DNA from: Paraburkholderia sp. PGU19
GTDB taxonomy: Bacteria > Pseudomonadota > Gammaproteobacteria > Burkholderiales > Burkholderiaceae
Direction of reading: 5' to 3'
Length of the DNA stretch: 64,000 nucleotides
Assembly: GCF_013426915.1 (NCBI RefSeq)
Contig: NZ_AP023180.1
Coordinates: forward strand, 1,240,001-1,304,000
Shown: positions 1 through 64,000 of the stretch, piece by piece
Position numbering within the stretch: the first letter of the stretch is position 1
How the letters are laid out: every line of letters begins with the position of its first letter
Translations under genes and position numbers: made by a program
Notes under the pieces: model-generated
Database searches by the model: none
Told to the model about the DNA's origin: nothing
The model's input: the letters and a program-made list of their open reading frames with translations, nothing else

Positions 1-1068
1 ATACAGACCCGGCACTGCGCCCGGTCCACGCATCGCGGTCGGCGATCCGACATTACGCCGCACGAGACCTGAACTCACACGCAGATTCGGCACGCTGTAC
101 AGAAACGGCGTGATCTCGCCACAGCTTTCCTCGTAGTCATCGGCGATCGCGGTGTGATTCACGTAGTCGTGGCGAATCGACGTGAGCTTGCCGCCGCGAT
201 CAGCGGAAAGACGCATGCGCTGCTGCGTCGTCGGACGATGGCCAACGTTCTGGAACATCATCTTGCGGCTGACGACCAGCTTCACCGGCTGCCCCGTATG
301 CCGCGACGCAGCCGCCGCGAGCAGCGAATGCGGCCACATCCACAGCTTGCCGCCGAAGCCCGAGCCGAGATAACGCGAGATCACACGCACTTTCTCTTTC
401 GGCAGGCCGAGCATCTGCATCAGCGTGCCCTGATGGTTCGACACGGCCTGCGTCGTCTCGTAGAAGGTGTAGCCCTCGCCGTCCCACTGCGCGACGGTCG
501 CGTGCAGTTCGATCGGGTTGTGCGTTTCGACGGGCGTCACATACGTCTCGTCGAGCGTCACTTCGCTTTTGTCGAATGCGGATGCCGCATCGCCGCGCTC
601 GCTCTGGACATGCGGCTCGCCCTTCGCTTCGAGTTCGTCGCTGACGTCATGCGCCGTCTTTTCATAGCCGACTTTCACGGCGGCCGCGGCGTTGCTCGCC
701 GCCTCGAAAGTCTCGGCCACGACCGCGGCCACGTACTGGCCGTAATAGCGGATCACGTCGTCCTCGAACGGTGGGCGCGCTTCGTCGACGAAACCCGTCT
801 CCATCGAATTACCCGAAATGCGATAGAAGCGGCCGACGTTGCCGCGATGCAGAACCACGCGCACGCCGGGCATCGCCTGCGCGGCGGCGAATTCGATCGA
901 CGTCACACGGCCGCTCGCAATCGTCGCGCACACGGGCACCGCGTACAGCATGTCGGGCAAATCGATATCAGAGGTGTACTGCGCGCGTCCGCTCACTTTC
1001 AGCGGACCGTCGATGCGCGACTGCGGCTGCCCAATGACGGACAGCAAGGAATCGGACACAGTGGACAT
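1..1068 (-). CDS. Molybdopterin-binding (large) subunit of a xanthine/aldehyde dehydrogenase-family enzyme, C-terminus cut off
   Basis: The reading frame starts at the ATG whose complement is at 1066-1068 and runs off the left edge, so only about 355 N-terminal residues are visible. They begin MSTVSDSLLSVIGQP and contain an a/b hammerhead domain followed by the Mo-cofactor domain (GSGFGGK, QNVGHRPTTQQRM, RGPGAVPG), as in PaoC/YagR-type and CoxL-related subunits. This subunit holds the molybdenum centre where an aldehyde or N-heterocycle is hydroxylated. It lies 22 bp downstream of the FAD subunit and is the last of three co-transcribed subunit genes. The substrate cannot be told from sequence; aromatic aldehydes are plausible by analogy with PaoABC. 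Confidence 0.9.
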   Translation of the reverse strand, partial: MSTVSDSLLSVIGQPQSRIDGPLKVSGRAQYTSDIDLPDMLYAVPVCATIASGRVTSIEFAAAQAMPGVRVVLHRGNVGRFYRISGNSMETGFVDEARPPFEDDVIRYYGQYVAAVVAETFEAASNAAAAVKVGYEKTAHDVSDELEAKGEPHVQSERGDAASAFDKSEVTLDETYVTPVETHNPIELHATVAQWDGEGYTFYETTQAVSNHQGTLMQMLGLPKEKVRVISRYLGSGFGGKLWMWPHSLLAAAASRHTGQPVKLVVSRKMMFQNVGHRPTTQQRMRLSADRGGKLTSIRHDYVNHTAIADDYEESCGEITPFLYSVPNLRVSSGLVRRNVGSPTAMRGPGAVPGLY

Positions 1069-1090
1069 GGAAAGAGTCCTCGAAAAAGTT

Positions 1091-2092
1091 TCAGACGGAC
1101 TGCATGACCTGCGTCAATGCATGTATCAGGCAGCGCCTCGACAGTTCGATCTTGAAGCCGTTCTGGCTCTGCGCTTTCGCATTCGCGAGCGCGGCGTCGG
1201 CGGCGCGCGCAAAGCTCGCCGCATTGGGCACGGCGCCCGCGAGTTCGGCTTCGGCTTCGCGCGCATGCCACGGCTTCGTGCCGACGCCACCGAGCGCAAC
1301 ATGCGCGCGCGTGATACGCCCGTCGGCCACATTGACGACGACGGCCGCCGACGCCAGCGCGAATTCGTACGACGCGCGGTCGCGCAGCTTCAGATACAGC
1401 GAGCGACTGCCCGGAATCGGAGGCAAGGTGACATGTGTGACGAGATCGCCCGGTTCGAGCACGGTTTCGCGTTCCGGCGTGTCGCCCGGCAGCAGGTAGA
1501 AATCGTCGATCGGAACACTGCACGCGCCCTTCGTCCCCTGAATCTGAACCGTCGCGCCGAGCGCCGTGAGCGCGACGTTCATGTCCGACGGATTGGTTGC
1601 AATACATGCATCGCTCGTACCGAGTATCGCCATCGTCCGGTTGAAGCCGGTGATCGCGGCGCAGCCGGAACCGGGCGCGCGCTTGTTGCACGGCATGGCG
1701 GTATCGCGGAAGTAGACGCAGCGCGTGCGTTGCAGCAGGTTGCCGCCCGTCGTCGCCATGTTGCGCAATTGCGCGGACGCGCCCGCCAGCAACGCCTGCG
1801 ACAGCACCGCATACGGCTCGTGAATCAGCGGATGCAGCGCGAGGTCGGCATTGCGCACCAGTGCGCCGATACGCACACCGCCGTCATCCGTCACCTCGAC
1901 ACGATCGAGCGGCAAGCGGCTGATATCGACCACGCGCGCCGGTTTCTCCACATCGAGTTTCATCAGATCGAGCAGCGTGGTGCCGCCCGCGAGGAAACGC
2001 ACCTGCGCGCCCTGCTGCGCCGTCTGCGACGCGGCGCCCGCGACGATCGCGTCGCGCATGTCGTTCGCGCGCGAAAGCTGGAACAGTTCCAT
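1091..2092 (-). CDS. FAD-binding subunit of the molybdenum hydroxylase, PaoB-like with a probable [4Fe-4S] site
   Basis: 333 residues of the CoxM/XdhB FAD-binding family. The FAD loops are seen as FLAGGTTLLDLMK (about residue 33) and ATTGGNLLQ. Immediately after comes a Cys-rich insertion, RTRCVYFRDTAMPCNKR followed by PGSGC. In PaoB-type subunits this insertion ligates an extra [4Fe-4S] cluster that most xanthine dehydrogenase FAD subunits lack. The protein passes electrons between FAD and the Fe-S subunit. It is the middle gene of a 2Fe-2S/FAD/Mo operon, 9 bp after the small subunit. This Cys insertion is the main reason for preferring PaoB over XdhB or CoxM. Confidence 0.9.
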   Translation of the reverse strand: MELFQLSRANDMRDAIVAGAASQTAQQGAQVRFLAGGTTLLDLMKLDVEKPARVVDISRLPLDRVEVTDDGGVRIGALVRNADLALHPLIHEPYAVLSQALLAGASAQLRNMATTGGNLLQRTRCVYFRDTAMPCNKRAPGSGCAAITGFNRTMAILGTSDACIATNPSDMNVALTALGATVQIQGTKGACSVPIDDFYLLPGDTPERETVLEPGDLVTHVTLPPIPGSRSLYLKLRDRASYEFALASAAVVVNVADGRITRAHVALGGVGTKPWHAREAEAELAGAVPNAASFARAADAALANAKAQSQNGFKIELSRRCLIHALTQVMQSV

Positions 2093-2101
2093 CGTGGCCT
2101 C

Positions 2102-2653
2102 CTAGCGCTTGCCGCGCACGGTCTGGATGGCCGTCACGATGTTCTGATAGGCGCCGCAGCGGCACAGGTTGCCGCTCATCGCTTCGCGCACGTCGGCGTC
2201 GTTGGGGCCGATCGCTTCGTCGAGCAGCGCGACGGCCGACATGATCTGGCCGGACGTACAGTAGCCGCACTGATAACCGTCGCATTCGACGAACGCGGCC
2301 TGCATCGGATGCAGCGCATCGGGCTCGCCGATGCCTTCGATGGTCGTGATCGTGTCGCCTTCGTGCGTGGCCGCGAAAGACAGGCACGCGTTCACGCGGC
2401 GTCCGTTCACGTGCACCGTGCACGCGCCGCACTGGCCGTGGTCGCAGCCTTTTTTCGTGCCCGTCAGATGCAGATGCTCGCGCAACGCGTCGAGCAAGGT
2501 CGTGCGCGGATCGAGCGCGAGCGCGTAAGACGTGCCGTTCACGTTCAGTTCGACGGGAATCGTGACGCTCGACGACGGCTGCGCGTGTGGCGTAGCGCCG
2601 GGTTGATTGGCTTCCTGCGGAGGGACTTCGGGTCGGGCGATGATATGGGGCAT
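2102..2653 (-). CDS. [2Fe-2S] subunit of the molybdenum hydroxylase (PaoA-like, no Tat signal)
   Basis: 183 residues. The start at 2653 (MPHIIARPE) is chosen because GGAG lies about 8 bases upstream; an in-frame ATG at 2728 has no such site. The plant-type ferredoxin domain has C-x4-C-x2-C (KGCDHGQCGACTVHVNG), and the C-terminal domain has CGYCTSGQ and GNLCRCGAY, giving the eight cysteines for two clusters. It is the electron-transfer small subunit and first gene of the operon. Escherichia coli PaoA carries a twin-arginine signal; none is seen here, so this enzyme is probably cytoplasmic. A roughly 40-residue Pro/Ala-rich N-terminal extension precedes the ferredoxin fold. Confidence 0.9.
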   Translation of the reverse strand: MPHIIARPEVPPQEANQPGATPHAQPSSSVTIPVELNVNGTSYALALDPRTTLLDALREHLHLTGTKKGCDHGQCGACTVHVNGRRVNACLSFAATHEGDTITTIEGIGEPDALHPMQAAFVECDGYQCGYCTSGQIMSAVALLDEAIGPNDADVREAMSGNLCRCGAYQNIVTAIQTVRGKR

Positions 2654-2954
2654 CGGGAAATCTCCATGCAGCAATCGGAAGGGGACGATCGGGAGGAAGA
2701 CGGTCGAATGCCAGATGGCGCGTGTCACGATCGCGCGACGCCGTCGCCGTACCGTGGAGCACCGATGGACAAGCGGAAAGTATAGGCGCCGATCCGAGGA
2801 AGCGCCGGTGGCGTGCCTGCTTTAAATCCTTCGCGTTTCAAACGTTCCGCGCTTCTGACCGCCCGGATGCCGGATCGACCGACCGGCAGACTTATCAGGC
2901 GCAGCAAGCGCAATGCCCGGCCTCGTGCGCGCCGCTGCAACAATCCGTACCCGG
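2654..2954. other. Upstream region of the molybdenum hydroxylase operon, no gene seen
   Basis: About 300 bases with no convincing coding region on either strand. The promoter of the leftward operon should lie here, but I could not identify a clear -35/-10 pair. Confidence 0.4.
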
Positions 2955-3199
2955 GACATCTGCCCCTTACAGCGACGCTCGGCTTCGGCGCGGGCGCGTA
3001 CGCCGCGATCCATCACGGTGAGCACCCGGACGAACGCCCGACAGCCGACGGCATCGTGTCGGGCATCGTGTCGGTGTCAGCGTCGTATCGTTTCACGCAG
3101 CACTGGGGGCGCGCGTGACGTGGAATCGCGTCGTCACGCGCTATGCCGCGATACGGATGTGCTGATGGGTGGTATCGGCTATCGGTTCCAGACGCGGCG
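2955..3199 (+). pseudogene. Remnant of an outer-membrane beta-barrel protein (PagL/acyloxyacyl hydrolase-like), frameshifted
   Basis: One frame reads LTATLGFGAGAYAA, then VSASYRFTQHWG, and stops at 3116-3118. Removing one G from the G-run near 3107 restores ARVTWNRVVTRY. One further base missing near 3147 would restore DTDVLMGGIGYRF, a typical C-terminal beta-strand ending in aromatic-x-Phe. The alternating aromatic/hydrophobic pattern and terminal GYRF resemble small outer-membrane barrels. No matching N-terminal half or signal peptide was found upstream. I read it as a decayed C-terminal fragment. The family assignment is tentative. Confidence 0.5.
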
Positions 3200-3204
3200 C
3201 GCGT

Positions 3205-4359
3205 TCACGCCAGCGCCTGCTCCTCGCCAAGATCGGCCAGCGGATGCGCCTGCGCGCGCCACGGCGACGACAGGAAATGCCGCACACGCTCGGGCCGCAC
3301 TTCGGCCAGCGTCGCGGGCGCCCAGCGCGGCTTGCGGTCCTTGTCGACCAGATGTGCGCGCACGCCTTCGCTGAAATCGCCCTCTTCGATCGCCCGCGTG
3401 ACGATGCCCAGTTCCATCCGGAAACATTCGGCGAGCGTCATCTGACGGCCGCGCAACAGCGCGTCGCGCGTGACGTACAGCATGGTCGGCGAATGCGACG
3501 TCAGCGCTTCGTACGTTGCTTGCAGCCACTGACGCACCTCGCGTGGATGCTCGCGCTCCAGATCCTGGCGCAGCGTCGCAACGATCCGCTCGACGCCCGA
3601 GCGCCGGTCGAAGTGCCGCAGGATCAACTGCGTGAACACGCCGAGCCCCGCATGCGGGACGATGTTGCACGGCGGCTCGAATACGGTGCGCAGGGCGCGC
3701 AACAGATCGTCGGCGGCGACGTCGGCCGTTGCGATTCGCAACAGACGCTCCTCGAACGTATCGAGCCATTCAGACGGCACGCACAGATCCGCCAGCTGGA
3801 AGCGCAATGCCTCCGCGCCCGTCAGCGTCACGCCTGTCAGTCCGACATACAGTTCGATCTCGGCGGGCATCACGCTCAGAAAACGCGTCGCGCCGACGTC
3901 GGGTAGAAAGCCGATACGTGTCTCGGGCATCGCGATCTTCGTGCGCTCGGTGACGATGCGCAGCCGCGCCGCCTGGCCGAGCCCCATGCCGCCGCCCATC
4001 GTGATGCCGTCGAGCAGCGCGACAACGGGCTTCGGGAAGGTATGCAGCGCGTAGTCGAGCCGGTATTCGTCGATGAAGAACTGCTGCCAGCTTTTTTCGT
4101 TGCGCTGCCGCATGCCGAACAGCGCGCGCACGTCGCCGCCTGCGCAGAAACCTTTCGCGCCGGCACCGCGCAGCACCACGGCGACGATCTCGCTATCGGT
4201 GCGGCAGCGCTCCATCAGCACGGCCAGTTCGCGCACCATCTCATGCGACAACGCGTTCAGCGCAGCCGGCCGGTTCAGCGTGACGATCGCGACGCGATTG
4301 ACGACGCGAAACAGCACGTCGGGTTCGTGCATGCTTGCCTCTTTGAGAACAGCGTTCAT
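3205..4359 (-). CDS. 3-hydroxyisobutyryl-CoA hydrolase
   Basis: 384 residues from MNAVLKEASMHEPDVLF. The start at 4359 overlaps the stop of the preceding enoyl-CoA hydratase by four bases (ATGA), indicating translational coupling. It is a crotonase-fold protein of HIBCH length with GGVMG-like oxyanion segments (GAGAKGFCAGGDVRAL, GITMGGGMGLG) and the HIBCH signature MPETRIGFLPDVGATRF, plus the long C-terminal region absent from ordinary hydratases. It releases 3-hydroxyisobutyrate from its CoA ester, the unusual thioester-hydrolysis step of valine degradation. It is the last gene of the mms operon, directly before MmsB in pathway order. Confidence 0.93.
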   Translation of the reverse strand: MNAVLKEASMHEPDVLFRVVNRVAIVTLNRPAALNALSHEMVRELAVLMERCRTDSEIVAVVLRGAGAKGFCAGGDVRALFGMRQRNEKSWQQFFIDEYRLDYALHTFPKPVVALLDGITMGGGMGLGQAARLRIVTERTKIAMPETRIGFLPDVGATRFLSVMPAEIELYVGLTGVTLTGAEALRFQLADLCVPSEWLDTFEERLLRIATADVAADDLLRALRTVFEPPCNIVPHAGLGVFTQLILRHFDRRSGVERIVATLRQDLEREHPREVRQWLQATYEALTSHSPTMLYVTRDALLRGRQMTLAECFRMELGIVTRAIEEGDFSEGVRAHLVDKDRKPRWAPATLAEVRPERVRHFLSSPWRAQAHPLADLGEEQALA

Positions 4360-5153
4360 CGCTGCGACTCCTTCGATTGCGCGCCTTGCCACTTCGGCGC
4401 GCGCTTTTCGAGGAACGCGTTGACGCCCTCGCGCTGATCGGCGCCGTCGAACAGATCGACGAAGCGCTCGCGCTCCACGGCCAGCGCCGCCGCGCGCGGC
4501 ACGCCGTTGCGCGCCTGCTGGATCAGTTCCTTGCTGAACGTGACAGCCTGCGGGCTCAGGCCCGCAACGCGCGCCGCCATCTGCAGCGCGAATTCGCGCG
4601 CTGCGCCTTTCTCGACCACTTCCTCGACGAGCCCGATGCGCAGTGCCGTCGCCGCGTCGACGCGTTCGCCCGTCAGCACGATGCGCTTCGCCCAGCCTTC
4701 GCCGACGAGCCACGGCAGCGTCTGCGTGCCGCAACCGCACGGCAGCAGGCCGACGGCTGTTTCCGGCAAGGCCATCAGCGCGTGCTGCTCGGCGATGCGT
4801 ATATCGCACGCGAGCGCGCACTCGAGCCCGCCGCCCATCGCATAGCCGTTGATCGCCGCGATCACGACGGGCCGCGCGTTTTGCAGCGTCTCGAACGCCG
4901 CGCCGAAGCGCGATGCTGCTTGTCGCGCGACTTCCTTGTTGCCGTCGGCGAAAGTGTTCAGATCGGCGCCCGCGCTGAAGAACTTCGGGCCGTCGCCCGT
5001 GATGACGATTGCGCGCACTTGCGCGTCGCTATTCAGACGTTCGATGCTGTGCTGCAGCTGCAATAGCCCTTCCGGTGTGAATGCGTTTGCTGGCGGGCGC
5101 TTCAGGGTCAGCACGGCGACGCTGCCGTCATGCGCGTAGTCGAGTTCGATCAT
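4356..5153 (-). CDS. Enoyl-CoA hydratase (methacrylyl-CoA hydratase role)
   Basis: 265 residues of the crotonase superfamily, beginning MIELDYAHDGSVAVLTL. Oxyanion-hole segments are SAGADLNTF (about residue 63) and NGYAMGGGLECALACD (about 103). The acid residue region follows as LPETAVGLLPCGCGTQ, with the second glutamate region around EEVVEKG. In this operon the expected reaction is hydration of methacrylyl-CoA to 3-hydroxyisobutyryl-CoA. Its start directly abuts the mmsB stop and its end overlaps the hydrolase gene, so all three are translationally coupled. Confidence 0.9.
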   Translation of the reverse strand: MIELDYAHDGSVAVLTLKRPPANAFTPEGLLQLQHSIERLNSDAQVRAIVITGDGPKFFSAGADLNTFADGNKEVARQAASRFGAAFETLQNARPVVIAAINGYAMGGGLECALACDIRIAEQHALMALPETAVGLLPCGCGTQTLPWLVGEGWAKRIVLTGERVDAATALRIGLVEEVVEKGAAREFALQMAARVAGLSPQAVTFSKELIQQARNGVPRAAALAVERERFVDLFDGADQREGVNAFLEKRAPKWQGAQSKESQR

Positions 5154-6047
5154 TTACGCGTCTCCATCCTTGCGATACAGCTTGATCACCGCCGAGAAGT
5201 CGAGCTTGCCGGCGCCGTTCGTGCTCATGGTCTGATAGAGCTGTTGCGCTAGCGCGCCGAGGTAGACGGGTTGGCGCGCGAGTTTGGCGGCATCGGTGGC
5301 GAGGCCGAGGTCCTTGAGCATCAGGTCGGTGCCGAAGCCGCCTGTGTAGCCGCGCGTCGACGGTGCGGTGTCGATGACGCCGGGGAACGGGTTGTAGGTG
5401 TCCGAGCTCCAGCAACGTCCCGTGGATGTGTTGATGATCTTGCCCAGTACCTGGGGGTCGATGCCGAGTTTTTCGCCGAGCGCCATCGCTTCTGACACGC
5501 CCGCCATCGTGATGCCTAGCACCAGGTTGTTGCAGATCTTTGCGACCTGGCCCGTCGAGGTTTCGCCGCAGTGGACTATGTTTTTGCCCATTGCTGAGAG
5601 GATTGGTTTTACCTGTTCGTATGTTTCTGCGGTGCTGCCGACCATGAATGTCAGTGTGCCGGCTGTTGCGCCGCCTGTGCCGCCTGAGACCGGCGCGTCT
5701 ACGAAGGTGTTTCCGTTCTGTGTCGCCAGTTCGGCGAAGGCTTTTACGCTGGCTGGGTCGATCGTGCTCGAATCGATGATCGTTACGCTCTTCGCGATGC
5801 CCGCGAGGATGCCGTCTTCGCCTGTTAGCACGGCTTTTACATGTGCTGCGGCTGGGAGCATCGTGATGACGTATTCGACGTCCGTCGAGGCTTCTTTTGG
5901 GGTTCTTTTTGCTGTGGCGCCCGCTTCTGTTAATGATTGCACTGCGTGCGCGTTCAGGTCGAAAACGTTCAGTACATGTCCCGCTTTCAGCAGGTTTAGC
6001 GCCATCGGCGCGCCCATGTTGCCTAGTCCTATGAAGCCGATTTTCAT
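5154..6047 (-). CDS. mmsB: 3-hydroxyisobutyrate dehydrogenase
   Basis: 297 residues. The N-terminal Rossmann motif is GLGNMGAPMALNLLKAGH, the substrate loop DAPVSGGTGGATAGTL (about 120) and the catalytic lysine lies in GQVAKICNN (about 170); all are signatures of the beta-hydroxyacid dehydrogenase family. It oxidises 3-hydroxyisobutyrate to methylmalonate semialdehyde with NAD+. The first 150 codons use unusually many A-ending codons (ATA, CTA, TTA, AGA, GGA, GTA) compared with the rest of the gene and its neighbours. This end faces the giant palindromic element at 6147-6808, which separates mmsB from mmsA. Translation likely depends on transcripts passing that element or on a promoter inside it. 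Confidence 0.95.
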   Translation of the reverse strand: MKIGFIGLGNMGAPMALNLLKAGHVLNVFDLNAHAVQSLTEAGATAKRTPKEASTDVEYVITMLPAAAHVKAVLTGEDGILAGIAKSVTIIDSSTIDPASVKAFAELATQNGNTFVDAPVSGGTGGATAGTLTFMVGSTAETYEQVKPILSAMGKNIVHCGETSTGQVAKICNNLVLGITMAGVSEAMALGEKLGIDPQVLGKIINTSTGRCWSSDTYNPFPGVIDTAPSTRGYTGGFGTDLMLKDLGLATDAAKLARQPVYLGALAQQLYQTMSTNGAGKLDFSAVIKLYRKDGDA

Positions 6048-6082
6048 GTTCGCTCCTGTGGTTTTGTCTGCGATTGCTATGG

Positions 6083-6141
6083 TGGTTTTAGGGTTTTAGG
6101 GTTTTAGGGTTTTAGGGTTTTAGGGTTTTAGGGTTTTTGGG
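6083..6141 (+). repeat. Tandem octamer repeat GGGTTTTA (telomere-like)
   Basis: Five perfect GGGTTTTA units occupy 6091-6130, flanked by degenerate units on both sides. The tract lies between the mmsB start and the left arm of the palindromic element. It looks like an extreme product of the GT-rich strand bias of this flank, expanded by slippage. A chromosomal end is unlikely because genes continue on both sides. Confidence 0.85.
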
Positions 6142-6146
6142 TTTCT

Positions 6147-6808
6147 GCGCTGGCATCCGCGTTTTGTTAGCGTGCTTCAAGCGTCGCCCCTGTGCGGGGC
6201 GGCACCTACTTTTCTTTGCCGCCGCAAAGAAAAGTAGGCAAAAGAAAGCGGCTCACACCGCCAACACTTCTTCTTGCCTGAGGGCCCCCAACGGGTCTTA
6301 CACTTCACACGGCAATCACATGACTCATCTTTGTTGCCAGCGCTCTTGCGTTGCGCATCACCCGCTTCACGCCCCCACGTCGCCACATGCCGCGCCGGAC
6401 ATTCCACCGCCGCCCAGGTGGCAAACTGTGTGTAGGCCGTAGTGCCTCGCACGCCTCACTTCGGACCGATAGCGCACGCGTTCCACCATGTAAGAGCGCT
6501 AACGTGTATGCCGCGACAACCTACACACAGTTTGCCACCTGGGCGGCACATACCATTCGCTGCCGTTCGCCCTTGTACGGGCGGTTGAAGCGGGTGCGGC
6601 GTTTATTCAAAGCGTTGGCAACGAACGTGGGTCACGTAATTGCCGTGTGAAGCGTAAGACCCGTTGGGGGCCCTCAGGCAAAAACTAGAACTGGCGGTGT
6701 GAGCCGCTTTCTTTTGCCTACTTTTCTTTGCGGCGGCAAAGAAAAGTAGGTGCCGCCCCGCACAGGGGCGACGCTTGAAGCACGACAACAAAGCGCGGAT
6801 GCCAGCGC
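6147..6808. repeat. Giant palindromic repeat element, copy 1 (about 660 bp imperfect inverted repeat)
   Basis: The left arm from 6147 (GCGCTGGCATCCGCG) is the reverse complement of the right arm ending at 6808, with near identity over at least 116 bp at the ends (6147-6262 versus 6693-6808). Pairing continues inwards through GGGCCCCCAACGGGTC (near 6282) and its partner near 6660. It ends at an inner inverted repeat, GCCGCCCAGGTGGCAAACTG (about 6409) versus its complement around 6520-6547. Each arm carries a 15-bp-stem hairpin of CCTACTTTTCTTTGC type (6214-6237 region and 6718-6750). No transposase or other real gene lies inside. A second copy is at 17553-18209. Confidence 0.9.
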
Positions 6809-6851
6809 AAAGACCAAAACACCACCCAGCGTCGCAGACAAACAAAAACCC

Positions 6852-8381
6852 TTATCGAAGGCTAATGGTCGTATTCACACCATCACTAACAGTGGCATCA
6901 TCAAACCATCTTGCGGTAACAGTCTTAGTCTGCGTATAAAACTGCACAACCTGCTTGCCATAAGGCCCAAGATCCCCAAGCTTCGACCCGCGAGATCCAG
7001 TAAAACTAAAAAACGGCACCGGCACGGGAATAGGAATATTGATCCCAACCTGCCCCACGTCGATCTCGCTCTGAAACTTCCGCGCCGCCGCGCCGCTCTG
7101 CGTAAAGAGCCCCACACCATTGCCCATTGGATTGCTATTCACGAGCGCAATGGCATCATCCAGTGTCGGCACGGTCATCACACACAACACCGGCCCAAAG
7201 ATCTCCGTCTTATAGACATCCATCTCGACTGAAACATCACTAAAAACCGTCGGCCCGATGAAATTGCCAGCCTCGTAGCCAGGCACACCAACACCACGCC
7301 CATCCAGTGCAAGCGTCGCCCCCTCCTTAACACCTGCCTCGATGAGGCCCAAAATGCGCTCTTTCGCAGCACGCGAAACCACCGGCCCGATATCCGTGCC
7401 AGCCTCATGACCGGCATTCACCTTCAATGTCTTCGCCTTCGCGACAAGGTCCGGCAACCACTCCTTCGACGACCCCACCAGCACCACGACGGATGTCGCC
7501 ATACACCGCTGTCCCGCCGCACCAAAGCCGGCGCCCGCCAGCGCATTCAGCGTCTGTTCGCGGTTCGCATCAGGCAACACGACAGCGTGATTCTTCGCGC
7601 CCATCATCGATTGCACACGCTTGCCGTGCTGGCTGCCCAGGTTGTACACATGCGTGCCCACCGCCGTCGATCCAACAAACGAAATCGCTTTCACCAGCTC
7701 ATGCGTGCACAACCCATCGACGACTTCCTTCCCGCCATGCACCACGTTCAACACGCCCTTCGGCACGCCCGCTTCGATGGCCAGTTCGACCAGTTGCATC
7801 GTCGATAGCGGGTCCTGCTCCGACGGCTTCAGCACGAACGTGTTGCCGCATACGATCGCCATCGGGAACATCCACAGCGGAATCATCGCCGGGAAGTTGA
7901 ACGGCGTAATGCCCGCGCACACACCAATCGGCTGGCGCAGCGTGTACGTGTCGACGCTGCCCGCCACGTTCTCCGCGAACTCGCCCTGCTGCAACGTGCC
8001 GATCGAACACGCATGCTCGACCACTTCGAGGCCACGGAAAATGTCGCCTTCGGCATCGGGCAACGTCTTGCCCTGCTCCGCCGTCAACGTCTTCGCGATG
8101 CGCGGCATGTGCTCGCGAATCAGTGCCTGGTACTTCAGCATGATGCGCATGCGCGCGCCAATCGGCGTGTTCTTCCAGGTCGCGAACGCGGCATGCGCGG
8201 AACGGATCGCCGCGTCCACTTCCGCTTTCGTCGCGAACGGTACGCGCGCCAGCACTTCCTGCGTCGCCGGATTCACGATGTCGCGCCACTCGGTCGCGCT
8301 CGACTCGACAAATTCGCCGTTGATCAACAGCTTGACCGTGTCGACCTTGCGGTCAGCCAGAGTCGAAGGAATTGCGCTCAT
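6852..8381 (-). CDS. mmsA: CoA-acylating methylmalonate-semialdehyde dehydrogenase
   Basis: 509 residues of the aldehyde dehydrogenase superfamily. Features are ITPFNFPAMIPLWMFPMAI (about residue 165), the NAD-binding FVGSTAVG, and the catalytic cysteine in GAAGQRCMATS (about 290), as in MmsA. It converts methylmalonate semialdehyde to propionyl-CoA, NADH and CO2, finishing valine catabolism. The start overlaps the stop of the acyl-CoA synthetase gene by ATGA. The last roughly 150 codons switch to T-ending codons (GAT, AAT, GTT, CTT, TTT), the opposite bias from mmsB. The stop is about 45 bp from the palindromic element. Confidence 0.95.
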   Translation of the reverse strand: MSAIPSTLADRKVDTVKLLINGEFVESSATEWRDIVNPATQEVLARVPFATKAEVDAAIRSAHAAFATWKNTPIGARMRIMLKYQALIREHMPRIAKTLTAEQGKTLPDAEGDIFRGLEVVEHACSIGTLQQGEFAENVAGSVDTYTLRQPIGVCAGITPFNFPAMIPLWMFPMAIVCGNTFVLKPSEQDPLSTMQLVELAIEAGVPKGVLNVVHGGKEVVDGLCTHELVKAISFVGSTAVGTHVYNLGSQHGKRVQSMMGAKNHAVVLPDANREQTLNALAGAGFGAAGQRCMATSVVVLVGSSKEWLPDLVAKAKTLKVNAGHEAGTDIGPVVSRAAKERILGLIEAGVKEGATLALDGRGVGVPGYEAGNFIGPTVFSDVSVEMDVYKTEIFGPVLCVMTVPTLDDAIALVNSNPMGNGVGLFTQSGAAARKFQSEIDVGQVGINIPIPVPVPFFSFTGSRGSKLGDLGPYGKQVVQFYTQTKTVTARWFDDATVSDGVNTTISLR

Positions 8382-10129
8382 TCTGCATGTCTCCTGAAGT
8401 AGATATCGTGGCTCGTTTGCCGCTCAGTTTCCGTTCCCATTGCGAAGCTCGGGAAATCCTCTTCCCAGTACTCATCCTGCAGGCGCGCCGGCTCTGCCGT
8501 GCGCTCCAGTTCGCGCCGCCTGAGTTCGACGCGGCGAATCTTGCCGGAGATCGTCTTCGGCAGATCGCTGAATTGCAGGCGGCGAATACGCTTGTACGGC
8601 GCGAGCTTTTCGCGTGAAAAGCGGAACACGTCGCGCGCGAGTTCGGGACCCGCTTCGAATCCATGCCGCACGGTCACGAATGCCTTCGGCACCGACAGTC
8701 GCAGCGGATCGTTGCTCGGCACCACAGCCGCTTCGGCAATCGCTTCGTGCTCGATCAGCACGCTTTCGAGTTCGAATGGACTCAGCCGGTAATCGGACGA
8801 CTTGAACACGTCGTCCGCGCGGCCGACATACACGAGATAACCATCGTCGCGCCGCATCGCGACGTCGGACGTGTGGTAGTAGCCGTTGCGCATCGCGTGT
8901 TCGGTGGCCTTCGCGTTGTTCGCGTAGCCCGTCATCAGGCCGAGCGGACGTGAGCCAAGCGGCAGTGCAATTTCGCCTTCCGTCACGGGATGATCGTCGG
9001 CATCGACGAGTTCGACGCGGTAGCCCGGCAACGGACGCCCCATCGACCCCGGCACGACAGGCTGCCCCGGCGGGTTGCCGATCTGGCAGGTGGTTTCCGT
9101 CTGCCCGTAGCCGTCGCGAATCACGATGTTCCAGGCATGCCGCACGCGCTCGATGATCTCCGGGTTCAACGGCTCGCCCGCGCCGACGACCTCGCGCAGC
9201 TTCACGGGATACGACGCGAGCGGCTCCTGCACCAGCATGCGCCACACGGTAGGCGGCGCGCACAGCGTCGTGACGTTGTAGCGCACCAGCACGTCGAGCG
9301 TATCTTTCGGCACGAAGCGCGCGAAGTTGTAGACGAACACGCACGCCTGTGCATTCCACGGCGCGAAGAAGCAGCTCCACGCGTGCTTCGCCCAGCCGGG
9401 CGAACTGATGTTCCAGTGGATATCGCCCGGTTGCAGGCCGATCCAGTACATCGTCGACAGATGGCCGACGGGATAGCTTTGGTGCGTGTGCTCGACGAGC
9501 TTCGGCTTCGACGTCGTGCCTGACGTGAAGTACAGCAGCATGGGATCGGTGGCGCGCGTGGCGCCGTCCGGCGTGAAGGTCGGCGACGATCCGTAGGCGG
9601 CTGCAATATCCGTCCAGCCTTCGCGCGGCGCGCCAACCGAGATCCGCTTCAACGGCGTATCGAGCGCGTCGAACTTGCCCGTCTCCGCGCTATCGACCAC
9701 GACGAAATTCGCCCCGCCGATCTGCACGCGGTCGCGCACGTCGTCGGGCGACAGTTGCGTCGTGGCAGGCAGCACGATCGCGCCGAGCTTCATCGCCGCG
9801 AGCATCACGTCCCACAGTTCGACACGGTTCGGCAGCATCAGCAGCAGACGGTCGCCGCGCCCCACGCCTAGCCCGCGCAGAAAATTCGCCATCCGCGACG
9901 AGCGCTCCGACATCTGCGCATACGAGAGCTTCAGGCCTTCTTGCGCGGGGTCATCAACGATCCACAGCGCCGGGTTGTCGTTGCCTCTCGCGACGACGTC
10001 GAAATAATCGAGCGCCCAGTTGAACTCCCCGAGTTCCGGCCATCTGAACTCGCTGTACGCGCGCTCATAGTCGGTGCGATGGCGCAACAACAGGTCGCGC
10101 GCGTCGAGAAAGCTCTGGGCTGCTGTCAT
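8378..10129 (-). CDS. AMP-binding acyl-CoA synthetase (medium-chain/branched acyl)
   Basis: 583 residues of the ANL adenylate-forming family. The P-loop is LLYFTSGTTSKPKLVEHTH (about 205), the A5 motif DGYGQTETT (about 340), then A7/A8 (YYHTSDVAMRRDDGYLVYVGRADDV split across 420-450) and a C-terminal lysine in KTISGKIRR. The pattern fits MACS-type synthetases that activate short, medium or branched acids such as isobutyrate. Here it would feed isobutyryl-CoA into the acyl-CoA dehydrogenase encoded just upstream. It is coupled to mmsA by a four-base overlap. Substrate preference is inferred from context only. Confidence 0.88.
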   Translation of the reverse strand: MTAAQSFLDARDLLLRHRTDYERAYSEFRWPELGEFNWALDYFDVVARGNDNPALWIVDDPAQEGLKLSYAQMSERSSRMANFLRGLGVGRGDRLLLMLPNRVELWDVMLAAMKLGAIVLPATTQLSPDDVRDRVQIGGANFVVVDSAETGKFDALDTPLKRISVGAPREGWTDIAAAYGSSPTFTPDGATRATDPMLLYFTSGTTSKPKLVEHTHQSYPVGHLSTMYWIGLQPGDIHWNISSPGWAKHAWSCFFAPWNAQACVFVYNFARFVPKDTLDVLVRYNVTTLCAPPTVWRMLVQEPLASYPVKLREVVGAGEPLNPEIIERVRHAWNIVIRDGYGQTETTCQIGNPPGQPVVPGSMGRPLPGYRVELVDADDHPVTEGEIALPLGSRPLGLMTGYANNAKATEHAMRNGYYHTSDVAMRRDDGYLVYVGRADDVFKSSDYRLSPFELESVLIEHEAIAEAAVVPSNDPLRLSVPKAFVTVRHGFEAGPELARDVFRFSREKLAPYKRIRRLQFSDLPKTISGKIRRVELRRRELERTAEPARLQDEYWEEDFPSFAMGTETERQTSHDIYFRRHAE

Positions 10130-10186
10130 GGTTGTCTCCTTTAACCTGTCGGCGCGGGTGCGCTCTATTGGCGGATTATTCTGCGC

Positions 10187-11320
10187 TCAAACGTGCCGCG
10201 CGATAACCATTCTTTGTACTTCGCTCGTGCCTTCGTAGATTTGCGTAATGCGTGCATCGCGATAATGCCGCTCGACGGCGTAGTCCTCCAGATACCCATA
10301 GCCGCCGTGAATCTGAATCGCCTTCGAGCAAATCTCTTCAGCCATCTCCGACGCATACAGCTTCGCCTGCGATGCCTCCGACAGACACGGCCGCCCCGCG
10401 CTGCGCAGCCGCGCCGCGTGATGCACGAGCAGGCGCGCCGCGTTCAGGCGCGTCGCCATGTCGGCGAGCATGTTGGCGATGGTCTGATGTTCTTTCAACG
10501 CCTTGCCGAACTGGATGCGCTCGTTCGCATACGCGCGGGCTGCATCGAAGGCCGCGCGCGCAATGCCGATCGCCTGCGCCGCGATGCCGATGCGTCCGCC
10601 TTCCAGATTAGACAGCGCGATGCGCAAGCCCTCGCCCGGCGCGCCGAGCAGATTCGCTTCGGGCACGGCGCAATCGTCGAGCGAAATCGGGCAGGTATCC
10701 GATGCGCGAATGCCGAGCTTGCTCTCGGGACGCCCGACGTTGAAGCCCGGCGTATCCGTCGGCACGATAAAGGCCGAGATGCCGCGCTTGCCCGCCTCGG
10801 GATCGGTGACGGCGAACACGATCGCGATACTGGCGCGCGCGCCGTTCGTCACGAACTGCTTGCTGCCGTTGATGATCCACTGCCCGTCGCGCAGCACGGC
10901 GCGCGTGCGGATGTTGTTCGCTTCGCTGCCCGCATGCGGCTCGGTCAGGCAGAACGCGCCGATGCGCTTGCCCGTCGCGAGATCGGCGAGATAGCGGTCC
11001 TTTTGGGCGTCGGTGCCGAAGTTGAGGATCGGGCCGCAGCCGACCGAGTTGTGCACGCTCATCAGCGTCGCGCAGGCGGCGCAGCCGGCCGCGATCTCTT
11101 CGAGCGCGAGCGCATACGCGATGTAGTCGGTGTACGAGCCGCCCCATTCGGGCGGCACAATCATGCCGAGAAAGCCCAGCTCGCCCATCTGCCCGACGAC
11201 TTCCGCCGGCAACTGGCCATCGCGGTCCCACTGCGCCGCGTTCGGCGCGAGGCGTTCGACCGAGAAGTCGCGCGCCGCGTCGCGGATCATCCGTTGCTCG
11301 TCGGTATAGAACTCGTCCAT
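10187..11320 (-). CDS. Acyl-CoA dehydrogenase (isobutyryl-CoA dehydrogenase role)
   Basis: 377 residues from [14 protein letters not shown]; the start at 11320 gives the usual family length. Motifs include [13 protein letters not shown] (FAD/acyl-CoA dehydrogenase signature 1, about residue 123), [12 protein letters not shown] (signature 2) and the catalytic glutamate in [14 protein letters not shown] near the C-terminus. It is an FAD flavoprotein that passes electrons to ETF. As first gene of an operon encoding every later valine step it most likely oxidises isobutyryl-CoA to methacrylyl-CoA. Its promoter lies in the divergent region shared with the AraC regulator. Confidence 0.92.
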
Positions 11321-11427
11321 GTGTCTCGCTCCGTTTGTCTCTGCGCGCCTGCTGCACTGCACACTCGGCGCGTCTGTTGGAACCCAGTGTAGGTGGCGCG
11401 AAAGCCGGATTCGATGCCGCGTCCGCT

Positions 11428-11451
11428 CAATTTTTGTGAGCGCATTTGCCA
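11428..11451 (+). promoter_or_regulatory. Candidate AraC-regulator operator, proximal copy
   Basis: CAATT, three bases, then GTGAGCGCATTTGCCA. The same arrangement recurs exactly 85 bp downstream at 11513. The site lies in the divergent region between the valine operon (leftward) and the AraC gene (rightward). Confidence 0.55.
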
Positions 11452-11512
11452 TGACTGCATTTCGTGCATGGCGCCGATGCGGCAGAATGGCGGTTCCGGC
11501 AGGCGCTGGCGG

Positions 11513-11536
11513 CAATTCACGTGAGCGCATTTGCCA
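11513..11536 (+). promoter_or_regulatory. Candidate AraC-regulator operator, distal copy
   Basis: Second copy of CAATT-N3-GTGAGCGCATTTGCCA, a perfect 16-bp direct repeat plus CAATT. The spacing of 85 bp is about eight helical turns, so both copies lie on the same DNA face, as expected for AraC looping or bipartite binding. Confidence 0.55.
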
Positions 11537-11584
11537 GAATTCATGGAACGCCCACTTTCGCTCTGCGCGAGGAACCTGGACCGG

Positions 11585-12661
11585 ATGAAAACCGAAAGAG
11601 GCACGATCTCCGTGAGTCTCGTCGAAGAGACGCTGGCGCTCGCCCGCGCGCGCGGCGTCGACCTGCAGCCGATCGTCGAGGCGGCGGGCATCGCGCCGCA
11701 GGTGCTCGCGAGCCCGAAGAGCCGCGTAACGCCGGCGCAATACGGCGCGCTGTGGGCCAACATCGCAAGAGCGCTCGACGACGAGTTCTTCGGCCAGGAT
11801 GCCCACGCAATGAAAAGCGGCAGCTTCATCGCCATGACGCAGATGGCGCTGACGGCGCGCAACGGCGGCCAGGCGCTTACGCGCGCCGTCAATTTCATGC
11901 GCCTCGTGCTCGATGACATGCGCGTGCAGATCGTCATGCGCGATGACCGCGTACGCCTCGCATTCATGCATCGCGACGGCGCGCCGCAGCCCGCCATGTT
12001 TGCTTACGCAACGTACTTCATCCTTGTCTACGGACTCGTATGCTGGCTCGTCGGGCGGCGCATCCCGCTGATCGAGGCGCGCTTCAGCTGCGCCGAGCCG
12101 CCCGCCGCGCATGAGTACCGGCTGATGTTCTGCGACGACCTCTCGTTCGGGCAGAGCGAGTCGTACGTCGATCTCGCGCCGGATTTTCTGGAACTGCCCG
12201 TCGTGCAGACCACCAGGTCCATCAAGCCCTTCCTGCGCGACGCGCCCGCGAGCTTCATCATCAAGTATCGCAATCCCGGCTCGCTCGCGGCGCGGGTGCG
12301 CAAGACGCTGCGCGCGCTGCCGATGTCCGCGTGGCCCGGCTCCGACGAGATGGCGCAGCGCCTGCACGTCGCCGAGGCGACCATGCGGCGTCATCTGAAG
12401 CAGGAAGGCTATACGTACCAGTCGATCAAGGACGACTTGCGGCGCGACATCGCGATTTCGCAGTTGCAGCGCGGCGGCCAGTCGGTCGCCGACATCGCGG
12501 CGACGCTCGGGTTTGCGGAGCCGAGCGCGTTTCACCGGGCGTTTCGCAAATGGACGGGGATGCGGCCGGCGGATTATCGGGCGGTGAACGCGCATACGGC
12601 AGGCGCGCCCGTGGCGGGCGCGGGTATCTCCCGCCGGGCGGAACGCACGGAATCCGACTAA
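11585..12661 (+). CDS. AraC-family transcriptional regulator with arabinose-binding-type N-terminal domain
   Basis: 358 residues from [15 protein letters not shown]. Upstream in-frame ATGs exist at 11531 and 11543, but the first lies within the candidate operator, so 11585 is preferred. The N-terminal 200 residues match the AraC-type ligand domain seen in OruR-like regulators. The C-terminal two helix-turn-helix units end with [26 protein letters not shown], broken here as [11 protein letters not shown] and [12 protein letters not shown], the usual AraC signature. Divergent placement next to the acyl-CoA dehydrogenase suggests it controls the valine operon, in a role like MmsR although of a different subfamily. 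Confidence 0.88.
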
Positions 12662-12710
12662 GCTTAAGACAGGCCAGCTCTTTTCAGGCCTGGCGCGCCG
12701 CCATGCGAAC

Positions 12711-14429
12711 GTGATCCGTCGCAGCGCGGCGCACCGGCCGTCGACGATGGGAACGTACCGGCTTCTCCCGATCCGGCAAGCGGGTTCGCGACGCACGCCG
12801 CGCCGCGCGCATGGCGCTTTCATGGGCGCCGCGCCCCGTGCCGCATGGGCTCGCGCTCCGCGCGTCATCTCCGGCGCGGCGGGCAGGCTGTTGCAGCGCG
12901 CGCTGCTGCTCGTGCTGGCGTTCTGCGCCGCGGCAGCGTTCGCGCCTTCCGCCCACGCTGCGCAACCCCCTGTTACGCCTGGCAGCGTGGTGGTCATTCC
13001 CGTCGCAGGCGCCATCAGCCCCGCCACCGCCGATTTCATCGTGCGCGGCCTCGCCCGCGCCGCCGACGATCACGCCCAGCTCGCCGTCCTGCAACTCGAC
13101 ACGCCGGGCGGGCTCGACACGTCGATGCGGCAGATCATCAAGGCGATTCTCGCGTCGCCCATCCCCGTCGCGACGTATATCGCGCCTGGCGGCGCGCGCG
13201 CCGCGAGCGCCGGCACCTATATCACCTATGCAAGCCACATCGCGGCGATGGCGCCGGGCACCAATCTCGGCGCGGCGTCGCCCGTGCAACTGGGCATCGG
13301 CGGCCAGGATGCGCCAAAACCCGGCCAGCCGCCCGCATTGCCGGGCGCGACGCCCGCATCCGGACCGGCCCAGAAGGACAACGCCGCATCCGGCGCGCTC
13401 CCGCTCGACAGTCAATCGACGGAGCTGCGCAAGCAGCTTCAGGACGCGCAGGCTTATATCCGCGGCCTCGCACAACTGCGCGGCCGTAACGTCGACTGGG
13501 CTGAGCGCGCAGTGCGCGAAGCCGTGAGCCTGTCGGCACGCGACGCGCTCGAACAGAAGGTCGTCGATTTGATTGCGCGCGACATTCCCGACCTGCTCAG
13601 GCAACTCGACGGCCGCACGTACGACACGGCCGCCGGCGCGAAGCATCTGACGACGGCGCACGCGCCCGTCGTGACGCTCGAAGCCGACTGGCGCAGCCAC
13701 TTCCTCGCCGTCATCACCGATCCGAACGTGGCCTTGATCTTGCTGATGATCGGCATGTATGGCCTGTTCTTCGAGTTTGCGAACCCCGGCTTCGTGTTGC
13801 CTGGCGTGGCGGGTGCGATCAGTCTGCTGCTGGGTCTGTTCGCGCTGCAATTGCTGCCCGTCAACTACGTGGGCCTCGGTCTGATCTTCCTCGGCCTGGC
13901 GTTTCTGATCGCCGAAGCCTTCCTGCCGACCTTCGGCACGCTGGGTTTCGGCGGCATCGTTGCGTTCGCGATCGGCGCGCTGATGCTGATCGACACCGAC
14001 GTGCCCGGCTACGGCGTGCCACTGCCGATGATCGCCGCCGTCATCGTGTTCAGCGTGCTGTTTATCTTCGGCGTGTCGGGGATGGTGCTGCGCTCGCGGC
14101 GCCGGCCCGTGGTGACGGGCGCCGAGGCGATGATCGGCAGCATCGGCGTTGTGCTGGACGACGGCCTCGTCGCCGCCGATACGGCGCAAGGCCGCGCCGA
14201 TGGCCTGCAGGACAGCCAGCCTGGCGGCCCGCTCAACAGCCCGCTCGACAGCCTTCTGCACGGCGAGCCTGACCGCGTCGGCTGGGCGCGCGTGCATGGC
14301 GAGCGCTGGCGCGTGCGCAGCACGTCGCCGCTCGCGGCGGGACGCTCCGTGCGCGTGACAGGGCGGCGCGGCCTGATGCTTACCGTGGTTCCCGCAAGCA
14401 ATCCATCACAAGAGGGAGAACACACATGA
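12711..14429 (+). CDS. NfeD-family membrane-bound serine protease (ClpP-like domain)
   Basis: Up to 572 residues. The start is uncertain: 12711, 12747 and 12822 are possible, and the signal peptide ([19 protein letters not shown], cleavage near SAHA) favours a later start. The ClpP-like domain has [12 protein letters not shown] and the nucleophile region [11 protein letters not shown] (about residue 160), with a lysine in [11 protein letters not shown] as the likely dyad partner. About four membrane helices follow (from [12 protein letters not shown]), then a C-terminal OB-fold NfeD domain. It forms an operon with a stomatin gene, overlapping it by ATGA. Such pairs are proposed to act in membrane protein quality control. 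Confidence 0.9.
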
Positions 14430-15205
14430 TCGGTTTCACTTTCGGCTTCGGCAGCATCCTGATTGTTCTGGCGATCGTGCTGGTCGCTTCGGCGGTGCGC
14501 GTGTTTCGCGAGTACGAGCGCGGCGTGGTGTTCATGCTCGGCCGCTTCTGGAAGGTCAAGGGGCCGGGTCTCGTGCTGATCATTCCCGTCGTGCAACAGG
14601 TGGTGCGGATGGATCTGCGCACCGTCGTGTTCGACGTGCCGCCGCAGGACGTGATCACGCGCGACAACGTGTCTGTCAAGGTCAATGCCGTCGTGTACTT
14701 TCGCGTCGTCGATCCGGAGCGCGCGGTGATCCAGGTCGCGCGCTACTTCGAGGCGACCAGCCAGCTGTCGCAGACCACGCTGCGCGCGGTGCTCGGCAAG
14801 CATGAACTCGACGAACTGCTGTCCGAGCGCGAGCAGCTCAATACCGACATCCAGCGCGTGCTCGATGCGCAAACGGACGCGTGGGGTATCAAGGTATCGA
14901 ATGTCGAGATCAAGCATGTCGATATCAACGAAACGATGATCCGCGCGATTGCGCGTCAGGCGGAAGCCGAGCGCGAACGCCGCGCCAAGGTGATTCATGC
15001 CGAAGGCGAATTGCAGGCGTCGGAGAAATTGCTGCAGGCGGCACAGATGCTTGCGCAACAACCGCAGGCGATGACATTGCGGTATTTGCAGACACTGACA
15101 ACCATTGCCGCCGACAAGAATTCGACCATCGTGTTTCCGTTACCCGTCGATCTGTTGACGGCCGTGATCGACCGGATGAGCAAGCCTTCTCAGCATATGG
15201 GCTAG
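14426..15205 (+). CDS. SPFH/stomatin-family membrane protein (slipin)
   Basis: 259 residues with one N-terminal membrane helix ([19 protein letters not shown]), then an SPFH domain with [25 protein letters not shown] and [20 protein letters not shown], and a coiled-coil segment rich in Glu/Arg/Ala (about 180-215). It is a membrane scaffold that organises microdomains and is a known partner and substrate of NfeD proteases. It overlaps the nfeD stop codon (ATGA), so the two are translationally coupled. Confidence 0.93.
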
Positions 15206-15331
15206 GCGGCGCCTGTCCGTGCAAACCACGCTACAACGTTCGAAGGCGAAAGCGCGCGGGGCATGCATGAACCACGCCTCGTGTGCGGACATAGATGCAA
15301 ACTGAGCAACGGTTCATTTCAGTTACTAGCC

Positions 15332-15360
15332 TTACTCATTGCAAATACAGAACCTAGAAT
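15332..15360 (+). promoter_or_regulatory. Candidate promoter of the DUF4148 gene
   Basis: TTACTC at 15332-15337 and TAGAAT at 15355-15360, separated by 17 bases and ending 33 bases before the ATG at 15394. The match to sigma-70 consensus is moderate. Confidence 0.35.
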
Positions 15361-15393
15361 AAAAGCGTCATCCTAACTTTTCAGGCCCTTTCC

Positions 15394-15645
15394 ATGAAGC
15401 TGATTCCTCGTATGGTTCTGGGCGCGATTATCGGCGTAGCAGCCGTATCGTCCGCTTTTGCGCAGAGTTCGCGCGCCTATGATCAGAACACCCCCAAGAC
15501 CCGCGCCGAAGTGAAAGCGGATCTCGTCGAATGGCGCCAGGCGGGCTACGATCCGCTCGACTGGATCAACTACCCGGCCAATGCGATCGCCGCAGGCCGC
15601 GTCGTTGCACAGCGCCGCGCGCAGGCTCAAGGCGCGCAACAGTAA
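15394..15645 (+). CDS. Small secreted DUF4148 protein
   Basis: 83 residues with a signal peptide (MKLIPRMVLGAIIGVAAV, cleavage after AFA) and the DUF4148 pattern TRAEVKADLVEWRQAGYDP followed by NYPANAIAAGR. This family is abundant in Burkholderiales and its function is unknown. A second, different member is encoded at 30367-30678. The gene stands alone with its own probable promoter. Confidence 0.85.
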   Translation: MKLIPRMVLGAIIGVAAVSSAFAQSSRAYDQNTPKTRAEVKADLVEWRQAGYDPLDWINYPANAIAAGRVVAQRRAQAQGAQQ

Positions 15646-16117
15646 TATCGATCGATGCGAGACGCGCTCAATCGACGTGCGTCCCGCATTGCATTGCCCG
15701 TTGAAACGTTCAACGCTGGTTCGCGTGCGGCCTTCGTCATGAGATCGCGGGTCGCCGCTTTCGGCGCGCTTCCTTCCTCTCCGCTCCCCTCGTAATCCAG
15801 CCTGATGCGCCGCGTCAGGTATCATCACGCCCCTTCGCCAGCAAAACGCATCTGGCCGCCCGTTGCCGCGGCGCACCGTGCACACGTCCAGAGTGTTGCA
15901 TGGGCTCCACGCGCGCGCGGCAATTGCGGTATTTACTGACCAATCGTGATTAAATCCGCCCGTGGCGTCATGATGGCCGACGCGGCGGCAAAGCCCGCGT
16001 GCGTCGCCACACGGGACGGGGCGTCATCGCGCGGCAGACGAAGCGCGGAAACTGGCAGAGACAGGCTGCACGACAAGCAGTGACCAACGACATTTCAAAC
16101 GACGAGAGACTCGGCTC
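15646..16117. other. Intergenic region before the purine permease
   Basis: About 470 bases with no supported gene on either strand. No riboswitch hallmark was recognised. The permease start has no strong ribosome site; the bases before it read GAGAGACTCGGCTC. Confidence 0.4.
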
Positions 16118-17419
16118 ATGGACTCCGTAAAACGGTATTTCGGCTTTGACGAAGCGGGCACGACCCTGCGCGTGGAAGTGCTGGCAGGCGTCACCACCTT
16201 CCTCACAATGGCCTACATCATCTTCGTCAATCCGGCGATTCTCGGCGATGCGGGCATGCCCAAAGACTCGGTGTTCGTTGCGACCTGCCTCGTGGCGGCG
16301 CTCGCCTCGCTCATCATGGGCTTCTACGCGAACTACCCGATCGCGTGCGCGCCGGGCATGGGCCTGAATGCGTACTTCGCGTACACGGTCGTCAAGGGGA
16401 TGGGCTTCACGTGGCAGGCTGCGCTTGGCGCGGTCTTTATCTCCGGCTGCCTGTTCCTGATCGTCACGCTGTTCCGCGTGCGCGAGGTGATCGTCAATGG
16501 CATTCCGCATTCGATTCGCGTCGCGATCACGGGCGGCATCGGTCTCTTTCTCGCGATCATCTCGTTGAAGGCGGCGGGCATCGTGACGGGCAGTCCGGCG
16601 ACGCTCGTCACGCTTGGCAACCTGCACGATCCGCATGTGGTGCTGGCCATCATCGGCTTCTTTGCGATCGTCATGCTGGATGTTCTGCGCGTGCGCGGGG
16701 CGATTTTGATCGGTATCGTCGGCGTGACGATTTTGAGCTTCTTCTTTGGCGGCAACCAGTTTCACGGCATCGTGTCCGCGCCGCCGTCGATCTCGCCGAC
16801 GCTGTTCCAGCTCGATGTAAAGGCTGCGTTGTCGACGGGTGTGCTGAATGTGATTCTGGTGTTCTTCCTCGTCGAACTGTTCGATGCGACGGGTACGCTG
16901 ATGGGTGTCGCGAATCGCGCGGGGCTGCTGGTGCATGGCAAGATGCACCGGTTGAACCGCGCGCTGCTTGCGGATAGTACGGCGATCCTCGCCGGGTCGA
17001 TGCTGGGTACGTCGTCGACGACGGCTTATATCGAAAGCGCTTCGGGCGTGCAGGCGGGTGGGCGTACGGGTGTTACTGCGATTACGGTTGCTGTGCTGTT
17101 TTTGCTGGCGCTGTTCTTTGCGCCGCTGGCGGGGGTTGTGCCGGGTTATGCCACGGCGCCGGCTTTGCTTTACGTGTCTTGTCTCATGTTGCGGGAGATG
17201 GCCGACTTGCCTTGGGACGATGCTACTGAAGTCGTGCCTGCTGCACTCACCGCTCTTATGATGCCGTTCACCTATTCCATCGCGAATGGGGTGGCGTTTG
17301 GGTTTATTTCCTATGCTGGGCTTAAGTTGCTTACCGGGCGCGCGCGGCAGGTGAAACTCGTTGTGTGGGTTATTGCTGCTGTGTTTTTGTTTCGGTTTTT
17401 TTATCTTGGGTCGGAGTGA
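16118..17419 (+). CDS. AzgA-type purine (guanine/hypoxanthine) permease, NCS2 family
   Basis: 433 residues with about 12-14 hydrophobic segments. Family signatures are FLTMAYIIFVNPAIL (about residue 27), CAPGMGLNAYFAYTVV (about 76), LVELFDATGTLMGVANRAG and GTSSTTAYIESASG (about 297), typical of AzgA/PurP-like proton symporters for adenine, guanine or hypoxanthine. It stands alone. The last roughly 130 codons become rich in T-ending codons and GT-rich on the coding strand as the gene approaches the second palindromic element, which begins just after the stop. Confidence 0.9.
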   Translation: MDSVKRYFGFDEAGTTLRVEVLAGVTTFLTMAYIIFVNPAILGDAGMPKDSVFVATCLVAALASLIMGFYANYPIACAPGMGLNAYFAYTVVKGMGFTWQAALGAVFISGCLFLIVTLFRVREVIVNGIPHSIRVAITGGIGLFLAIISLKAAGIVTGSPATLVTLGNLHDPHVVLAIIGFFAIVMLDVLRVRGAILIGIVGVTILSFFFGGNQFHGIVSAPPSISPTLFQLDVKAALSTGVLNVILVFFLVELFDATGTLMGVANRAGLLVHGKMHRLNRALLADSTAILAGSMLGTSSTTAYIESASGVQAGGRTGVTAITVAVLFLLALFFAPLAGVVPGYATAPALLYVSCLMLREMADLPWDDATEVVPAALTALMMPFTYSIANGVAFGFISYAGLKLLTGRARQVKLVVWVIAAVFLFRFFYLGSE

Positions 17420-17424
17420 CGTTT

Positions 17425-18345
17425 TTGGGTTTTGGTTTTGGTTTTGGTTTTGGTTTTTGGTTTTTGTCTGCGACGCTGGTGAGTGTTTGCGCTTGCGCTG
17501 GCATTCGCGTTTTGACTTCGTGGCGCGGCCGGTTTGGTTTGCTCGTGTTTTCGCTGGCATCCGCGCTTTGTTAGCGTGCTTCAAGCGTCGCCCCTGTGCG
17601 GGGCGGCACCTACTTTTCTTTGCCGCCGCAAAGAAAAGTAGGCAAAAGAAAGCGGCTCACACCGCCAACATTTCTTCGTGCCTGAGGGCCCCCAACCGGT
17701 CCCTCACTTCACACGGCAACCTTCCTGTTAGCGTTCGTTGCCAACGCTCTTGCGCTGCGCCTCACCCGCTTACGCGCCCGCGTCGCGGCACGCCACGCCA
17801 GACATTCCGCCGCCGCCCAGGTGGCAAACTGTGTGTAGGCCGTGGAGACACACATGCCTCACTCCGGACCGATAGCGCACGCGTCCCACCCTGTAAGAGC
17901 GCCGCGCCATACGACGCGACAACCTACACACAGTTTGCCACCTGGGCGGCGCATACCATTCGCTGCCGCCAGCCGTTGTACGGGTGTTTGAAGTCGGTGA
18001 GGCGTTCATTCGAAGCGTTGGCAACGAACGCGAACAGGAAGGTTGCCGTGCGAAGCGTAAGACCGGTTGGGGGCCCTCAGGCAAACACTAGAACTGGCGG
18101 TGTGAGCCGCTTTCTTTTGCCTACTTTTCTTTGCGGCGGCAAAGAAAAGTAGGTGCCGCCCCGCACAGGGGCGACGCCTGAAGCACGCTAACAAAACGCG
18201 GATGCCAACAGCAAAAACAAGCAAACCACCCAGCGTCGCAGACAACCAAAACCCCAACGGCATCGCCGCACCGCAGGTCCCATTCACATACGAAAAAAGC
18301 AAAACCAGAACCAAAGCAAAAACAAAAACAAAAGCAAAAACAAAA
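17425..18345. repeat. Giant palindromic repeat element, copy 2, with complementary low-complexity ends
   Basis: The core 17553-18209 matches copy 1 at 6147-6808: left GCTGGCATCCGCG, hairpin CCTACTTTTCTTTGC, inner repeat GGTGGCAAACTGTGTGTAGG, and mirrored right arm. Outside the core, the left flank (TTTTGG)n and TTTGTCTGCGACGCTGG (about 17463) is the reverse complement of CCAGCGTCGCAGACAA (about 18229) and the (CAAAAA)n tract at 18310-18345. The whole unit is thus about 900 bp. A truncated second copy of the arm start (GCGCTGGCATTCGCG) lies at about 17496. No real gene is contained. Confidence 0.88.
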
Positions 18346-18409
18346 CCCTTGCCCCCATCCCCGTTGCACCGCACAATCCCCTTCAAACCCCACCCTTCTG
18401 GTGCCACCC

Positions 18410-18997
18410 ATGGCATACGCCTCCTTCGCCACCGGCGTGCTCCTCGCGGCCGGCTACGGATCGCGCTTCGACCCGGAAGGCATCCACAATAAACTCCTCG
18501 CCCGCCTGCCCGACGGCACCCCCGTCGCGTTCGAATCCGCGCATCGACTGCTGCTGGTCGTCCCGCACGTCATCGCGATCGTGCGCCCCGGCTCGGAGAT
18601 GCTCGCCCGCGTGCTCAACGACGCCGGCTGTCACGTGATCTTTTCCGCCGACGCCGAGCGCGGCATGGGCGCAAGCCTCGCCGCCGGCATCGAAGCGAGC
18701 GAGGACGCCGACGGCTGGATCGTCGCGCTCGCCGACATGCCCCGCATCGCCACGCCAACCATCGAAGCCGTCGCGCGCGCAGTCGACGGCGGCGCGTCCA
18801 TCGTCGCGCCCTACTATCAGGGGCAGCGCGGCCATCCCGTCGGCTTCGGCATCGAACATCGCGACGCGCTGCTCACGCTCGACGGCGACACGGGCGCCCG
18901 CGCGCTCTTCGCCACGCATCCCGTGAAGCGCATCGAAGTCGACGATCCCGGCGTGCTCAGCGATATCGACACGCCCGAAGACCTGCGCAACGTCTAG
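18410..18997 (+). CDS. MobA-like NTP transferase (molybdenum cofactor cytidylyltransferase, MocA-type)
   Basis: About 195 residues from ATG at 18410 (a GTG at 18401 is also possible). The nucleotide-binding motif is VLLAAGYGSRFDPEG with NKLLARLPDG; the metal/acceptor motif is ALADMPRI (about residue 110), then GQRGHPVGFG and a closing VDDPGVLSDIDTPEDL. These match MocA, which converts Mo-molybdopterin to its cytosine dinucleotide for hydroxylases such as the one at 1-2653. That functional link is inferred; the genes are about 16 kb apart. The start of the gene is G-poor on the coding strand because of the adjacent palindrome. Confidence 0.82.
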   Translation: MAYASFATGVLLAAGYGSRFDPEGIHNKLLARLPDGTPVAFESAHRLLLVVPHVIAIVRPGSEMLARVLNDAGCHVIFSADAERGMGASLAAGIEASEDADGWIVALADMPRIATPTIEAVARAVDGGASIVAPYYQGQRGHPVGFGIEHRDALLTLDGDTGARALFATHPVKRIEVDDPGVLSDIDTPEDLRNV

Positions 18998-19289
18998 TCT
19001 CTTCGCGCTCACATCTTTGACATATCCGCGCGCTTGAATCGGAAACATGCCGCCGCGCACGGTGAGAACATCCGGGAGCGCGACGCCGAACGAGGTGAGC
19101 CGATACGGGAAACATCACTGGATCATGCGCTTGCAGGCACGGCGCTTGCGCTCTGCTGCGCCGCGAAAACCAGCGAGCACGCATCGCATCGTTGGTCTAA
19201 GCTGTCCACGTTGCCGCGCGCCGACCTGGTGCGCGCCGCCAATGCGTCACGTCGCCCAGCGCCCCGTCCCGCCTCCAGCCCAGGATCTC

Positions 19290-20006
19290 ATGAGCGAAAC
19301 CAGCCCGCGTCTGTTCATCGTGTCGCCGCATTTCGACGACGCCGTCTTCGGTTGCGGCGCGCTGCTCGCCGCGCACCCCGATGCTGCCGTCTGCACTGTG
19401 TTCGCCGCACCGCCCGCACAGGACATGCATACCGAATGGGACCAGAAGGCAGGCTTCGAAAGCGCGTACGAATCGATCCACGCGCGCACGCGCGAAGACA
19501 ACAACGCGCTCGCCGTGCTCGACGCCATCCCGCTGCGGCTGCCGTTTTGCGACGCGCAATACGGCGATTCGCCGTCGATCGGCAAGCTCGCCGCCGCGCT
19601 GGAGGAAGCGATCTACGGCTCGACGTCGAACACGCTGCTGATGCCGCTTGGCCTCTTTCACGACGATCACGGCCGCGTGTTCGAAGCGTGTTGCGAGATC
19701 CTGCCGCGCATGTCGCACCTCGAATGGTTCGCGTATGAGGAAGCGATCTATCGTCCGATGCCGGGGCTCGTCCAGCAGCGGCTCGTCGATCTGGCCGGGC
19801 GCGGCATCGTCGCGACGCCCGCCAGCCCCGCTGCGGAACACGCGCTCGACCGCGAGCGCCAGGCGCTGCTCAAGCGCGAAGCCGTGTCAGCGTACGAGAG
19901 CCAGTTGCGCGCGTTCGGGCCGCACGGCTACGACGACGTGTACGCCGCGGAGCGCTACTGGCGGCTGACCGTCGACCGGCAGCGCGCCCGCCGGGCGGGA
20001 CATTGA
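19290..20006 (+). CDS. PIG-L family deacetylase
   Basis: 238 residues from MSETSPRLFIVSPHFDD, with AGGA just before the ATG. The zinc motif of the family, P-H-x-D-D, is present as SPHFDDAVFGCGALLAAHP; the later histidine is within GLFHDDHGRVFEAC (about residue 122). Family members hydrolyse N-acetylglucosaminyl groups on glycolipids or small thiols. No neighbouring glycolipid genes suggest a substrate. It is monocistronic by context, with 290 bp of non-coding DNA before it. Confidence 0.85.
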   Translation: MSETSPRLFIVSPHFDDAVFGCGALLAAHPDAAVCTVFAAPPAQDMHTEWDQKAGFESAYESIHARTREDNNALAVLDAIPLRLPFCDAQYGDSPSIGKLAAALEEAIYGSTSNTLLMPLGLFHDDHGRVFEACCEILPRMSHLEWFAYEEAIYRPMPGLVQQRLVDLAGRGIVATPASPAAEHALDRERQALLKREAVSAYESQLRAFGPHGYDDVYAAERYWRLTVDRQRARRAGH

Positions 20007-20210
20007 GCCGTATCGAACCGCACCGAACCGCGTTGAAGCGTGGCATCAGACGATCACACCAGCAGTCTTCGCGGTCATCGCCTACGCTTGTGAATGCAGG
20101 ACGCTTCGTACCTTGCCGCGAGAGCAGCGCGAATGCGTCCACTGCCGGTTGCGGCATAGGCCACATCGGTCGCACCGGCCGCACCGACTACAACGCCACG
20201 AGGTCACACC

Positions 20211-20357
20211 ATGCACACCAGTCCGATTCCCGACCCGAACGCCGATCCCACGCGCGACCCCGAAGGGGACCCGCTCACGCCGCCGTCGCCGGGTCATCAC
20301 AATGACGAGCCGCAGCGTCCCGAAGGCCCACCCGACAAGGACCCTGTGGTTCGATGA
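20211..20357 (+). CDS. Small Pro/Asp-rich protein (48 residues)
   Basis: A 48-codon frame, MHTSPIPDPNADPTRDPEG onward, ending PPDKDPVVR, with GAGG seven bases before the ATG. Prolines make up about one quarter of the residues, with many Asp/Glu and no hydrophobic segment, so it is probably disordered and cytoplasmic. The codon usage matches neighbouring genes. I recognise no function. The frame is too regular in dipeptides (DP, PE) to be obvious noise. Confidence 0.55.
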   Translation: MHTSPIPDPNADPTRDPEGDPLTPPSPGHHNDEPQRPEGPPDKDPVVR

Positions 20358-20381
20358 CAATCGCGTGACGCGCCGGGACGC

Positions 20382-20786
20382 TCAGTCCAGCTCGATCGGC
20401 TGGCCGTGCGGCGTGCGGCGCGCCGCCGCGTCCCACGCGTCCTTGCGCTCGATCAGCCCCTCACGCGTCACGCAGCCTTTGGCCGTCGCGATGCGTTCGA
20501 GCGCCGTCAGCCAGTGCGTGTAGTAGGTGTCGCCGCGATCGGGGTCGCCTTGGGCCTGCGCATCACGGATCGCATCGGCGAGGATTGCGGCCCATTCGGG
20601 CCATGTGAACACGCCGCGCTCGTGAAGCGCGAGCGTCATCGCGAATGCCGCGGCCTGCCACGGCGCGGCGAAGACCGGGCCGGCGCCGTCGCGCGGCATA
20701 TCGGGCAGCGCCTCGAGCAACGCGGGCAACTCGCGCGAAACCGCCGCTGACGTCACGCCAGACGAAGTGAAGGCGGGCGCGCTCAT
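20382..20786 (-). CDS. Nitrile hydratase accessory (activator) protein
   Basis: 134 residues from [16 protein letters not shown]. It carries the conserved PVFAAPWQAAAFAMTLALHERGVFTWPEW pattern, seen as FAAPWQAAAFAM, GVFTWPEWA and YYTHWLTALER, shared by small NHase activators and the beta-subunit N-terminus. These proteins insert cobalt into the alpha subunit by subunit swapping. It overlaps the beta-subunit stop by four bases and is last of the alpha-beta-activator operon, the usual order for cobalt enzymes. Confidence 0.9.
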   Translation of the reverse strand: MSAPAFTSSGVTSAAVSRELPALLEALPDMPRDGAGPVFAAPWQAAAFAMTLALHERGVFTWPEWAAILADAIRDAQAQGDPDRGDTYYTHWLTALERIATAKGCVTREGLIERKDAWDAAARRTPHGQPIELD

Positions 20787-21448
20787 GCCGACCCGGCCGC
20801 TTCGAGATACGGCTCCCAGCAATCGGCGCACACCGACGACGCCGTCGTGTCCTTGCCCCACAGCTCGACGGCATCGAAGCGCACGGTGTACAGCCATTGC
20901 GGGTCCTCGCCGCGTCCAAGCGCGTTCGAATCGGGGAACACATGCGCGCCACGCACCGCGACGATCCGGCCGCGCTTGCCCCGGCAATAGCGCGGCAGGC
21001 GCGTGTGCGTGGACGGATTGAGCGCCAGCGTGCGCACCGCGTCGCCCACGGCAAAGCACGCAGGATACGGCTCGGGGCGAGACACAGGACTGCCGCGGAA
21101 TAGCATGGGATTGACCTGGTCGGCGGCGAGCACGCGCGGCACGGGCGCACCGGCGCGCTGCGACACGCCGCTGTCGATCTCGTCGCGCGTCGCGAGTCCC
21201 GTGTCGATCAGCAGCTTGCACAAGCCCGCAAACCAGATCTCGTAGTAGCTGCTCGACAGATACTGCGCGGGCGGCAGGCTTTCGCGCGCGGCGCGCGACA
21301 TGTCGATATTCCATTTACCCGTCGAGCCCATCGCGATCGTCAACGCCAGCGCTCGACGCTCCCAGTCCGCGTGGAAATACGGCTCGTCGGGTTCGGGCGC
21401 GATAGGTCCGAATGACTGCATGCCGCCCATGTCCTGTGCGCCGTTCAT
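20783..21448 (-). CDS. nthB: Nitrile hydratase beta subunit
   Basis: 221 residues from [16 protein letters not shown]. The N-terminal [10 protein letters not shown] and the paired [30 protein letters not shown], and the C-terminal SH3-like barrel with [15 protein letters not shown] and [12 protein letters not shown] are standard beta-subunit features. It pairs with alpha to form the nitrile-to-amide hydratase. The start overlaps the alpha stop by four bases. No amidase gene is seen in the window, so the amide product must be handled elsewhere. Confidence 0.95.
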
Positions 21449-22113
21449 GGCTGGCCTCCCCTTGCGGGCTTCGCTTCGTGCGGCGCGAGCGCGAGTCCCG
21501 TGCCGATCATCGAGTCGCGCGTGACGAGACCGGCGAGTTCGTCTTCGTTCAGCGTGTCCGTGTTGGGCGGGCGCATCGGCAGCACGAGATAGCGCACTTC
21601 CGCCGTCGAGTCCCACACGCGGATGTCCGTGTCGTCGGGCAAGGCCACGCCGAACTCGGCGAGCACGCCACGCGGATCGATCACCGCGCGCGAACGATAC
21701 GGCGCCGACTTGTACCAGATGGGCGGCAAGCCAAGCACGGGCCACGGGTAGCACGAACAGAGCGTGCACACGACCATGTTGTGCACGCCCGGCGTGTTCT
21801 CCAGCGCGACCATGTGCTCGCCCTGCCGCCCCGTGAAACCGAGCGATGCAATCGCTGCCGTCGCATCGTCGAGCAGCCATTGGCGAAAACCAGGATCAGA
21901 CCACGCCTTAGCGACGACACGCGCGCCGTTGCGCGGTCCGACCTTGTGCTCGTAGGTTTCGATCAGCACATCGAGCGCTTTCGGATCGACGTAGCCCTTT
22001 TCGATCAGCAGCGACTCCAGCGCGCGCACGCGCAGATCCATCTCGGGCAGCGCGCTGCCTTCGTGCGCGTGCTCATGTCGGTGCTCATGTTCATGTTCAG
22101 CGTCATGGCTCAT
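21445..22113 (-). CDS. nthA: Nitrile hydratase alpha subunit, cobalt type
   Basis: 222 residues from [19 protein letters not shown]; an in-frame ATG at 22161 is less likely because the later one has GGCGGA nearby. The metal-binding loop reads [11 protein letters not shown]; Thr in C-T-L-C-S-C is the cobalt signature (Ser would mean iron). The two later cysteines are those normally oxidised to sulfinate and sulfenate. The N-terminus has seven histidines in the first 19 residues. The gene opens a three-gene operon with beta and activator. Confidence 0.95.
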
Positions 22114-22219
22114 CTGCGTTCCGCCTGAAGGGTGCGACACTCGCGCAGTATGGTCGGGCAACCTGCCGAATGCAAACGCATGCTGACCTGCTGCGCGCTG
22201 GATATGCCTCGCCGCAGCC

Positions 22220-24142
22220 TCATATCTCCACCCGCGCGCCGACCTCGATCACGCGATTGGCGGGCAACTTGAAATACGCCGCCACGTTGCCGACGTTATG
22301 CAGCATCACCGCGAACAGACGCTCGCGCCACATCGCCATGCCCGCGCCCGGCGTCGGCACGACAGTCGCCCGGCTCAGGAAATACGACGCCTCGCAGGGA
22401 TCGAAATCGAGACCCAGCGCCCCTGCGGCTGCGAGCGCTTTCGGCAGATCGACTTCGTCCTTGAAGCCATAGCGGATCGTCAACTGGTAACAGTTCTCGC
22501 ACACCGTGCGCAAAGCAACGCGCTCATGCTCGGCCACCCACGGAATCTCTTCGTTGTTCACGGTCAGGAACACGACGCGGTTGTGCAGCACATGGTTATG
22601 CATCAGGTTGTTGACGAGCGCATGAGGCACACTGTCCGGACTCGGTGTGAGAAAGATCGCCGTGCCGGGGACGCGCACCGTCTGACATGCGAGCAGCTTC
22701 TCCAGATACGCCTTGAGCGGCATCGTGCCCGCGTGCACGCGCGCTTCGGCCCGCAAGATCTCCCCGCCGCGTCCCCATGTCGCCATGATCGTGAACATCA
22801 CGAAGCCGATCATCAGCGGGAACCAGCCGCCTTCGACAATCTTCAGCAGATTCGCCGAGAAGAACATCGCGTCGATCACGAAGAAGAACGCGGTCGCGAA
22901 CACACACAGCAGCCAGTTGTAATGCCATGCATAGCGCACCACGAAGAAGGTCAGCAGCGTCGTGATGAGCATCGTGCCCGTTACCGCAATGCCATACGCG
23001 GAACCCAGCGCCGTCGACGAGCCGAAGCCGAGCACGGCGGCCACCACGGCCGCGAGCAGCGTCCAGTTGATGCCGGGCACATAGATCTGGCCGATCTCCT
23101 TCTCCGATGTGTAGACGACGTTCATGCGCGGCAGGAAGCCCAGTTGCATCGCCTGCTTGGTCATCGAGTACGTGCCGGAGATCACGGCTTGCGACGCGAT
23201 CACAGTGGCGACCGTCGCGAGCACGATCATCGGGTACAGCGCCCATTGCGGAAAGAGCAGATAGAACGGGTTCTGCAGCGCGGCGGGTTGAGCGATCAGC
23301 AATGCGCCCTGCCCCAGATAGTTCAGCGCGAGCGCGGGAAACACGAGGCCGAACCAGGTAATGCGGATCGGCCGCGCGCCGAAGTGGCCCATGTCGGCAT
23401 AGAGCGCCTCGGCGCCCGTCAACGACAGCACGACGGCGCCGAGCGCGACGAACGCCAGCCACTCGTGACGCAGGCAGAACGCGAGTCCGGCTAGCGGATC
23501 GAGCGCGGCGAGAATCGCGGGCGCCGAAATCACATTGGTTACGCCGACCACGGCCAGCACCACGAACCAGACCACCATTACGGGCCCGAACACCGCGCCG
23601 ATCCCCGACGTGCCGTGCTTCTGCATCAGGAACAGCGTGATGATCGCGACGAGTGTCACGGGTATCACGCAGGTTTTCAGAAACGGCGCGGCGACTTCCA
23701 GCCCTTCCACCGCGCTCAGCACGGAGATGGCGGGCGTGATGATGCTGTCGCCGTAAAAGAGCGCTGCGCCCATCACGCCGACGATCAGCAGCGTATGACG
23801 CAAACGCGGCCGGTCCGCCACCGATGACGCCGCCAGCGCGAGCAGCGCCATGATGCCGCCCTCGCCGTGATTGTTCGCGCGCAGGATCAGCGCCACATAC
23901 TTGAGCGACACGACGATGGTCAGCGACCAGAAGATCAGCGACACGATGCCGATCACATTCAACGGCGTCAACGGCAGGCCGCCCGCTGTCGCGAAGACGG
24001 TCTGCAGCGTGTACAGCGGACTCGTGCCGATATCGCCATAGACGACGCCCAATGCAGCAAGCGCCAGCGAACGGAGCGCCGGTTTGTGCGGCGCAGGCGC
24101 ACCGATCGCGCCCGAACCGGGATGCGTGGCTGAAACGCTCAT
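22220..24142 (-). CDS. kup: Low-affinity potassium transporter Kup
   Basis: 640 residues with about 12 membrane segments in the first 460 and a soluble C-terminal domain. Family hallmarks are [19 protein letters not shown] (about residue 30), [15 protein letters not shown] (about 90) and [18 protein letters not shown] (about 130). It is a proton-coupled K+ importer in the inner membrane. The ribosome site GGAGGGAG lies just before the ATG. It is divergent from the Nramp-related transporter and separated from it by 968 bp. Confidence 0.95.
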
Positions 24143-24355
24143 GTCTCCCTCCAGTGATCGCCTCGTCGTTAGCTGCTATTGAGCGATCTGAAAGCCGGAT
24201 GAATGGTCGGATCTTTAGTACGCGTGATCCGTTGTGCTGACGGCTGATCCCAGTATAGAAAGCGCTTCGGGAAAAGCGCAGCGAACCTGCGTGGACATCG
24301 CGCCACGCCCGATGTGCGCTTCACCGCATATTTCGGTTCTGCTTAAGAAAGTGCA

Positions 24356-24385
24356 TTGACTCGGCTTTGCGGGTGGGCATAAAAT
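24356..24385 (+). promoter_or_regulatory. Probable sigma-70 promoter for the Nramp-related transporter leader
   Basis: TTGACT at 24356-24361 and TAAAAT at 24380-24385 with an 18-base spacer. Initiation near 24392 would give a leader of about 720 bases before the transporter ATG at 25111. Confidence 0.55.
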
Positions 24386-24493
24386 TCTCTTATCTTGAAA
24401 TTTGAGGGGCGTTGCCTTGGACAGTTGCAGTAGTACGTTTTCGAACAGTTTCGCCGCCTGAACGGCAGACGTCCGCGCTTCCTCATCTAGCCG

Positions 24494-24516
24494 CCGTCTT
24501 GCCAGCAGGCAGACGG
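24494..24516 (+). promoter_or_regulatory. Leader hairpin upstream of the Nramp-related transporter
   Basis: CCGTCT-T-GCC pairs with GGC-AGACGG around an AGCA loop: a nine-pair stem with one bulged T. It has no T-run, so it is not an intrinsic terminator. It may be part of a structured leader. Confidence 0.45.
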
Positions 24517-24766
24517 TGCGCGTCGCAGTTTCATTCCTCGTGCATCCTGTTTAGCGTCGTTGGGCTCAGCACCCGGCGCAGCGCGTTCGCGCGTGATTCG
24601 TAGCCGCTTTTTTCGTATGCGGCTTCGCATCGCGAGCCTGCGTCCGCGTGCGTGTGCTCGCCGTCAACGCCGTTGCCGCGAAAGTTCGACCTGTCCATCG
24701 CCACGTATCTCGCCGACGTGCGTTTCGCCCATCGCGATGCGTTCTTTCAATGAACCGGGAGCCACC

Positions 24767-24820
24767 ATGCCCGACAGTGACAGTCATCCTTTGAACCCAG
24801 AAATGCCTTTATCGACCTGA
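24767..24820 (+). CDS. 17-residue leader peptide, MgtL-like
   Basis: ATG preceded by GGGAG at optimal spacing, encoding MPDSDSHPLNPEMPLST and ending TGA. Prolines at 2, 8, 11 and 14 are mixed with Asp/Glu at 3, 5 and 12. Escherichia coli MgtL, also 17 residues, is Pro/acidic at its start and makes ribosomes abort in low Mg2+, which raises mgtA expression. A seven-pair stem (GGCAGGC 24821-24827 with GCCTGCC 24863-24869) begins directly after the stop codon, so ribosome position could affect it. The regulatory role is inferred, not shown. Confidence 0.5.
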   Translation: MPDSDSHPLNPEMPLST

Positions 24821-24878
24821 GGCAGGCAAGCCGACCGCTTTCGATTCCATCGATTCTCCAGCGCCTGCCGCCTCGCAT

Positions 24879-24894
24879 GCACGAGCCTTCGTGC
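24879..24894 (+). promoter_or_regulatory. Small hairpin just before the ribosome site of the 53-residue ORF
   Basis: GCACGA-GCCT-TCGTGC, six pairs and a four-base loop, ending one base before CGGAG. It could influence translation initiation at 24907. Confidence 0.35.
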
Positions 24895-24906
24895 CGGAGA
24901 ACCGAC

Positions 24907-25068
24907 ATGTACTTCCTGCTTCTTTCGACCTTGCCGCAAATCCGCGAAGCACGCGCGCACTACGACGCGTTCCTTTCGCTGCATCACGGGCGACGCCACG
25001 TATTCGCGCCGCTCGCCAGTACGCTCAGCAGCATTGCCGCCCGCCTGCGGAAGCGGCAAGCCGCATAA
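24907..25068 (+). CDS. Small basic ORF (53 residues) in the transporter leader
   Basis: ATG with GGAG seven bases upstream. It encodes MYFLLLSTLPQIREARAHYD and continues to RKRQAA; 53 residues, short hydrophobic start, then amphipathic and strongly basic (many Arg/His). The stop is 42 bp before the transporter ATG, so the two could be co-translated. No family recognised. It may be a small regulatory protein or a translated leader; coding status is supported by the ribosome site and position rather than by similarity. Confidence 0.45.
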   Translation: MYFLLLSTLPQIREARAHYDAFLSLHHGRRHVFAPLASTLSSIAARLRKRQAA

Positions 25069-25110
25069 ACGGAAATCATTCGACCTATATCCGTTCACGG
25101 GAGAATAACA

Positions 25111-26754
25111 ATGGCAACGCCACCACAAGCACTGCCGACGCGCACCGCCGTTCTCGACGACGCGCATGTCGGCGATATCCGCGGCGCGCTCGGCACGATC
25201 GCGCATCACGACACTGCACCCCGCAACAGCTGGGGCGCGCGGTTGCGCACGCTGCTCGCGATCGTCGGACCCGGCCTCATCGTGATGGTCGGCGACAACG
25301 ACGCGGGCGCCTTCGGCACCTATACGCAGGCCGGCCAGAACTACAGCACCACGCTGTTGTGGACGCTGTTGCTGCTCGTGCCCGTGCTGTATGTCAATCA
25401 GGAGATGGTGCTGCGCCTGGGCGCCGTCACGGGCGTCGGTCATGCGCGCCTGATCTTCGAACGCTTCGGCAAGTTCTGGGGCGCGTTCAGCGTCATCGAC
25501 CTGTTCATCCTCAATGCGTTGACCATCGTCACCGAGTTCATCGGCATTACGTTCGTGCTCGACTTCTTCGGTGTATCGAAAGTGGCGGGCGTGTGCATCG
25601 CGGCCGCATTGACGATGGCGGCCGTCAGCACCGGCGACTTCAAACGCTTCGAGCGCTTTGCGATCGTGCTGTGTCTGTTGAGCCTGTTGCTCGTGCCCGT
25701 GCTGGTGACGATCCATCCGCCCGTCTCGCAGATGGCGCACCATCTGTTCGTGCCCGCCTGGCCTGCGCACGCAAAGCTGTCGGACGTGATGCTGCTCGTG
25801 ATCGGCATCGTCGGCACGACGGTCGCGCCGTGGCAGTTGTTCTTCCAGCAGAGCTACGTGATCGACAAACGCATCACGCCGCGCTTCATGAAGTACGAGA
25901 AGGCCGACCTGTGGATCGGCATCGTGTTCGTGCTGATCGGCGCCATCGCGATGATCTCGTTCAGCGCCGCGCTGTTCGGCGGCAAGCCGGAGTTCGGCCA
26001 GTTCACCGATGCGGGCGGCGTGATCGCCGGACTCGAAAAGTATGCGGGCCGCACGCCCGCCGTGCTGTTCGCGATTGCGCTGATCGACGCGTGCATCATC
26101 GGCGCGGCGGCCGTGTCGCTGTCGACGGCCTATGCGATCGGCGATGTCTTCAAGATCCGTCATTCGCTGCATCGCGGTGTCGCCGATGCGAAGGGCTTCT
26201 ATCTCGTGTACTTCGGCATCGTGGCGGCGGCGGCAGGACTCGTGCTGATTCCGGGCAGCCCGCTCGGTCTCCTGACGGAAGCGGTGCAAACGCTCGCGGG
26301 CGTGCTGCTGCCGAGCGCGACCGTGTTCCTGCTTCTGCTGTGCAACGACCGCGCGGTGCTGGGGCCGTGGGTCAACTCGAAAGGGCTGAACCTGTTCACG
26401 GGCGGCGTCGTGTGGGCGCTGGTGCTGCTCTCCGTCGTGCTGACGGCGTCCGTCGTTTATCCCGACATCAGCGGACACGCGATCATCGAGATTCTCGCGG
26501 GCGGCACACTGCTCGCCGTGGTGGCGTTCGTCGCGGCGACGGCGCTGCGGCGGATGCGGGGCGCGCAGAGTGCGTACGGCGCGCCGTTCGTCAGCAAGGC
26601 CGAGCGCGCAACGTGGCGCATGCCGCCGCTCGACTCGCTGCCAAAGCCCGCGATGACGCTCTCCCGCCGCATCTGGATGAGCGCGCTGCGCGGCTATCTG
26701 GTGGTGGCCGTCGCGCTCGTGATCGTGAAGGTGGTGCAGATCGCATTGACGTAA
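25111..26754 (+). CDS. Nramp-family divalent metal transporter, NRMT-like (probable Mg2+)
   Basis: 547 residues with GGGAG before the ATG. About 12 membrane helices start near residue 45. In classical MntH the metal site uses D-P-G-N in helix 1 and M-P-H in helix 6. Here helix 1 reads MVGDNDAGAFGTYTQAG and helix 6 reads GTTVAPWQLFFQQ. Loss of the helix-6 methionine, replaced by alanine, is the mark of Nramp-related magnesium transporters described from Clostridium and Eggerthella. The protein is also longer than MntH (about 410-440). I therefore prefer Mg2+ over Mn2+ as substrate; automated annotation will probably say MntH. Confidence 0.8.
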   Translation: MATPPQALPTRTAVLDDAHVGDIRGALGTIAHHDTAPRNSWGARLRTLLAIVGPGLIVMVGDNDAGAFGTYTQAGQNYSTTLLWTLLLLVPVLYVNQEMVLRLGAVTGVGHARLIFERFGKFWGAFSVIDLFILNALTIVTEFIGITFVLDFFGVSKVAGVCIAAALTMAAVSTGDFKRFERFAIVLCLLSLLLVPVLVTIHPPVSQMAHHLFVPAWPAHAKLSDVMLLVIGIVGTTVAPWQLFFQQSYVIDKRITPRFMKYEKADLWIGIVFVLIGAIAMISFSAALFGGKPEFGQFTDAGGVIAGLEKYAGRTPAVLFAIALIDACIIGAAAVSLSTAYAIGDVFKIRHSLHRGVADAKGFYLVYFGIVAAAAGLVLIPGSPLGLLTEAVQTLAGVLLPSATVFLLLLCNDRAVLGPWVNSKGLNLFTGGVVWALVLLSVVLTASVVYPDISGHAIIEILAGGTLLAVVAFVAATALRRMRGAQSAYGAPFVSKAERATWRMPPLDSLPKPAMTLSRRIWMSALRGYLVVAVALVIVKVVQIALT

Positions 26755-27010
26755 GTCAGAACACGCTCACATCACTTTCGAGGAATCCTGATAGTCCGCC
26801 TTGGGCGGTTGTGACAGAGTAGCGGCGGCCGATCCGCGTGCAGATATCTGCCGACGCAATGCGAAGCGACATCGCATGCCATGAGCGTCGCATTGCGGTT
26901 GATGGGGCGTGGATCGGCTCCTTCCTGTTTGTGCTCTCACACCCGCACCATCAACACGACGAGGCGAGCCACGCAACATGGCTCGCCTCCGTACGCCGAA
27001 CGCGCGCTGA

Positions 27011-27262
27011 TCATTGCAGGCGCGGGTCCGTCGGCGCGGTGTCGTGATACGGAACGATGACAGGTCCGCCGCCGCCCGCATACACGGGCGGAATGGGTAG
27101 GTTCACCGGCGGCCAGGGCATCGACGGCTTGCCAGGGAAGCCCGGCCACGGGCTCGGCTCCGTCGGCTTGCTGATGGTGAGGATGCCGCCATGTACGGCC
27201 TTGGCGGTTTCACGGTCGAGTTCGTCGACCCTCGACAGGTCTTTCACAAGCAGGTGGGTCAT
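27011..27262 (-). CDS. Double-glycine leader peptide, bacteriocin/RiPP precursor-like
   Basis: 83 residues from ATG at 27262, with GGAG ten bases before. The N-terminus MTHLLVKDLSRVDELDRETA, then KAVHGG, has the L-x3-EL-x-(A/V)-GG spacing of double-glycine leaders cleaved by C39 peptidases. The 57-residue cargo after GG is rich in Pro, Gly and Trp (PSPWPGFPGKPSMPWPPVNL, then a four-Gly run) and ends TAPTDPRLQ. It has no cysteine, so it is not a lanthipeptide or disulfide bacteriocin. No C39 exporter, radical SAM or immunity gene is visible nearby, so export would need a distant system. Confidence 0.65.
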   Translation of the reverse strand: MTHLLVKDLSRVDELDRETAKAVHGGILTISKPTEPSPWPGFPGKPSMPWPPVNLPIPPVYAGGGGPVIVPYHDTAPTDPRLQ

Positions 27263-27444
27263 GATGGGTCTCCAGCAACGGTAAAGGTTAGCGAGCGAGC
27301 GGTACGCCGCGCCCGATAACCGTGCTGCACGCACCATGCCAAACGCGACAAAGCCCGCTGTCACGGGCCTGTCATCGATACAGGAGCAGCCGACTGAACG
27401 ATCCGGACCAACTGTCGGCCGTCAAGGTGTTGGCCGTCCGGATG

Positions 27445-27504
27445 CGGTTGGTCTTGCGGTTGGTCTTGCGGTTGGTCTTGCGGTTGGTCTTGCGGTCGGC
27501 CTTC
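27445..27504 (+). repeat. Tandem 12-bp repeat CGGTTGGTCTTG
   Basis: Four perfect units at 27445-27492 and a degenerate fifth to 27504, just downstream of the nlpD-like gene stop. It is read as DQPQ repeats on the minus strand or VGLA repeats on the plus strand in overlapping frames, neither of which belongs to a supported gene. Confidence 0.85.
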
Positions 27505-27535
27505 TTGTCCGCCTGTCGCCGGGTCGCTGTGCGAT

Positions 27536-28276
27536 TCAGCGCGGCAGCCACCCGAGCGGATCGACTGGCTTGCCATCCTTGCGCACTTCGAACTGGATGG
27601 ACGGCACGCCGTTGTTGTCGACGCCGACCTCGCCGATCGGCTGACCTTGCGTGACGGCATCGCCCTCTTGCACGAGCAGCCGGCTGTTCTGGCCGTAGGC
27701 CGTGATCAGCGTGTCGTCGTGCTTGATGATCACGAGCGGCCCGTAGGCCTCGAGCGTGCCCGCGTAGACGACCCGCCCGGTCGCGGCCGCTCGCACGGGA
27801 TCGCCCGGACGCCCGCCGATCACGATCCCTTTCGACTTGCCCGGCATGAACGGCTTGAGGATCGGACCGCGCAGCGGCCACGCAAGCGTCACCTGCGCAG
27901 GCGCAACGGGCGCGGGCTGAACGGGCGTGGTGGTGGGTGCGGGTGTTGGCACGGGCGTGGTCTGCGCGTAAGCGGGCGGGCCGACCCGCAACAACTGCCC
28001 AGGCGCAACGGGCGACGATAACGTCAGACCGTTCCATGACGCGATATCCTGCGCGCGCTGACCGTAAGCGCCGGCGATGCTTTGCAGCGTATCGCCCGGA
28101 TTCACGCGATAGAACCCGGCCGGCACGCCAGTGGCGGCCGCGCCCCCCGACGTCCGGTAGGTAGGCGCCGGCGACGAAGTCGGTTCCCACGGGTACGTGG
28201 TGCACGCGCCGAGCATGCTCGCGACGGCGAGCGAGACCAGCGCCTGCGTGACGACGTATTGCCGTTTTACTGTCAT
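27536..28276 (-). CDS. NlpD-like lipoprotein with LysM and degenerate LytM (M23) domain
   Basis: 246 residues from MTVKRQYVVTQALVSLA; GAGG precedes the ATG. The lipobox is MLGAC (about residue 25). A LysM domain follows (FYRVNPGDTLQSIAGAYG), then a Pro/Thr linker, then an M23 domain. Zinc ligands are lost: the usual H-x-H before FEVR reads IQFEVRKDGKP, and the upstream His region is ITAYGQNSRLLV. Such degenerate LytM lipoproteins activate cell-division amidases rather than cut peptidoglycan. The gene is monocistronic here. Confidence 0.88.
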   Translation of the reverse strand: MTVKRQYVVTQALVSLAVASMLGACTTYPWEPTSSPAPTYRTSGGAAATGVPAGFYRVNPGDTLQSIAGAYGQRAQDIASWNGLTLSSPVAPGQLLRVGPPAYAQTTPVPTPAPTTTPVQPAPVAPAQVTLAWPLRGPILKPFMPGKSKGIVIGGRPGDPVRAAATGRVVYAGTLEAYGPLVIIKHDDTLITAYGQNSRLLVQEGDAVTQGQPIGEVGVDNNGVPSIQFEVRKDGKPVDPLGWLPR

Positions 28277-28529
28277 TTTTGTGGCCCTCGACGCGGTATG
28301 GGACGGCGGTTCACAGGGACCGCGCGTCATTTGAACGTGCAGCGGGATATGCAGTGCAAATATTATGCCTCGACTGTCCGTCGAAAAAATGACGAGCTGA
28401 CAAGCACTGACGGCACCGCCCCAACACGCCTCTCGCCGACGGTCAACTCGCGCGCACTGCGGTTTCGGCCTGCCCTTTGATTCATTCTGCAATCCCAATC
28501 AATTTCGCCCGATCAGCGAAAGCGACAAG

Positions 28530-28841
28530 TCATACGCTGCCTTCCGACTCGATCACCAGAATGCGCGCCTCGCCGATCGGATGCGCAACGTGTTCCGTGC
28601 CGACCGACGCATAAAACACATCGCCCGTCTCCAGCACCGTTGAATACTCGATGCCCGCTTCGCGGTAGCGCATCTCGACGCGCCCGTCCAGCACGGCGAA
28701 TACTTCCTCGCCATCGTTGACGTGCCATTTGTACGGCTGGTCGGTCCAATGAAGACGCGTGGTGATGCCGTTCATGTTGGCGATATCGAGCGCGCCCCAT
28801 GGACGCTCTGCCTTGAACGTGCTGCTGCGGACGATTTTCAT
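28530..28841 (-). CDS. Small cupin-domain protein
   Basis: 103 residues from MKIVRSSTFKAERPWG (an ATG five codons earlier is possible). The single cupin barrel has WHVNDGEEVFAVLDGRVEMRY, split as WHVNDGEEVFAVLDG and VEMRYREAG, and TGDVFYASVGTEHVAHP. The metal-binding set is His, Glu and a later His. Function and substrate are unknown. It is separate from its neighbours. Confidence 0.8.
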   Translation of the reverse strand: MKIVRSSTFKAERPWGALDIANMNGITTRLHWTDQPYKWHVNDGEEVFAVLDGRVEMRYREAGIEYSTVLETGDVFYASVGTEHVAHPIGEARILVIESEGSV

Positions 28842-29082
28842 GACGGTCTTGCGCAATGACGATTGTCGGACTGGTCATTATAGTGGCGCTCGCGCGCATG
28901 CATGCGTCTTGCTCACATGGCTGGAGAAGGCCGTTACATGCGGCTCGCGAGCCATTGCATAGCTGGAGTGCTCGCCTATACTGAAACTTGCTGCGGTCAA
29001 CAAATATGCGCATACCCGCAAGCGCGATGCGCGGCGAGACGGTTCATTCCACTTCAGCGTTTCCATCTGACGAGGAGGTTCC

Positions 29083-29403
29083 ATGAACAAGGCGGTGTTT
29101 CTTGCCGTACAACTGAATGTCGACGAGATGACTGCATCGCCTGCTCTGGTCGAACTGCTCAACGCGCATCTCGTGTTCGCTGTCGATGTCGCCGAGGCCG
29201 CCGATGCCCTCGTGCAACTGGCAAGCGTGAGCCGCCTGTCGAGCGGTGTGGAAGCGAGCGTCGAGATTCCGGCGGTCGCCCTCGAACAGTTGCGCCAGGC
29301 GCTGGAAGCGCTCAGTGACTACGACCAGTCGTGGCTCTTCGCGCTGGAACCTGGCCATGCATTATTCGACGATATCGCGCGCGGGCAACGCACGCTGCAT
29401 TGA
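29083..29403 (+). CDS. Hypothetical protein, 106 residues
   Basis: MNKAVFLAVQLNVDEMTA onward, with GAGGAGG shortly before the ATG. The protein is mostly helical and acidic with no signal peptide or membrane segment. I recognise no domain. It precedes the DUF2968 gene by 55 bp on the same strand and may share its transcript. Confidence 0.7.
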   Translation: MNKAVFLAVQLNVDEMTASPALVELLNAHLVFAVDVAEAADALVQLASVSRLSSGVEASVEIPAVALEQLRQALEALSDYDQSWLFALEPGHALFDDIARGQRTLH

Positions 29404-29458
29404 TGCGCCCGCAACCCTGAAGAGGTACGGCTTCCCGGCCGCCTACCGAGGATCGATC

Positions 29459-30208
29459 GTGAAAAATCTCTTGAACATGCGTCGCGCTGCTGTCAGCAAT
29501 GGGGCCGCGGCTCACTTTCATTTCCCGCCACAGAACGCCCCGCAAGCTGAACCCGCCCGACTCGACGACCTTCCCGCCAGCGAAAGCGATGCGGGCACAA
29601 CCATCGAAGCTCGCCCCGCCAGCTCGCCGCCGCGCCCCGTCACGCCGCTGCATGCGGTGCAGGTCACGCCCACGGCGCCGAATGGACGCGCGGTGCAGCT
29701 CGCGGACGCAGCTGATGTAGAACGCATGAGCGACAACGCGGAACTCACGACCTTCCATACGTTTCGCACTTTTGACTATTCGGTCAGCCTGCTGTTTTAC
29801 CCAAAAGAAATGAAATACTTCGCCGCACTGTTTCAGAAGGACCGTCTATGGCGTGTGCTGAGCACGAGCGACATCAATACGGCCAGGCAGCTGTTTCATC
29901 ATATGCAGGACCAGGCGACACGGCTTTCCGACGGCGAGACGCGCCGCTTGCAGCTCGAAGCGCAGAACGAGCAGTTGCAGCGGGCGATCGCCGAGTCCGA
30001 AGCGCACGCGGAACGGCTGCGTCAGGGCTTGCAGCGCACGACCGAGCAGGATCAGGCGGTGTCGAGCCGGCAGCATCAGTTGCGCAAGGAACTCGCGCAA
30101 CTCGAAGCGCAACGCACGGCCGCGCAGGCGCAATTGAACAAGGCGCATCGGCAGGTGCATCAGTTGAACGTCGCGAACAACGACGCGATTCCGCATATGC
30201 CGCGCTAA
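29459..30208 (+). CDS. DUF2968 protein with long C-terminal coiled coil
   Basis: 249 residues from a GTG at 29459, which has CGAGG seven bases upstream; the next ATG is at 29477. The N-terminal 100 residues are low complexity (Pro/Ala). The middle contains FHTFRTFDYSVSLLFYPKEM and FAALFQKDRLWRV, typical of DUF2968. Residues 150-240 form a Gln/Arg/Glu-rich coiled coil. Function is unknown; the family is common in Burkholderia. A terminator follows at 30250. Confidence 0.8.
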   Translation: MKNLLNMRRAAVSNGAAAHFHFPPQNAPQAEPARLDDLPASESDAGTTIEARPASSPPRPVTPLHAVQVTPTAPNGRAVQLADAADVERMSDNAELTTFHTFRTFDYSVSLLFYPKEMKYFAALFQKDRLWRVLSTSDINTARQLFHHMQDQATRLSDGETRRLQLEAQNEQLQRAIAESEAHAERLRQGLQRTTEQDQAVSSRQHQLRKELAQLEAQRTAAQAQLNKAHRQVHQLNVANNDAIPHMPR

Positions 30209-30249
30209 GGTGACGCGCGGCCTGATCCGACTTCGCCCGCGCCGGACGC

Positions 30250-30290
30250 AAAAAACGCCGCCCAGGTTTTACCTTGGGCAGCGTTTTTTT
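30250..30290. terminator. Bidirectional intrinsic terminator
   Basis: A-run, GC-rich stem (ACGCCGCCCAGG with CCTTGGGCAGCGT, one mismatch and one bulge) and a T-run of seven. It serves the DUF2968 gene and, in reverse, the leftward DUF4148 gene. Confidence 0.85.
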
Positions 30291-30366
30291 ACCTGCACAC
30301 GTCAGTTGGGGCTCGCGGACCCCAACGGGCGCATTCGATCGGTTACTGCGTCAGCTTGGGCGGAAA

Positions 30367-30678
30367 TCAGTTGCCGAAGAAGACGGAACGCGGACCCTTC
30401 TCATCGGCCAGCGAACGGCCAGCTTGCGACGTGCCGTTCGTCTGCACGCCATAGCCGCTTGCATTGGCGTCTTCTGCGTGGACACGCGCTTCCGCGGCCT
30501 GGATGTTGTTCGGGTAGTTCTGGCGATCCGACAGCGGATCGTAGCCGGCCTTCTCCAGACGGGCGAGATCGGCGCGAACTTCGGCGCGGGTGACCGGCTG
30601 CTGGCTCGATTGGGCAAACGATGCGACAGGAGCGACAACAGCGGCAGCAAGAACGACTGCGGAAATCAGGGCTTTCAT
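30367..30678 (-). CDS. Secreted DUF4148 protein
   Basis: 103 residues from MKALISAVVLAAAVVAPVAS, with AGGTT(G) before the start; signal peptide cleavage near SFA. The domain reads PVTRAEVRADLARLEKAGYDP, shown here as VTRAEVRADLARL and AGYDPLSDRQNYPN, as in the protein at 15394-15645. The C-terminus is longer and ends with RSVFFGN. Function is unknown. It has its own promoter region (AT-rich, 30700-30900). Confidence 0.85.
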   Translation of the reverse strand: MKALISAVVLAAAVVAPVASFAQSSQQPVTRAEVRADLARLEKAGYDPLSDRQNYPNNIQAAEARVHAEDANASGYGVQTNGTSQAGRSLADEKGPRSVFFGN

Positions 30679-30910
30679 GGACAACCTCCGAGAACTTGTT
30701 TTTGGATTCGCTGCGAACATCGTGTCCGTCAGCGTTGATGCAAGTTTATGGAAGGTAAGGTCCTAGGGAAATCCCTGATCTCGCTAAACTATGTTGCGCG
30801 AATTGAAATAATCCACGAAATACGGCGCTCGGCTCGCTTTTTGAGATCAAAAAATTGCAACACTGTGTTCCAAAAAATGTGCACTCTTTGAAACAATGAG
30901 CCGCCCAAAG
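30679..30910. other. AT-rich intergenic region
   Basis: Between the leftward DUF4148 gene and the gnd terminator. No gene seen. It is AT-richer than surroundings and probably holds the DUF4148 promoter. Confidence 0.4.
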
Positions 30911-30946
30911 CAAACGCCCCGGCGCCGTGGGGCGCCGGGGCGTTTG
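30911..30946. terminator. Strong hairpin, terminator of gnd
   Basis: CAAACGCCCCGGCGCC pairs perfectly with GGCGCCGGGGCGTTTG around a GTGG loop (16 pairs). It lies 48 bases past the gnd stop. The T-run on the minus strand is weak. Confidence 0.7.
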
Positions 30947-30993
30947 AAATCAGACCAGCTTTCGCTTTACGGAGCGAAGGGAAGCCCAGCCGC

Positions 30994-32403
<1,410 letters not shown>

Positions 32404-32716
32404 GTGAATTCTCCTGATTCCAGTGAGTCGTGAAGCCGCGCCCACCATCAGGGCGCGGCGTCGAGGATGAAAGAATAAAAGAAATGACGGGATGACGCTC
32501 GCGTACTCCCCGCCCGCCGTGTTCATGTCCGGCACAGTCGATGCGTGCGGGCTTTCGCCGCGCTTTCGCGCCGCGCTGCTTGTGCAGCTCGCTGCCGGCA
32601 CTCTAAAGCTTAGTCCGCGAAACGCGCTGCGAGCGTTTGTCGTGTGAACGCAGAGTCAAGCGCAGAGTCAAGCGCAGCGCCACGCGCGGAGTGAAGCGTC
32701 AGACCCGGCGAGTGCG
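32404..32716. other. Intergenic region upstream of gnd
   Basis: No gene supported. A short direct repeat (CGCAGAGTCAAG, twice) lies near 32650. Confidence 0.4.
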
Positions 32717-33331
32717 CTAACGTTTCCTGAACACGAGGCTGAAGTTGTTGGCGGGCATTTCGATGGGCTCGTCGGCATCGAAGCCAGCCGCGTCTGCCAT
32801 CGCCATCACGTCTTCCATGTTGCGCACGCCCCATGCGGGATTGCGGCGTTGCAACTGTTCGTCGAACGCGGCGTTGGTCGGCGCCGTATGCGCGCCGCCG
32901 CGCCGGTACGGCCCGTACAGAAAGAGCACGCCGCCCGGTCCGAGCAGCCGCCCCGCGCCGCCGATCAGCGCCTGCGCCGATGCCCACGGCGAGATATGAA
33001 TCATGTTGATGCAGACGATCGCAGCGGCGGCTTCGATGCCCCACGACGCGTCGCGCACGTCGAGCGCGAGCGGCGGCCGCACGTTGGCGAGCCCGCTATG
33101 CGCCGCCCACGCGGCAATCGACGCGCGCGCCTCGTCGTCGAGATCGCTCGGCTGCCAGACGAGATGCGGCAGCGCCGCAGCGAAGTGGATCGCGTGCTGG
33201 CCCGTGCCGCTCGCGATCTCGAGCACGGTGCCCGTGGCGGGCAACACACGTTCGAGCACGGCGAGGATCGGCTCGCGGTTGCGTTCGGCGGAAGGCGCGT
33301 GCTGGCGCAGGTTGAGATCAGGCGTAGTCAT
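32717..33331 (-). CDS. DUF938 class I SAM-dependent methyltransferase
   Basis: 204 residues. The SAM-binding motif is VLEIASGTGQHAIHFA (about residue 37). Further motifs are WQPSDLDDEA and INMIHISPW, the latter typical of DUF938 proteins (compare human METTL26). Substrate is unknown. It starts only 10 bp after the stop of the flavoprotein gene, so the two are likely co-transcribed. Confidence 0.88.
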   Translation of the reverse strand: MTTPDLNLRQHAPSAERNREPILAVLERVLPATGTVLEIASGTGQHAIHFAAALPHLVWQPSDLDDEARASIAAWAAHSGLANVRPPLALDVRDASWGIEAAAAIVCINMIHISPWASAQALIGGAGRLLGPGGVLFLYGPYRRGGAHTAPTNAAFDEQLQRRNPAWGVRNMEDVMAMADAAGFDADEPIEMPANNFSLVFRKR

Positions 33332-33341
33332 GGTGGTTCAA

Positions 33342-33947
33342 TCAGTACAGACCGGTTCGCATCCGTTCAACGAGGTCGCGATCATACGCGAGCGCGTCGA
33401 AAGTCTCACCGAAAATGCGCTTGTGCATGTCGCCCGCGCTCGGCAGCCGCGAGCGCTCGACATGGCGCGATGGGTCCCACAACTTCGAGCGGGCCAGCGC
33501 TTTCGAGCAATGAAAGTACACCGCGTCGATATCGACGATCAACACCGTGCGCGGCTTCTTGCCATCGACCGCGAAGCTCTCGAGCAGCGCCGGCTCGGCC
33601 GAAACGCGTCCATGCCCATTGACGCGCAGCGTCTCGCCGACACCCGGCACGACGAACAGCAGCCCCACATGCGGATTGACGATTACGTTGCGCAGACTGT
33701 CGACGCGATTGTTGCCGACGCGGTCGGGAATCGCCAGCGTCCTTTCGTCGATCAGCCGCACGAAGCCTGGCGCATCGCCGCGCGGCGAGCAGTCGAGTCC
33801 TTCGGGGCCCGCCGTCGCCAGCACGATGAACGGCGATTGCTCGATGAACGCGCGATAGCAGTCGTTGACGTACGGAATCTCCTTGCGTATCGAGCGCTCG
33901 TGCGGCTGCCCGTATAGCGCTTCCAGTTCTTCTATCGACGTGAGCAT
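33342..33947 (-). CDS. PPOX-class FMN-dependent flavoprotein
   Basis: 201 residues from MLTSIEELEALYGQP, selected because AAGGA lies upstream; an ATG at 33971 is possible. Split-barrel fold features are FIVLATAGPEGLDCSPRGD (about residue 40), RVGNNRVDSLRNVIVNP (about 75) and HCSKALARSKLW. It matches pyridoxamine-phosphate-oxidase-like F(M)N proteins of the MSMEG_1061 type. The substrate is unknown; a general redox or detoxification role is possible. Confidence 0.85.
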   Translation of the reverse strand: MLTSIEELEALYGQPHERSIRKEIPYVNDCYRAFIEQSPFIVLATAGPEGLDCSPRGDAPGFVRLIDERTLAIPDRVGNNRVDSLRNVIVNPHVGLLFVVPGVGETLRVNGHGRVSAEPALLESFAVDGKKPRTVLIVDIDAVYFHCSKALARSKLWDPSRHVERSRLPSAGDMHKRIFGETFDALAYDRDLVERMRTGLY

Positions 33948-34008
33948 TCGGCGTTCCTTGTGAATTGACATGAAGCTGGCGCGCACCTGCGTGCCGCACC
34001 TGCGTGCA

Positions 34009-34854
34009 TCAGCTGACCGCGAGACGCGCCGCGAGCGCAGAGAGCGCATCGCCGCATGGCGCTTCCACTTTCAGCGACAGCAACTCATCGGCGCGCGTGC
34101 GTCCGAGATTGATCGCGGCGACCGGCTTGCCCATCTTCTGCGCCCACACGCAGAAACGGTAGCCCGAATACACCATCAGCGACGAGCCGACTACCAGCAT
34201 CGCGTCGGCGGCATCGAGCGCGTGGGTGGCCGCCTCGACGCGCGCCTTCGGCACATTCTCGCCGAAGAACACGACATCGGGCTTCAGCAGCCCGCCGCAG
34301 TTCGGGCACGCCGGAATGCGGAACGAGCCGAGGTCGTGCCATTCGAGATGCGCGTCGCCGTCGGCGGCCGGCTCGGCGATCACATCGAGCAGCGCCGGGT
34401 TCGTGTTGATCAGCGTTTGCTGGATCGACGCACGCGTGTGATGCGAGTTGCAATCGAGACACGTCACGGCGCCGATGCTGCCATGCAGTTCGATCACGTC
34501 GCTGCTACCCGCGCGCTGATGCAGTCCATCGACGTTCTGCGTCACGAGCCCGCCGACGTGCCCGGCCGCTTCGAGCCGCGCGAGCGCGTGATGCGCGGCG
34601 TTCGGCGCGGCCTTCGCGACCACGGGCCAACCGACCGTGCTGCGCGCCCAGTAGCGCTGGCGCGATGCGACGGAGCCAAGAAACTCCTGCAACGTGATGG
34701 GCGGCGAGCGTTTCCATTCGCCGTTTTCGTCGCGATAGCCGGGGATGCCGGAATCGGTGCTGATGCCCGCGCCCGTCAGCACGAAAAGCCGCGGATGGCG
34801 TTCGACGAAGTCATGCAACGCGGCAAGCGCGTGAGGTTCGATCAGCGTGGACAT
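34009..34854 (-). CDS. SIR2-family NAD-dependent protein deacetylase
   Basis: 281 residues. The NAD pocket reads FVLTGAGISTDSGIPGYRD (about residue 19), the catalytic histidine lies in ELHGSIG, and zinc is bound by C-x2-C pairs CLDC and CPNC; TQNVDGLHQRAG and KPDVVFFGE complete the family pattern. It removes acyl groups from lysines with NAD+. It ends 62 bp before the PPOX gene and may be part of the same leftward transcript. Confidence 0.93.
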   Translation of the reverse strand: MSTLIEPHALAALHDFVERHPRLFVLTGAGISTDSGIPGYRDENGEWKRSPPITLQEFLGSVASRQRYWARSTVGWPVVAKAAPNAAHHALARLEAAGHVGGLVTQNVDGLHQRAGSSDVIELHGSIGAVTCLDCNSHHTRASIQQTLINTNPALLDVIAEPAADGDAHLEWHDLGSFRIPACPNCGGLLKPDVVFFGENVPKARVEAATHALDAADAMLVVGSSLMVYSGYRFCVWAQKMGKPVAAINLGRTRADELLSLKVEAPCGDALSALAARLAVS

Positions 34855-34941
34855 GAGGTCAATGATGCGTCGATCATGAAGCGGCGCGACAGAGTGCGTG
34901 CGGACGTGGGCGGGTCGTCAGGCAAAGGGCATGGCAACAGT

Positions 34942-35175
34942 TCAGCGCTTTCTGCGCGGCCTGCTTTCGCGCCCGACCGGCTGCGCGTGCCGCGCTTCCC
35001 ACGCAGCCAGCGCCGCGCGATACCGCGTCACCTCTTCCTCGTACAGATCGAACACGCACGGATCGCAGCCGCTATGACAGCAATCGCCGGGGTCGGGCCG
35101 TGTGGGCGGCGTGGGGCGCGGATCGTCGGCGGCCGGCGCGCTCGGGCGCGTGGCCTCGTCAGCAGTCACATCCAC
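34942..35175 (-). CDS. Oxidoreductase-like domain protein (77 residues)
   Basis: The motif PGDCCHSGCDPCVFDLYEEE, seen at about residues 29-48, is the defining feature of the oxidoreductase-like N-terminal domain family. Four cysteines in C-C-x3-C-x2-C suggest a metal site. The start MDVTADEATRPSAP is Pro-rich and the end is basic (RPRRKR). Function is unknown. Confidence 0.85.
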   Translation of the reverse strand: MDVTADEATRPSAPAADDPRPTPPTRPDPGDCCHSGCDPCVFDLYEEEVTRYRAALAAWEARHAQPVGRESRPRRKR

Positions 35176-35240
35176 TTCCAGGGTTTGGGGAAGCGTCCAG
35201 TATATGTCGAGTGTCCGCGCCGCGTTGTGTCACATGCGAG

Positions 35241-36017
35241 TCATCCGCGCCCGACGAACGGCATCTTGCTTGCCATGATCGTCATGAACTGCACGTTCGC
35301 CGACAGCGGCAGATTCGCCATGTGCAGCACGGCATCGGCGACATGTTCGACGTTCATCAGCGGCTCGACGGCGATCGTGCCGTTGGCCTGCGGCACGCCG
35401 CGCGCCATCCGCTCGGCCATTTCCGTCCCGGCGTTGCCGATGTCGATCTGGCCGCACACGATGTCGTAAGGCCGGCCATCGAGCGAGACCGATTTGGTGA
35501 GACCCGTGATCGCATGCTTGGTCGCCGTGTACGCGATGCTGAACGGCCGCGGCGCATGCGCGGAGATCGAGCCGTTGTTGATGATGCGGCCGCCGCGCGG
35601 CGTTTGCGCCTTCATCATCCCGAATGCGGCGCGCGTGCACAGGAACACGCCCGTGAGGTTGGTATCGACGACGGAACGCCAGTCGTCGAGTTCGATCTGG
35701 TCGATTTCGACGGGCGGCGCATTGCGGCCCGCGTTGTTGAACAGCACGTCGAGCCGCCCGTAGCGCAGCCGGATCGCGTCGAAGAGCGCGGCGACGCTCG
35801 CGGCATCCGTCACGTCGCAGGCGACGGCGAGTGCGTCCTGGCCGCGTGCTTGCGCATCGGTTGCGAGCGCATCGAGTGGGGCCTGCCTGCGCCCCGTCAG
35901 CACGACGCTATAGCCATTGGCGAGCAGCTTGAGCGCCGTCGCCTTGCCGATGCCGCTGCCCGCGCCCGTCACGAGCGCTACTTTGTTTGCTTGCGTTGTC
36001 TCTGCTGTCTGCGTCAC
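35241..36017 (-). CDS. Short-chain dehydrogenase/reductase
   Basis: 258 residues of the SDR family: cofactor motif [12 protein letters not shown] (about residue 17), NNAG (about 92), and catalytic Ser/Tyr/Lys in [20 protein letters not shown]. Substrate unknown. It is the last of a leftward series with a binding protein and a D-amino-acid dehydrogenase, 49 bp after the former, suggesting a role in the same catabolic route. Confidence 0.88.
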
Positions 36018-36066
36018 ACCGTCTCTCCAGGTCGTGCTGCCCGCGACGCGGCGCGACGCAGGCCCG

Positions 36067-36975
36067 TCAATCGAGCGCGCGGTCGTTCGGCTTCGCGAAC
36101 AGCTGTTTCATCTCCGCCGACAGCGGGTAGTTCAGGTTGATGCCCTTCGGCGGAATGGGTTGCGTGAACCACTTCTGATAAAGGTTCGCCGCTTCGCCGG
36201 AAGTTTGCAAGCGCGCGATCACGCCGTCGACCAGTTTCTTGAAGCCCGGATCGTCCTTGCGGAACATACAGCCATACACTTCCGACATCGGCGACGTGCC
36301 TGTGATCACGTAGTCGTCCGCGTTCGCCTCTTTCGCTTTCGCGCCGTACAGCAGCGGATCGTCCATCACGAACGCGACGGCGCGCCCCGTCTTGACGTTG
36401 AGGAAAGACTCGGCGTGATCCTTCGCGCTGATGAGGCGCATGTTCATCGACTTCTCGACGTTCATCTGCCGCAGCAGACGCTCTTCCGACGTGCCCGCCG
36501 TCGTCACGACCGTCTTGTTGGCGAGATCGCCGAAGTCTTTCACGCCCGAGTCCTTCTTCACGATCATGCGCACGCCGTACTGGAAGAAGCTGTTCGAGAA
36601 CGCGGCCTGGTTGTCGCGCTCTTTCGTGTGCGTGGTCGAGCCGCATTCGATATCGATCGTGCCGTTCTGCACGAGCGGAATACGGTTTTGCGACGTGATA
36701 GGAATCTCGCGCACCTTGAGGTCGGGTAGCTTCAGCTCTTTTTTCACCTCGTCGACGATCTTCAGCGCGATCGCCTGCGAATAGCCGATCACGTGCTGCT
36801 CCTCGTCGTAGTACGAGAACGGCACCGACGATTCGCGCACGCCGAGCGAAATCGCGCCCGTTTCGCGGATCTTCTTCAAGGTCGCGCTCGAGTCCTGCGC
36901 GTGCGCGTTGCCGCCCGCGAGGGTGACTGCGATCAGTGCCGCGAGCGTTGCGTGCTTCGTCATCGTTGTTTTCAT
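36067..36975 (-). CDS. Periplasmic amino-acid-binding protein, GltI-like
   Basis: 302 residues from [20 protein letters not shown]; the signal peptide is cut near NAHA. It shows the SBP family 3 pattern: [38 protein letters not shown] (split as [12 protein letters not shown] and QAAFSNSFF) and [15 protein letters not shown]. This resembles the glutamate/aspartate binding protein GltI. The ABC permease and ATPase genes are not adjacent, so it must partner with a transporter elsewhere. It neighbours a D-amino-acid dehydrogenase gene. Confidence 0.88.
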
Positions 36976-37009
36976 GGTCTCTCCGGTGATGGATGTGTGT
37001 GCAACGAAA

Positions 37010-38260
37010 TCAGCGGTCGTATGCGTAGGCATCGATATCGACGGAAGGCGCGCGGCCCGCGATCATATCCGCGATCACGCGCGCGCTGCCGCACGCGAGC
37101 GTGAAGCCCAGCGCGCCGTGTCCCGTGTTGAGCCAGAGGTTGCGATACGGCGTCCTGCCGATCAGCGGCTTCGAATCGGGCGTCGCGGGACGATGGCCGC
37201 ACCAGGTCTGCGCGCTCGCGTAGTCGCCGGCGGCGGGGAAGATTTCCTGCGCCTGGCACTTCAGCAGTTCGACGCGCCCTGCCCGCTGCGCGTCGCTCAG
37301 ACCCGCAATCTCGACCATGCCCGCAATCCGCAAGCGCCCGCCAAGCGGCGCATAGACGATCTTTCGATGCAGGTCCGTCACGCTGACGCGCGGCGTGTGC
37401 AGCGGATCGGCGTTGTGAATCGTCAGGCTGTAGCCCGTCAGCGGGTAGACGGGCAGACGCATGTCGAGCGCATCGAGCAACGGCACGCTGCCAAGCCCGA
37501 GCGCGACGACGAACGCATCGGCTTCGATATCGCCTGCCGCTGTGCGCGCCGCGACGATCCGCCCGCTTTCGCTGACGAGTTCGCGCACGGGCGTCTCGTA
37601 GCGGATCGTCACGCGATGCCGCCGCTGCAGCGCATCCGCGAGCGCAACGCCGAAGCGATGACAATCGCCCGCTTCTTCCGACGGCGTATGGATGCCGCCC
37701 GCAATCAGCGGCTGCGCGTGTGCAAGCGCAGGTTCGAGTGCCACACACGCATTGCCGTCGAGCGCACGCTGATTCGAGCCCGCCGCGACGAGCAGTTCCA
37801 TCTTGCGGCGCGCGCGCTCGAACTCGTGCGGGTCGCGATAGACGACGAGCTTGCCGTTGCGCACGTAGTCGAACGCAATCGACTCGCGCTCGACGATCTC
37901 ATGCAGCGCCGCTTTGCTGAGCGCGCCGAGGCTCAGCATCTCCAGCGCCGTCTGGCGCGCGCGACGACTGCGGCACGCGAGCAGGAACGCGATGCACCAG
38001 CGCCACTGCTGCACGTCGAAACGCGGAATGAAGCGCAGCGCGGAATCGCGCTGCCACAGCCACGCGGGCACCTTGGGCAGCACGGCGGGATCGGCGAGCG
38101 GCGCGACGTAGCTGTAGCTTAGCTGGCCGCCGTTCGCAAAGCTCGCCTCGAGCGCCGCGCCGCCGCGCGCCTCGACGATCGTGACGTCGTGGCCGTCGCG
38201 GGCCAGGCTCCAGGCCGTCGTCAGTCCGACGACGCCCGCTCCGAGGACACAGACATGCAT
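37010..38260 (-). CDS. D-amino-acid dehydrogenase (DadA-like FAD oxidoreductase)
   Basis: 416 residues. FAD motif MHVCVLGAGVVGLTTAW at the N-terminus, then ANGGQLSYSYVAPLADP (a DadA signature near residue 44), PVYPLTGYSLTI and a C-terminal LNTGHGALGFTLACGSA, split as NTGHGALGFTLA. It oxidises D-amino acids to keto acids, feeding the respiratory chain. Together with the downstream binding protein and SDR, and the LysR gene upstream, it forms an amino-acid uptake and oxidation cluster. Confidence 0.9.
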   Translation of the reverse strand: MHVCVLGAGVVGLTTAWSLARDGHDVTIVEARGGAALEASFANGGQLSYSYVAPLADPAVLPKVPAWLWQRDSALRFIPRFDVQQWRWCIAFLLACRSRRARQTALEMLSLGALSKAALHEIVERESIAFDYVRNGKLVVYRDPHEFERARRKMELLVAAGSNQRALDGNACVALEPALAHAQPLIAGGIHTPSEEAGDCHRFGVALADALQRRHRVTIRYETPVRELVSESGRIVAARTAAGDIEADAFVVALGLGSVPLLDALDMRLPVYPLTGYSLTIHNADPLHTPRVSVTDLHRKIVYAPLGGRLRIAGMVEIAGLSDAQRAGRVELLKCQAQEIFPAAGDYASAQTWCGHRPATPDSKPLIGRTPYRNLWLNTGHGALGFTLACGSARVIADMIAGRAPSVDIDAYAYDR

Positions 38261-38384
38261 GAATGCTCACTACCTTGCGATGACATTGCAGGCGAGTGTC
38301 GCGCGCCGAAAACGGCGTATCAAATGACCAGATGCATAGCTGCATAACCTGCGGTTAAGGGCGCGCAGGCCGCGCCGCCCACGC

Positions 38385-39260
38385 CTATGCAAAATGCGCG
38401 CGCAACACGTCGACGAACGCGTTGCCCGCCCGCGACGTCAGACCGCCGTCTCGCCACAGCGCGAACACGCCGACCGACAGCGCCGGTGTAACCGGCCGCA
38501 CGGTCACGGCTTCCGCGCCGCTCTTCGCGGTCAGTTCGTCGAGCAGCGCGTGGCCGATGCCCCGCGCTGCCAGCGCACGGGCGACGTGCCAGGTGTGCGC
38601 CTCGACGGCGGGCGCGTGGCCGTCGAGACCCAGTGCTTCCAGCGCATTGCCGATCATCTCGCCAAGCGGATCGGCATTGCCAATGCCGATCCAGTCCCCT
38701 TCGACGAACGTTTGCAGCGTCATCGGCGCGTCGCCTGCGGCTTCATCGCGCGGACCGACGCAAACGACGGGCGTGCGCCCCAGTTCGGCGGACGCGATGC
38801 CCGGCCGCGCCGGTGGATTCAGCGCGACGGCCAGATCGAGATCGCGCGTGAGCAGCGCGTTCAGCAGTTCCTCGGTGTGACGCGTCTGGATGCGCAGCGA
38901 CACACGCGGATACGCCGCGCGAAACGCCTCGACGGCGGGCGGAATCAGGCTCAGGCCAAGGCTCGGCAGGCAGCCGATGCGTAAGTGCCCTTCCGGTTGA
39001 AGTGCGAGATTGCGCGCGAGATCGCGGATGCTGTCGAGATTGGCCTGCAGCTTCTGCGTTTCGGAGAACAGTAGCTCGGCCTCGCGCGTCGGCTGAAGGC
39101 GGCCGTGCACGCGGTTGAAGAGCGTCAGGCCCGCGCTGCGCTCCGCGTGCGCGAGCACCTTGCTGACGGCGGGCTGCGAAACGCACAGCAGTTCGGCCGC
39201 TTTCGACAGCGAGCCGGTGCGCATGATGGCGTGGAAAACTTCGATGTGGCGCAGGCGCAT
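38385..39260 (-). CDS. LysR-family regulator
   Basis: 291 residues; N-terminal helix-turn-helix MRLRHIEVFHAIMRTGSLSK with AAELLCVSQPAVSKVL, then the effector domain from about residue 90 (LRIGCLPSLGLSLIPP). It is encoded just upstream of dadA on the same strand, so it may regulate itself and the downstream operon. The eight-unit 11-bp repeat lies about 55 bp upstream of its start. Confidence 0.9.
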   Translation of the reverse strand: MRLRHIEVFHAIMRTGSLSKAAELLCVSQPAVSKVLAHAERSAGLTLFNRVHGRLQPTREAELLFSETQKLQANLDSIRDLARNLALQPEGHLRIGCLPSLGLSLIPPAVEAFRAAYPRVSLRIQTRHTEELLNALLTRDLDLAVALNPPARPGIASAELGRTPVVCVGPRDEAAGDAPMTLQTFVEGDWIGIGNADPLGEMIGNALEALGLDGHAPAVEAHTWHVARALAARGIGHALLDELTAKSGAEAVTVRPVTPALSVGVFALWRDGGLTSRAGNAFVDVLRAHFA

Positions 39261-39313
39261 GGCGCGGGTTCGGGTTGGCGGATCGGTGGAAAGGGGTCAA
39301 GGATACTGGCTTC

Positions 39314-39401
39314 GGCTCCGTTACGGTTCCGTTACGGTTCAGTTACGATTCAGTTACGGTTCAGTTACGGTTCCGTTACGGCTCCGTTACGGTTCCGCTG
39401 C
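39314..39401 (+). repeat. Eight tandem 11-bp repeats, GGTTC(C/A)GTTAC
   Basis: Eight contiguous units of 11 bases; the only variation is C/A at position 6, T/C at 3, one G-to-A, and the divergent last unit (GGTTCCGCTGC). Eleven bases is one helical turn, so all units face one side. The array lies between the LysR start and the deacetylase gene. Confidence 0.9.
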
Positions 39402-39557
39402 GGTGTCTGTCTCCGCGTCAGTTCCGCCGTGCCGCGATCTCTTTCCAACTCTGCCAATTTCAAGACAGGACGCGCGCCAATGGTATCGTTCGCGTTTGAC
39501 GAGCATCACGACAGTCCTGCCGGTATGACGAATCCGATCCGGCAGACGAAACGCATC

Positions 39558-40418
39558 ATGAATCAACCGAATCCGCCGCTGCCGCGCGCCGCCGACCATG
39601 CCGCGCCCGCGCGCCGCTGGCCCCGCACAGGCAATCCGCCGATGTTCAACGCCACCATCGCGTGGCATGCCGCGATGGTCGCGGGCTGGGTGCTCACGCC
39701 CGTCGCCTGGCCGTGGTGGCTCGCCGGGATCTTCGCCAGCCATATGGTCGTCGTGACGATTGGCTTGTGGCCGCGCTCGTCGCTGCTCGGCGCGAACTGG
39801 ACGCGCTTGCCGGACACGCCGCGCAATGCCGACGCCGTCGCGCTGACGATCGACGACGGCCCCGACCCGGTCGTCACGCCTCAGGTGCTCGATCTGCTCG
39901 ACGCGCACGGCGTGCGCGCCACTTTTTTCTGCATCGGCGCACGCGCGCAGCGACATCCGGCGCTGATGCGCGAGATCGTCGCGCGCGGACACGCGGTCGA
40001 AAACCACTCGCAGGTCCACGTTCACACGTTCTCGGTCACGCTGCCGCGCGGCCTGACGCGGGAAATCGACGCCGCGCAGCACACGCTCGAAGCGCTGACG
40101 GGCGAGCGCCCGCTGTTCTTCCGCGCGCCCGCCGGCCTGCGCAACGTGTTTCTCGAACCGGTGCTGCAAAAGCTCGACTTGCGGCTTGCCGCCTGGACGC
40201 GGCGCGGCTTCGACACCCGCGAGCGCAACCCGCAGCGCGTGCTGGAACGGCTCGTCGATGGGCTCGCGGCGCGCGACATCCTGCTTCTGCACGACGCGAG
40301 CGCAGCAAAAGACGCGACGGGCAGGCCCGTCGTACTGGACGTACTGCCGCGTCTGATCGAGACCGTGCGCGCGCGCGGACTGCGTTTCGTGACGCTGCGC
40401 GAGGCACGCGACGCCTGA
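39558..40418 (+). CDS. Polysaccharide deacetylase (NodB domain)
   Basis: 286 residues from MNQPNPPLPRAADH; starts at 39525 or 39481 are possible as no strong ribosome site decides. Two N-terminal hydrophobic segments (AMVAGWVLTPVAWPWWLAGIF region) anchor it in the membrane. NodB motifs are LTIDDGPDP (Asp pair), ENHSQVH (His pair) and RAPAG (Arg). It removes N-acetyl groups from a cell-envelope polysaccharide. The target is unknown. Confidence 0.88.
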   Translation: MNQPNPPLPRAADHAAPARRWPRTGNPPMFNATIAWHAAMVAGWVLTPVAWPWWLAGIFASHMVVVTIGLWPRSSLLGANWTRLPDTPRNADAVALTIDDGPDPVVTPQVLDLLDAHGVRATFFCIGARAQRHPALMREIVARGHAVENHSQVHVHTFSVTLPRGLTREIDAAQHTLEALTGERPLFFRAPAGLRNVFLEPVLQKLDLRLAAWTRRGFDTRERNPQRVLERLVDGLAARDILLLHDASAAKDATGRPVVLDVLPRLIETVRARGLRFVTLREARDA

Positions 40419-40449
40419 AGAACAGCGCCGCGCGCCGAAGGTGGAACGC

Positions 40450-40701
40450 CTAGGCGCGCCGCCGGACCATGTGGTAGATCACGAGCAGCACGATTGCACC
40501 AATGATCGACGCGATCCAGCCCGCCGCCTGCCCCGGCTGGTACCAGCCAAGCGCGCGCCCGACATAGCCCGCAATCAGCGAGCCGGCAATACCGATAATG
40601 ATCGTCATGATCAAACCCATGCTGTCGTCGCCCGGTTTGAGCGCGCGCGCAATTAGACCGACGATCAACCCGACGACTATCGTGCCAATGAGGGAAAGCA
40701 T
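40450..40701 (-). CDS. GlsB/YeaQ/YmgE-family small membrane protein
   Basis: 83 residues with three Gly-rich helices: MLSLIGTIVVGLIVGLIARA (broken here), GLIMTIIIGIAGSLIAGYVG and GWIASIIGAIVLLVIYHMV. AGG precedes the ATG. The transglycosylase-associated family is stress-induced in many bacteria with unknown mechanism. The charged turn LKPGDDSMG is typical. Confidence 0.92.
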   Translation of the reverse strand: MLSLIGTIVVGLIVGLIARALKPGDDSMGLIMTIIIGIAGSLIAGYVGRALGWYQPGQAAGWIASIIGAIVLLVIYHMVRRRA

Positions 40702-40887
40702 GCAAACCTCCGATCAGAGTTAGCACTACGGTGCGCTGCTACTGCTCGCTACGGACGACATGCGGCCAGATTACGCGCCGCATGCCGCGACTGTACCGTT
40801 TCGGGGCGCGCGCCATCGGACACAGTCCGGCGACCGCGCGCCATCGTCGTCGGGATTCCGGCGCAAACGCCGGACGCCCTATGCCGG

Positions 40888-42309
40888 TCAAATACGGAAA
40901 TCGGCGGACATGTCCTCGTCGGTGCGCGCCTCGATCTCGCCGCTTCGGCACGCTTTCATGAACACGTCATAATCGCGCTCGACCTGATCCGCATACGCCC
41001 CCGCATACTCGGCCAGCGCTTCCGCGAACTGGTCGCTGCGTCCAATATACGCGCTGATCTCGACCGCCTTGCCGCCCGCCTTCGCGTGCGCGCGCGCCAG
41101 CGCCCAACCGCATAGCCGCGCATAGCCGTTCAGCTGATCGATGTCGAACAGGTCGACGCTCGCTGTCAGTTTCATGTCGCGCAATTGCCGAAAGTAAAAA
41201 TGCCGGCCCGCCGGCCCCGTCGACCAGCCGAGAAAGATATCGCTAGCCGCCTGCAGCATGCGCTGGCCTAGCACGACGCGCTCGCCCTCGTGCTTCGGCT
41301 CGGACTTGCGCGGCCCCGCCTTGAAATGCTGCGCGATCACCGAGCGCCGCGCCTCCTTGATCTGCAGAAAGAGCGGCTTGCCGTGCGGATCGACGGTGAG
41401 CAGCACGAGACAGCGCGTGCCGACACTGCCCACCCCGACCACTTTGAACGCGAGATCGTGCGGCACGAACTGCTCCAGCAGTTCGCGCCGATCTTCATTG
41501 AGCGTCTTCAGATACCCTTCGTACGTCTCGTGCATCAGCTTGCGCCAGTCGCCGACCCGGAACCAGTCGTCCTCGACATCGAACAGCGTGCCCGAGCCAT
41601 GCACGTGGAACAGGCTCGGCGGCATGTCGCGCATCACGTAGCGGTCGCCTTCGCGCTCGCACAGCTTGTCGAGCATGCTTTCGTGCGTGCGGGTGGCCGC
41701 CTTCTCCATCCCTCGACGGATCAGCCGGCGATTTTCGGCGTTTACCGCCATATCGACCATCCGGTCGAACGTGATCCGCTCGTACCAAAGTTCCAGCGCG
41801 CCGCATTCGGCGTACTGCGCCATGCGGTCGCGATACTGGTTGGCTGCCGTCATCACGAGATCGTAGGCGGCGCCGCGGCTGAAGCGCATGTGCCGGGCGG
41901 CGACCACGAAGCTCGCGACGAGCCGCTTCAGGTCCCATTCGAACGGCGCGGTCGACACTTCGTCGAAATCGTTCAGATCGAAGATCAGCTGACGCTCGGG
42001 TGTTGCGAAGCCGCCAAAGTTCAGCAGATGCGCGTCGCCGCAGATGGGCAGCGTCAGCGGCGTGTGCGGCGTCATGCTGAGATCGTGCGCCTGCAGGATC
42101 GCGCTGCCGCGATAGAACGTGAATGGCGACACCGCCATGCGACCGTAGCGCAGCGGCACGAGGCGCTCGACGCGGCCTTCGCTGCTTTGCCGCAACAAAT
42201 CGACGGGATTGCGGTGCATATGGCCGATCGCGCGGTGACTGGATCGTTTTGCGTGTTCGCGGGCCGCGCGCCCGATGGCTTCCCGTTCCGCGATGGTGCT
42301 GGCCTTCAT
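40888..42309 (-). CDS. DUF2252 protein
   Basis: 473 residues from MKASTIAEREAIGRAAREHA; GGAG precedes the ATG. Signatures of the family are YGRMAVSPFTFYRGSA, PICGDAHLLNFGGFATPE (HxxN like kinase-type catalytic loop) and FDLNDFDEVSTAPFEWDLKR, shown here as NDFDEVSTAPFEWDL. It resembles aminoglycoside-phosphotransferase-like folds. Its substrate is unknown. Confidence 0.9.
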   Translation of the reverse strand: MKASTIAEREAIGRAAREHAKRSSHRAIGHMHRNPVDLLRQSSEGRVERLVPLRYGRMAVSPFTFYRGSAILQAHDLSMTPHTPLTLPICGDAHLLNFGGFATPERQLIFDLNDFDEVSTAPFEWDLKRLVASFVVAARHMRFSRGAAYDLVMTAANQYRDRMAQYAECGALELWYERITFDRMVDMAVNAENRRLIRRGMEKAATRTHESMLDKLCEREGDRYVMRDMPPSLFHVHGSGTLFDVEDDWFRVGDWRKLMHETYEGYLKTLNEDRRELLEQFVPHDLAFKVVGVGSVGTRCLVLLTVDPHGKPLFLQIKEARRSVIAQHFKAGPRKSEPKHEGERVVLGQRMLQAASDIFLGWSTGPAGRHFYFRQLRDMKLTASVDLFDIDQLNGYARLCGWALARAHAKAGGKAVEISAYIGRSDQFAEALAEYAGAYADQVERDYDVFMKACRSGEIEARTDEDMSADFRI

Positions 42310-42605
42310 GCTTTTCTCCGTTCTTGTAAAACAGCTTGCATCGGGGCGCACTGCAACCGCGTGCCGCCAGGGCGCATCGTGACGTTGACCGCTTCGGGCT
42401 GGCGTGGATGGATCGTTCGAGGCGCGACGCGTGCGTCGCCGATTCGCGCAAAGGGTGCCGGACCGCAAACGTCCATCGGATCGACTGTATTAAATCCTGC
42501 AGCGAACGGGCGCGCAAGTCCGTACGCCGCGAAAGCGCAGCGGCACAGGAACAGACGGGAAAGGAAGAAGCGACGGCGCAGGGGGCGCGCCATCGCGTTG
42601 CCGCG

Positions 42606-44051
42606 TCAGAAGAAGCGCGGCGACTGGAGAATCAGGGCGATCCGCACAGCCGGCGACGGCAGCGCCGCAAGGCTCGTGCGGGCGGCCTCGGCGCGCTCGT
42701 TGAAGGCGACGCGCGCGGCGCCCGACAGCGGCGCGACGAACTGATGCGCGGTCAGCGTCAGTGGATCGACGGGATGGTCGTCTTTGCGCACTTCGTAGTG
42801 CAGATGCGGCCCGGTTGCCGTGCCCGTGCGGCCGACATAGCCGATCACCTGCCCCTGCTCGATACGCTGACCGACCTTCAGCGCGCCAGCGAAAAGGGAA
42901 AGATGCGCGTAGTAGGTCGAATAGCCGTCGCCGTGGCGCAAAACGATGTGCTTGCCGTAGCCGCGGCCGTTGACGGCCATTTCGACGGTGCCCGCGGCTG
43001 CCGCGTAGATCGGCGTGCCGGCAGGCGCGGCCAGATCGACGCCCGTGTGAAAGCGCGGCTCGCCAAAGACGGGATGGATACGCATCCCGAACGGCGAGCT
43101 TACGCGCCGGTAGTCCAGCGGCATCGCGAATGGCTCGCTCGCGATCAGGTCGCCGTCGAGCGTGTAGTACGCACCTTGCGATGCGCCGGGCGCGGTGAAC
43201 CAGAGGGCATCGTACGCGCGGCCATTCAGACGGACTTCGAGCGACGCAATGCGCGATGCGCCCGATTCGCTCGTTGCGTCCATCACGATCCGGTATTCGT
43301 CGCCCGCCTGCGCAGGCGCATCGACATCCACCCGGCCAGCAAAGATCCCGCCAATCTGCGCAACGATGGTCGCCGGAAAGCCCGCTTGTGCGAGCGACTC
43401 GCGCAGCGTGCTGCCGATCGGGCCGGCGCTCGAGCGAAGCTGATCGTCAACCATGCCGAAGCCGGTGGCGTCGCCGAATGGCGTCGTCGCCTGGGCGAGG
43501 TCGCCGGATGCGCCTTCGGGCGTCACGCGGCCCGACCATTCGTGACCATCGTCGGAACGATCATGCGCAACGGGTACGCACATCGTTGGCGTGGTGGCGC
43601 AGACCGTGCCGAGCACCAGTTCGTTCGACGGCATACGCACGTTGATCGAAGCCGTCGAGTAGGCGGGCGCTAATGTGGCCGCGTCGTCGGGGTGGGCGGA
43701 GGCCGGTGCAGGCAACGCATCGCCTTCAGAATTGGCAATGGATTCAGACAGCGCGCGATGGGCGTCGCGCGACGAAGCCTCTACGGCATTGAACGAAGTG
43801 GCGGGTTGCGCGCCCGGCAATGTCATCTCGTGTGCAAGTGCATGATGGCGCCGCTGCGTGTGAGCGGAACCATGCTTGTGCGCCTTCGGAGCGGCCACAG
43901 CGATGGACGTGCCAGGCACGACCGAAGCGCCGATCCACAATGCCGAAAAAGCGGCCACGCTCGAAAGCGTCTTGCGTTTGACGGACAGCGGACGAACCGC
44001 TGCCGTAGAGGTGCCCTGCCTGCGCGCGAGGAATGATCGCAGATGCTTCAC
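42606..44051 (-). CDS. M23 family metallopeptidase (peptidoglycan endopeptidase)
   Basis: 481 residues if the GTG at 44051 is used (a TTG at 44075 lies upstream; neither has a strong ribosome site). One N-terminal membrane segment (SSVAAFSALWIGASVV), a Gln/Ala-rich middle, a family-type N-terminal domain, then LytM. The zinc set is intact: H-x4-D in FHTGVDLAAPAGTP and H-x-H in GPHLHYEVRKDD. It is therefore expected to cut peptide cross-links, unlike the NlpD-like protein at 27536-28276. Confidence 0.88.
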   Translation of the reverse strand: MKHLRSFLARRQGTSTAAVRPLSVKRKTLSSVAAFSALWIGASVVPGTSIAVAAPKAHKHGSAHTQRRHHALAHEMTLPGAQPATSFNAVEASSRDAHRALSESIANSEGDALPAPASAHPDDAATLAPAYSTASINVRMPSNELVLGTVCATTPTMCVPVAHDRSDDGHEWSGRVTPEGASGDLAQATTPFGDATGFGMVDDQLRSSAGPIGSTLRESLAQAGFPATIVAQIGGIFAGRVDVDAPAQAGDEYRIVMDATSESGASRIASLEVRLNGRAYDALWFTAPGASQGAYYTLDGDLIASEPFAMPLDYRRVSSPFGMRIHPVFGEPRFHTGVDLAAPAGTPIYAAAAGTVEMAVNGRGYGKHIVLRHGDGYSTYYAHLSLFAGALKVGQRIEQGQVIGYVGRTGTATGPHLHYEVRKDDHPVDPLTLTAHQFVAPLSGAARVAFNERAEAARTSLAALPSPAVRIALILQSPRFF

Positions 44052-44343
44052 GTCAGGTTCTCGCGTTGGAATCAAAGGGCGGCGGGCATGAGCGGCTGTA
44101 CCGGGAAGGCACGGCTACGGCGCGTGGCGAGGCGAAGACGGATCGATCGATCCCGCGACCGGCTGGTCGCTCCATCGCGCCGCGCAGCCCGACAAGTGAT
44201 CTTTAAAGTTTAAGGAACGGAGGACGTGGGCTGAATCGCCTAATTCTTAATTTTCTTAAAACTTTCTTAGGCTGGATACGTTTGCATTGAGAAAAGCGAG
44301 CCGTCATCCGTTGCGGACGACGGCTTCAGGCTGCAGCCGCTCG

Positions 44344-45279
44344 TTATAGCAAGCCGCGCAGATAGGCATCCCATTCGCCGATGCGCCTGTCCCACGAATA
44401 GAAGCGCGTGAAATATTCGACCTGTTGCGCGCGCAAGTACTCGTCTTCCGCCTTGCGCAGCCGGACCGTTTCGATTGCCTGGTCGAGCACGACGGCAAAG
44501 CGCTGCGCGTGAGCCTGCAGGTTTTCAGTGAACGGATAGAGCCTGGCGAAATTCGCACAGGTTTCCGGCAAGCCGCCGTACGCCGCGCAAACCGTGAGAC
44601 AGCCCGCCGACATCGCCTCGATGGCGGCGATGCAGCTCGTTTCCGGCTCGATGTTCGGATACGCGAAGATGTCGCATTCGCCCAACGTCTTGCGCACGAC
44701 GGCATTCGGCTGCGCGCCGTGATAGCGGATATGCGGATGCGCGCGGCATCGCTCGAATAGCGGCTGATATGGCGTGTCGCGCTCCGTCCAGTCGTAGATG
44801 CTGAAGCTCGAAAAGACGTCCAGTTCGATGTCGGGATGGCGCGCAGCGAGATATTCGAAGACCGGAACGAGGATTTCGAGGCCGCGATCGGGCGTCGTGT
44901 GATAGATCAGGCGGATGCGCTCGCTGCGTCGCGCAAGATAGGCGCCGAACGGCTCGATCGCGTTCTGCAACACGGTCATCTCCGCGTAGGGCACGCCAGG
45001 GATCATCTGATACAGCGCCGCCTGATAATGCGACACACACACAATCCCCGCAAACGCCGCACGATTTTCAGCCAGTTCCAGGAAGCTGGATTCTTCGCGG
45101 CTTGGTTTGTCGTGCAGCCAGAGAATGCGCTTACGGTCGGGGTCGACTGCGCGCACGCGGGAAGGAATGATCTGAAACTGTCGCACCAGTTCCGGATCGA
45201 GTCGCGCGTGAAGCGCTCGCAGCATCAATTCCGTGCCACCACGCGCGCGCGCGCTCAGTTCGTTGGTTTCCATGTTCAT
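44344..45279 (-). CDS. Glycosyltransferase, GT4-like
   Basis: 311 residues from MNMETNELSARARGG (ATG six bases later also possible). GT-B fold signals are RLIYHTTPDRGLEIL, HGAQPNAVVRKTLGECDIFAYP (split here as VVRKTLGECDIFAYPN) and ETSCIAAIEAMSAGC, the C-terminal E-x7-E motif. It starts 20 bp after the stop of a second glycosyltransferase. No polysaccharide cluster surrounds it; the acceptor is unknown. Confidence 0.85.
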   Translation of the reverse strand: MNMETNELSARARGGTELMLRALHARLDPELVRQFQIIPSRVRAVDPDRKRILWLHDKPSREESSFLELAENRAAFAGIVCVSHYQAALYQMIPGVPYAEMTVLQNAIEPFGAYLARRSERIRLIYHTTPDRGLEILVPVFEYLAARHPDIELDVFSSFSIYDWTERDTPYQPLFERCRAHPHIRYHGAQPNAVVRKTLGECDIFAYPNIEPETSCIAAIEAMSAGCLTVCAAYGGLPETCANFARLYPFTENLQAHAQRFAVVLDQAIETVRLRKAEDEYLRAQQVEYFTRFYSWDRRIGEWDAYLRGLL

Positions 45280-45298
45280 GCGTCGAGTCCGTTGCGCA

Positions 45299-46087
45299 TC
45301 AGCACTCGCCGCCAATCGCCATCAGCGGACTCGCCGCAAGCGACGCGCCGAAATCGCCGTGCCACGTGTAGCAGCCCTGATGCGACAGCTTCGATTGCGT
45401 ATCGACGAATACCTGCCCACCGATATCGCGCCAGCGCCGGCAAAACGCATAGTCTTCCGACAGATAACGGCCCGTGGAAGGCTCGACCATCACGTCGAAG
45501 AAGCGGTAGCAGAGATCGTAGAGCGGCGAGTCCGGCGCACCGTCGGGCACGTACTTCAGTTCGGGCAGCCGCGCGATCATCGTTTGGATCACGCTGCGCT
45601 TGATGCACATGAAGCCCGTCGGCGCTTCGCTGACTTCCAGAAAGCCGTCGCTGTCGATCGCCGGCGAGACGCCATCGTGCGCATTCACGGGGTAACGCAG
45701 GTAGCGCGCGGCAAAGGTTTCCTGCGTGAGTCCGCCGGGCAGCACGCCGGGCCAGTCGAAACGCTTGAGGGGATACACGCCCGCCGCGACATCGCGATCG
45801 GCAAGCAGTAGCCGCAACACCTGATCGACGGAAAAACCGATGTCCGCGTCGATCCAGAACAGATGCGTGTAGCCCGGATCGAGCAGAAATTCCGCGACGG
45901 CCTCATTGCGCGCGCGGGTAATCAGGCTTTCGCCTGAACGGATTCGCACCGAGCCCTGCATGCCCGTCTGCCACATCGCGTTATTGAGGGCGAGCAGGCT
46001 ATTTGCGAAGTTCGCCATGACGTTGCCGCCGTAGCATGGCGTCATGAAAAGCGGTTTCATCGATTGAAGTGCGGACGAGTCAAGCAT
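45299..46087 (-). CDS. Glycosyltransferase-like protein, GT-A type
   Basis: 262 residues from MLDSSALQSMKPLFMTPC. SLITRARNEAVAEFL and the metal motif FWIDADIGFS (about residue 75, D-x-D) indicate a GT-A nucleotide-sugar transferase. The C-terminal half has LSEDYAFCRRWRDIGGQVFVD. Similar proteins occur in bacteria and large viruses. It is encoded directly before the GT4-like gene on the same transcript. Confidence 0.82.
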   Translation of the reverse strand: MLDSSALQSMKPLFMTPCYGGNVMANFANSLLALNNAMWQTGMQGSVRIRSGESLITRARNEAVAEFLLDPGYTHLFWIDADIGFSVDQVLRLLLADRDVAAGVYPLKRFDWPGVLPGGLTQETFAARYLRYPVNAHDGVSPAIDSDGFLEVSEAPTGFMCIKRSVIQTMIARLPELKYVPDGAPDSPLYDLCYRFFDVMVEPSTGRYLSEDYAFCRRWRDIGGQVFVDTQSKLSHQGCYTWHGDFGASLAASPLMAIGGEC

Positions 46088-46452
46088 GGAAGGTCTCTTG
46101 GTCTGGATGAAAATGAGCGTCGATGAGTATCGCGGACTATCCAAAAAAAGACTGTAAGAACACTCTTAATGCGATAAGACGGGCACTGGATTGAGATACG
46201 GAGTTGGCACATTGATGCCGCTCAAAAGACTCGCCGCGAACACAGCCGGATGACCGGGAAACAGCCTCCCATCAGTGTTCCGATCCCGCCGCGCACGTAT
46301 TGACCGTGGTCAATCGTTCGACCGCTTGCGACGCCAATCCCACGCAGCGGCCATATTTTTAGGACACGTCTCATATTCGCGCTCAGGTCCGCGCGACACA
46401 CTCTCGGGTTTCGACTTTCATCCCGCAGCGTCACACCTGCTGCGCCATTGCC
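46088..46452. other. Divergent intergenic region
   Basis: About 365 bases between the leftward glycosyltransferase pair and a rightward lipoprotein gene. No gene seen; promoters for both must lie here. Confidence 0.4.
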
Positions 46453-47010
46453 GTGAACCCCCTTCTGCTCAAACGATCCAGCATCGCCTGCTTCGCGCTC
46501 CTCAGCTCCGCGTGCTCCTTCTTCGTGCCCCGCTCCGCCGCGTCGACCTCGACGCCCGCGGACAACGCGCTCGTCATCGCCTCCGCTCGCGACTTCGCGT
46601 ACATGCCCGCGCGCGATGGCTACGTCACCTTCGATCGCATCGCCAACACGGCGACGACGTCGATCCTGTTAAAGAAAGGCGTCGAGTCGACGGTGCGCGA
46701 CGCCGTCGTGTCCGCATGGCGCAAGTCGGGCATCGCCGTGACGACGCACGACAAACTGGTGCTGAGCGGGCGGATCGAGGTGTTGTCGGTGGACGATGCG
46801 CGGCCGCGGGCCACGTGGACGATGACCATGCGCTACTTCGTCACCAATGCGTCGACGAAACAGACTGTCTACGTGAAGAGCAATACGGTCCATCTGTTCC
46901 GGCAGAAGTTCACGAACGCCGCACTTGCACTCGACGACGTCGTGAAAATCAGCGTCGATACGATCGTCAGAGATCCGTCGTTTCATCAGGCGCTACAGCC
47001 CGTCGAGTAG
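46453..47010 (+). CDS. Putative lipoprotein of unknown function
   Basis: 185 residues from a GTG. The signal ends in a lipobox, LLSSAC (about residue 21). The mature part has beta-rich segments (TTSILLKKGVESTVRDAVVSA, RIEVLSVDDARPRATWTM, shown as fragments) resembling small outer-membrane lipoproteins of the YajG kind. That family link is tentative. Confidence 0.7.
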   Translation: MNPLLLKRSSIACFALLSSACSFFVPRSAASTSTPADNALVIASARDFAYMPARDGYVTFDRIANTATTSILLKKGVESTVRDAVVSAWRKSGIAVTTHDKLVLSGRIEVLSVDDARPRATWTMTMRYFVTNASTKQTVYVKSNTVHLFRQKFTNAALALDDVVKISVDTIVRDPSFHQALQPVE

Positions 47011-47178
47011 CACGCGCCTTTTCCTCCGCGCTGGCGCCGCCGGGTTGCGGCCCACATTCCTTCCGCTGCGGCGCGGCCGCAGCCGGCATTTCGCTACAAT
47101 CTGATATTCCCCACCTGAATTCGCCACCGCGCGCCATGCGAACCCACGCCGCGCGGTGGCCCGTCCGAGCGAGCCGTC

Positions 47179-47802
47179 ATGTCTCTCACCGCCTGGTTGT
47201 TTTTTCTTCCCGCGTGCTTCGCGATCAACATGGCGCCCGGGCCCAACAATCTGCTGTCGATCAACGTCGCCGCCCGGCACGGCTTCATGACGGCGTTCGT
47301 CGCCGGCAGCGGACGGCTGGTCGCCTTCGCCGGCATGCTGGTGCTAGCCGCGACGGGCCTCGCCGTCGTGCTGCACGCATCGGAATTGTTCTTCCTCGCG
47401 ATCAAACTGGTGGGCGCCGCCTATCTGATCTGGCTTGCTATCCAGCTGTGGCGCAGCGACGCCGGGCCGATGGACGCACTGAAACAGGACGACGCATCGC
47501 TGTGGCGTATCGCGCGCCAGGAATGCTTTGTCGCGGCGGGCAATCCGAAGGCGATTCTGGTGTTCACCGCTTTCCTGCCGCAATTCGTCGATATTTCGAA
47601 GCCGATGCTGCCGCAATTCGCCGTGCTCGGCGCGAGCTTTCTCGTGCTCGAATGGTTTGCGATCGCGCTGTATTCGTGGGCGGGCATGTATCTCGGCAAA
47701 TGGCTGACGCGTGCCACCGTGCGCCGCTGGTTCAACCGCTGCTGCGGCGCCTTTCTCGGGGCAATCGGCGTGAGCTTTTTGCTGGTGCGGCGCTCAAGCT
47801 GA
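47179..47802 (+). CDS. LysE/RhtB-family amino-acid exporter
   Basis: 207 residues, six hydrophobic segments. The N-terminal signature AINMAPGPNNLLSINVAARHG is seen as NMAPGPNNLLSIN, and KLVGAAYLIWLAIQLWR plus NPKAILVFTAFLPQFV complete the family pattern. It exports amino acids or analogues. A terminator follows directly. Confidence 0.92.
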   Translation: MSLTAWLFFLPACFAINMAPGPNNLLSINVAARHGFMTAFVAGSGRLVAFAGMLVLAATGLAVVLHASELFFLAIKLVGAAYLIWLAIQLWRSDAGPMDALKQDDASLWRIARQECFVAAGNPKAILVFTAFLPQFVDISKPMLPQFAVLGASFLVLEWFAIALYSWAGMYLGKWLTRATVRRWFNRCCGAFLGAIGVSFLLVRRSS

Positions 47803-47821
47803 GTCTTCGCTGCGGCACATG

Positions 47822-47859
47822 AAAAAACGGATCGGACGCAAAACGTCCGATCCGTTTTT
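47822..47859. terminator. Bidirectional intrinsic terminator
   Basis: CGGATCGGACG pairs perfectly with CGTCCGATCCG around CAAAA, flanked by A-run on the left and T-run on the right. It ends the rightward LysE-type gene and the leftward aldehyde dehydrogenase gene. Confidence 0.92.
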
Positions 47860-47875
47860 CATTGCAGCGCCGCGA

Positions 47876-49327
47876 TCAATGTTCGAGCGCGAGCCAGATC
47901 GACTTCGGCTCCGTGAAGTTTTCGATCGCGACATCGCCGTGTTCGCGGCCAAAGCCCGAATCGCCCGAGCCGCCCCACGGCAGCCGCACGTCGGTATAGC
48001 CGTAGGTGTTGATCCACACCGTGCCCGCCTTCAGCGCATGCGCGACGCGATGCACTCGGCCGATATCCGCGCTCCATACGCCCGCCGCGAGGCTGTACGC
48101 GGTGCCGTTCGCGATGCGCACTGCGTCCTCTTCGTCGTTGAAGCGCACGACGCTCGCCACCGGCCCGAAGATTTCCTCCTGCGAAATCCGCATCTCGTGC
48201 TCGACGTTCGCGAACACTGTCGGCTCGACGAAGAAGCCCTTCTGCCCGATGCGCGCGCCGCCCGTCACGAGCGATGCGCCCTCGTTCCTGCCGATGTCCA
48301 CGTAATCGAGCACCGTCTTCATCTGCGCGGCCGACACGAGCGGCCCCATGGTCGTTTCCCGCTCGGACGGATCGCCGACCTTGAGTGCTTTCGCGCGCGC
48401 AGCAAGCCGTTCGACCACTTCGTCGTAGACATCGCGATGCGCGAGAATGCGCGAGCCCGCCGAACACACCTGCCCCGTGTTGAAGAAAATCCCCGAGGCC
48501 GCCGCGCGGACCGCGTTGTCGATATTCGCATCGGCGAAAATCACGTTCGCCGATTTGCCGCCGAGTTCCAGCGTCACGCGCTTGAAGTTGCCCGCCGCGC
48601 CCTGCAGAATGCCGCGCCCGACCGACGGCGAACCGGTAAACGTCACCTTGTCGATGCCCGGATGCGCGACGATCGCATCGCCGACCACGCGCCCCTTGCC
48701 CGTCACGATGTTCAGCACGCCAGGCGGCACGCCCGCCTCCAGCGCAAGTTCGCCGATGCGCAGCGCCGACAGCGGCGTGATCTCTGCGGGCTTCACGACC
48801 ATCGTGCAGCCGCATGCGAGCGCGGGCGCGATCTTCCACATGCCGATCATCAGCGGGAAATTCCACGGCACGATCGCGCCGACCACGCCGACGGGCTCGC
48901 GCACCGTGTAGGTCAACGCGTCGGGACGCACAGGCACGACCTGGCCGTTGATCTTGTCGCACCAGCCGGCGTAGTACGCGAGCGTGTCGATGGCGGCGGG
49001 CACGTCCTGGCGTTTGACGGCGGCGAGCGGCTTGCCCGCGTCGAGGCTTTCCAGCGCGACGATTTCGTCCTGGTGTTCGCGCAGCAGTTCGGAGAAGCGC
49101 ATCAGGATGCGGCCGCGCTCGGCGGCGCGCATGCCGTTCCACACTTTCAGCGCGGCGCGCGCCGCCTTGACGGCCGTATCGACATCCTGCGCGCTGCCTT
49201 GCGCGACGAGCGCTATCGGCTCTTCTGTCGCGGGGTTGATGTTGACGGTGTATTCGCCGGTGCCGGGCGGCAGCCGCTTGCCGTCGATGAGAAGATCGTA
49301 GCGTCTGAGGTCGGTTTCAGTGTCCAT
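47876..49327 (-). CDS. NAD(P)-dependent aldehyde dehydrogenase
   Basis: 483 residues. PWNFPLMIGMWKIAPALACG, FTGSPSVGRGI, LELGGKSANVIF (catalytic Glu) and NTGQVCSAGSRI (catalytic Cys about residue 290) are the core motifs. It resembles betaine- or vanillin-type enzymes but substrate is unclear. The neighbouring LysR gene and the oxalate module suggest organic-acid metabolism, for example oxidation of glycolaldehyde or glyoxylate-related aldehydes. This is inference only. Confidence 0.92.
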   Translation of the reverse strand: MDTETDLRRYDLLIDGKRLPPGTGEYTVNINPATEEPIALVAQGSAQDVDTAVKAARAALKVWNGMRAAERGRILMRFSELLREHQDEIVALESLDAGKPLAAVKRQDVPAAIDTLAYYAGWCDKINGQVVPVRPDALTYTVREPVGVVGAIVPWNFPLMIGMWKIAPALACGCTMVVKPAEITPLSALRIGELALEAGVPPGVLNIVTGKGRVVGDAIVAHPGIDKVTFTGSPSVGRGILQGAAGNFKRVTLELGGKSANVIFADANIDNAVRAAASGIFFNTGQVCSAGSRILAHRDVYDEVVERLAARAKALKVGDPSERETTMGPLVSAAQMKTVLDYVDIGRNEGASLVTGGARIGQKGFFVEPTVFANVEHEMRISQEEIFGPVASVVRFNDEEDAVRIANGTAYSLAAGVWSADIGRVHRVAHALKAGTVWINTYGYTDVRLPWGGSGDSGFGREHGDVAIENFTEPKSIWLALEH

Positions 49328-49396
49328 CTCGTACTCCTTGCGATTGCGATATGGCTGCTTCGCGAACCGTTGGCTGAACCGCCCGCACCCTCGCGC

Positions 49397-50416
49397 TTAT
49401 GAGGCACGCATCAGCGCCTCGTCGGGTACGCACGGCATCGGTTCGTGTGTGACTCCTTTTATGGCTGGATTGGCAGATACTGCGCCAGGCGTCGCGGACG
49501 CGCCAGCATGGTCGGGCAATTCCTTGCCGGCAAACAGCGCCCAGACGGCTTCGGCATTGGGTCGCAGCGAGCGGTTGCGGCGGCGCACCAGCATCGTCGT
49601 GACGGACACTTCAGGCACGAGCGGAAGCGCGACGAGCGACGCCGGCAGCGCGGCGGCATGCATATCGACAGGCAATACGCCAATGCCGAGACCGAGTTCG
49701 ATCATGCGCAGCGCCGCGGCGAGATGCCCGCATTCGTTGGCGCGTGCCCCATCGATACGATGCATGTTCAATGCCCGCTCTGTCACGTTGCGCGTGCCCG
49801 CTTCCGCATTCAGCGTGACGAGTTGCGTGACGGTCCTGGTATTGCGCAGCGCTTCCCAGTGCAGCGCGGCACCCGAGGCGAGCGGATGCGCGAGCGGCAG
49901 CACCGCGCACAGCGGCGTCGAGACGAGCGGCTGCGTGTGAAAGGCATCGGCGCCCGCGACGTGCGCGTCGCACAGTACGCCGAAGTCGACTTCGCCCTGC
50001 TCGATAGCGGCGAGCACGGCATGCTGAGGCTGTTCCTTCGCGGTGACGATCAGATCGGGGAAGATTGCAGCGCTGCGCGCGAGCCGCTCGGGCAGCCAGC
50101 CCGACGACGTCACGGGATCGCACGCGACCACCACGACGCCCGTGTGCTCTTCGTGAGCGGCGCGCTCTTCGCGCAACGTCAGTTCGATTTCTTCGATCAG
50201 CCGCCCGATGCGCCGTTCGAGCCGCGAGCCCGCTGTCGTCAGTTCGACCTGACGCGTCGTGCGATCGAAGAGACGCAATGCAATCGCCTCTTCGAGTTCA
50301 CGCACGCACCGGCTCACGGCCGACTGTGTCAGATCGAACTCGCGCGCCGCGCGGGTGAAGCTCCGCTGACGCGCGACGGCGACGAACACCTTCAATTGCT
50401 GCAACGATACGTTCAT
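49397..50416 (-). CDS. LysR-family regulator with extended C-terminus
   Basis: 339 residues, longer than the usual 300. The HTH domain reads MNVSLQQLKVFVAVARQRSF with EFDLTQSAVSRCVREL; the effector domain starts near residue 90. The last 40 residues are Pro/Ala-rich and unusual. It lies between the aldehyde dehydrogenase and oxlT genes on the same strand; its stop is 69 bp before the dehydrogenase start, so it probably controls that gene. Confidence 0.88.
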   Translation of the reverse strand: MNVSLQQLKVFVAVARQRSFTRAAREFDLTQSAVSRCVRELEEAIALRLFDRTTRQVELTTAGSRLERRIGRLIEEIELTLREERAAHEEHTGVVVVACDPVTSSGWLPERLARSAAIFPDLIVTAKEQPQHAVLAAIEQGEVDFGVLCDAHVAGADAFHTQPLVSTPLCAVLPLAHPLASGAALHWEALRNTRTVTQLVTLNAEAGTRNVTERALNMHRIDGARANECGHLAAALRMIELGLGIGVLPVDMHAAALPASLVALPLVPEVSVTTMLVRRRNRSLRPNAEAVWALFAGKELPDHAGASATPGAVSANPAIKGVTHEPMPCVPDEALMRAS

Positions 50417-50449
50417 GTGTTCAGGTCGCCATGTTGAAGTGATACGGGT

Positions 50450-51790
50450 TTATTCGCCCGTCTGTTCCGGCCAGTGACGCAGGCCCGGTCCGCTTGCCGC
50501 CAGTTCCGGCTCGAGTTCGCGAGATGCCTCGTTCGATGAAGCGATCCAGCGCGCACGCATCGGCGCCAGCACGAATTTCGCCGACACACCCGCCGCAATC
50601 GTGATGACGGCCGAGACGATGAACACCAGGTTCCAGCCGCCCGTCGCCGCGAGCACGGAAGCAATCGGCACGATCAACGATGCAGTGCCCTTCGCCGTAT
50701 AGAGCGTGCCCGCATTCGCCGCCGCGTACTTGCTGCCGAACGTGTCCGCGCAGATGGCCGGGAAGATCGAGAAGATTTCGCCCCAGAACAGGAAGATCAG
50801 CGCCGCGAACGTCATGAACGCATACGGGTTCTGGCCGTACTGCATCAGCCCGAGCAGCGCGAGACCTTCGCCGATGAAGATCGCGAACATCGTGTTTTCG
50901 CGGCCGACCTTGTCGGAGATGAAGCCGCACAGCGGACGCGTGAAGCCGTTGCAGACGTTGTCGATGGAGAGTGTCATCGTCAGCAGCGGCAGCGTGGCGC
51001 CGAACAGTGTCATCGGCAGTTTCGCGAGACCCCAGTCCTTCGCGATCGGACCGAGTTGCGCCGTCGCCATCAGGCCACCTGCGGCAACTGCAACGAACGA
51101 CGCATAGATCACCCAAAACACAGGCGACTTGATCATCTGGCCTGGCGTGTAGTCCTGCTTGGTGACAGCAAACTTGCGCTTCGCGGCCGGTGCCTTTGCG
51201 CCGTCGGGTTTTCTCAGCAACAGCGCGAGCACGAAAATGCAGACGCCCTGCAGAATGCCGAAGAACAGGAAGGTATGCTCGTAGCCCGTACGCGTGATCA
51301 TGTTTGCAATGGGAATCACCGTGACGGCCGCGCCTGCACCGAAGCCCGCTGCCGTCAGACCCGCAGCGAGACCGCGCTTGTCCGGGAACCACTTCAACGC
51401 ATTGCCGACGCACGTGCCGTACACGCCGCCCGCGCCGATACCCGCGATCACGGACGCGGCGTACAACTCCGGCAGTGTCGTCGCATAGGAATTCATCACC
51501 CAGGCAAGGCCCGCGCAAATCGCGCCGCCCGCGACGACGGGACGCGGACCAAAACGGTCGACGAGCCATCCTTCCACCGGCACCAGCCATGTCTCGGTCA
51601 GAATGAAGATCGAGAACGCGAGCTGAACTTCAGCCTGCCCCCAATGATGCTTTGTGCTCATCGGTGTGACGAACAGCGTCCACGCGTACTGAAGGTTGGC
51701 GACGAGCGCCATGCACAAGATGCCAAATGCTAGTTGCCACCACCGGTTGCGCCAGAACGCAACGGGAGCTTGCTGAGAAATGCTGTTCAT
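50450..51790 (-). CDS. oxlT: Oxalate:formate antiporter (OFA family MFS)
   Basis: 446 residues with 12 membrane helices. WWQLAFGILCMALVANLQYAWTLF closely resembles the OxlT N-terminus. Key charged residues of OxlT are present: the arginine in CNGFTRPLCGF and the lysine in YTAKGTASL (helix 11). It exchanges oxalate for formate across the inner membrane. It is divergent from a LysR gene at 52140 and runs toward another LysR. It lacks the companion small gene found with the second OFA transporter. Confidence 0.88.
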   Translation of the reverse strand: MNSISQQAPVAFWRNRWWQLAFGILCMALVANLQYAWTLFVTPMSTKHHWGQAEVQLAFSIFILTETWLVPVEGWLVDRFGPRPVVAGGAICAGLAWVMNSYATTLPELYAASVIAGIGAGGVYGTCVGNALKWFPDKRGLAAGLTAAGFGAGAAVTVIPIANMITRTGYEHTFLFFGILQGVCIFVLALLLRKPDGAKAPAAKRKFAVTKQDYTPGQMIKSPVFWVIYASFVAVAAGGLMATAQLGPIAKDWGLAKLPMTLFGATLPLLTMTLSIDNVCNGFTRPLCGFISDKVGRENTMFAIFIGEGLALLGLMQYGQNPYAFMTFAALIFLFWGEIFSIFPAICADTFGSKYAAANAGTLYTAKGTASLIVPIASVLAATGGWNLVFIVSAVITIAAGVSAKFVLAPMRARWIASSNEASRELEPELAASGPGLRHWPEQTGE

Positions 51791-52139
51791 GTGCCTGTCT
51801 CCGCTATCTATTTAGGGCAGCCGGCCAAAGCGCCGGTCTGTATCCATGCCACCTTATAGTTGTGTCCCCAAACGGACTGCTTCGGGGTATTGCGCAATGC
51901 CAATTCCACTACTTCTTTTCTATAAATCCTTTAATCCGATTTACCCGGTTGCTTTATTTGCCTGTTAAAAGTACCTGTTACCGGATCTTGTCTTTGCCGC
52001 ATCGGAGCCTTGTTTTAAGCGTTAACCCGATGCTCGCGCTGCGAATCGTCCATTACAGAATCCATGCTAGGGTCAATGCTGAATTACTGATAATTAAAGT
52101 TTGTTACCATGAGGATTCACCTTCGCTTATACATCCGCC
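51791..52139. other. Divergent oxlT/lysR control region
   Basis: AT-rich region of about 350 bases. It includes a motif (AAACTTTAAYTAT on the minus strand, 52090-52102) that recurs on the plus strand at 53105-53117. No gene seen. Confidence 0.5.
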
Positions 52140-53084
52140 ATGACAATGCGTAACGCGACCCTCCGCCAGCTGAAAGTCTTCGAAACAGTGGCGCGGCATC
52201 TGAGCTTTTCGCGCGCGGCGGAGGAACTGCACCTCACGCAGCCCGCCGTTTCCACCCAGGTCCGGCAACTCGAAGAACACGCGGGCTTGCCGCTTTTCGA
52301 GCAGCTCGGCAAGAAGATCTACATGACGCCGGCGGGCACCGAAATGCTTCACTACAGCCGCGCGATCATTCAGCAATTTCATGAAGTCGACGAAGCGATG
52401 GGCCAGCTCAAAGGCATATCGGGTGGCAAGCTGAACGTCGCGGTGATCAGCGCGGGCGACTACTTCTTTCCGCGCCTGCTTGCCGAGTTCACGCGCCGCT
52501 ATGCGGGTGTCGAATTGAATCTTGCCGTGCACAACCGCGAAGAACTGCTGCATCAGCTGTCGACGAATCAGACCGATCTCGCGGTGATGGTGCGTCCGCC
52601 GCAGGAAATGGATGCGATCACCGAAGTGTTCGCGCCGCATCCGTATGTGATCGTCGCGGCGCCCACGCATCCTCTCGCCAACAAGCGCAACATCAAGATC
52701 AATCAGCTTGCGAGCGAGGCCTTCGTGGTGCGTGAACGCGGCTCGGACACGTGGAATTCGATGGAAGAAGGCTTTGCGGGGCGCCTCACCAACCTGAAGA
52801 TCGCCATGGAGATCAAGAGCACCGAGACCATCAAGCAGGCCGTGATCGCGGGCATGGGCATCGCGTTTCTGTCCGCGCATACGATCAGCCTCGAATTGCA
52901 GGTCGGGCATCTCGTCGTGCTGGATGTCGAAGGCTTTCCGGTGATGCTCAACTGGTACGTCGTGCATCGCAAGAACAAGCGGCTGCCGCCCGTTGCCGTG
53001 GCGTTCAAGCGCTTTCTGATGGAAGAAGGCGCGGCCCTGATCGAGCAGATTACGCGCGTGAATCAACTGGCCGTCCATAAGTGA
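52140..53084 (+). CDS. LysR-family regulator, CbbR-like
   Basis: 314 residues: HTH MTMRNATLRQLKVFETVARH with EELHLTQPAVSTQVRQLEEH split as LTQPAVSTQVR. The effector region has GKLNVAVISAGDYFFPRLL and IAGMGIAFLSAHTISLEL, typical of the CbbR branch. Divergent from oxlT, it is the prime candidate regulator of that transporter. A candidate binding motif occurs on both sides of the gene. Confidence 0.9.
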   Translation: MTMRNATLRQLKVFETVARHLSFSRAAEELHLTQPAVSTQVRQLEEHAGLPLFEQLGKKIYMTPAGTEMLHYSRAIIQQFHEVDEAMGQLKGISGGKLNVAVISAGDYFFPRLLAEFTRRYAGVELNLAVHNREELLHQLSTNQTDLAVMVRPPQEMDAITEVFAPHPYVIVAAPTHPLANKRNIKINQLASEAFVVRERGSDTWNSMEEGFAGRLTNLKIAMEIKSTETIKQAVIAGMGIAFLSAHTISLELQVGHLVVLDVEGFPVMLNWYVVHRKNKRLPPVAVAFKRFLMEEGAALIEQITRVNQLAVHK

Positions 53085-53180
53085 CGCGCTATGGATAGCC
53101 AATAAAACTTTAACTATTGCGGATTCATTTCGGCTCCTATGCTTCTGACGAGCCTCGTCACTCGACATGGGAGTCCTGCA

Positions 53181-53438
53181 ATGAATCAGTCTGCCGATCT
53201 GCACAATGAAGCGCTCCTGAGCGCCTACAACGCCGCGTTCAGTGATCTGGGCCTGCGGTTTCGCTGGAGCCAGGCCACGCTCGATTTCTTCGACGACGTC
53301 AGCAATGAAATGGCGCGCATTACCGCCTATATCGAGCGCTTTCAATCGCATCTGCTCAACGCCTATGACGCCGACTTTCTCGCGCAACTGATCTTCGACC
53401 GGAAGAACCAGTTCTATCGCGGGTCTGTCGCTCAATGA
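53181..53438 (+). CDS. Hypothetical protein, 85 residues
   Basis: From MNQSADLHNEALLSAYN with GGGAG before the ATG. A helical, acidic protein containing FRWSQATLDFFDDV and FLAQLIFDRKNQFY. No known domain recognised. It follows the CbbR-like regulator by about 100 bp and is followed by a strong terminator, so it is probably expressed. Confidence 0.7.
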   Translation: MNQSADLHNEALLSAYNAAFSDLGLRFRWSQATLDFFDDVSNEMARITAYIERFQSHLLNAYDADFLAQLIFDRKNQFYRGSVAQ

Positions 53439-53471
53439 CGCAGGGTTGCAGTTCATCGATGACTCTCTCCG

Positions 53472-53515
53472 ACGGCTGTGCTTCGTGAATCCGACGATTC
53501 ACGAAGCACAGCCGT
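53472..53515. terminator. Perfect 20-bp stem hairpin, probable terminator
   Basis: ACGGCTGTGCTTCGTGAATC pairs completely with its complement ending at 53515 around a CGAC loop, followed by a T-containing stretch (GTTTTGTTC). It lies 34 bases past the 85-residue ORF, between convergent genes. Confidence 0.75.
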
Positions 53516-53547
53516 CCCGTGTTTTGTTCAGTGACTTCAGTGACGCT

Positions 53548-54105
53548 TCAGTGACGCTTGAGCTGATAACGTTGGCGGCTGCGCACGCGCATCGCCGCGT
53601 GCGTCATATGCATGCCCCTTGCAGCTGACAGGCAGCGCGCCTGCGTGCGGCGCGGATTGCTCGTCCATGTCCAGCGCTGCGTGAAATCGTCGGCGGCTTG
53701 CATGCGCGCAGGGTCGCCGTCCCACGCGACGCGCAACGACACACCACGCCGGGCCAACATGCCGCAATGCGCAGGGGCGCGCACATCGTGCTCGTGCGTG
53801 GTCAGCATCACGTGCGCGCCCAGCGCGGCCGCCAGCAGGCTCACGGCGAACAGCGCCGCGATGCCCGGCAGTTGCGCAGGCTCGTTGACAAAAGCGTAAC
53901 CAAGCCAGATACACAATCCCATCGCCAGCAGATCGACGAGCTTGTCGCCTGCCGCGACTTGCCGCATGTTCCGCCCGCGATGCGTGAGCCGGTTGACGAG
54001 CGCGGTCGACGCGATCGCCAGCAGCAATGCGCCTGAAAACACGAACACATACAGCTCCAGGCGCTCGAGTCCCGACCACGCGATGAAGCCCGCACCATCC
54101 GGCAT
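53548..54105 (-). CDS. Hypothetical membrane protein, 185 residues
   Basis: Begins MPDGAGFIAWSGLERLELY. About three hydrophobic segments (VFVFSGALLLAIASTALV, LVDLLAMGLCIWLGYAF, IAALFAVSLLAAALGAHV) are followed by a soluble C-terminal half rich in Arg/His. No family recognised. It lies 57 bp before the frc start region on the same strand, downstream of frc. Confidence 0.65.
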   Translation of the reverse strand: MPDGAGFIAWSGLERLELYVFVFSGALLLAIASTALVNRLTHRGRNMRQVAAGDKLVDLLAMGLCIWLGYAFVNEPAQLPGIAALFAVSLLAAALGAHVMLTTHEHDVRAPAHCGMLARRGVSLRVAWDGDPARMQAADDFTQRWTWTSNPRRTQARCLSAARGMHMTHAAMRVRSRQRYQLKRH

Positions 54106-54162
54106 GTCATCTCCTTGCGTCGCGCATATGCGCTTGTTCCGCTTGTTCGTTTTGTGCTTCGC

Positions 54163-55410
54163 TCAGATAGCGCCGACTGTTCTGAGCGCTTCGATCTGTT
54201 CACGCGAATAGCCGAGTTCGGCCATTACTTCGTCCGTGTGTTCGCCGAGCAGCGGCGAGCGCGTCACGTCCGTCGGGCTGTCCGACAGCTTGATCGGGTT
54301 GCCCACCGTCAGATACTTGCCGCGCACCGGGTGATCGACCTCGACGATCGTGCCCGTCTTGCGCAGCGAGTCGTCTTCCGCGATCTCCTTCATCGACAGG
54401 ATCGGGCCGCACGGAATGTCGTATTTGTTCAGGATCTCCATCGCCTCGAACTTGGTCTTCGTCATCGTCCAGCGTTCGATCTCCGCGAAGATTTCCTTCA
54501 GGCGCGGCAGGCGTGCGCCCGGTGTCGCGTACTCGGGATCGGTGGCCCACTCTTCCTTGCCGATCACGTTGCAGATCTTCACCCACACGGGGGCCTGCGT
54601 GATGAAGTAGATGTAGGCGTTCGGGTCGTGCTCCCAGCCCTTGCACTTCAGGATCCAGCCCGGCTGTCCACCGCCCGATGCATTGCCCGCACGCGGCACC
54701 GCTTCACCGAATGTACCGTTCGGATACTGCGGATATTCCTTCATGACACCCGTGCGTTCGAGCCGCTGCTGGTCGCGCAGCTTCACGCGGCACAGGTTCA
54801 GCACGCCGTCCTGCATCGCCGCGAGCACCTTCTGGCCGCGGCCCGTCATGGTGCGCTGATAGAGCGCGGTGACGATGCCCAGCGCCAGATGCAGACCCGT
54901 GCCGCTGTCGCCGATCTGCGCGCCCGTCACGACGGGCGGGCCGTCATCGAAGCCCGTGGTGGACGCTGCGCCGCCCACGCACTGCGCGACGTTCTCGTAG
55001 ACCTTGCAGTCCTCGTACGGCCCGGGGCCGAAGCCCTTGACCGACGCGACGATCATCTTCGGGTTCAGCTCCTGGATGCGCTCCCACGTAAAACCCATGC
55101 GGTCCAGCGCGCCCGGCGCGAAGTTCTCCACCAGCACGTCGCACTTCTGGATCAGCGCCTCGAGCACGAGCTTGCCTTCGGGGTTTTTCGTGTCGATGGT
55201 GACCGAGCGCTTGTTGTGGTTGAGCATCGTGAAGTACAGGCTGTCGGCGTCGGGGATGTCGCGCAGCTGTTCGCGCGTGATGTCGCCCGCGCCCGCGCGC
55301 TCTACCTTGATCACGTCTGCGCCGAACCACGCCAGCAACTGCGTGCAGGTCGGGCCCGATTGCACGTGGGTGAAATCGAGAATGCGCACACCGTCGAGTG
55401 CCTTGCCCAT
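54163..55410 (-). CDS. frc: Formyl-CoA:oxalate CoA-transferase-like enzyme (CoA-transferase family III)
   Basis: 415 residues, similar along its whole length to Oxalobacter Frc as I recall it. Catalytic Asp is at 168 in AQIGDSGTG; Gln17 (DFTHVQSGP), Tyr59 and Tyr138 are conserved, as is the glycine loop GGGQPGW. One difference: position 48, Trp in Oxalobacter Frc, is Gln here (TREQLRD). The enzyme activates oxalate to oxalyl-CoA. No oxalyl-CoA decarboxylase gene is in the window. It is divergent from sucCD-like genes and shares operator sequences with them. Confidence 0.9.
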
Positions 55411-55464
55411 GTTATGCCCCTCCGAGCACCTGACGCTCTGTTTTCGATCGTCCGTGTTCTATAC

Positions 55465-55480
55465 GGTATGTGATATATCT
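55465..55480 (+). promoter_or_regulatory. Candidate GntR operator, frc side
   Basis: GGTATGTGATATATC, identical over 15 bases to the reverse complement at 55631-55645, and similar to the site at 58859. It lies about 55 bp upstream of the frc start. Confidence 0.6.
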
Positions 55481-55626
55481 AATCGCTGCAAGCGCTTTCA
55501 CCTCCGTAAGCAGAACCGATGAGAATCGCCTAAAGCCTTACAACACAAGGCGAAGAGGCGAACTTTCGCATTAAGAGCCCGCTTCACAAAGGGAAAACCC
55601 CGATCCATTTATCTGCTTGAGCATAT

Positions 55627-55645
55627 CTGATATATCACATACCAT
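55627..55645 (-). promoter_or_regulatory. Candidate GntR operator, sucC side
   Basis: Reads GGTATGTGATATATCAGA on the minus strand. It is placed about 75 bp upstream of the sucC-like start, in opposite orientation to the frc-side site. Confidence 0.6.
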
Positions 55646-55716
55646 ATTTCTACCCTGAGCCGACCGCCCTATCAATTGACGCCTCCGAGCGTCGAATCCA
55701 CTCAGCGAGGAGACAG

Positions 55717-56928
55717 GTGAACATTCACGAATATCAGGCGAAGGAACTGCTGAAGGGCTATGGCGTCGCCGTGCCGAATGGGCGCGTCGCGTTCACGCCG
55801 CAGGAGGCCGAGGACGCGGCGCTCGCGCTCGGCGGCTCGGTGTGGGTCGTGAAATCGCAGATTCATGCGGGCGGGCGCGGCGCAGGCCGTTTCGCCGACG
55901 ATCCGAACGGCAAAGGCGGCGTGCGCGTCGTCAAGTCGGTCAGCGATGTCGGTCTGAACGCGGCGCAGATGTTGTCGCACGTGCTCGTCACGAAGCAGAC
56001 GGGGCCGGTGGGACGCGAAGTGAAGCGCGTCTATATCGAGGAAGGCTGCGCGATCGAACGCGAGCTGTACCTCGGCATGCTGATCGACCGCAGCACGTCG
56101 CGCATCACGGTGATGGCGTCGACGGAAGGCGGCATGGAGATCGAAGAAGTCGCCGCGCGCACGCCCGAGAAGATCCTGAAAGTCGCGATCGATCCTGCGA
56201 CGGGTCTGCAACCGTTCCACGCGCGCCAGATTGCGTTCGGCCTCGGGCTGACGGGCAAGCAGATCAAGTCGGCGGCGCAGTTCATCGCCAACGCGTATCG
56301 CGCGTTCGTCGAACTGGATGCGTCGATTGTCGAGATCAACCCGCTCGTCGTCACGCAGCAAGGCGACGTGATCGCGCTCGACGCGAAGATCAATTTCGAC
56401 GATAACGCCCTGTTCCGCCATCCGTCCATTGAAGCGCTGCGCGACGAAGCGGAAGAAGACGCCGCCGAACTGGAAGCCGCCAAGCATGGCCTCAACTATG
56501 TGACGCTCGACGGCAACATCGGCTGCATGGTGAACGGCGCGGGCCTCGCCATGGCGACGATGGACATCATCAAGCTCTATGGCGGCGAGCCGGCGAACTT
56601 TCTCGATGTGGGCGGCGGCGCGACCAAAGAACGCGTCGCGACCGCGTTCCGCCTGATTCTGCGCGATCCCAAAGTGGAAGGGATTCTGGTCAACATCTTT
56701 GGCGGCATCATGCGTTGCGACGTGATTGCCGAAGGCGTCGTCAGCGCCGCGCGCGAAGTGGACTTACGCGTGCCGCTCGTCGTGCGGCTGGAAGGCACGA
56801 ACGTCGAACTCGGCAAGCAGATTCTGCGCGACTCGGGGCTGCCGATTCTCTCGGCCGATCATCTCGCCGACGCGGCGAGCAAGGTCGTCGCCGCAGTGAA
56901 GGAAAACAACGCGACGGAGGCGAACTGA
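55717..56928 (+). CDS. sucC: Succinate/malate-CoA ligase beta subunit-like
   Basis: 403 residues from a GTG with GAGGAG before it. The ATP-grasp domain begins [37 protein letters not shown] shows an insertion (AGRFADDPN) in the ATP-binding loop relative to the usual GGRGKGGG. The C-terminal [12 protein letters not shown] and [15 protein letters not shown] are standard. Together with the next gene it forms an ATP-dependent acid:CoA ligase. In this cluster it may supply succinyl-CoA or another CoA ester for the transferase. A housekeeping SucCD presumably exists elsewhere. Confidence 0.85.
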
Positions 56929-56929
56929 C

Positions 56930-57805
56930 ATGGCCGTACTGATCGATCGCAACACGAAAGTGATTTGCCAGGGCTTCACGGGATCGCAAGGCACGTTTCA
57001 CTCCGAGCAGGCCCTCGCCTACGGCACGCAGATGGTCGGCGGCGTCACGCCCGGCAAGGGCGGCGCGGCGCATCTCGGGCTGCCCGTGTTCGACACCGTC
57101 GCCGACGCCGTCGATGCAACGGGCGCGAACGCATCCGTGATCTACGTGCCGCCGCCCATGGCCGCCGACGCGATTCTCGAAGCCGTCGATGCGGAGATTC
57201 CCCTCGTCGTCTGTATCACCGAGGGCATTCCCGTGATCGACATGGTGCGCGTGAAGCGCGCGCTCGCAGGGTCGCCGACGCGCCTGATCGGGCCGAACTG
57301 TCCGGGCGTCATCACGCCGGGCCAGTGCAAGATCGGCATCATGCCGGGGCATATTCACCGTCCGGGCAAGATCGGCGTGGTGTCGCGCTCCGGCACGCTG
57401 ACCTACGAAGCCGTCGCGCAAACCACGGCGGCGGGCCTCGGGCAGACGACCTGCATCGGCATCGGCGGCGATCCCGTCAACGGCACGAACTTCATCGATT
57501 GCCTGGAGATGTTCCTCGCCGATGACGACACGCAAGGCATCATCATGATCGGCGAGATCGGCGGCTCGGCTGAAGAGGACGCGGCGCAGTTTCTGAAGGA
57601 TTCGGGCTCGAAGAAGCCGGTGGTTGGTTTCATCGCCGGCACGAGCGCGCCGCCCGGACGCCGGATGGGGCACGCGGGCGCGATCATCTCGGGCGGCAAG
57701 GGCACGGCGGGCGCGAAGATCGACGCAATGCGCTCGGCGGGCATTCACGTCGCGCAATCTCCCGCAGCGCTCGGCGAGACGATGCTCAAGGCCATGCAGT
57801 CATGA
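56930..57805 (+). CDS. sucD: Succinate/malate-CoA ligase alpha subunit-like
   Basis: 291 residues, starting one base after the beta stop. [20 protein letters not shown] (CoA-binding), [19 protein letters not shown] (shown in parts) and the phosphohistidine motif [14 protein letters not shown] (about residue 245) match SucD. It carries the phosphohistidine intermediate. A leftward-directed terminator for the next gene lies between it and gntR. Confidence 0.9.
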
Positions 57806-57809
57806 TGTG

Positions 57810-57842
57810 AAAAAGGCCAGCGGACTGTTGGTTTCGCTGGCC
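57810..57842 (-). terminator. Intrinsic terminator of the GntR gene
   Basis: On the minus strand GGCCAGCG pairs with CGCTGGCC around a 12-base loop and is followed by five T. It may also slow transcripts coming from sucD. Confidence 0.8.
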
Positions 57843-57866
57843 TCTGGATACATCGAGCAGCAACGC

Positions 57867-58568
57867 TCAGTCCAGAAAATCGCAATTCGCTTCGACGAAA
57901 GCCGCCAGTCCAAGCGAGTGATCGCGCACGAGGCGCTCCGCGAGTTCGGTGTCGCGCTTTTCCAGTGCCTCGATGATGCGCAAGTGATCGACGATCGAGC
58001 GCGACGCGCGGTCGCTCTGCGAAATCGTCATGCGGCGAATCGCGCGCACGTGGATAAAGATGTTCTTGATCGTGTCGAGAATGATCTGCGACTTCGACAG
58101 TTCGACGATGGACTGATGGAACGCGATGTTCGCATTCGAATACTCGGCGATATGTTCGGCCGGCGTCGAATCGCGGAACTGATCGAACATGTGCCGCAGC
58201 CGAGCGATCTCTTCGTCCGTTACGTGCTGCGTGGCGAGACGCGCGGCCATGCTTTCCAGCGCGGCCCACATCTGGATCATCTCGACGATCTCACGCTTGC
58301 TCTTGCGCACAATATAGATGCCGCGCCTCGGCACCATGCGCAGAAAACCTTCCTGCTCCAACAGCGTCATCGCCTCGCGCACGGGCGTGCGGCTCACGCC
58401 CAGTGATTCGCTCAGCGCCCGCTCGTCGAGGCGAATCTCTTCGCTCGACGCGTAAATGTCGGCATCCGCGATGGCCTGACGCAATAAAGCGTAGGCCTGA
58501 TCGCGGAGGCTGGCGCTGTTGCCGATGGGCTGCAGCGCCAGAGGCAGGTTCAGTGCGGGTGTGGACAC
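57867..58568 (-). CDS. GntR-family regulator, FadR/FCD subfamily
   Basis: 233 residues. The winged HTH reads LDERALSESLGVSRTPVREAMTLLEQEG, in parts: ESLGVSRTPVREAMTLLE. The C-terminal FCD domain has the metal histidines in NIAFHQSIVELS and later segments. It is encoded next to sucCD and downstream of a small membrane-protein gene. Three copies of a similar palindromic sequence near frc, sucC and its own upstream region suggest it regulates all three, probably in response to an organic acid. Confidence 0.92.
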   Translation of the reverse strand: MSTPALNLPLALQPIGNSASLRDQAYALLRQAIADADIYASSEEIRLDERALSESLGVSRTPVREAMTLLEQEGFLRMVPRRGIYIVRKSKREIVEMIQMWAALESMAARLATQHVTDEEIARLRHMFDQFRDSTPAEHIAEYSNANIAFHQSIVELSKSQIILDTIKNIFIHVRAIRRMTISQSDRASRSIVDHLRIIEALEKRDTELAERLVRDHSLGLAAFVEANCDFLD

Positions 58569-58571
58569 TGC

Positions 58572-58787
58572 TTAGTTCGACGAGCCGACCGCGTTCATCG
58601 CGGCTTCGACACGCGCGCGGTACGGCGTGGCTTCACGCACCGTGGCTGCTTCGAGACCGGCGAAACGGCCATGCTGCGATGCCAGTTCGGCGACATGCTG
58701 CGGAATCCACCTGGTCAGCAGCACGGTTGCGGCCGAACCCAGTCCCACGACAGCCACGGCGAAGAATGCAAGCGACACGAAATCCAT
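58572..58787 (-). CDS. Small single-span membrane protein (71 residues)
   Basis: MDFVSLAFFAVAVVGLGSAA gives one N-terminal membrane helix, followed by a helical soluble tail (IPQHVAELASQHGRFAGLEA). GGGAG lies upstream. The stop is three bases before the gntR start, so the two form an operon. Function unknown. Confidence 0.7.
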   Translation of the reverse strand: MDFVSLAFFAVAVVGLGSAATVLLTRWIPQHVAELASQHGRFAGLEAATVREATPYRARVEAAMNAVGSSN

Positions 58788-58858
58788 TTGCTGCTCCCGT
58801 TATTGAGTGATTCGATGACTCAATCATATGCTGCGTCGCGGAAAAAATCAAGTATGTT

Positions 58859-58877
58859 GTATGTGGTATATCAGATA
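58859..58877 (+). promoter_or_regulatory. Candidate GntR operator upstream of the gntR operon
   Basis: GTATGTGGTATATCAGATA; 18 of 19 bases match the site at 55627-55645 when read on the minus strand there. It lies 72 bp upstream of the small membrane protein gene, consistent with autoregulation. Confidence 0.55.
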
Positions 58878-59389
58878 CAGTTGTTCAGCGCTTGCAACAA
58901 TTCCAACGTAGCACGCCGGGCCCGGAACCGCGATGGCTGGCCGTCCCAGCCGATACTGTGCTGTTTTCATTCGCTGCAAACTGTACTTCTAGAAGCGGTT
59001 GTCAGTACCAAAACGGCGTCCAACGCTGTTCCAAAAAACCACACGCGAGCCTTTCTATGTGCATACGCAGCAACTGACACGCCCAAATCGATTCCGCCCC
59101 GAAATGAATACGGGCGACTGGCGCGTCACGCCGTCACCTGCGGCAGCATGTCGCTTGAAATCGCTGTATCCCGCTGCGCACAACGGTTCCAGCGATTTCC
59201 ATATGCATTTAATTCTCATATTGCCAAGCTGATCGCGGGCACCTATCGTCTCGCCATTGCCGAATTTGGCCTCCAGGTAGCACGTTTCTAAATATGTTGC
59301 AGCCCAGCATATCTCCTGAAATTTGCGCGACCTCAAGTTTCGGCAATTGCAACCGATAACCAGACGTTTAGCCCGATTGGAGACCGACC
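58878..59389. other. Intergenic region upstream of the second OFA transporter
   Basis: About 500 bases of lower GC content. Open frames here lack a ribosome site and consistent codon use. GGAGACCGACC precedes the transporter ATG. Confidence 0.4.
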
Positions 59390-60793
59390 ATGAGCAGCAT
59401 CACTGAGCCCGGCGGTAACGCCAGCTCGCCATCATTCTTTTCAAAACAGGCAACGATCGCCCAACCTGGCTTTTCCCGCTGGATGGTGCCGCCTGCCGCC
59501 CTCGCCGTGCACCTGTGCATCGGCCAGGCCTATGCTTTCTCCGTGTTCAACGGGCCGCTCACCAAAGTCATCGGCATCACGCAGTCCGCGCCGGATGACT
59601 GGTCGCTGACCACGCTCGGCTGGATCTTCTCGCTCGCGATCGTCTGCCTCGGCTTGTCGGCGGCCTTTGCCGGCAAGTGGCTCGAAAAAGTCGGCCCGCG
59701 CCGCACGATGTTCACGGCCGCGTGCTGCTTCGGCGGCGGCTTCATCGTCTCGGCGATCGGCGTGTGGACGCACCAGATTGCGCTGCTGTATCTCGGCTAT
59801 GGCGTGATCGGCGGAATCGGGCTCGGGCTCGGCTACGTATCGCCCGTATCGACGCTGATCCGCTGGTTCCCGGACCGTCGCGGCATGGCGACGGGCATGG
59901 CGATCATGGGCTTCGGCGGCGGCGCGATGATCGCCGCCCCGCTGTCCGTCGCGCTGATGAACCACTTCAAGAGCGCAACGAGCATCGGCGTGGCTGAAAC
60001 GTTCATCGTGCTGGGTATCGCGTACTTCATTTCGATGTCGATCGGCGCGCTCGCGATCCGCGTGCCGCCCGCCGACTGGAAGCCGGCCGGCTGGACGCCG
60101 CCCGCGACCACGACGCAGAAGATGATCACGCGCAACCACGTGCACATCGACCAGGCGCTGAAGACGCCTCAGTTCTATCTGATCTGGCTGGTGTTGTTCC
60201 TGAACGTGACGGCCGGCATCGGCATTCTCGGCCAGGCTTCCGTGATGATCCAGGAAAGCTTCAAGGACACGGTGAGCGCCGCTGCTGCTGCCGGCTTCGT
60301 CGGCCTGCTGTCGCTCTTCAACATGGGTGGCCGCTTCGTGTGGGCATCGGCGTCGGATTACGTGGGCCGCAAGAACACCTACTTCATCTTCTTCGCGCTG
60401 GGCGCCGTGCTGTACTGGCTCGTGCCGAGCTTCGCTTCGGCGGGCAACATCGCGATGTTCGTGCTGTGCTACTGCGTGATCCTGTCGATGTACGGCGGCG
60501 GCTTCTCGACCGTGCCCGCCTATCTCGCGGACATGTTCGGCACGGCATTCGTCGGCGGCATTCACGGGCGTCTGCTGACGGCTTGGGCGGCAGCGGGCGT
60601 CGCGGGCCCCGTGCTCGTCAACTACATCCGTGCCTATCAGGTCGCGCATGGCGTCGCGAAGGCGGACGCGTACACGATGACCGTGCACATCATGACCGTG
60701 CTGCTCGTGATCGGCTTCATCTGCAACCTGCTCGTCAAGCACGTGCACGACAGGCATCACATGACGGACGCGCAACTCGCGGCCGCCAAATAA
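59390..60793 (+). CDS. OFA-family MFS transporter (oxalate/formate-like, substrate uncertain)
   Basis: 467 residues, 12 membrane helices. RWMVPPAALAVHLCIGQAYAFSVF and IGGIGLGLGYVSPVSTLIRWFPDRRGMATG are typical of the OFA family branch that includes YhjX. Compared with OxlT at 50450-51790 it is more divergent, and the helix-11 region reads FGTAFVGGIHGRLL without the OxlT lysine. It is therefore probably not an oxalate:formate exchanger but a transporter for another carboxylate. It is followed by a 41-residue companion gene. Confidence 0.85.
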   Translation: MSSITEPGGNASSPSFFSKQATIAQPGFSRWMVPPAALAVHLCIGQAYAFSVFNGPLTKVIGITQSAPDDWSLTTLGWIFSLAIVCLGLSAAFAGKWLEKVGPRRTMFTAACCFGGGFIVSAIGVWTHQIALLYLGYGVIGGIGLGLGYVSPVSTLIRWFPDRRGMATGMAIMGFGGGAMIAAPLSVALMNHFKSATSIGVAETFIVLGIAYFISMSIGALAIRVPPADWKPAGWTPPATTTQKMITRNHVHIDQALKTPQFYLIWLVLFLNVTAGIGILGQASVMIQESFKDTVSAAAAAGFVGLLSLFNMGGRFVWASASDYVGRKNTYFIFFALGAVLYWLVPSFASAGNIAMFVLCYCVILSMYGGGFSTVPAYLADMFGTAFVGGIHGRLLTAWAAAGVAGPVLVNYIRAYQVAHGVAKADAYTMTVHIMTVLLVIGFICNLLVKHVHDRHHMTDAQLAAAK

Positions 60794-60815
60794 GGTCAGA
60801 CAAAGGAGAAACACA

Positions 60816-60941
60816 ATGTCGACGCAAACGCCTCATCCGACGAACAAGGGCCTGCTCGCCGTGTTCTGGGTGTATGTGCTGATTCCGCTGACGTGGGGCG
60901 TGGTGAACACGCTGCTGCAGGCGATGAAGCTGTTCGGCTGA
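60816..60941 (+). CDS. MFS transporter small subunit-like protein (41 residues)
   Basis: AAGGAG precedes the ATG, 22 bp after the transporter stop. The protein, MSTQTPHPTNKGLLAVFWVY and then VLIPLTWGVVNTLLQAMKLFG, has one membrane helix. Small single-span partners of this kind accompany many OFA transporters. A terminator follows. It is probably a subunit or stabiliser of the transporter. Confidence 0.8.
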   Translation: MSTQTPHPTNKGLLAVFWVYVLIPLTWGVVNTLLQAMKLFG

Positions 60942-60969
60942 GCCGATTTCAGCACCGCAGTTTGAAGAA

Positions 60970-60997
60970 GGCTGGGCATCGCTGCCCGGCCTTTTTT
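60970..60997 (+). terminator. Intrinsic terminator after the OFA transporter operon
   Basis: GGCTGGGCA pairs with TGCCCGGCC (one G-T pair) around TCGC, followed by six T. Confidence 0.92.
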
Positions 60998-61003
60998 ATT
61001 GCG

Positions 61004-62242
61004 CTAGCGCTTTAGCGCGTCCGCGGTCCCGGCGGGCGCAAGCTGCATCGGGAACGTGATCTCGAACGTCGTGCCGACGCCGCGCTGCGAGTCGAAGCGC
61101 AATTCACCGTCGAGCATCCGGGACAATTCCTTGACGATAGCGAGGCCGAGACCCGCGCCGGGCACGTCGTCGTCGTTGGCGCGCTCGAATTCCTTGAACA
61201 CGCGGTCGCGATCCGATGCACCGATGCCCACGCCCGTATCCGACACGCGCAGACACCATGCGTCGTTGCCGCGCGCCCTGATTTCCAGCGTCACCTCGCC
61301 CGCCTTCGTGTACTTCGACGCATTCGTCAGCAGATTGATCGCGATCTGCTTGAGCTTGAGGCGGTTCGACTGTACGGACGCCAGTTGCCCGTCGAACGAT
61401 GCATTCAGCTTGAGCCCTTTCTCGCGGATAGCAGGGCCGCATGAAGCGACCAGTTCCTCGAACAGCGCGTGCAGATCGACGGTTTCGACAGCGGCCTGAT
61501 TCGTGTCGCCGAGCACGACCGAATACTCGACCAGTTCATCGACCAGCACCTTCATGTCGGCGGCCTGCCGGTTCGCGAGCGCAAGCGCGGCCTCGGTTTT
61601 TGCCGGCGCGCGCGCGACGAGCTGCAACGCCATCGAAAACACATTGAGAAAATTTCGAAGATCGTGCACGACGCTGCGTGTGATCTGCATGCGCGACTCG
61701 TACAGTTCACCGACCAGCTTCTGCTTGAGAAGCAGTTCGTGGTTGGCGCGTTCGAGCCGCCCCGTATATTCGTCGATTTTGCGATCCCGTTCAGTGACGA
61801 CTTCACGTATCGACGTCAGCGTGACGAAGCTGACGGCCTCGTCGATGAAATAGCGTGCACGTTCTTCGTGACGCCGCGTAAAGGCGGGATGCGTCTCCGC
61901 GTACTGGACGACCGCGCCCATCAGCACCTGGCGGAACAGATCGAGTTCGCGCGCCAGTTCGTCGATGCGGTAGCCCTGCCTCCAGCGCATCTTGCCGTGC
62001 AGCTTCGCCTTGCGCTCGATTTCGGGCTCGACCTCTTCGAGGTCCTGCTGCTCGAGCGCGCTGCACATGGAATCGAGAATGTCGGGTACGTGGTCCGTCA
62101 ACTGCTCGTTGGTCAGACGGTCGGGTTCTGTCAGCTCGACATCGCTGAACACGGCCTTCAGCCAGCGTTCAGTCAGCTCGACCTCGTTATTGCGGACGTG
62201 CGCGGCGAATGCGCCGAGCGGTCGTGATTGCGTCGTGGCCAT
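61004..62242 (-). CDS. Sensor histidine kinase with RsbRD-type N-terminal domain
   Basis: 412 residues from MATTQSRPLGAFAAHVR. The N-terminal 150 residues are a helical RsbR-like sensor domain (LTERWLKAVFSDVELTEPDRL). The H-box is TRSVVHDLRNFLNVFSM (about 225), followed by N-box INLLTNASKYTKAG, G1 VSDTGVGIG and G2 GLGLAIVKEL. No membrane helix is seen, so it is cytoplasmic. No response regulator gene is adjacent. Confidence 0.9.
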   Translation of the reverse strand: MATTQSRPLGAFAAHVRNNEVELTERWLKAVFSDVELTEPDRLTNEQLTDHVPDILDSMCSALEQQDLEEVEPEIERKAKLHGKMRWRQGYRIDELARELDLFRQVLMGAVVQYAETHPAFTRRHEERARYFIDEAVSFVTLTSIREVVTERDRKIDEYTGRLERANHELLLKQKLVGELYESRMQITRSVVHDLRNFLNVFSMALQLVARAPAKTEAALALANRQAADMKVLVDELVEYSVVLGDTNQAAVETVDLHALFEELVASCGPAIREKGLKLNASFDGQLASVQSNRLKLKQIAINLLTNASKYTKAGEVTLEIRARGNDAWCLRVSDTGVGIGASDRDRVFKEFERANDDDVPGAGLGLAIVKELSRMLDGELRFDSQRGVGTTFEITFPMQLAPAGTADALKR

Positions 62243-62352
62243 GGTTGTCGCTCGCGTCTCGCTGAATGCGCCATGCTGCGATATCGAACGGCTGCGATGC
62301 GGTGTCCCGCAGCCTCTCCCATGTCGGCTTCGCGCCAACGACGTTCATCGTA

Positions 62353-63114
62353 CTACGACTTCAGGCGATAGCCCGTTTTGAATATCCACGCGATCACTGC
62401 AAGGAAGATGCAAAGAAACAGCGCGGTCATGCCGAGACTGATGCCGACGCTGACATCCGCCAGCCCGAAGAAGCTCCAGCGAAAGCCGCTGACCAGATAG
62501 ACGATGGGATTGAACAGCGTGACGATTTTCCACGCCGGCGGCAGCATCGCGACCGAGTAGAAACTGCCGCCGAGAAACGTCAGCGGCGTGATGATGAGCA
62601 GCGGCACGAGTTGCAGCTTCTCGAAGTTGTCGGCCCAGATACCAATGATGAAACCGAGCAGACTGAAGGTGACGGCCGTCAGCACCAGAAACGCGATCAT
62701 CCAGACGGGATGCTGCACCTGCAACGGCACGAACAGCCCCGCCGTGGCGAGAATGATCAGACCGAGAATGATCGACTTGGTCGCCGCCGCGCCGACATAG
62801 CTGATCACGATCTCCAGATACGACACGGGCGCGGACAGCAATTCGTAAATGGTGCCCGTGAAGCGCGGAAAATAGATACCGAACGACGCGTTGGAAATAC
62901 TCTGCGACAACAGCGACAGCATGATGAGCCCCGGCACGATGAACGAACCGTAGCTGATGCCCTCCACTTCGCGGATACGCGAGCCGATCGCCGAGCCGAA
63001 CACGATGAAATAGAGCGATGTCGAAATGACGGGCGCGATCACGCTTTGCATCAGCGTGCGCCCGGTGCGCGCCATTTCGAAGCGGTAGATTGCGCGGATG
63101 GCATGGATGTTCAT
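62353..63114 (-). CDS. ABC-2 type transporter permease
   Basis: 253 residues, six membrane helices; YadH-like. The stretch [19 protein letters not shown] and [17 protein letters not shown] are typical. Its start overlaps the stop of the ATPase gene by four bases, so the two form one exporter. Confidence 0.92.
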
Positions 63115-64000
63115 CGCACGCTCTCCTCTTGTTGTTGCTTATGCACGAGACTCACGAAGATGTCTTCGAGCGAGCTTTGTGTGGTGTGCAGGTCCTTGAA
63201 GCGGATACCCGCTTCGCTGAGGTCGTTGAGCAGCGCGACGATGCTGCTGCTCTTCTCGCGTTCGGCGTCGTACGTGTAGATCAGTTCGCCGTTGTCGTTC
63301 GCAAGCTCCAGCCCATAATCGGCCAGCGACGCCGGAACGCACGCGAGCGGCGTTTCGAGTTGCAGCGTCAACTGCTTCTTGCCGAGCTTGCGCATCAACT
63401 CCACTTTGTCTTCGACGAGCATGATCTGGCCGCCGTTGATCACACCGATGCGGTCAGCCATCTCTTCGGCTTCTTCGATGTAATGCGTGGTGAGGATGAT
63501 CGTCACGCCGTTCGCGCTCAACGAGCGCACCAGCTTCCACATATCGCGGCGCAGTTCGACGTCGACACCCGCCGTCGGCTCGTCGAGAAACAGGATGCGC
63601 GGCTCGTGCGACAACGCCTTGGCGATCAGCACACGCCGCTTCATGCCGCCCGACAACTGGATGATGCGGCTATTGCGCTTCTCCCACAGCGAGAGATCGC
63701 GCAGCACCTGTTCGATATGCGCCGGATTCTTCGGCTTGCCGAACAGGCCACGGCTGAACGAGACCGTCGCCCAGACGGTTTCGAAGGCATCGGTGGTCAA
63801 TTCCTGCGGCACCAGTCCGATCAGCGAACGCGCGGCGCGGTAGTCGGTGCGGATATCACGGCCGTCGACGGTCACGGTGCCTTCGCTCGCATTGACGATG
63901 CCGCAGATGATGCTGATGAGCGTGGTCTTGCCCGCGCCGTTCGGCCCGAGCAATGCAAAGATTTCGCCTTGGCGAATGGAGAGGTCGATACGCTTGAGGG
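63111..64000 (-). CDS. ABC transporter ATP-binding protein, N-terminus beyond the window
   Basis: About 297 residues visible; the frame is open at the right edge with [17 protein letters not shown] preceding Walker A (GPNGAGKTT), so the true start lies past 64000. Signature [15 protein letters not shown], Walker [13 protein letters not shown] and the H-loop LTTHY are intact. YadG-like; pairs with the permease. The C-terminal 70 residues extend past the core domain. Confidence 0.93.

Follow-up and report, generated by a model that had tools for sequence, protein, structure and literature searches.

Mirror-image strand skew in the flanks of a high-copy inverted repeat in Paraburkholderia sp. 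PGU19

Two copies of the element in the window

In the window, i.e., the whole 64,000-nucleotide stretch of Paraburkholderia sp. PGU19 DNA that was analysed, a long inverted repeat separates two genes running in the same direction, and the plus strand is rich in T to its left and rich in A to its right, which raises the question of what could have changed the two flanks of one element in opposite senses. Recounting the window sequence reproduced exactly the three hand counts of an earlier note, all for the plus strand: A6 C12 G17 T25 at 5581-5640, A22 C20 G11 T7 at 6961-7020, and A7 C22 G16 T15 at 8041-8100. AT skew at copy 1 changes from -0.49 (5851-6150) to +0.37 (6751-7050), and copy 2 (about 17,530-18,240) shows the same skew, only stronger, with left-minus-right differences in plus-strand T/(C+T) of 0.181 and 0.310 for the two copies, respectively. 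The names mmsB and mmsA, and the leftward direction of both genes, were likewise given correctly in that note. The features concerned are the following.

5154..6047, minus strand: mmsB, 3-hydroxyisobutyrate dehydrogenase (TIGR01692, 456 bits, cut-off 292)
6084..6144, plus strand: tandemly repeated tract of GGGTTTTA, rich in G and T on the strand that leads toward copy 1
6132..6823, no strand: element copy 1, inverted repeat with arms 6132-6344 and 6611-6823, 90% complementary
6205..6238, no strand: left 34-bp palindrome of copy 1, with 15-bp arms and a 4-bp centre
6409..6547, no strand: inner stem of copy 1, arms 6409-6453 and 6503-6547
6462-6480, no strand: core motif of copy 1, within the inner stem
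6717..6750, no strand: right 34-bp palindrome of copy 1
6852..8381, minus strand: mmsA, methylmalonate-semialdehyde dehydrogenase (TIGR01722)
16118..17419, plus strand: gene left of copy 2, running toward it, permease-like by eye only
17530..18240, no strand: element copy 2, with palindromes 17609-17642 and 18120-18153
18241..18347, plus strand: A/C-rich tract right of copy 2, its other strand G/T-rich
18401..18997, plus strand: gene right of copy 2, running away from it, NTP-transferase-like, best NCBIfam match below cut-off

As the left flank of copy 1, mmsB is directed away from the element and uses A-ending codons near it, and mmsA, the right flank, is directed toward it and uses T-ending codons near it, C and T accounting for 0.19 and 0.29 of the fourfold sites in its last 150 codons. 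The gene left of copy 2, for which the NCBIfam profile search gave no match, also has a T-rich 3' end (T 0.31, C 0.15 over the last 150 codons). Copy 1 is predicted to fold end to end into a single hairpin, the DNA fold of 6125-6830 reaching -321.7 kcal/mol vs -131.4 for shuffles, and the corresponding values for copy 2 are -333.1 and -141.2.

Across the genome the element is an inverted repeat with a unit of about 700 bp and 213-bp arms, and its 251 palindromes amount to about 125 copies. The paired units have the short spacing in 50 of 61 cases and a longer one in 11, and the longer units carry differing ORFs, which argues against a gene belonging to the element; judged by eye, these units hold insertion sequences or, in a single instance, tandemly arranged element sequence. 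The arms themselves are not degraded, and at three sites the inner part of the element has been lost between short GCCCC repeats, a behaviour expected of an unstable palindrome. Mini-elements of about 90 bp retain the skew (mean 0.498, n=5), and the direction of C/T differences between long and mini forms at the same site was inconsistent. At one site where the other species compared has not even a mini-element, about 100-150 bp differ, and no target-site duplication of the kind left by a freshly inserted MITE was seen by eye. The predicted Burkholderia sRNA Bp1_684 (Rfam RF02421) lies over the element's outermost parts and, because it matches all four ends of both window copies, reading outward each time (one of the four above the gathering score), it looks more like a repeat end than one sRNA gene.

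Generality of the switch and its dependence on the element

For the genome-wide comparison, a pair was defined as a left-type followed by a right-type palindrome less than 2.1 kb apart, and all such pairs in 1.22 Mb of contigs C1-C3 were taken, in regions chosen around copies by the core motif and independently of skew; of the 137 palindromes there, 15 had no partner and were set aside, the others giving 61 pairs, and contigs C4 and C5 lay outside the sample. Plus-strand T/(C+T) was higher on the left than on the right in 61/61 pairs and at 132/286 control positions. The left-minus-right difference averaged 0.160 in the pairs (minimum 0.032) and -0.001 in the 286 controls (sd 0.055, maximum 0.218; Mann-Whitney p about 2e-30). 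The earlier note had proposed C-to-T change on the plus strand at the left and on the minus strand at the right, with a skew sign change to be looked for at other copies, and both expectations held in every one of the 61 pairs.

The profile is a mirror image about the element and fades by about 1.2 kb. Read toward the element, fourfold-site T/(C+T) climbs above a base of 0.14 with an exponential scale of 387 bp, and the skew is nearly context-free. It is seen whichever way the flanking genes run, with the same sign in tandem, convergent and divergent gene pairs (33, 20 and 4 loci, respectively), and it is missing at the 3' ends of 509 control genes that lie farther than 3 kb from any element. 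The tandem loci and the 509 control genes together weaken or rule out gene-end or expression-linked codon choice, in agreement with the argument of the earlier note that the pattern is independent of gene direction and of expression-linked codon selection.

The skew is missing where an orthologue has no element beside it, in mmsA (29 named loci), the second gene (23 loci) and mmsB (22 loci); the codon pattern at mmsA and mmsB, whose presence in such orthologues would have spoken against the earlier note, is thus lacking there. Fourfold A in the first 150 codons of mmsB is 0.37 here vs 0.01-0.10 in the 22 relatives without the element. Relatives carrying the element show the skew, and G001 and G042, the genomes with most element copies, have it at the two genes examined. 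By these comparisons, the skew is acquired beside the element, because orthologues without it are unskewed and relatives with it are skewed.

Near shared elements, the fourfold divergence of toward-pointing genes is raised (0.242 vs 0.153), and this rise stems from C-T and G-T differences. Counted across all sites, A-G differences drop near elements; when the count is limited to fourfold sites in toward-pointing genes, the drop is confined to the nearest bin. Polarisation of recent substitutions, using this genome, G085 and G001 (5-8% apart, 19 kb of G001 aligned), gave 26 C>T vs 35 T>C near elements, a weak test by which recent substitutions look balanced, with no continuing net gain of T; one young site, out of six examined, gave 21 vs 9 (p=0.04).

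Possible routes to the exposure of one strand

We consider recurrent opening of the element with 5' resection to be the best reading of the skew, and put it, from sequence evidence, at about an even chance of being right. The element of about 700 bp would fold into a very strong hairpin, and the folded form would be opened repeatedly, either by a two-ended break or by nicks on both strands within the element. The 5'-ended strand would then be lost outward on both sides, and the plus strand at the left and the minus strand at the right, each running 5'-to-3' in the direction of the element, would be left single-stranded for several hundred bases. Lesions on this exposed strand would be fixed, deaminated cytosine being read as T and damaged G probably so too, and over long times the flanks would settle at a strand-biased equilibrium. 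In yeast, two-sided 5' resection at breaks leaves a skew sign like that at the element, according to PMC6786661, and C-to-T is described as the main oxidative change in single-stranded yeast DNA in PMC3799438.

The earlier note had suggested a recurrent break site marked by cytosine deamination. The sign of the skew fits the two-sided 5' resection that this entails; deamination may not be the sole change: G-T differences also rise and recent substitutions look balanced. Several observations count against recurrent opening, namely the balanced recent substitutions, the A-G drop, not predicted from added damage by itself, the undegraded arms, the retention of skew at mini-elements, and the absence of a consistent direction between long and mini forms. 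A scale of 387 bp is also short for RecBCD resection. In favour of recurrent opening, RecD exceeded its cut-off in 12/12 genomes. Nicking of a single asymmetric position in the core is weakened or ruled out, as core orientation had no effect (0.001 ± 0.010, n=60).

As the cutter, the earlier note had offered SbcCD as an example, and profile searches did not support this. In this genome, the best SbcD match reached 56.8 bits, below the cut-off of 77.65 and spanning positions 1-100 of 252, and the best SbcC match among the 30 of 93 candidates scored reached 21.9 bits, likewise below its curated cut-off, which 1/14 control genomes reached. The best SbcD matches in G001 and G042 were 26.5 and 28.5 bits, and among 12 genomes, SbcD was over the cut-off in G043 and G018 only and SbcC in G043 only, with two strong sub-cut-off pieces in G018. 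Canonical SbcCD is weakened or ruled out by these searches. Because contig C4 of this genome encodes a divergent Mre11-like phosphoesterase, which lies under every cut-off of its family, a nuclease of the Mre11-like superfamily might still act at the element.

The strongest alternative, which we regard as appreciably less probable, requires no breakage: the polymerase would be stopped by a hairpin in one or the other template strand and leave a gap unfilled 5' of the block, exposing plus at the left when plus is the template and minus at the right when minus is, with the same sign as 3' tails. The very strong hairpin potential of both window copies favours it, and the range of about 1 kb is on the order of an Okazaki fragment. 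However, a block mainly on the lagging template would load the origin-side flank, whereas the fork-side difference was 0.002 ± 0.010 over the 61 copies and -0.001 ± 0.017 over the 24 copies of the dnaA replicon, against an effect of about 0.11 per flank. Since the skew is independent of fork direction, a lagging-strand-only block is disfavoured, and polymerase blocking stays tenable only if the leading strand is blocked as often as the lagging one.

Selection for a G/T-rich toward strand, through recombination-friendly (Chi-like or RecA-loading) sequence or through outward transcripts, rich in C and poor in G, onto which Rho would load, is improbable in our estimation. Rho sites are C- and A-rich and G-poor, as an RNA reading outward would be, yet such loading in sense RNA would harm away-pointing genes, which are skewed too. 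The exponential gradient is moreover smooth at fourfold sites over about 1 kb and many loci, and Chi (GCTGGTGG) occurs 9 times on the toward strand vs 5.4 expected, i.e., without strong enrichment. Transcription through or out of the element, exposing one strand, has very little to commend it: the outward Bp1_684 matches would suit it, but outward reading would probably expose the opposite strand, and the sign is equal in all three gene arrangements. Least credible of all is a preference of the element for already skewed sites, for which no support was found and whose premise of a prior composition runs counter to the unskewed element-free orthologues.

Returning to recurrent opening, its fullest version, to which we give somewhat less than an even chance, is that each copy would be a recurrent opening or breakage site, without canonical SbcCD and regardless of the way forks travel, and that for as long as it persists its neighbours would be subject to a mutation gradient directed by strand, so that about 125 loci per genome may record the exposure of 3' tails and the codon usage of neighbouring genes may be set by distance to the repeat. 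If true, this would provide a natural, sequence-only readout of the places, the strand and the length over which bacterial DNA is kept single-stranded, and what becomes of long palindromes when a bacterium lacks canonical SbcCD could be tested directly in cultured hosts, e.g., P. caribensis. It also calls for caution: close to repeats of this type, mutation and not expression or replication may account for codon usage, skew and divergence.

Relation to known systems

No description of the element or of its flank skew was recognised in the open-licence literature, and the sole mention of a palindrome in the part of PMC7186790 consulted is a CRISPR reference. One likeness is with strand-switching mutation clusters at resected double-strand breaks in yeast (PMC6786661), where top-strand changes fall on C to the left of the break and on G to its right; those clusters are single bursts within living cells, often enzyme-driven by APOBEC with a tCw context, and have longer tracts, and many single-switch clusters in cancers show the opposite order. 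The element flanks, in contrast, probably represent an evolved equilibrium at fixed bacterial repeats, nearly context-free and about 1 kb wide. Like the long E. coli palindromes that SbcCD cleaves (PMC3315005), the element is a long interrupted, hairpin-capable inverted repeat with suspected breakage, but it is natural, numbers about 125 copies and sits in a host for which these profile searches gave no canonical SbcCD, and its effect is two-sided and untied to fork direction. REP, BIME and REPIN repeats, which are linked to RAYT transposases, are likewise high-copy, intergenic, palindromic and targets of insertion sequences, although at 20-40 bp REPs are far shorter units than the element of about 700 bp, whose size is at odds with the short palindromic unit of REP/RAYT repeats. 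Finally, mitochondrial and prokaryotic replication produces graded C-to-T and A-to-G strand asymmetry. There, as at the element, strand composition tracks the time spent single-stranded; the replication asymmetry is set by the origin, whereas the element skew forms a local mirror pair at each repeat with no effect of fork direction.

The hairpin-forming element

The element is an inverted repeat of about 700 bp, composed of two 34-bp palindromes, conserved outer ends of about 85 bp and an inner stem that carries a core motif; its arms are complementary at 90%. Folded end to end as single strands, the two window copies reach -322 and -333 kcal/mol versus about -131 and -141 kcal/mol for shuffled sequences (20 shuffles each).

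5154-6047 (-), mmsB, left of copy 1
6132-6823, element copy 1
6852-8381 (-), mmsA, right of copy 1
16118-17419 (+), gene left of copy 2
about 17,530-18,240, element copy 2
6113-6215, 6740-6835, 17536-17619 and 18143-18239, Rfam Bp1_684 matches
6084-6144 and 17420-17477, telomere-like G/T tandem tracts

The source genome (11.25 Mb, contigs C1-C5) contains 251 palindromes, corresponding to about 125 copies, and the palindrome was found in 26 of 79 sampled genomes, i.e., the source genome, 25 of 46 of its genus and 0 of 32 others; the nearest named relatives by mmsA search are Paraburkholderia. Sixty loci of about 20 kb, fetched by the core motif, yielded together with the window 137 palindromes; these gave the 61 pairs analysed, and 15 unpaired palindromes were set aside. 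Palindrome spacing (start to start) is 510-515 bp in 49 of these pairs and 522 bp in one, while the 11 longer units contain, by eye, different insertion-sequence-like ORFs, one unit (995-bp spacing) resembling a tandem of element sequence. Ten units judged by eye from their ORFs to be interrupted lie at C1:112413, 482506, 1727164 and 2358018, C2:34673 and 1730643, and C3:828816, 1420769, 2200619 and 2230234, and the element seems to be a favoured target of various insertion sequences. At three sites that have the long form in only one of two species, the other has a mini-element, with the outer ends fused at a short GCCCC repeat.

Each of the four outer ends of the window copies is matched by the predicted sRNA Bp1_684, one of them above the gathering score; what this family captures may be the end of a repeat and not an sRNA. 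The tandem tracts (GGGTTTTA, GGTTTT) just outside both copies are always G/T-rich toward the element.

A mirror-symmetric composition switch and its dependence on the element

The earlier note had described, from three base counts made by hand, a skew whose sign flips across the element that separates mmsB from mmsA. On recount all three were exact, the sign change is present and both gene names were borne out; moreover, the switch is shown by copy 2, recurs at other copies and is absent from orthologues without the element, which confirms and strengthens the observation as a whole. Read toward the element (plus strand on the left, minus on the right), C (0.31 at a distance) drops to about 0.20 and T (0.18 at a distance) climbs to about 0.32, symmetrically on both sides and gone by about 1.2 kb, the innermost 100 bp or so of the profile being element sequence itself; the element's own arms are spared from the change. 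The decay is described better by an exponential with a 387-bp scale than by a 1,056-bp line (negative log-likelihood 25,600 versus 25,619), and C-to-T enrichment is seen after every 5' base, somewhat stronger after T.

The left flank had a higher plus-strand T/(C+T) than the right one in 61 of 61 pairs versus 132 of 286 control positions, and in 49 of the 61 both flanks exceeded the control mean by more than one standard deviation. When both flanks are averaged, 15 pairs stay at or below the maximum of the 286 controls, and the lowest element value is equalled or exceeded by 99 of the controls. The skew is also present in three other genomes (G020, ten units; G019, four; G002, two), at both copies in P. 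largidicola and on three of four flanks of the two close copies in P. caribensis; in the genome G005 (six units) it is weaker, with some flanks at background.

Over the last 150 codons of mmsA (80 relatives fetched, 32 named ones analysed), third-position C and T (C3, T3) are 0.08-0.24 and 0.24-0.34 with the element (source genome, P. sp. C35 and P. sp. Tr-20389), versus 0.27-0.58 and 0-0.21 in the 29 relatives without a palindrome within 2.5 kb downstream; for one of these (locus L100) the downstream view ends after 113 bp. Among the 29, T is highest in Pandoraea and at a second H160 locus, and both values have their match at the opposite end of mmsA. In P. piptadeniae, only the mmsB-side half of the element remains, and the mmsA side has C3 0.43 and T3 0.02. 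Among the best 30 loci each, T3 of the gene left of copy 2 (from 58 genomes) is 0.26-0.36 in six loci with the element and 0-0.09 in 23 without, and A3 of mmsB is 0.28-0.37 in six with and 0.01-0.10 in 22 without; A3 is 0.23 in G005 and 0.17 in G021, where only outer-end matches are seen. The G005 locus of the former gene (L236), beside a variant element, is G-rich at the 3' end (0.66) and poor in C (0.24) and T (T3 0.07), a different balance of changes. Because orthologues with the element have the skew and those without it lack it, the skew arises beside the element. Mini-elements retain it (mean 0.498, n=5), and 14 solo ends show none on average (0.34-0.38), one being at 0.46/0.49. A tandem of three right-end motifs at 61-bp intervals (source genome C2:72681, 72742 and 72803) is without skew.

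The skew is not a gene effect. At fourfold sites of toward-pointing genes, C 0.39/T 0.08 becomes C 0.15/T 0.27 in the bin closest to the element; in away-pointing genes, G 0.47/A 0.06 gives way to G 0.27-0.29/A 0.19-0.32 over the two closest bins. The gene caller relies on codon usage and may overlook genes with a strong skew. Tandem loci (33) are skewed on both sides (0.518 on the toward-gene side, 0.454 on the away-gene side, control 0.366), as are 20 convergent and 4 divergent loci, and 4 further loci are without a near gene. No 3'-end gradient was found in 509 genes more than 3 kb from elements.

Substitutions, strand sign and candidate nucleases

The source genome (G000) and its relative G001, which differ by 6.5% over 312 kb aligned, have 14 elements in common, two as a single palindrome in G000. 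At fourfold sites of toward-pointing genes, differences at 110-400 bp versus 2-6 kb were 0.075 versus 0.045 for C-T, 0.065 versus 0.011 for G-T and 0.242 versus 0.153 in total; A-G differences were 0.025 versus 0.035, but 0.038 at 400-800 bp. All three types were raised at 110-400 bp in away-pointing genes (84 sites), and over all sites A-G differences were lower near elements (0.016-0.033 within 800 bp versus 0.034-0.038 beyond 2 kb). A net C-to-T gain was not found at 110-900 bp on the G000 and G085 branches with G001 as outgroup (26 C>T versus 35 T>C), and old copies look balanced in recent substitutions. At one of six lineage-specific sites (G001 1,240,168), G000 does not carry so much as a mini-element; the flanks there show no skew as yet (0.39 versus 0.38), with 21 positions T in G001 and C in G000 versus 9 the reverse (p=0.04, uncorrected for six sites).

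Breakage, for example of an SbcCD-cut cruciform, and C-to-T change on the 3' single-stranded tails left by 5' resection had been proposed in the earlier note, an interpretation that is partly supported: the strand sign is, the canonical cutter is not. Two-sided resection would leave single-stranded, on either flank, the strand whose 5'-to-3' direction leads into the element, and since this is the strand changed, the sign is that expected. Canonical SbcCD is an unlikely cutter, because the best SbcD match in G000 is partial (56.8 bits versus a cut-off of 77.65), the best SbcC match there reaches 21.9 bits (30 of 93 candidates scored), and SbcD matches reach 26.5 bits in G001 and 28.5 bits in G042. 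The 56.8-bit match is a 510-aa Mre11/SbcD-like phosphoesterase on C4 (fetched locus L311:3207-4739), under the SbcD and Mre11 cut-offs, and a relative could thus act. Some 15 kb away from its gene is a second RecD-like gene (C4:1243103-1245124). RecD is over the cut-off in 12 of 12 genomes and SbcD in only two of the 12 (G018 contig C27 and G043 contig C107), each with an adjoining SbcC match, making these a natural comparison for the skew.

The main rival is that a hairpin on the template stops the polymerase and leaves single-stranded DNA 5' of the block, with a strand sign identical to that of resection. A mainly lagging-strand block should, however, load the origin-side flank, and the difference is 0.002 ± 0.010 (n=61; for C2 and C3, fork direction was deduced from the GC skew together with a KOPS-like motif) and -0.001 ± 0.017 on the dnaA replicon (n=24). 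With no such loading seen, we favour a two-sided opening at the element, putatively a break or paired nicks.

To judge from our literature search, the effect has not been described before. In yeast under oxidative stress, the main change in single-stranded DNA is C-to-T (PMC3799438). In single-switch clusters of yeast, C lies to the left and G to the right and the opposite order is absent or very rare, whereas many clusters in cancers have it (PMC6786661).
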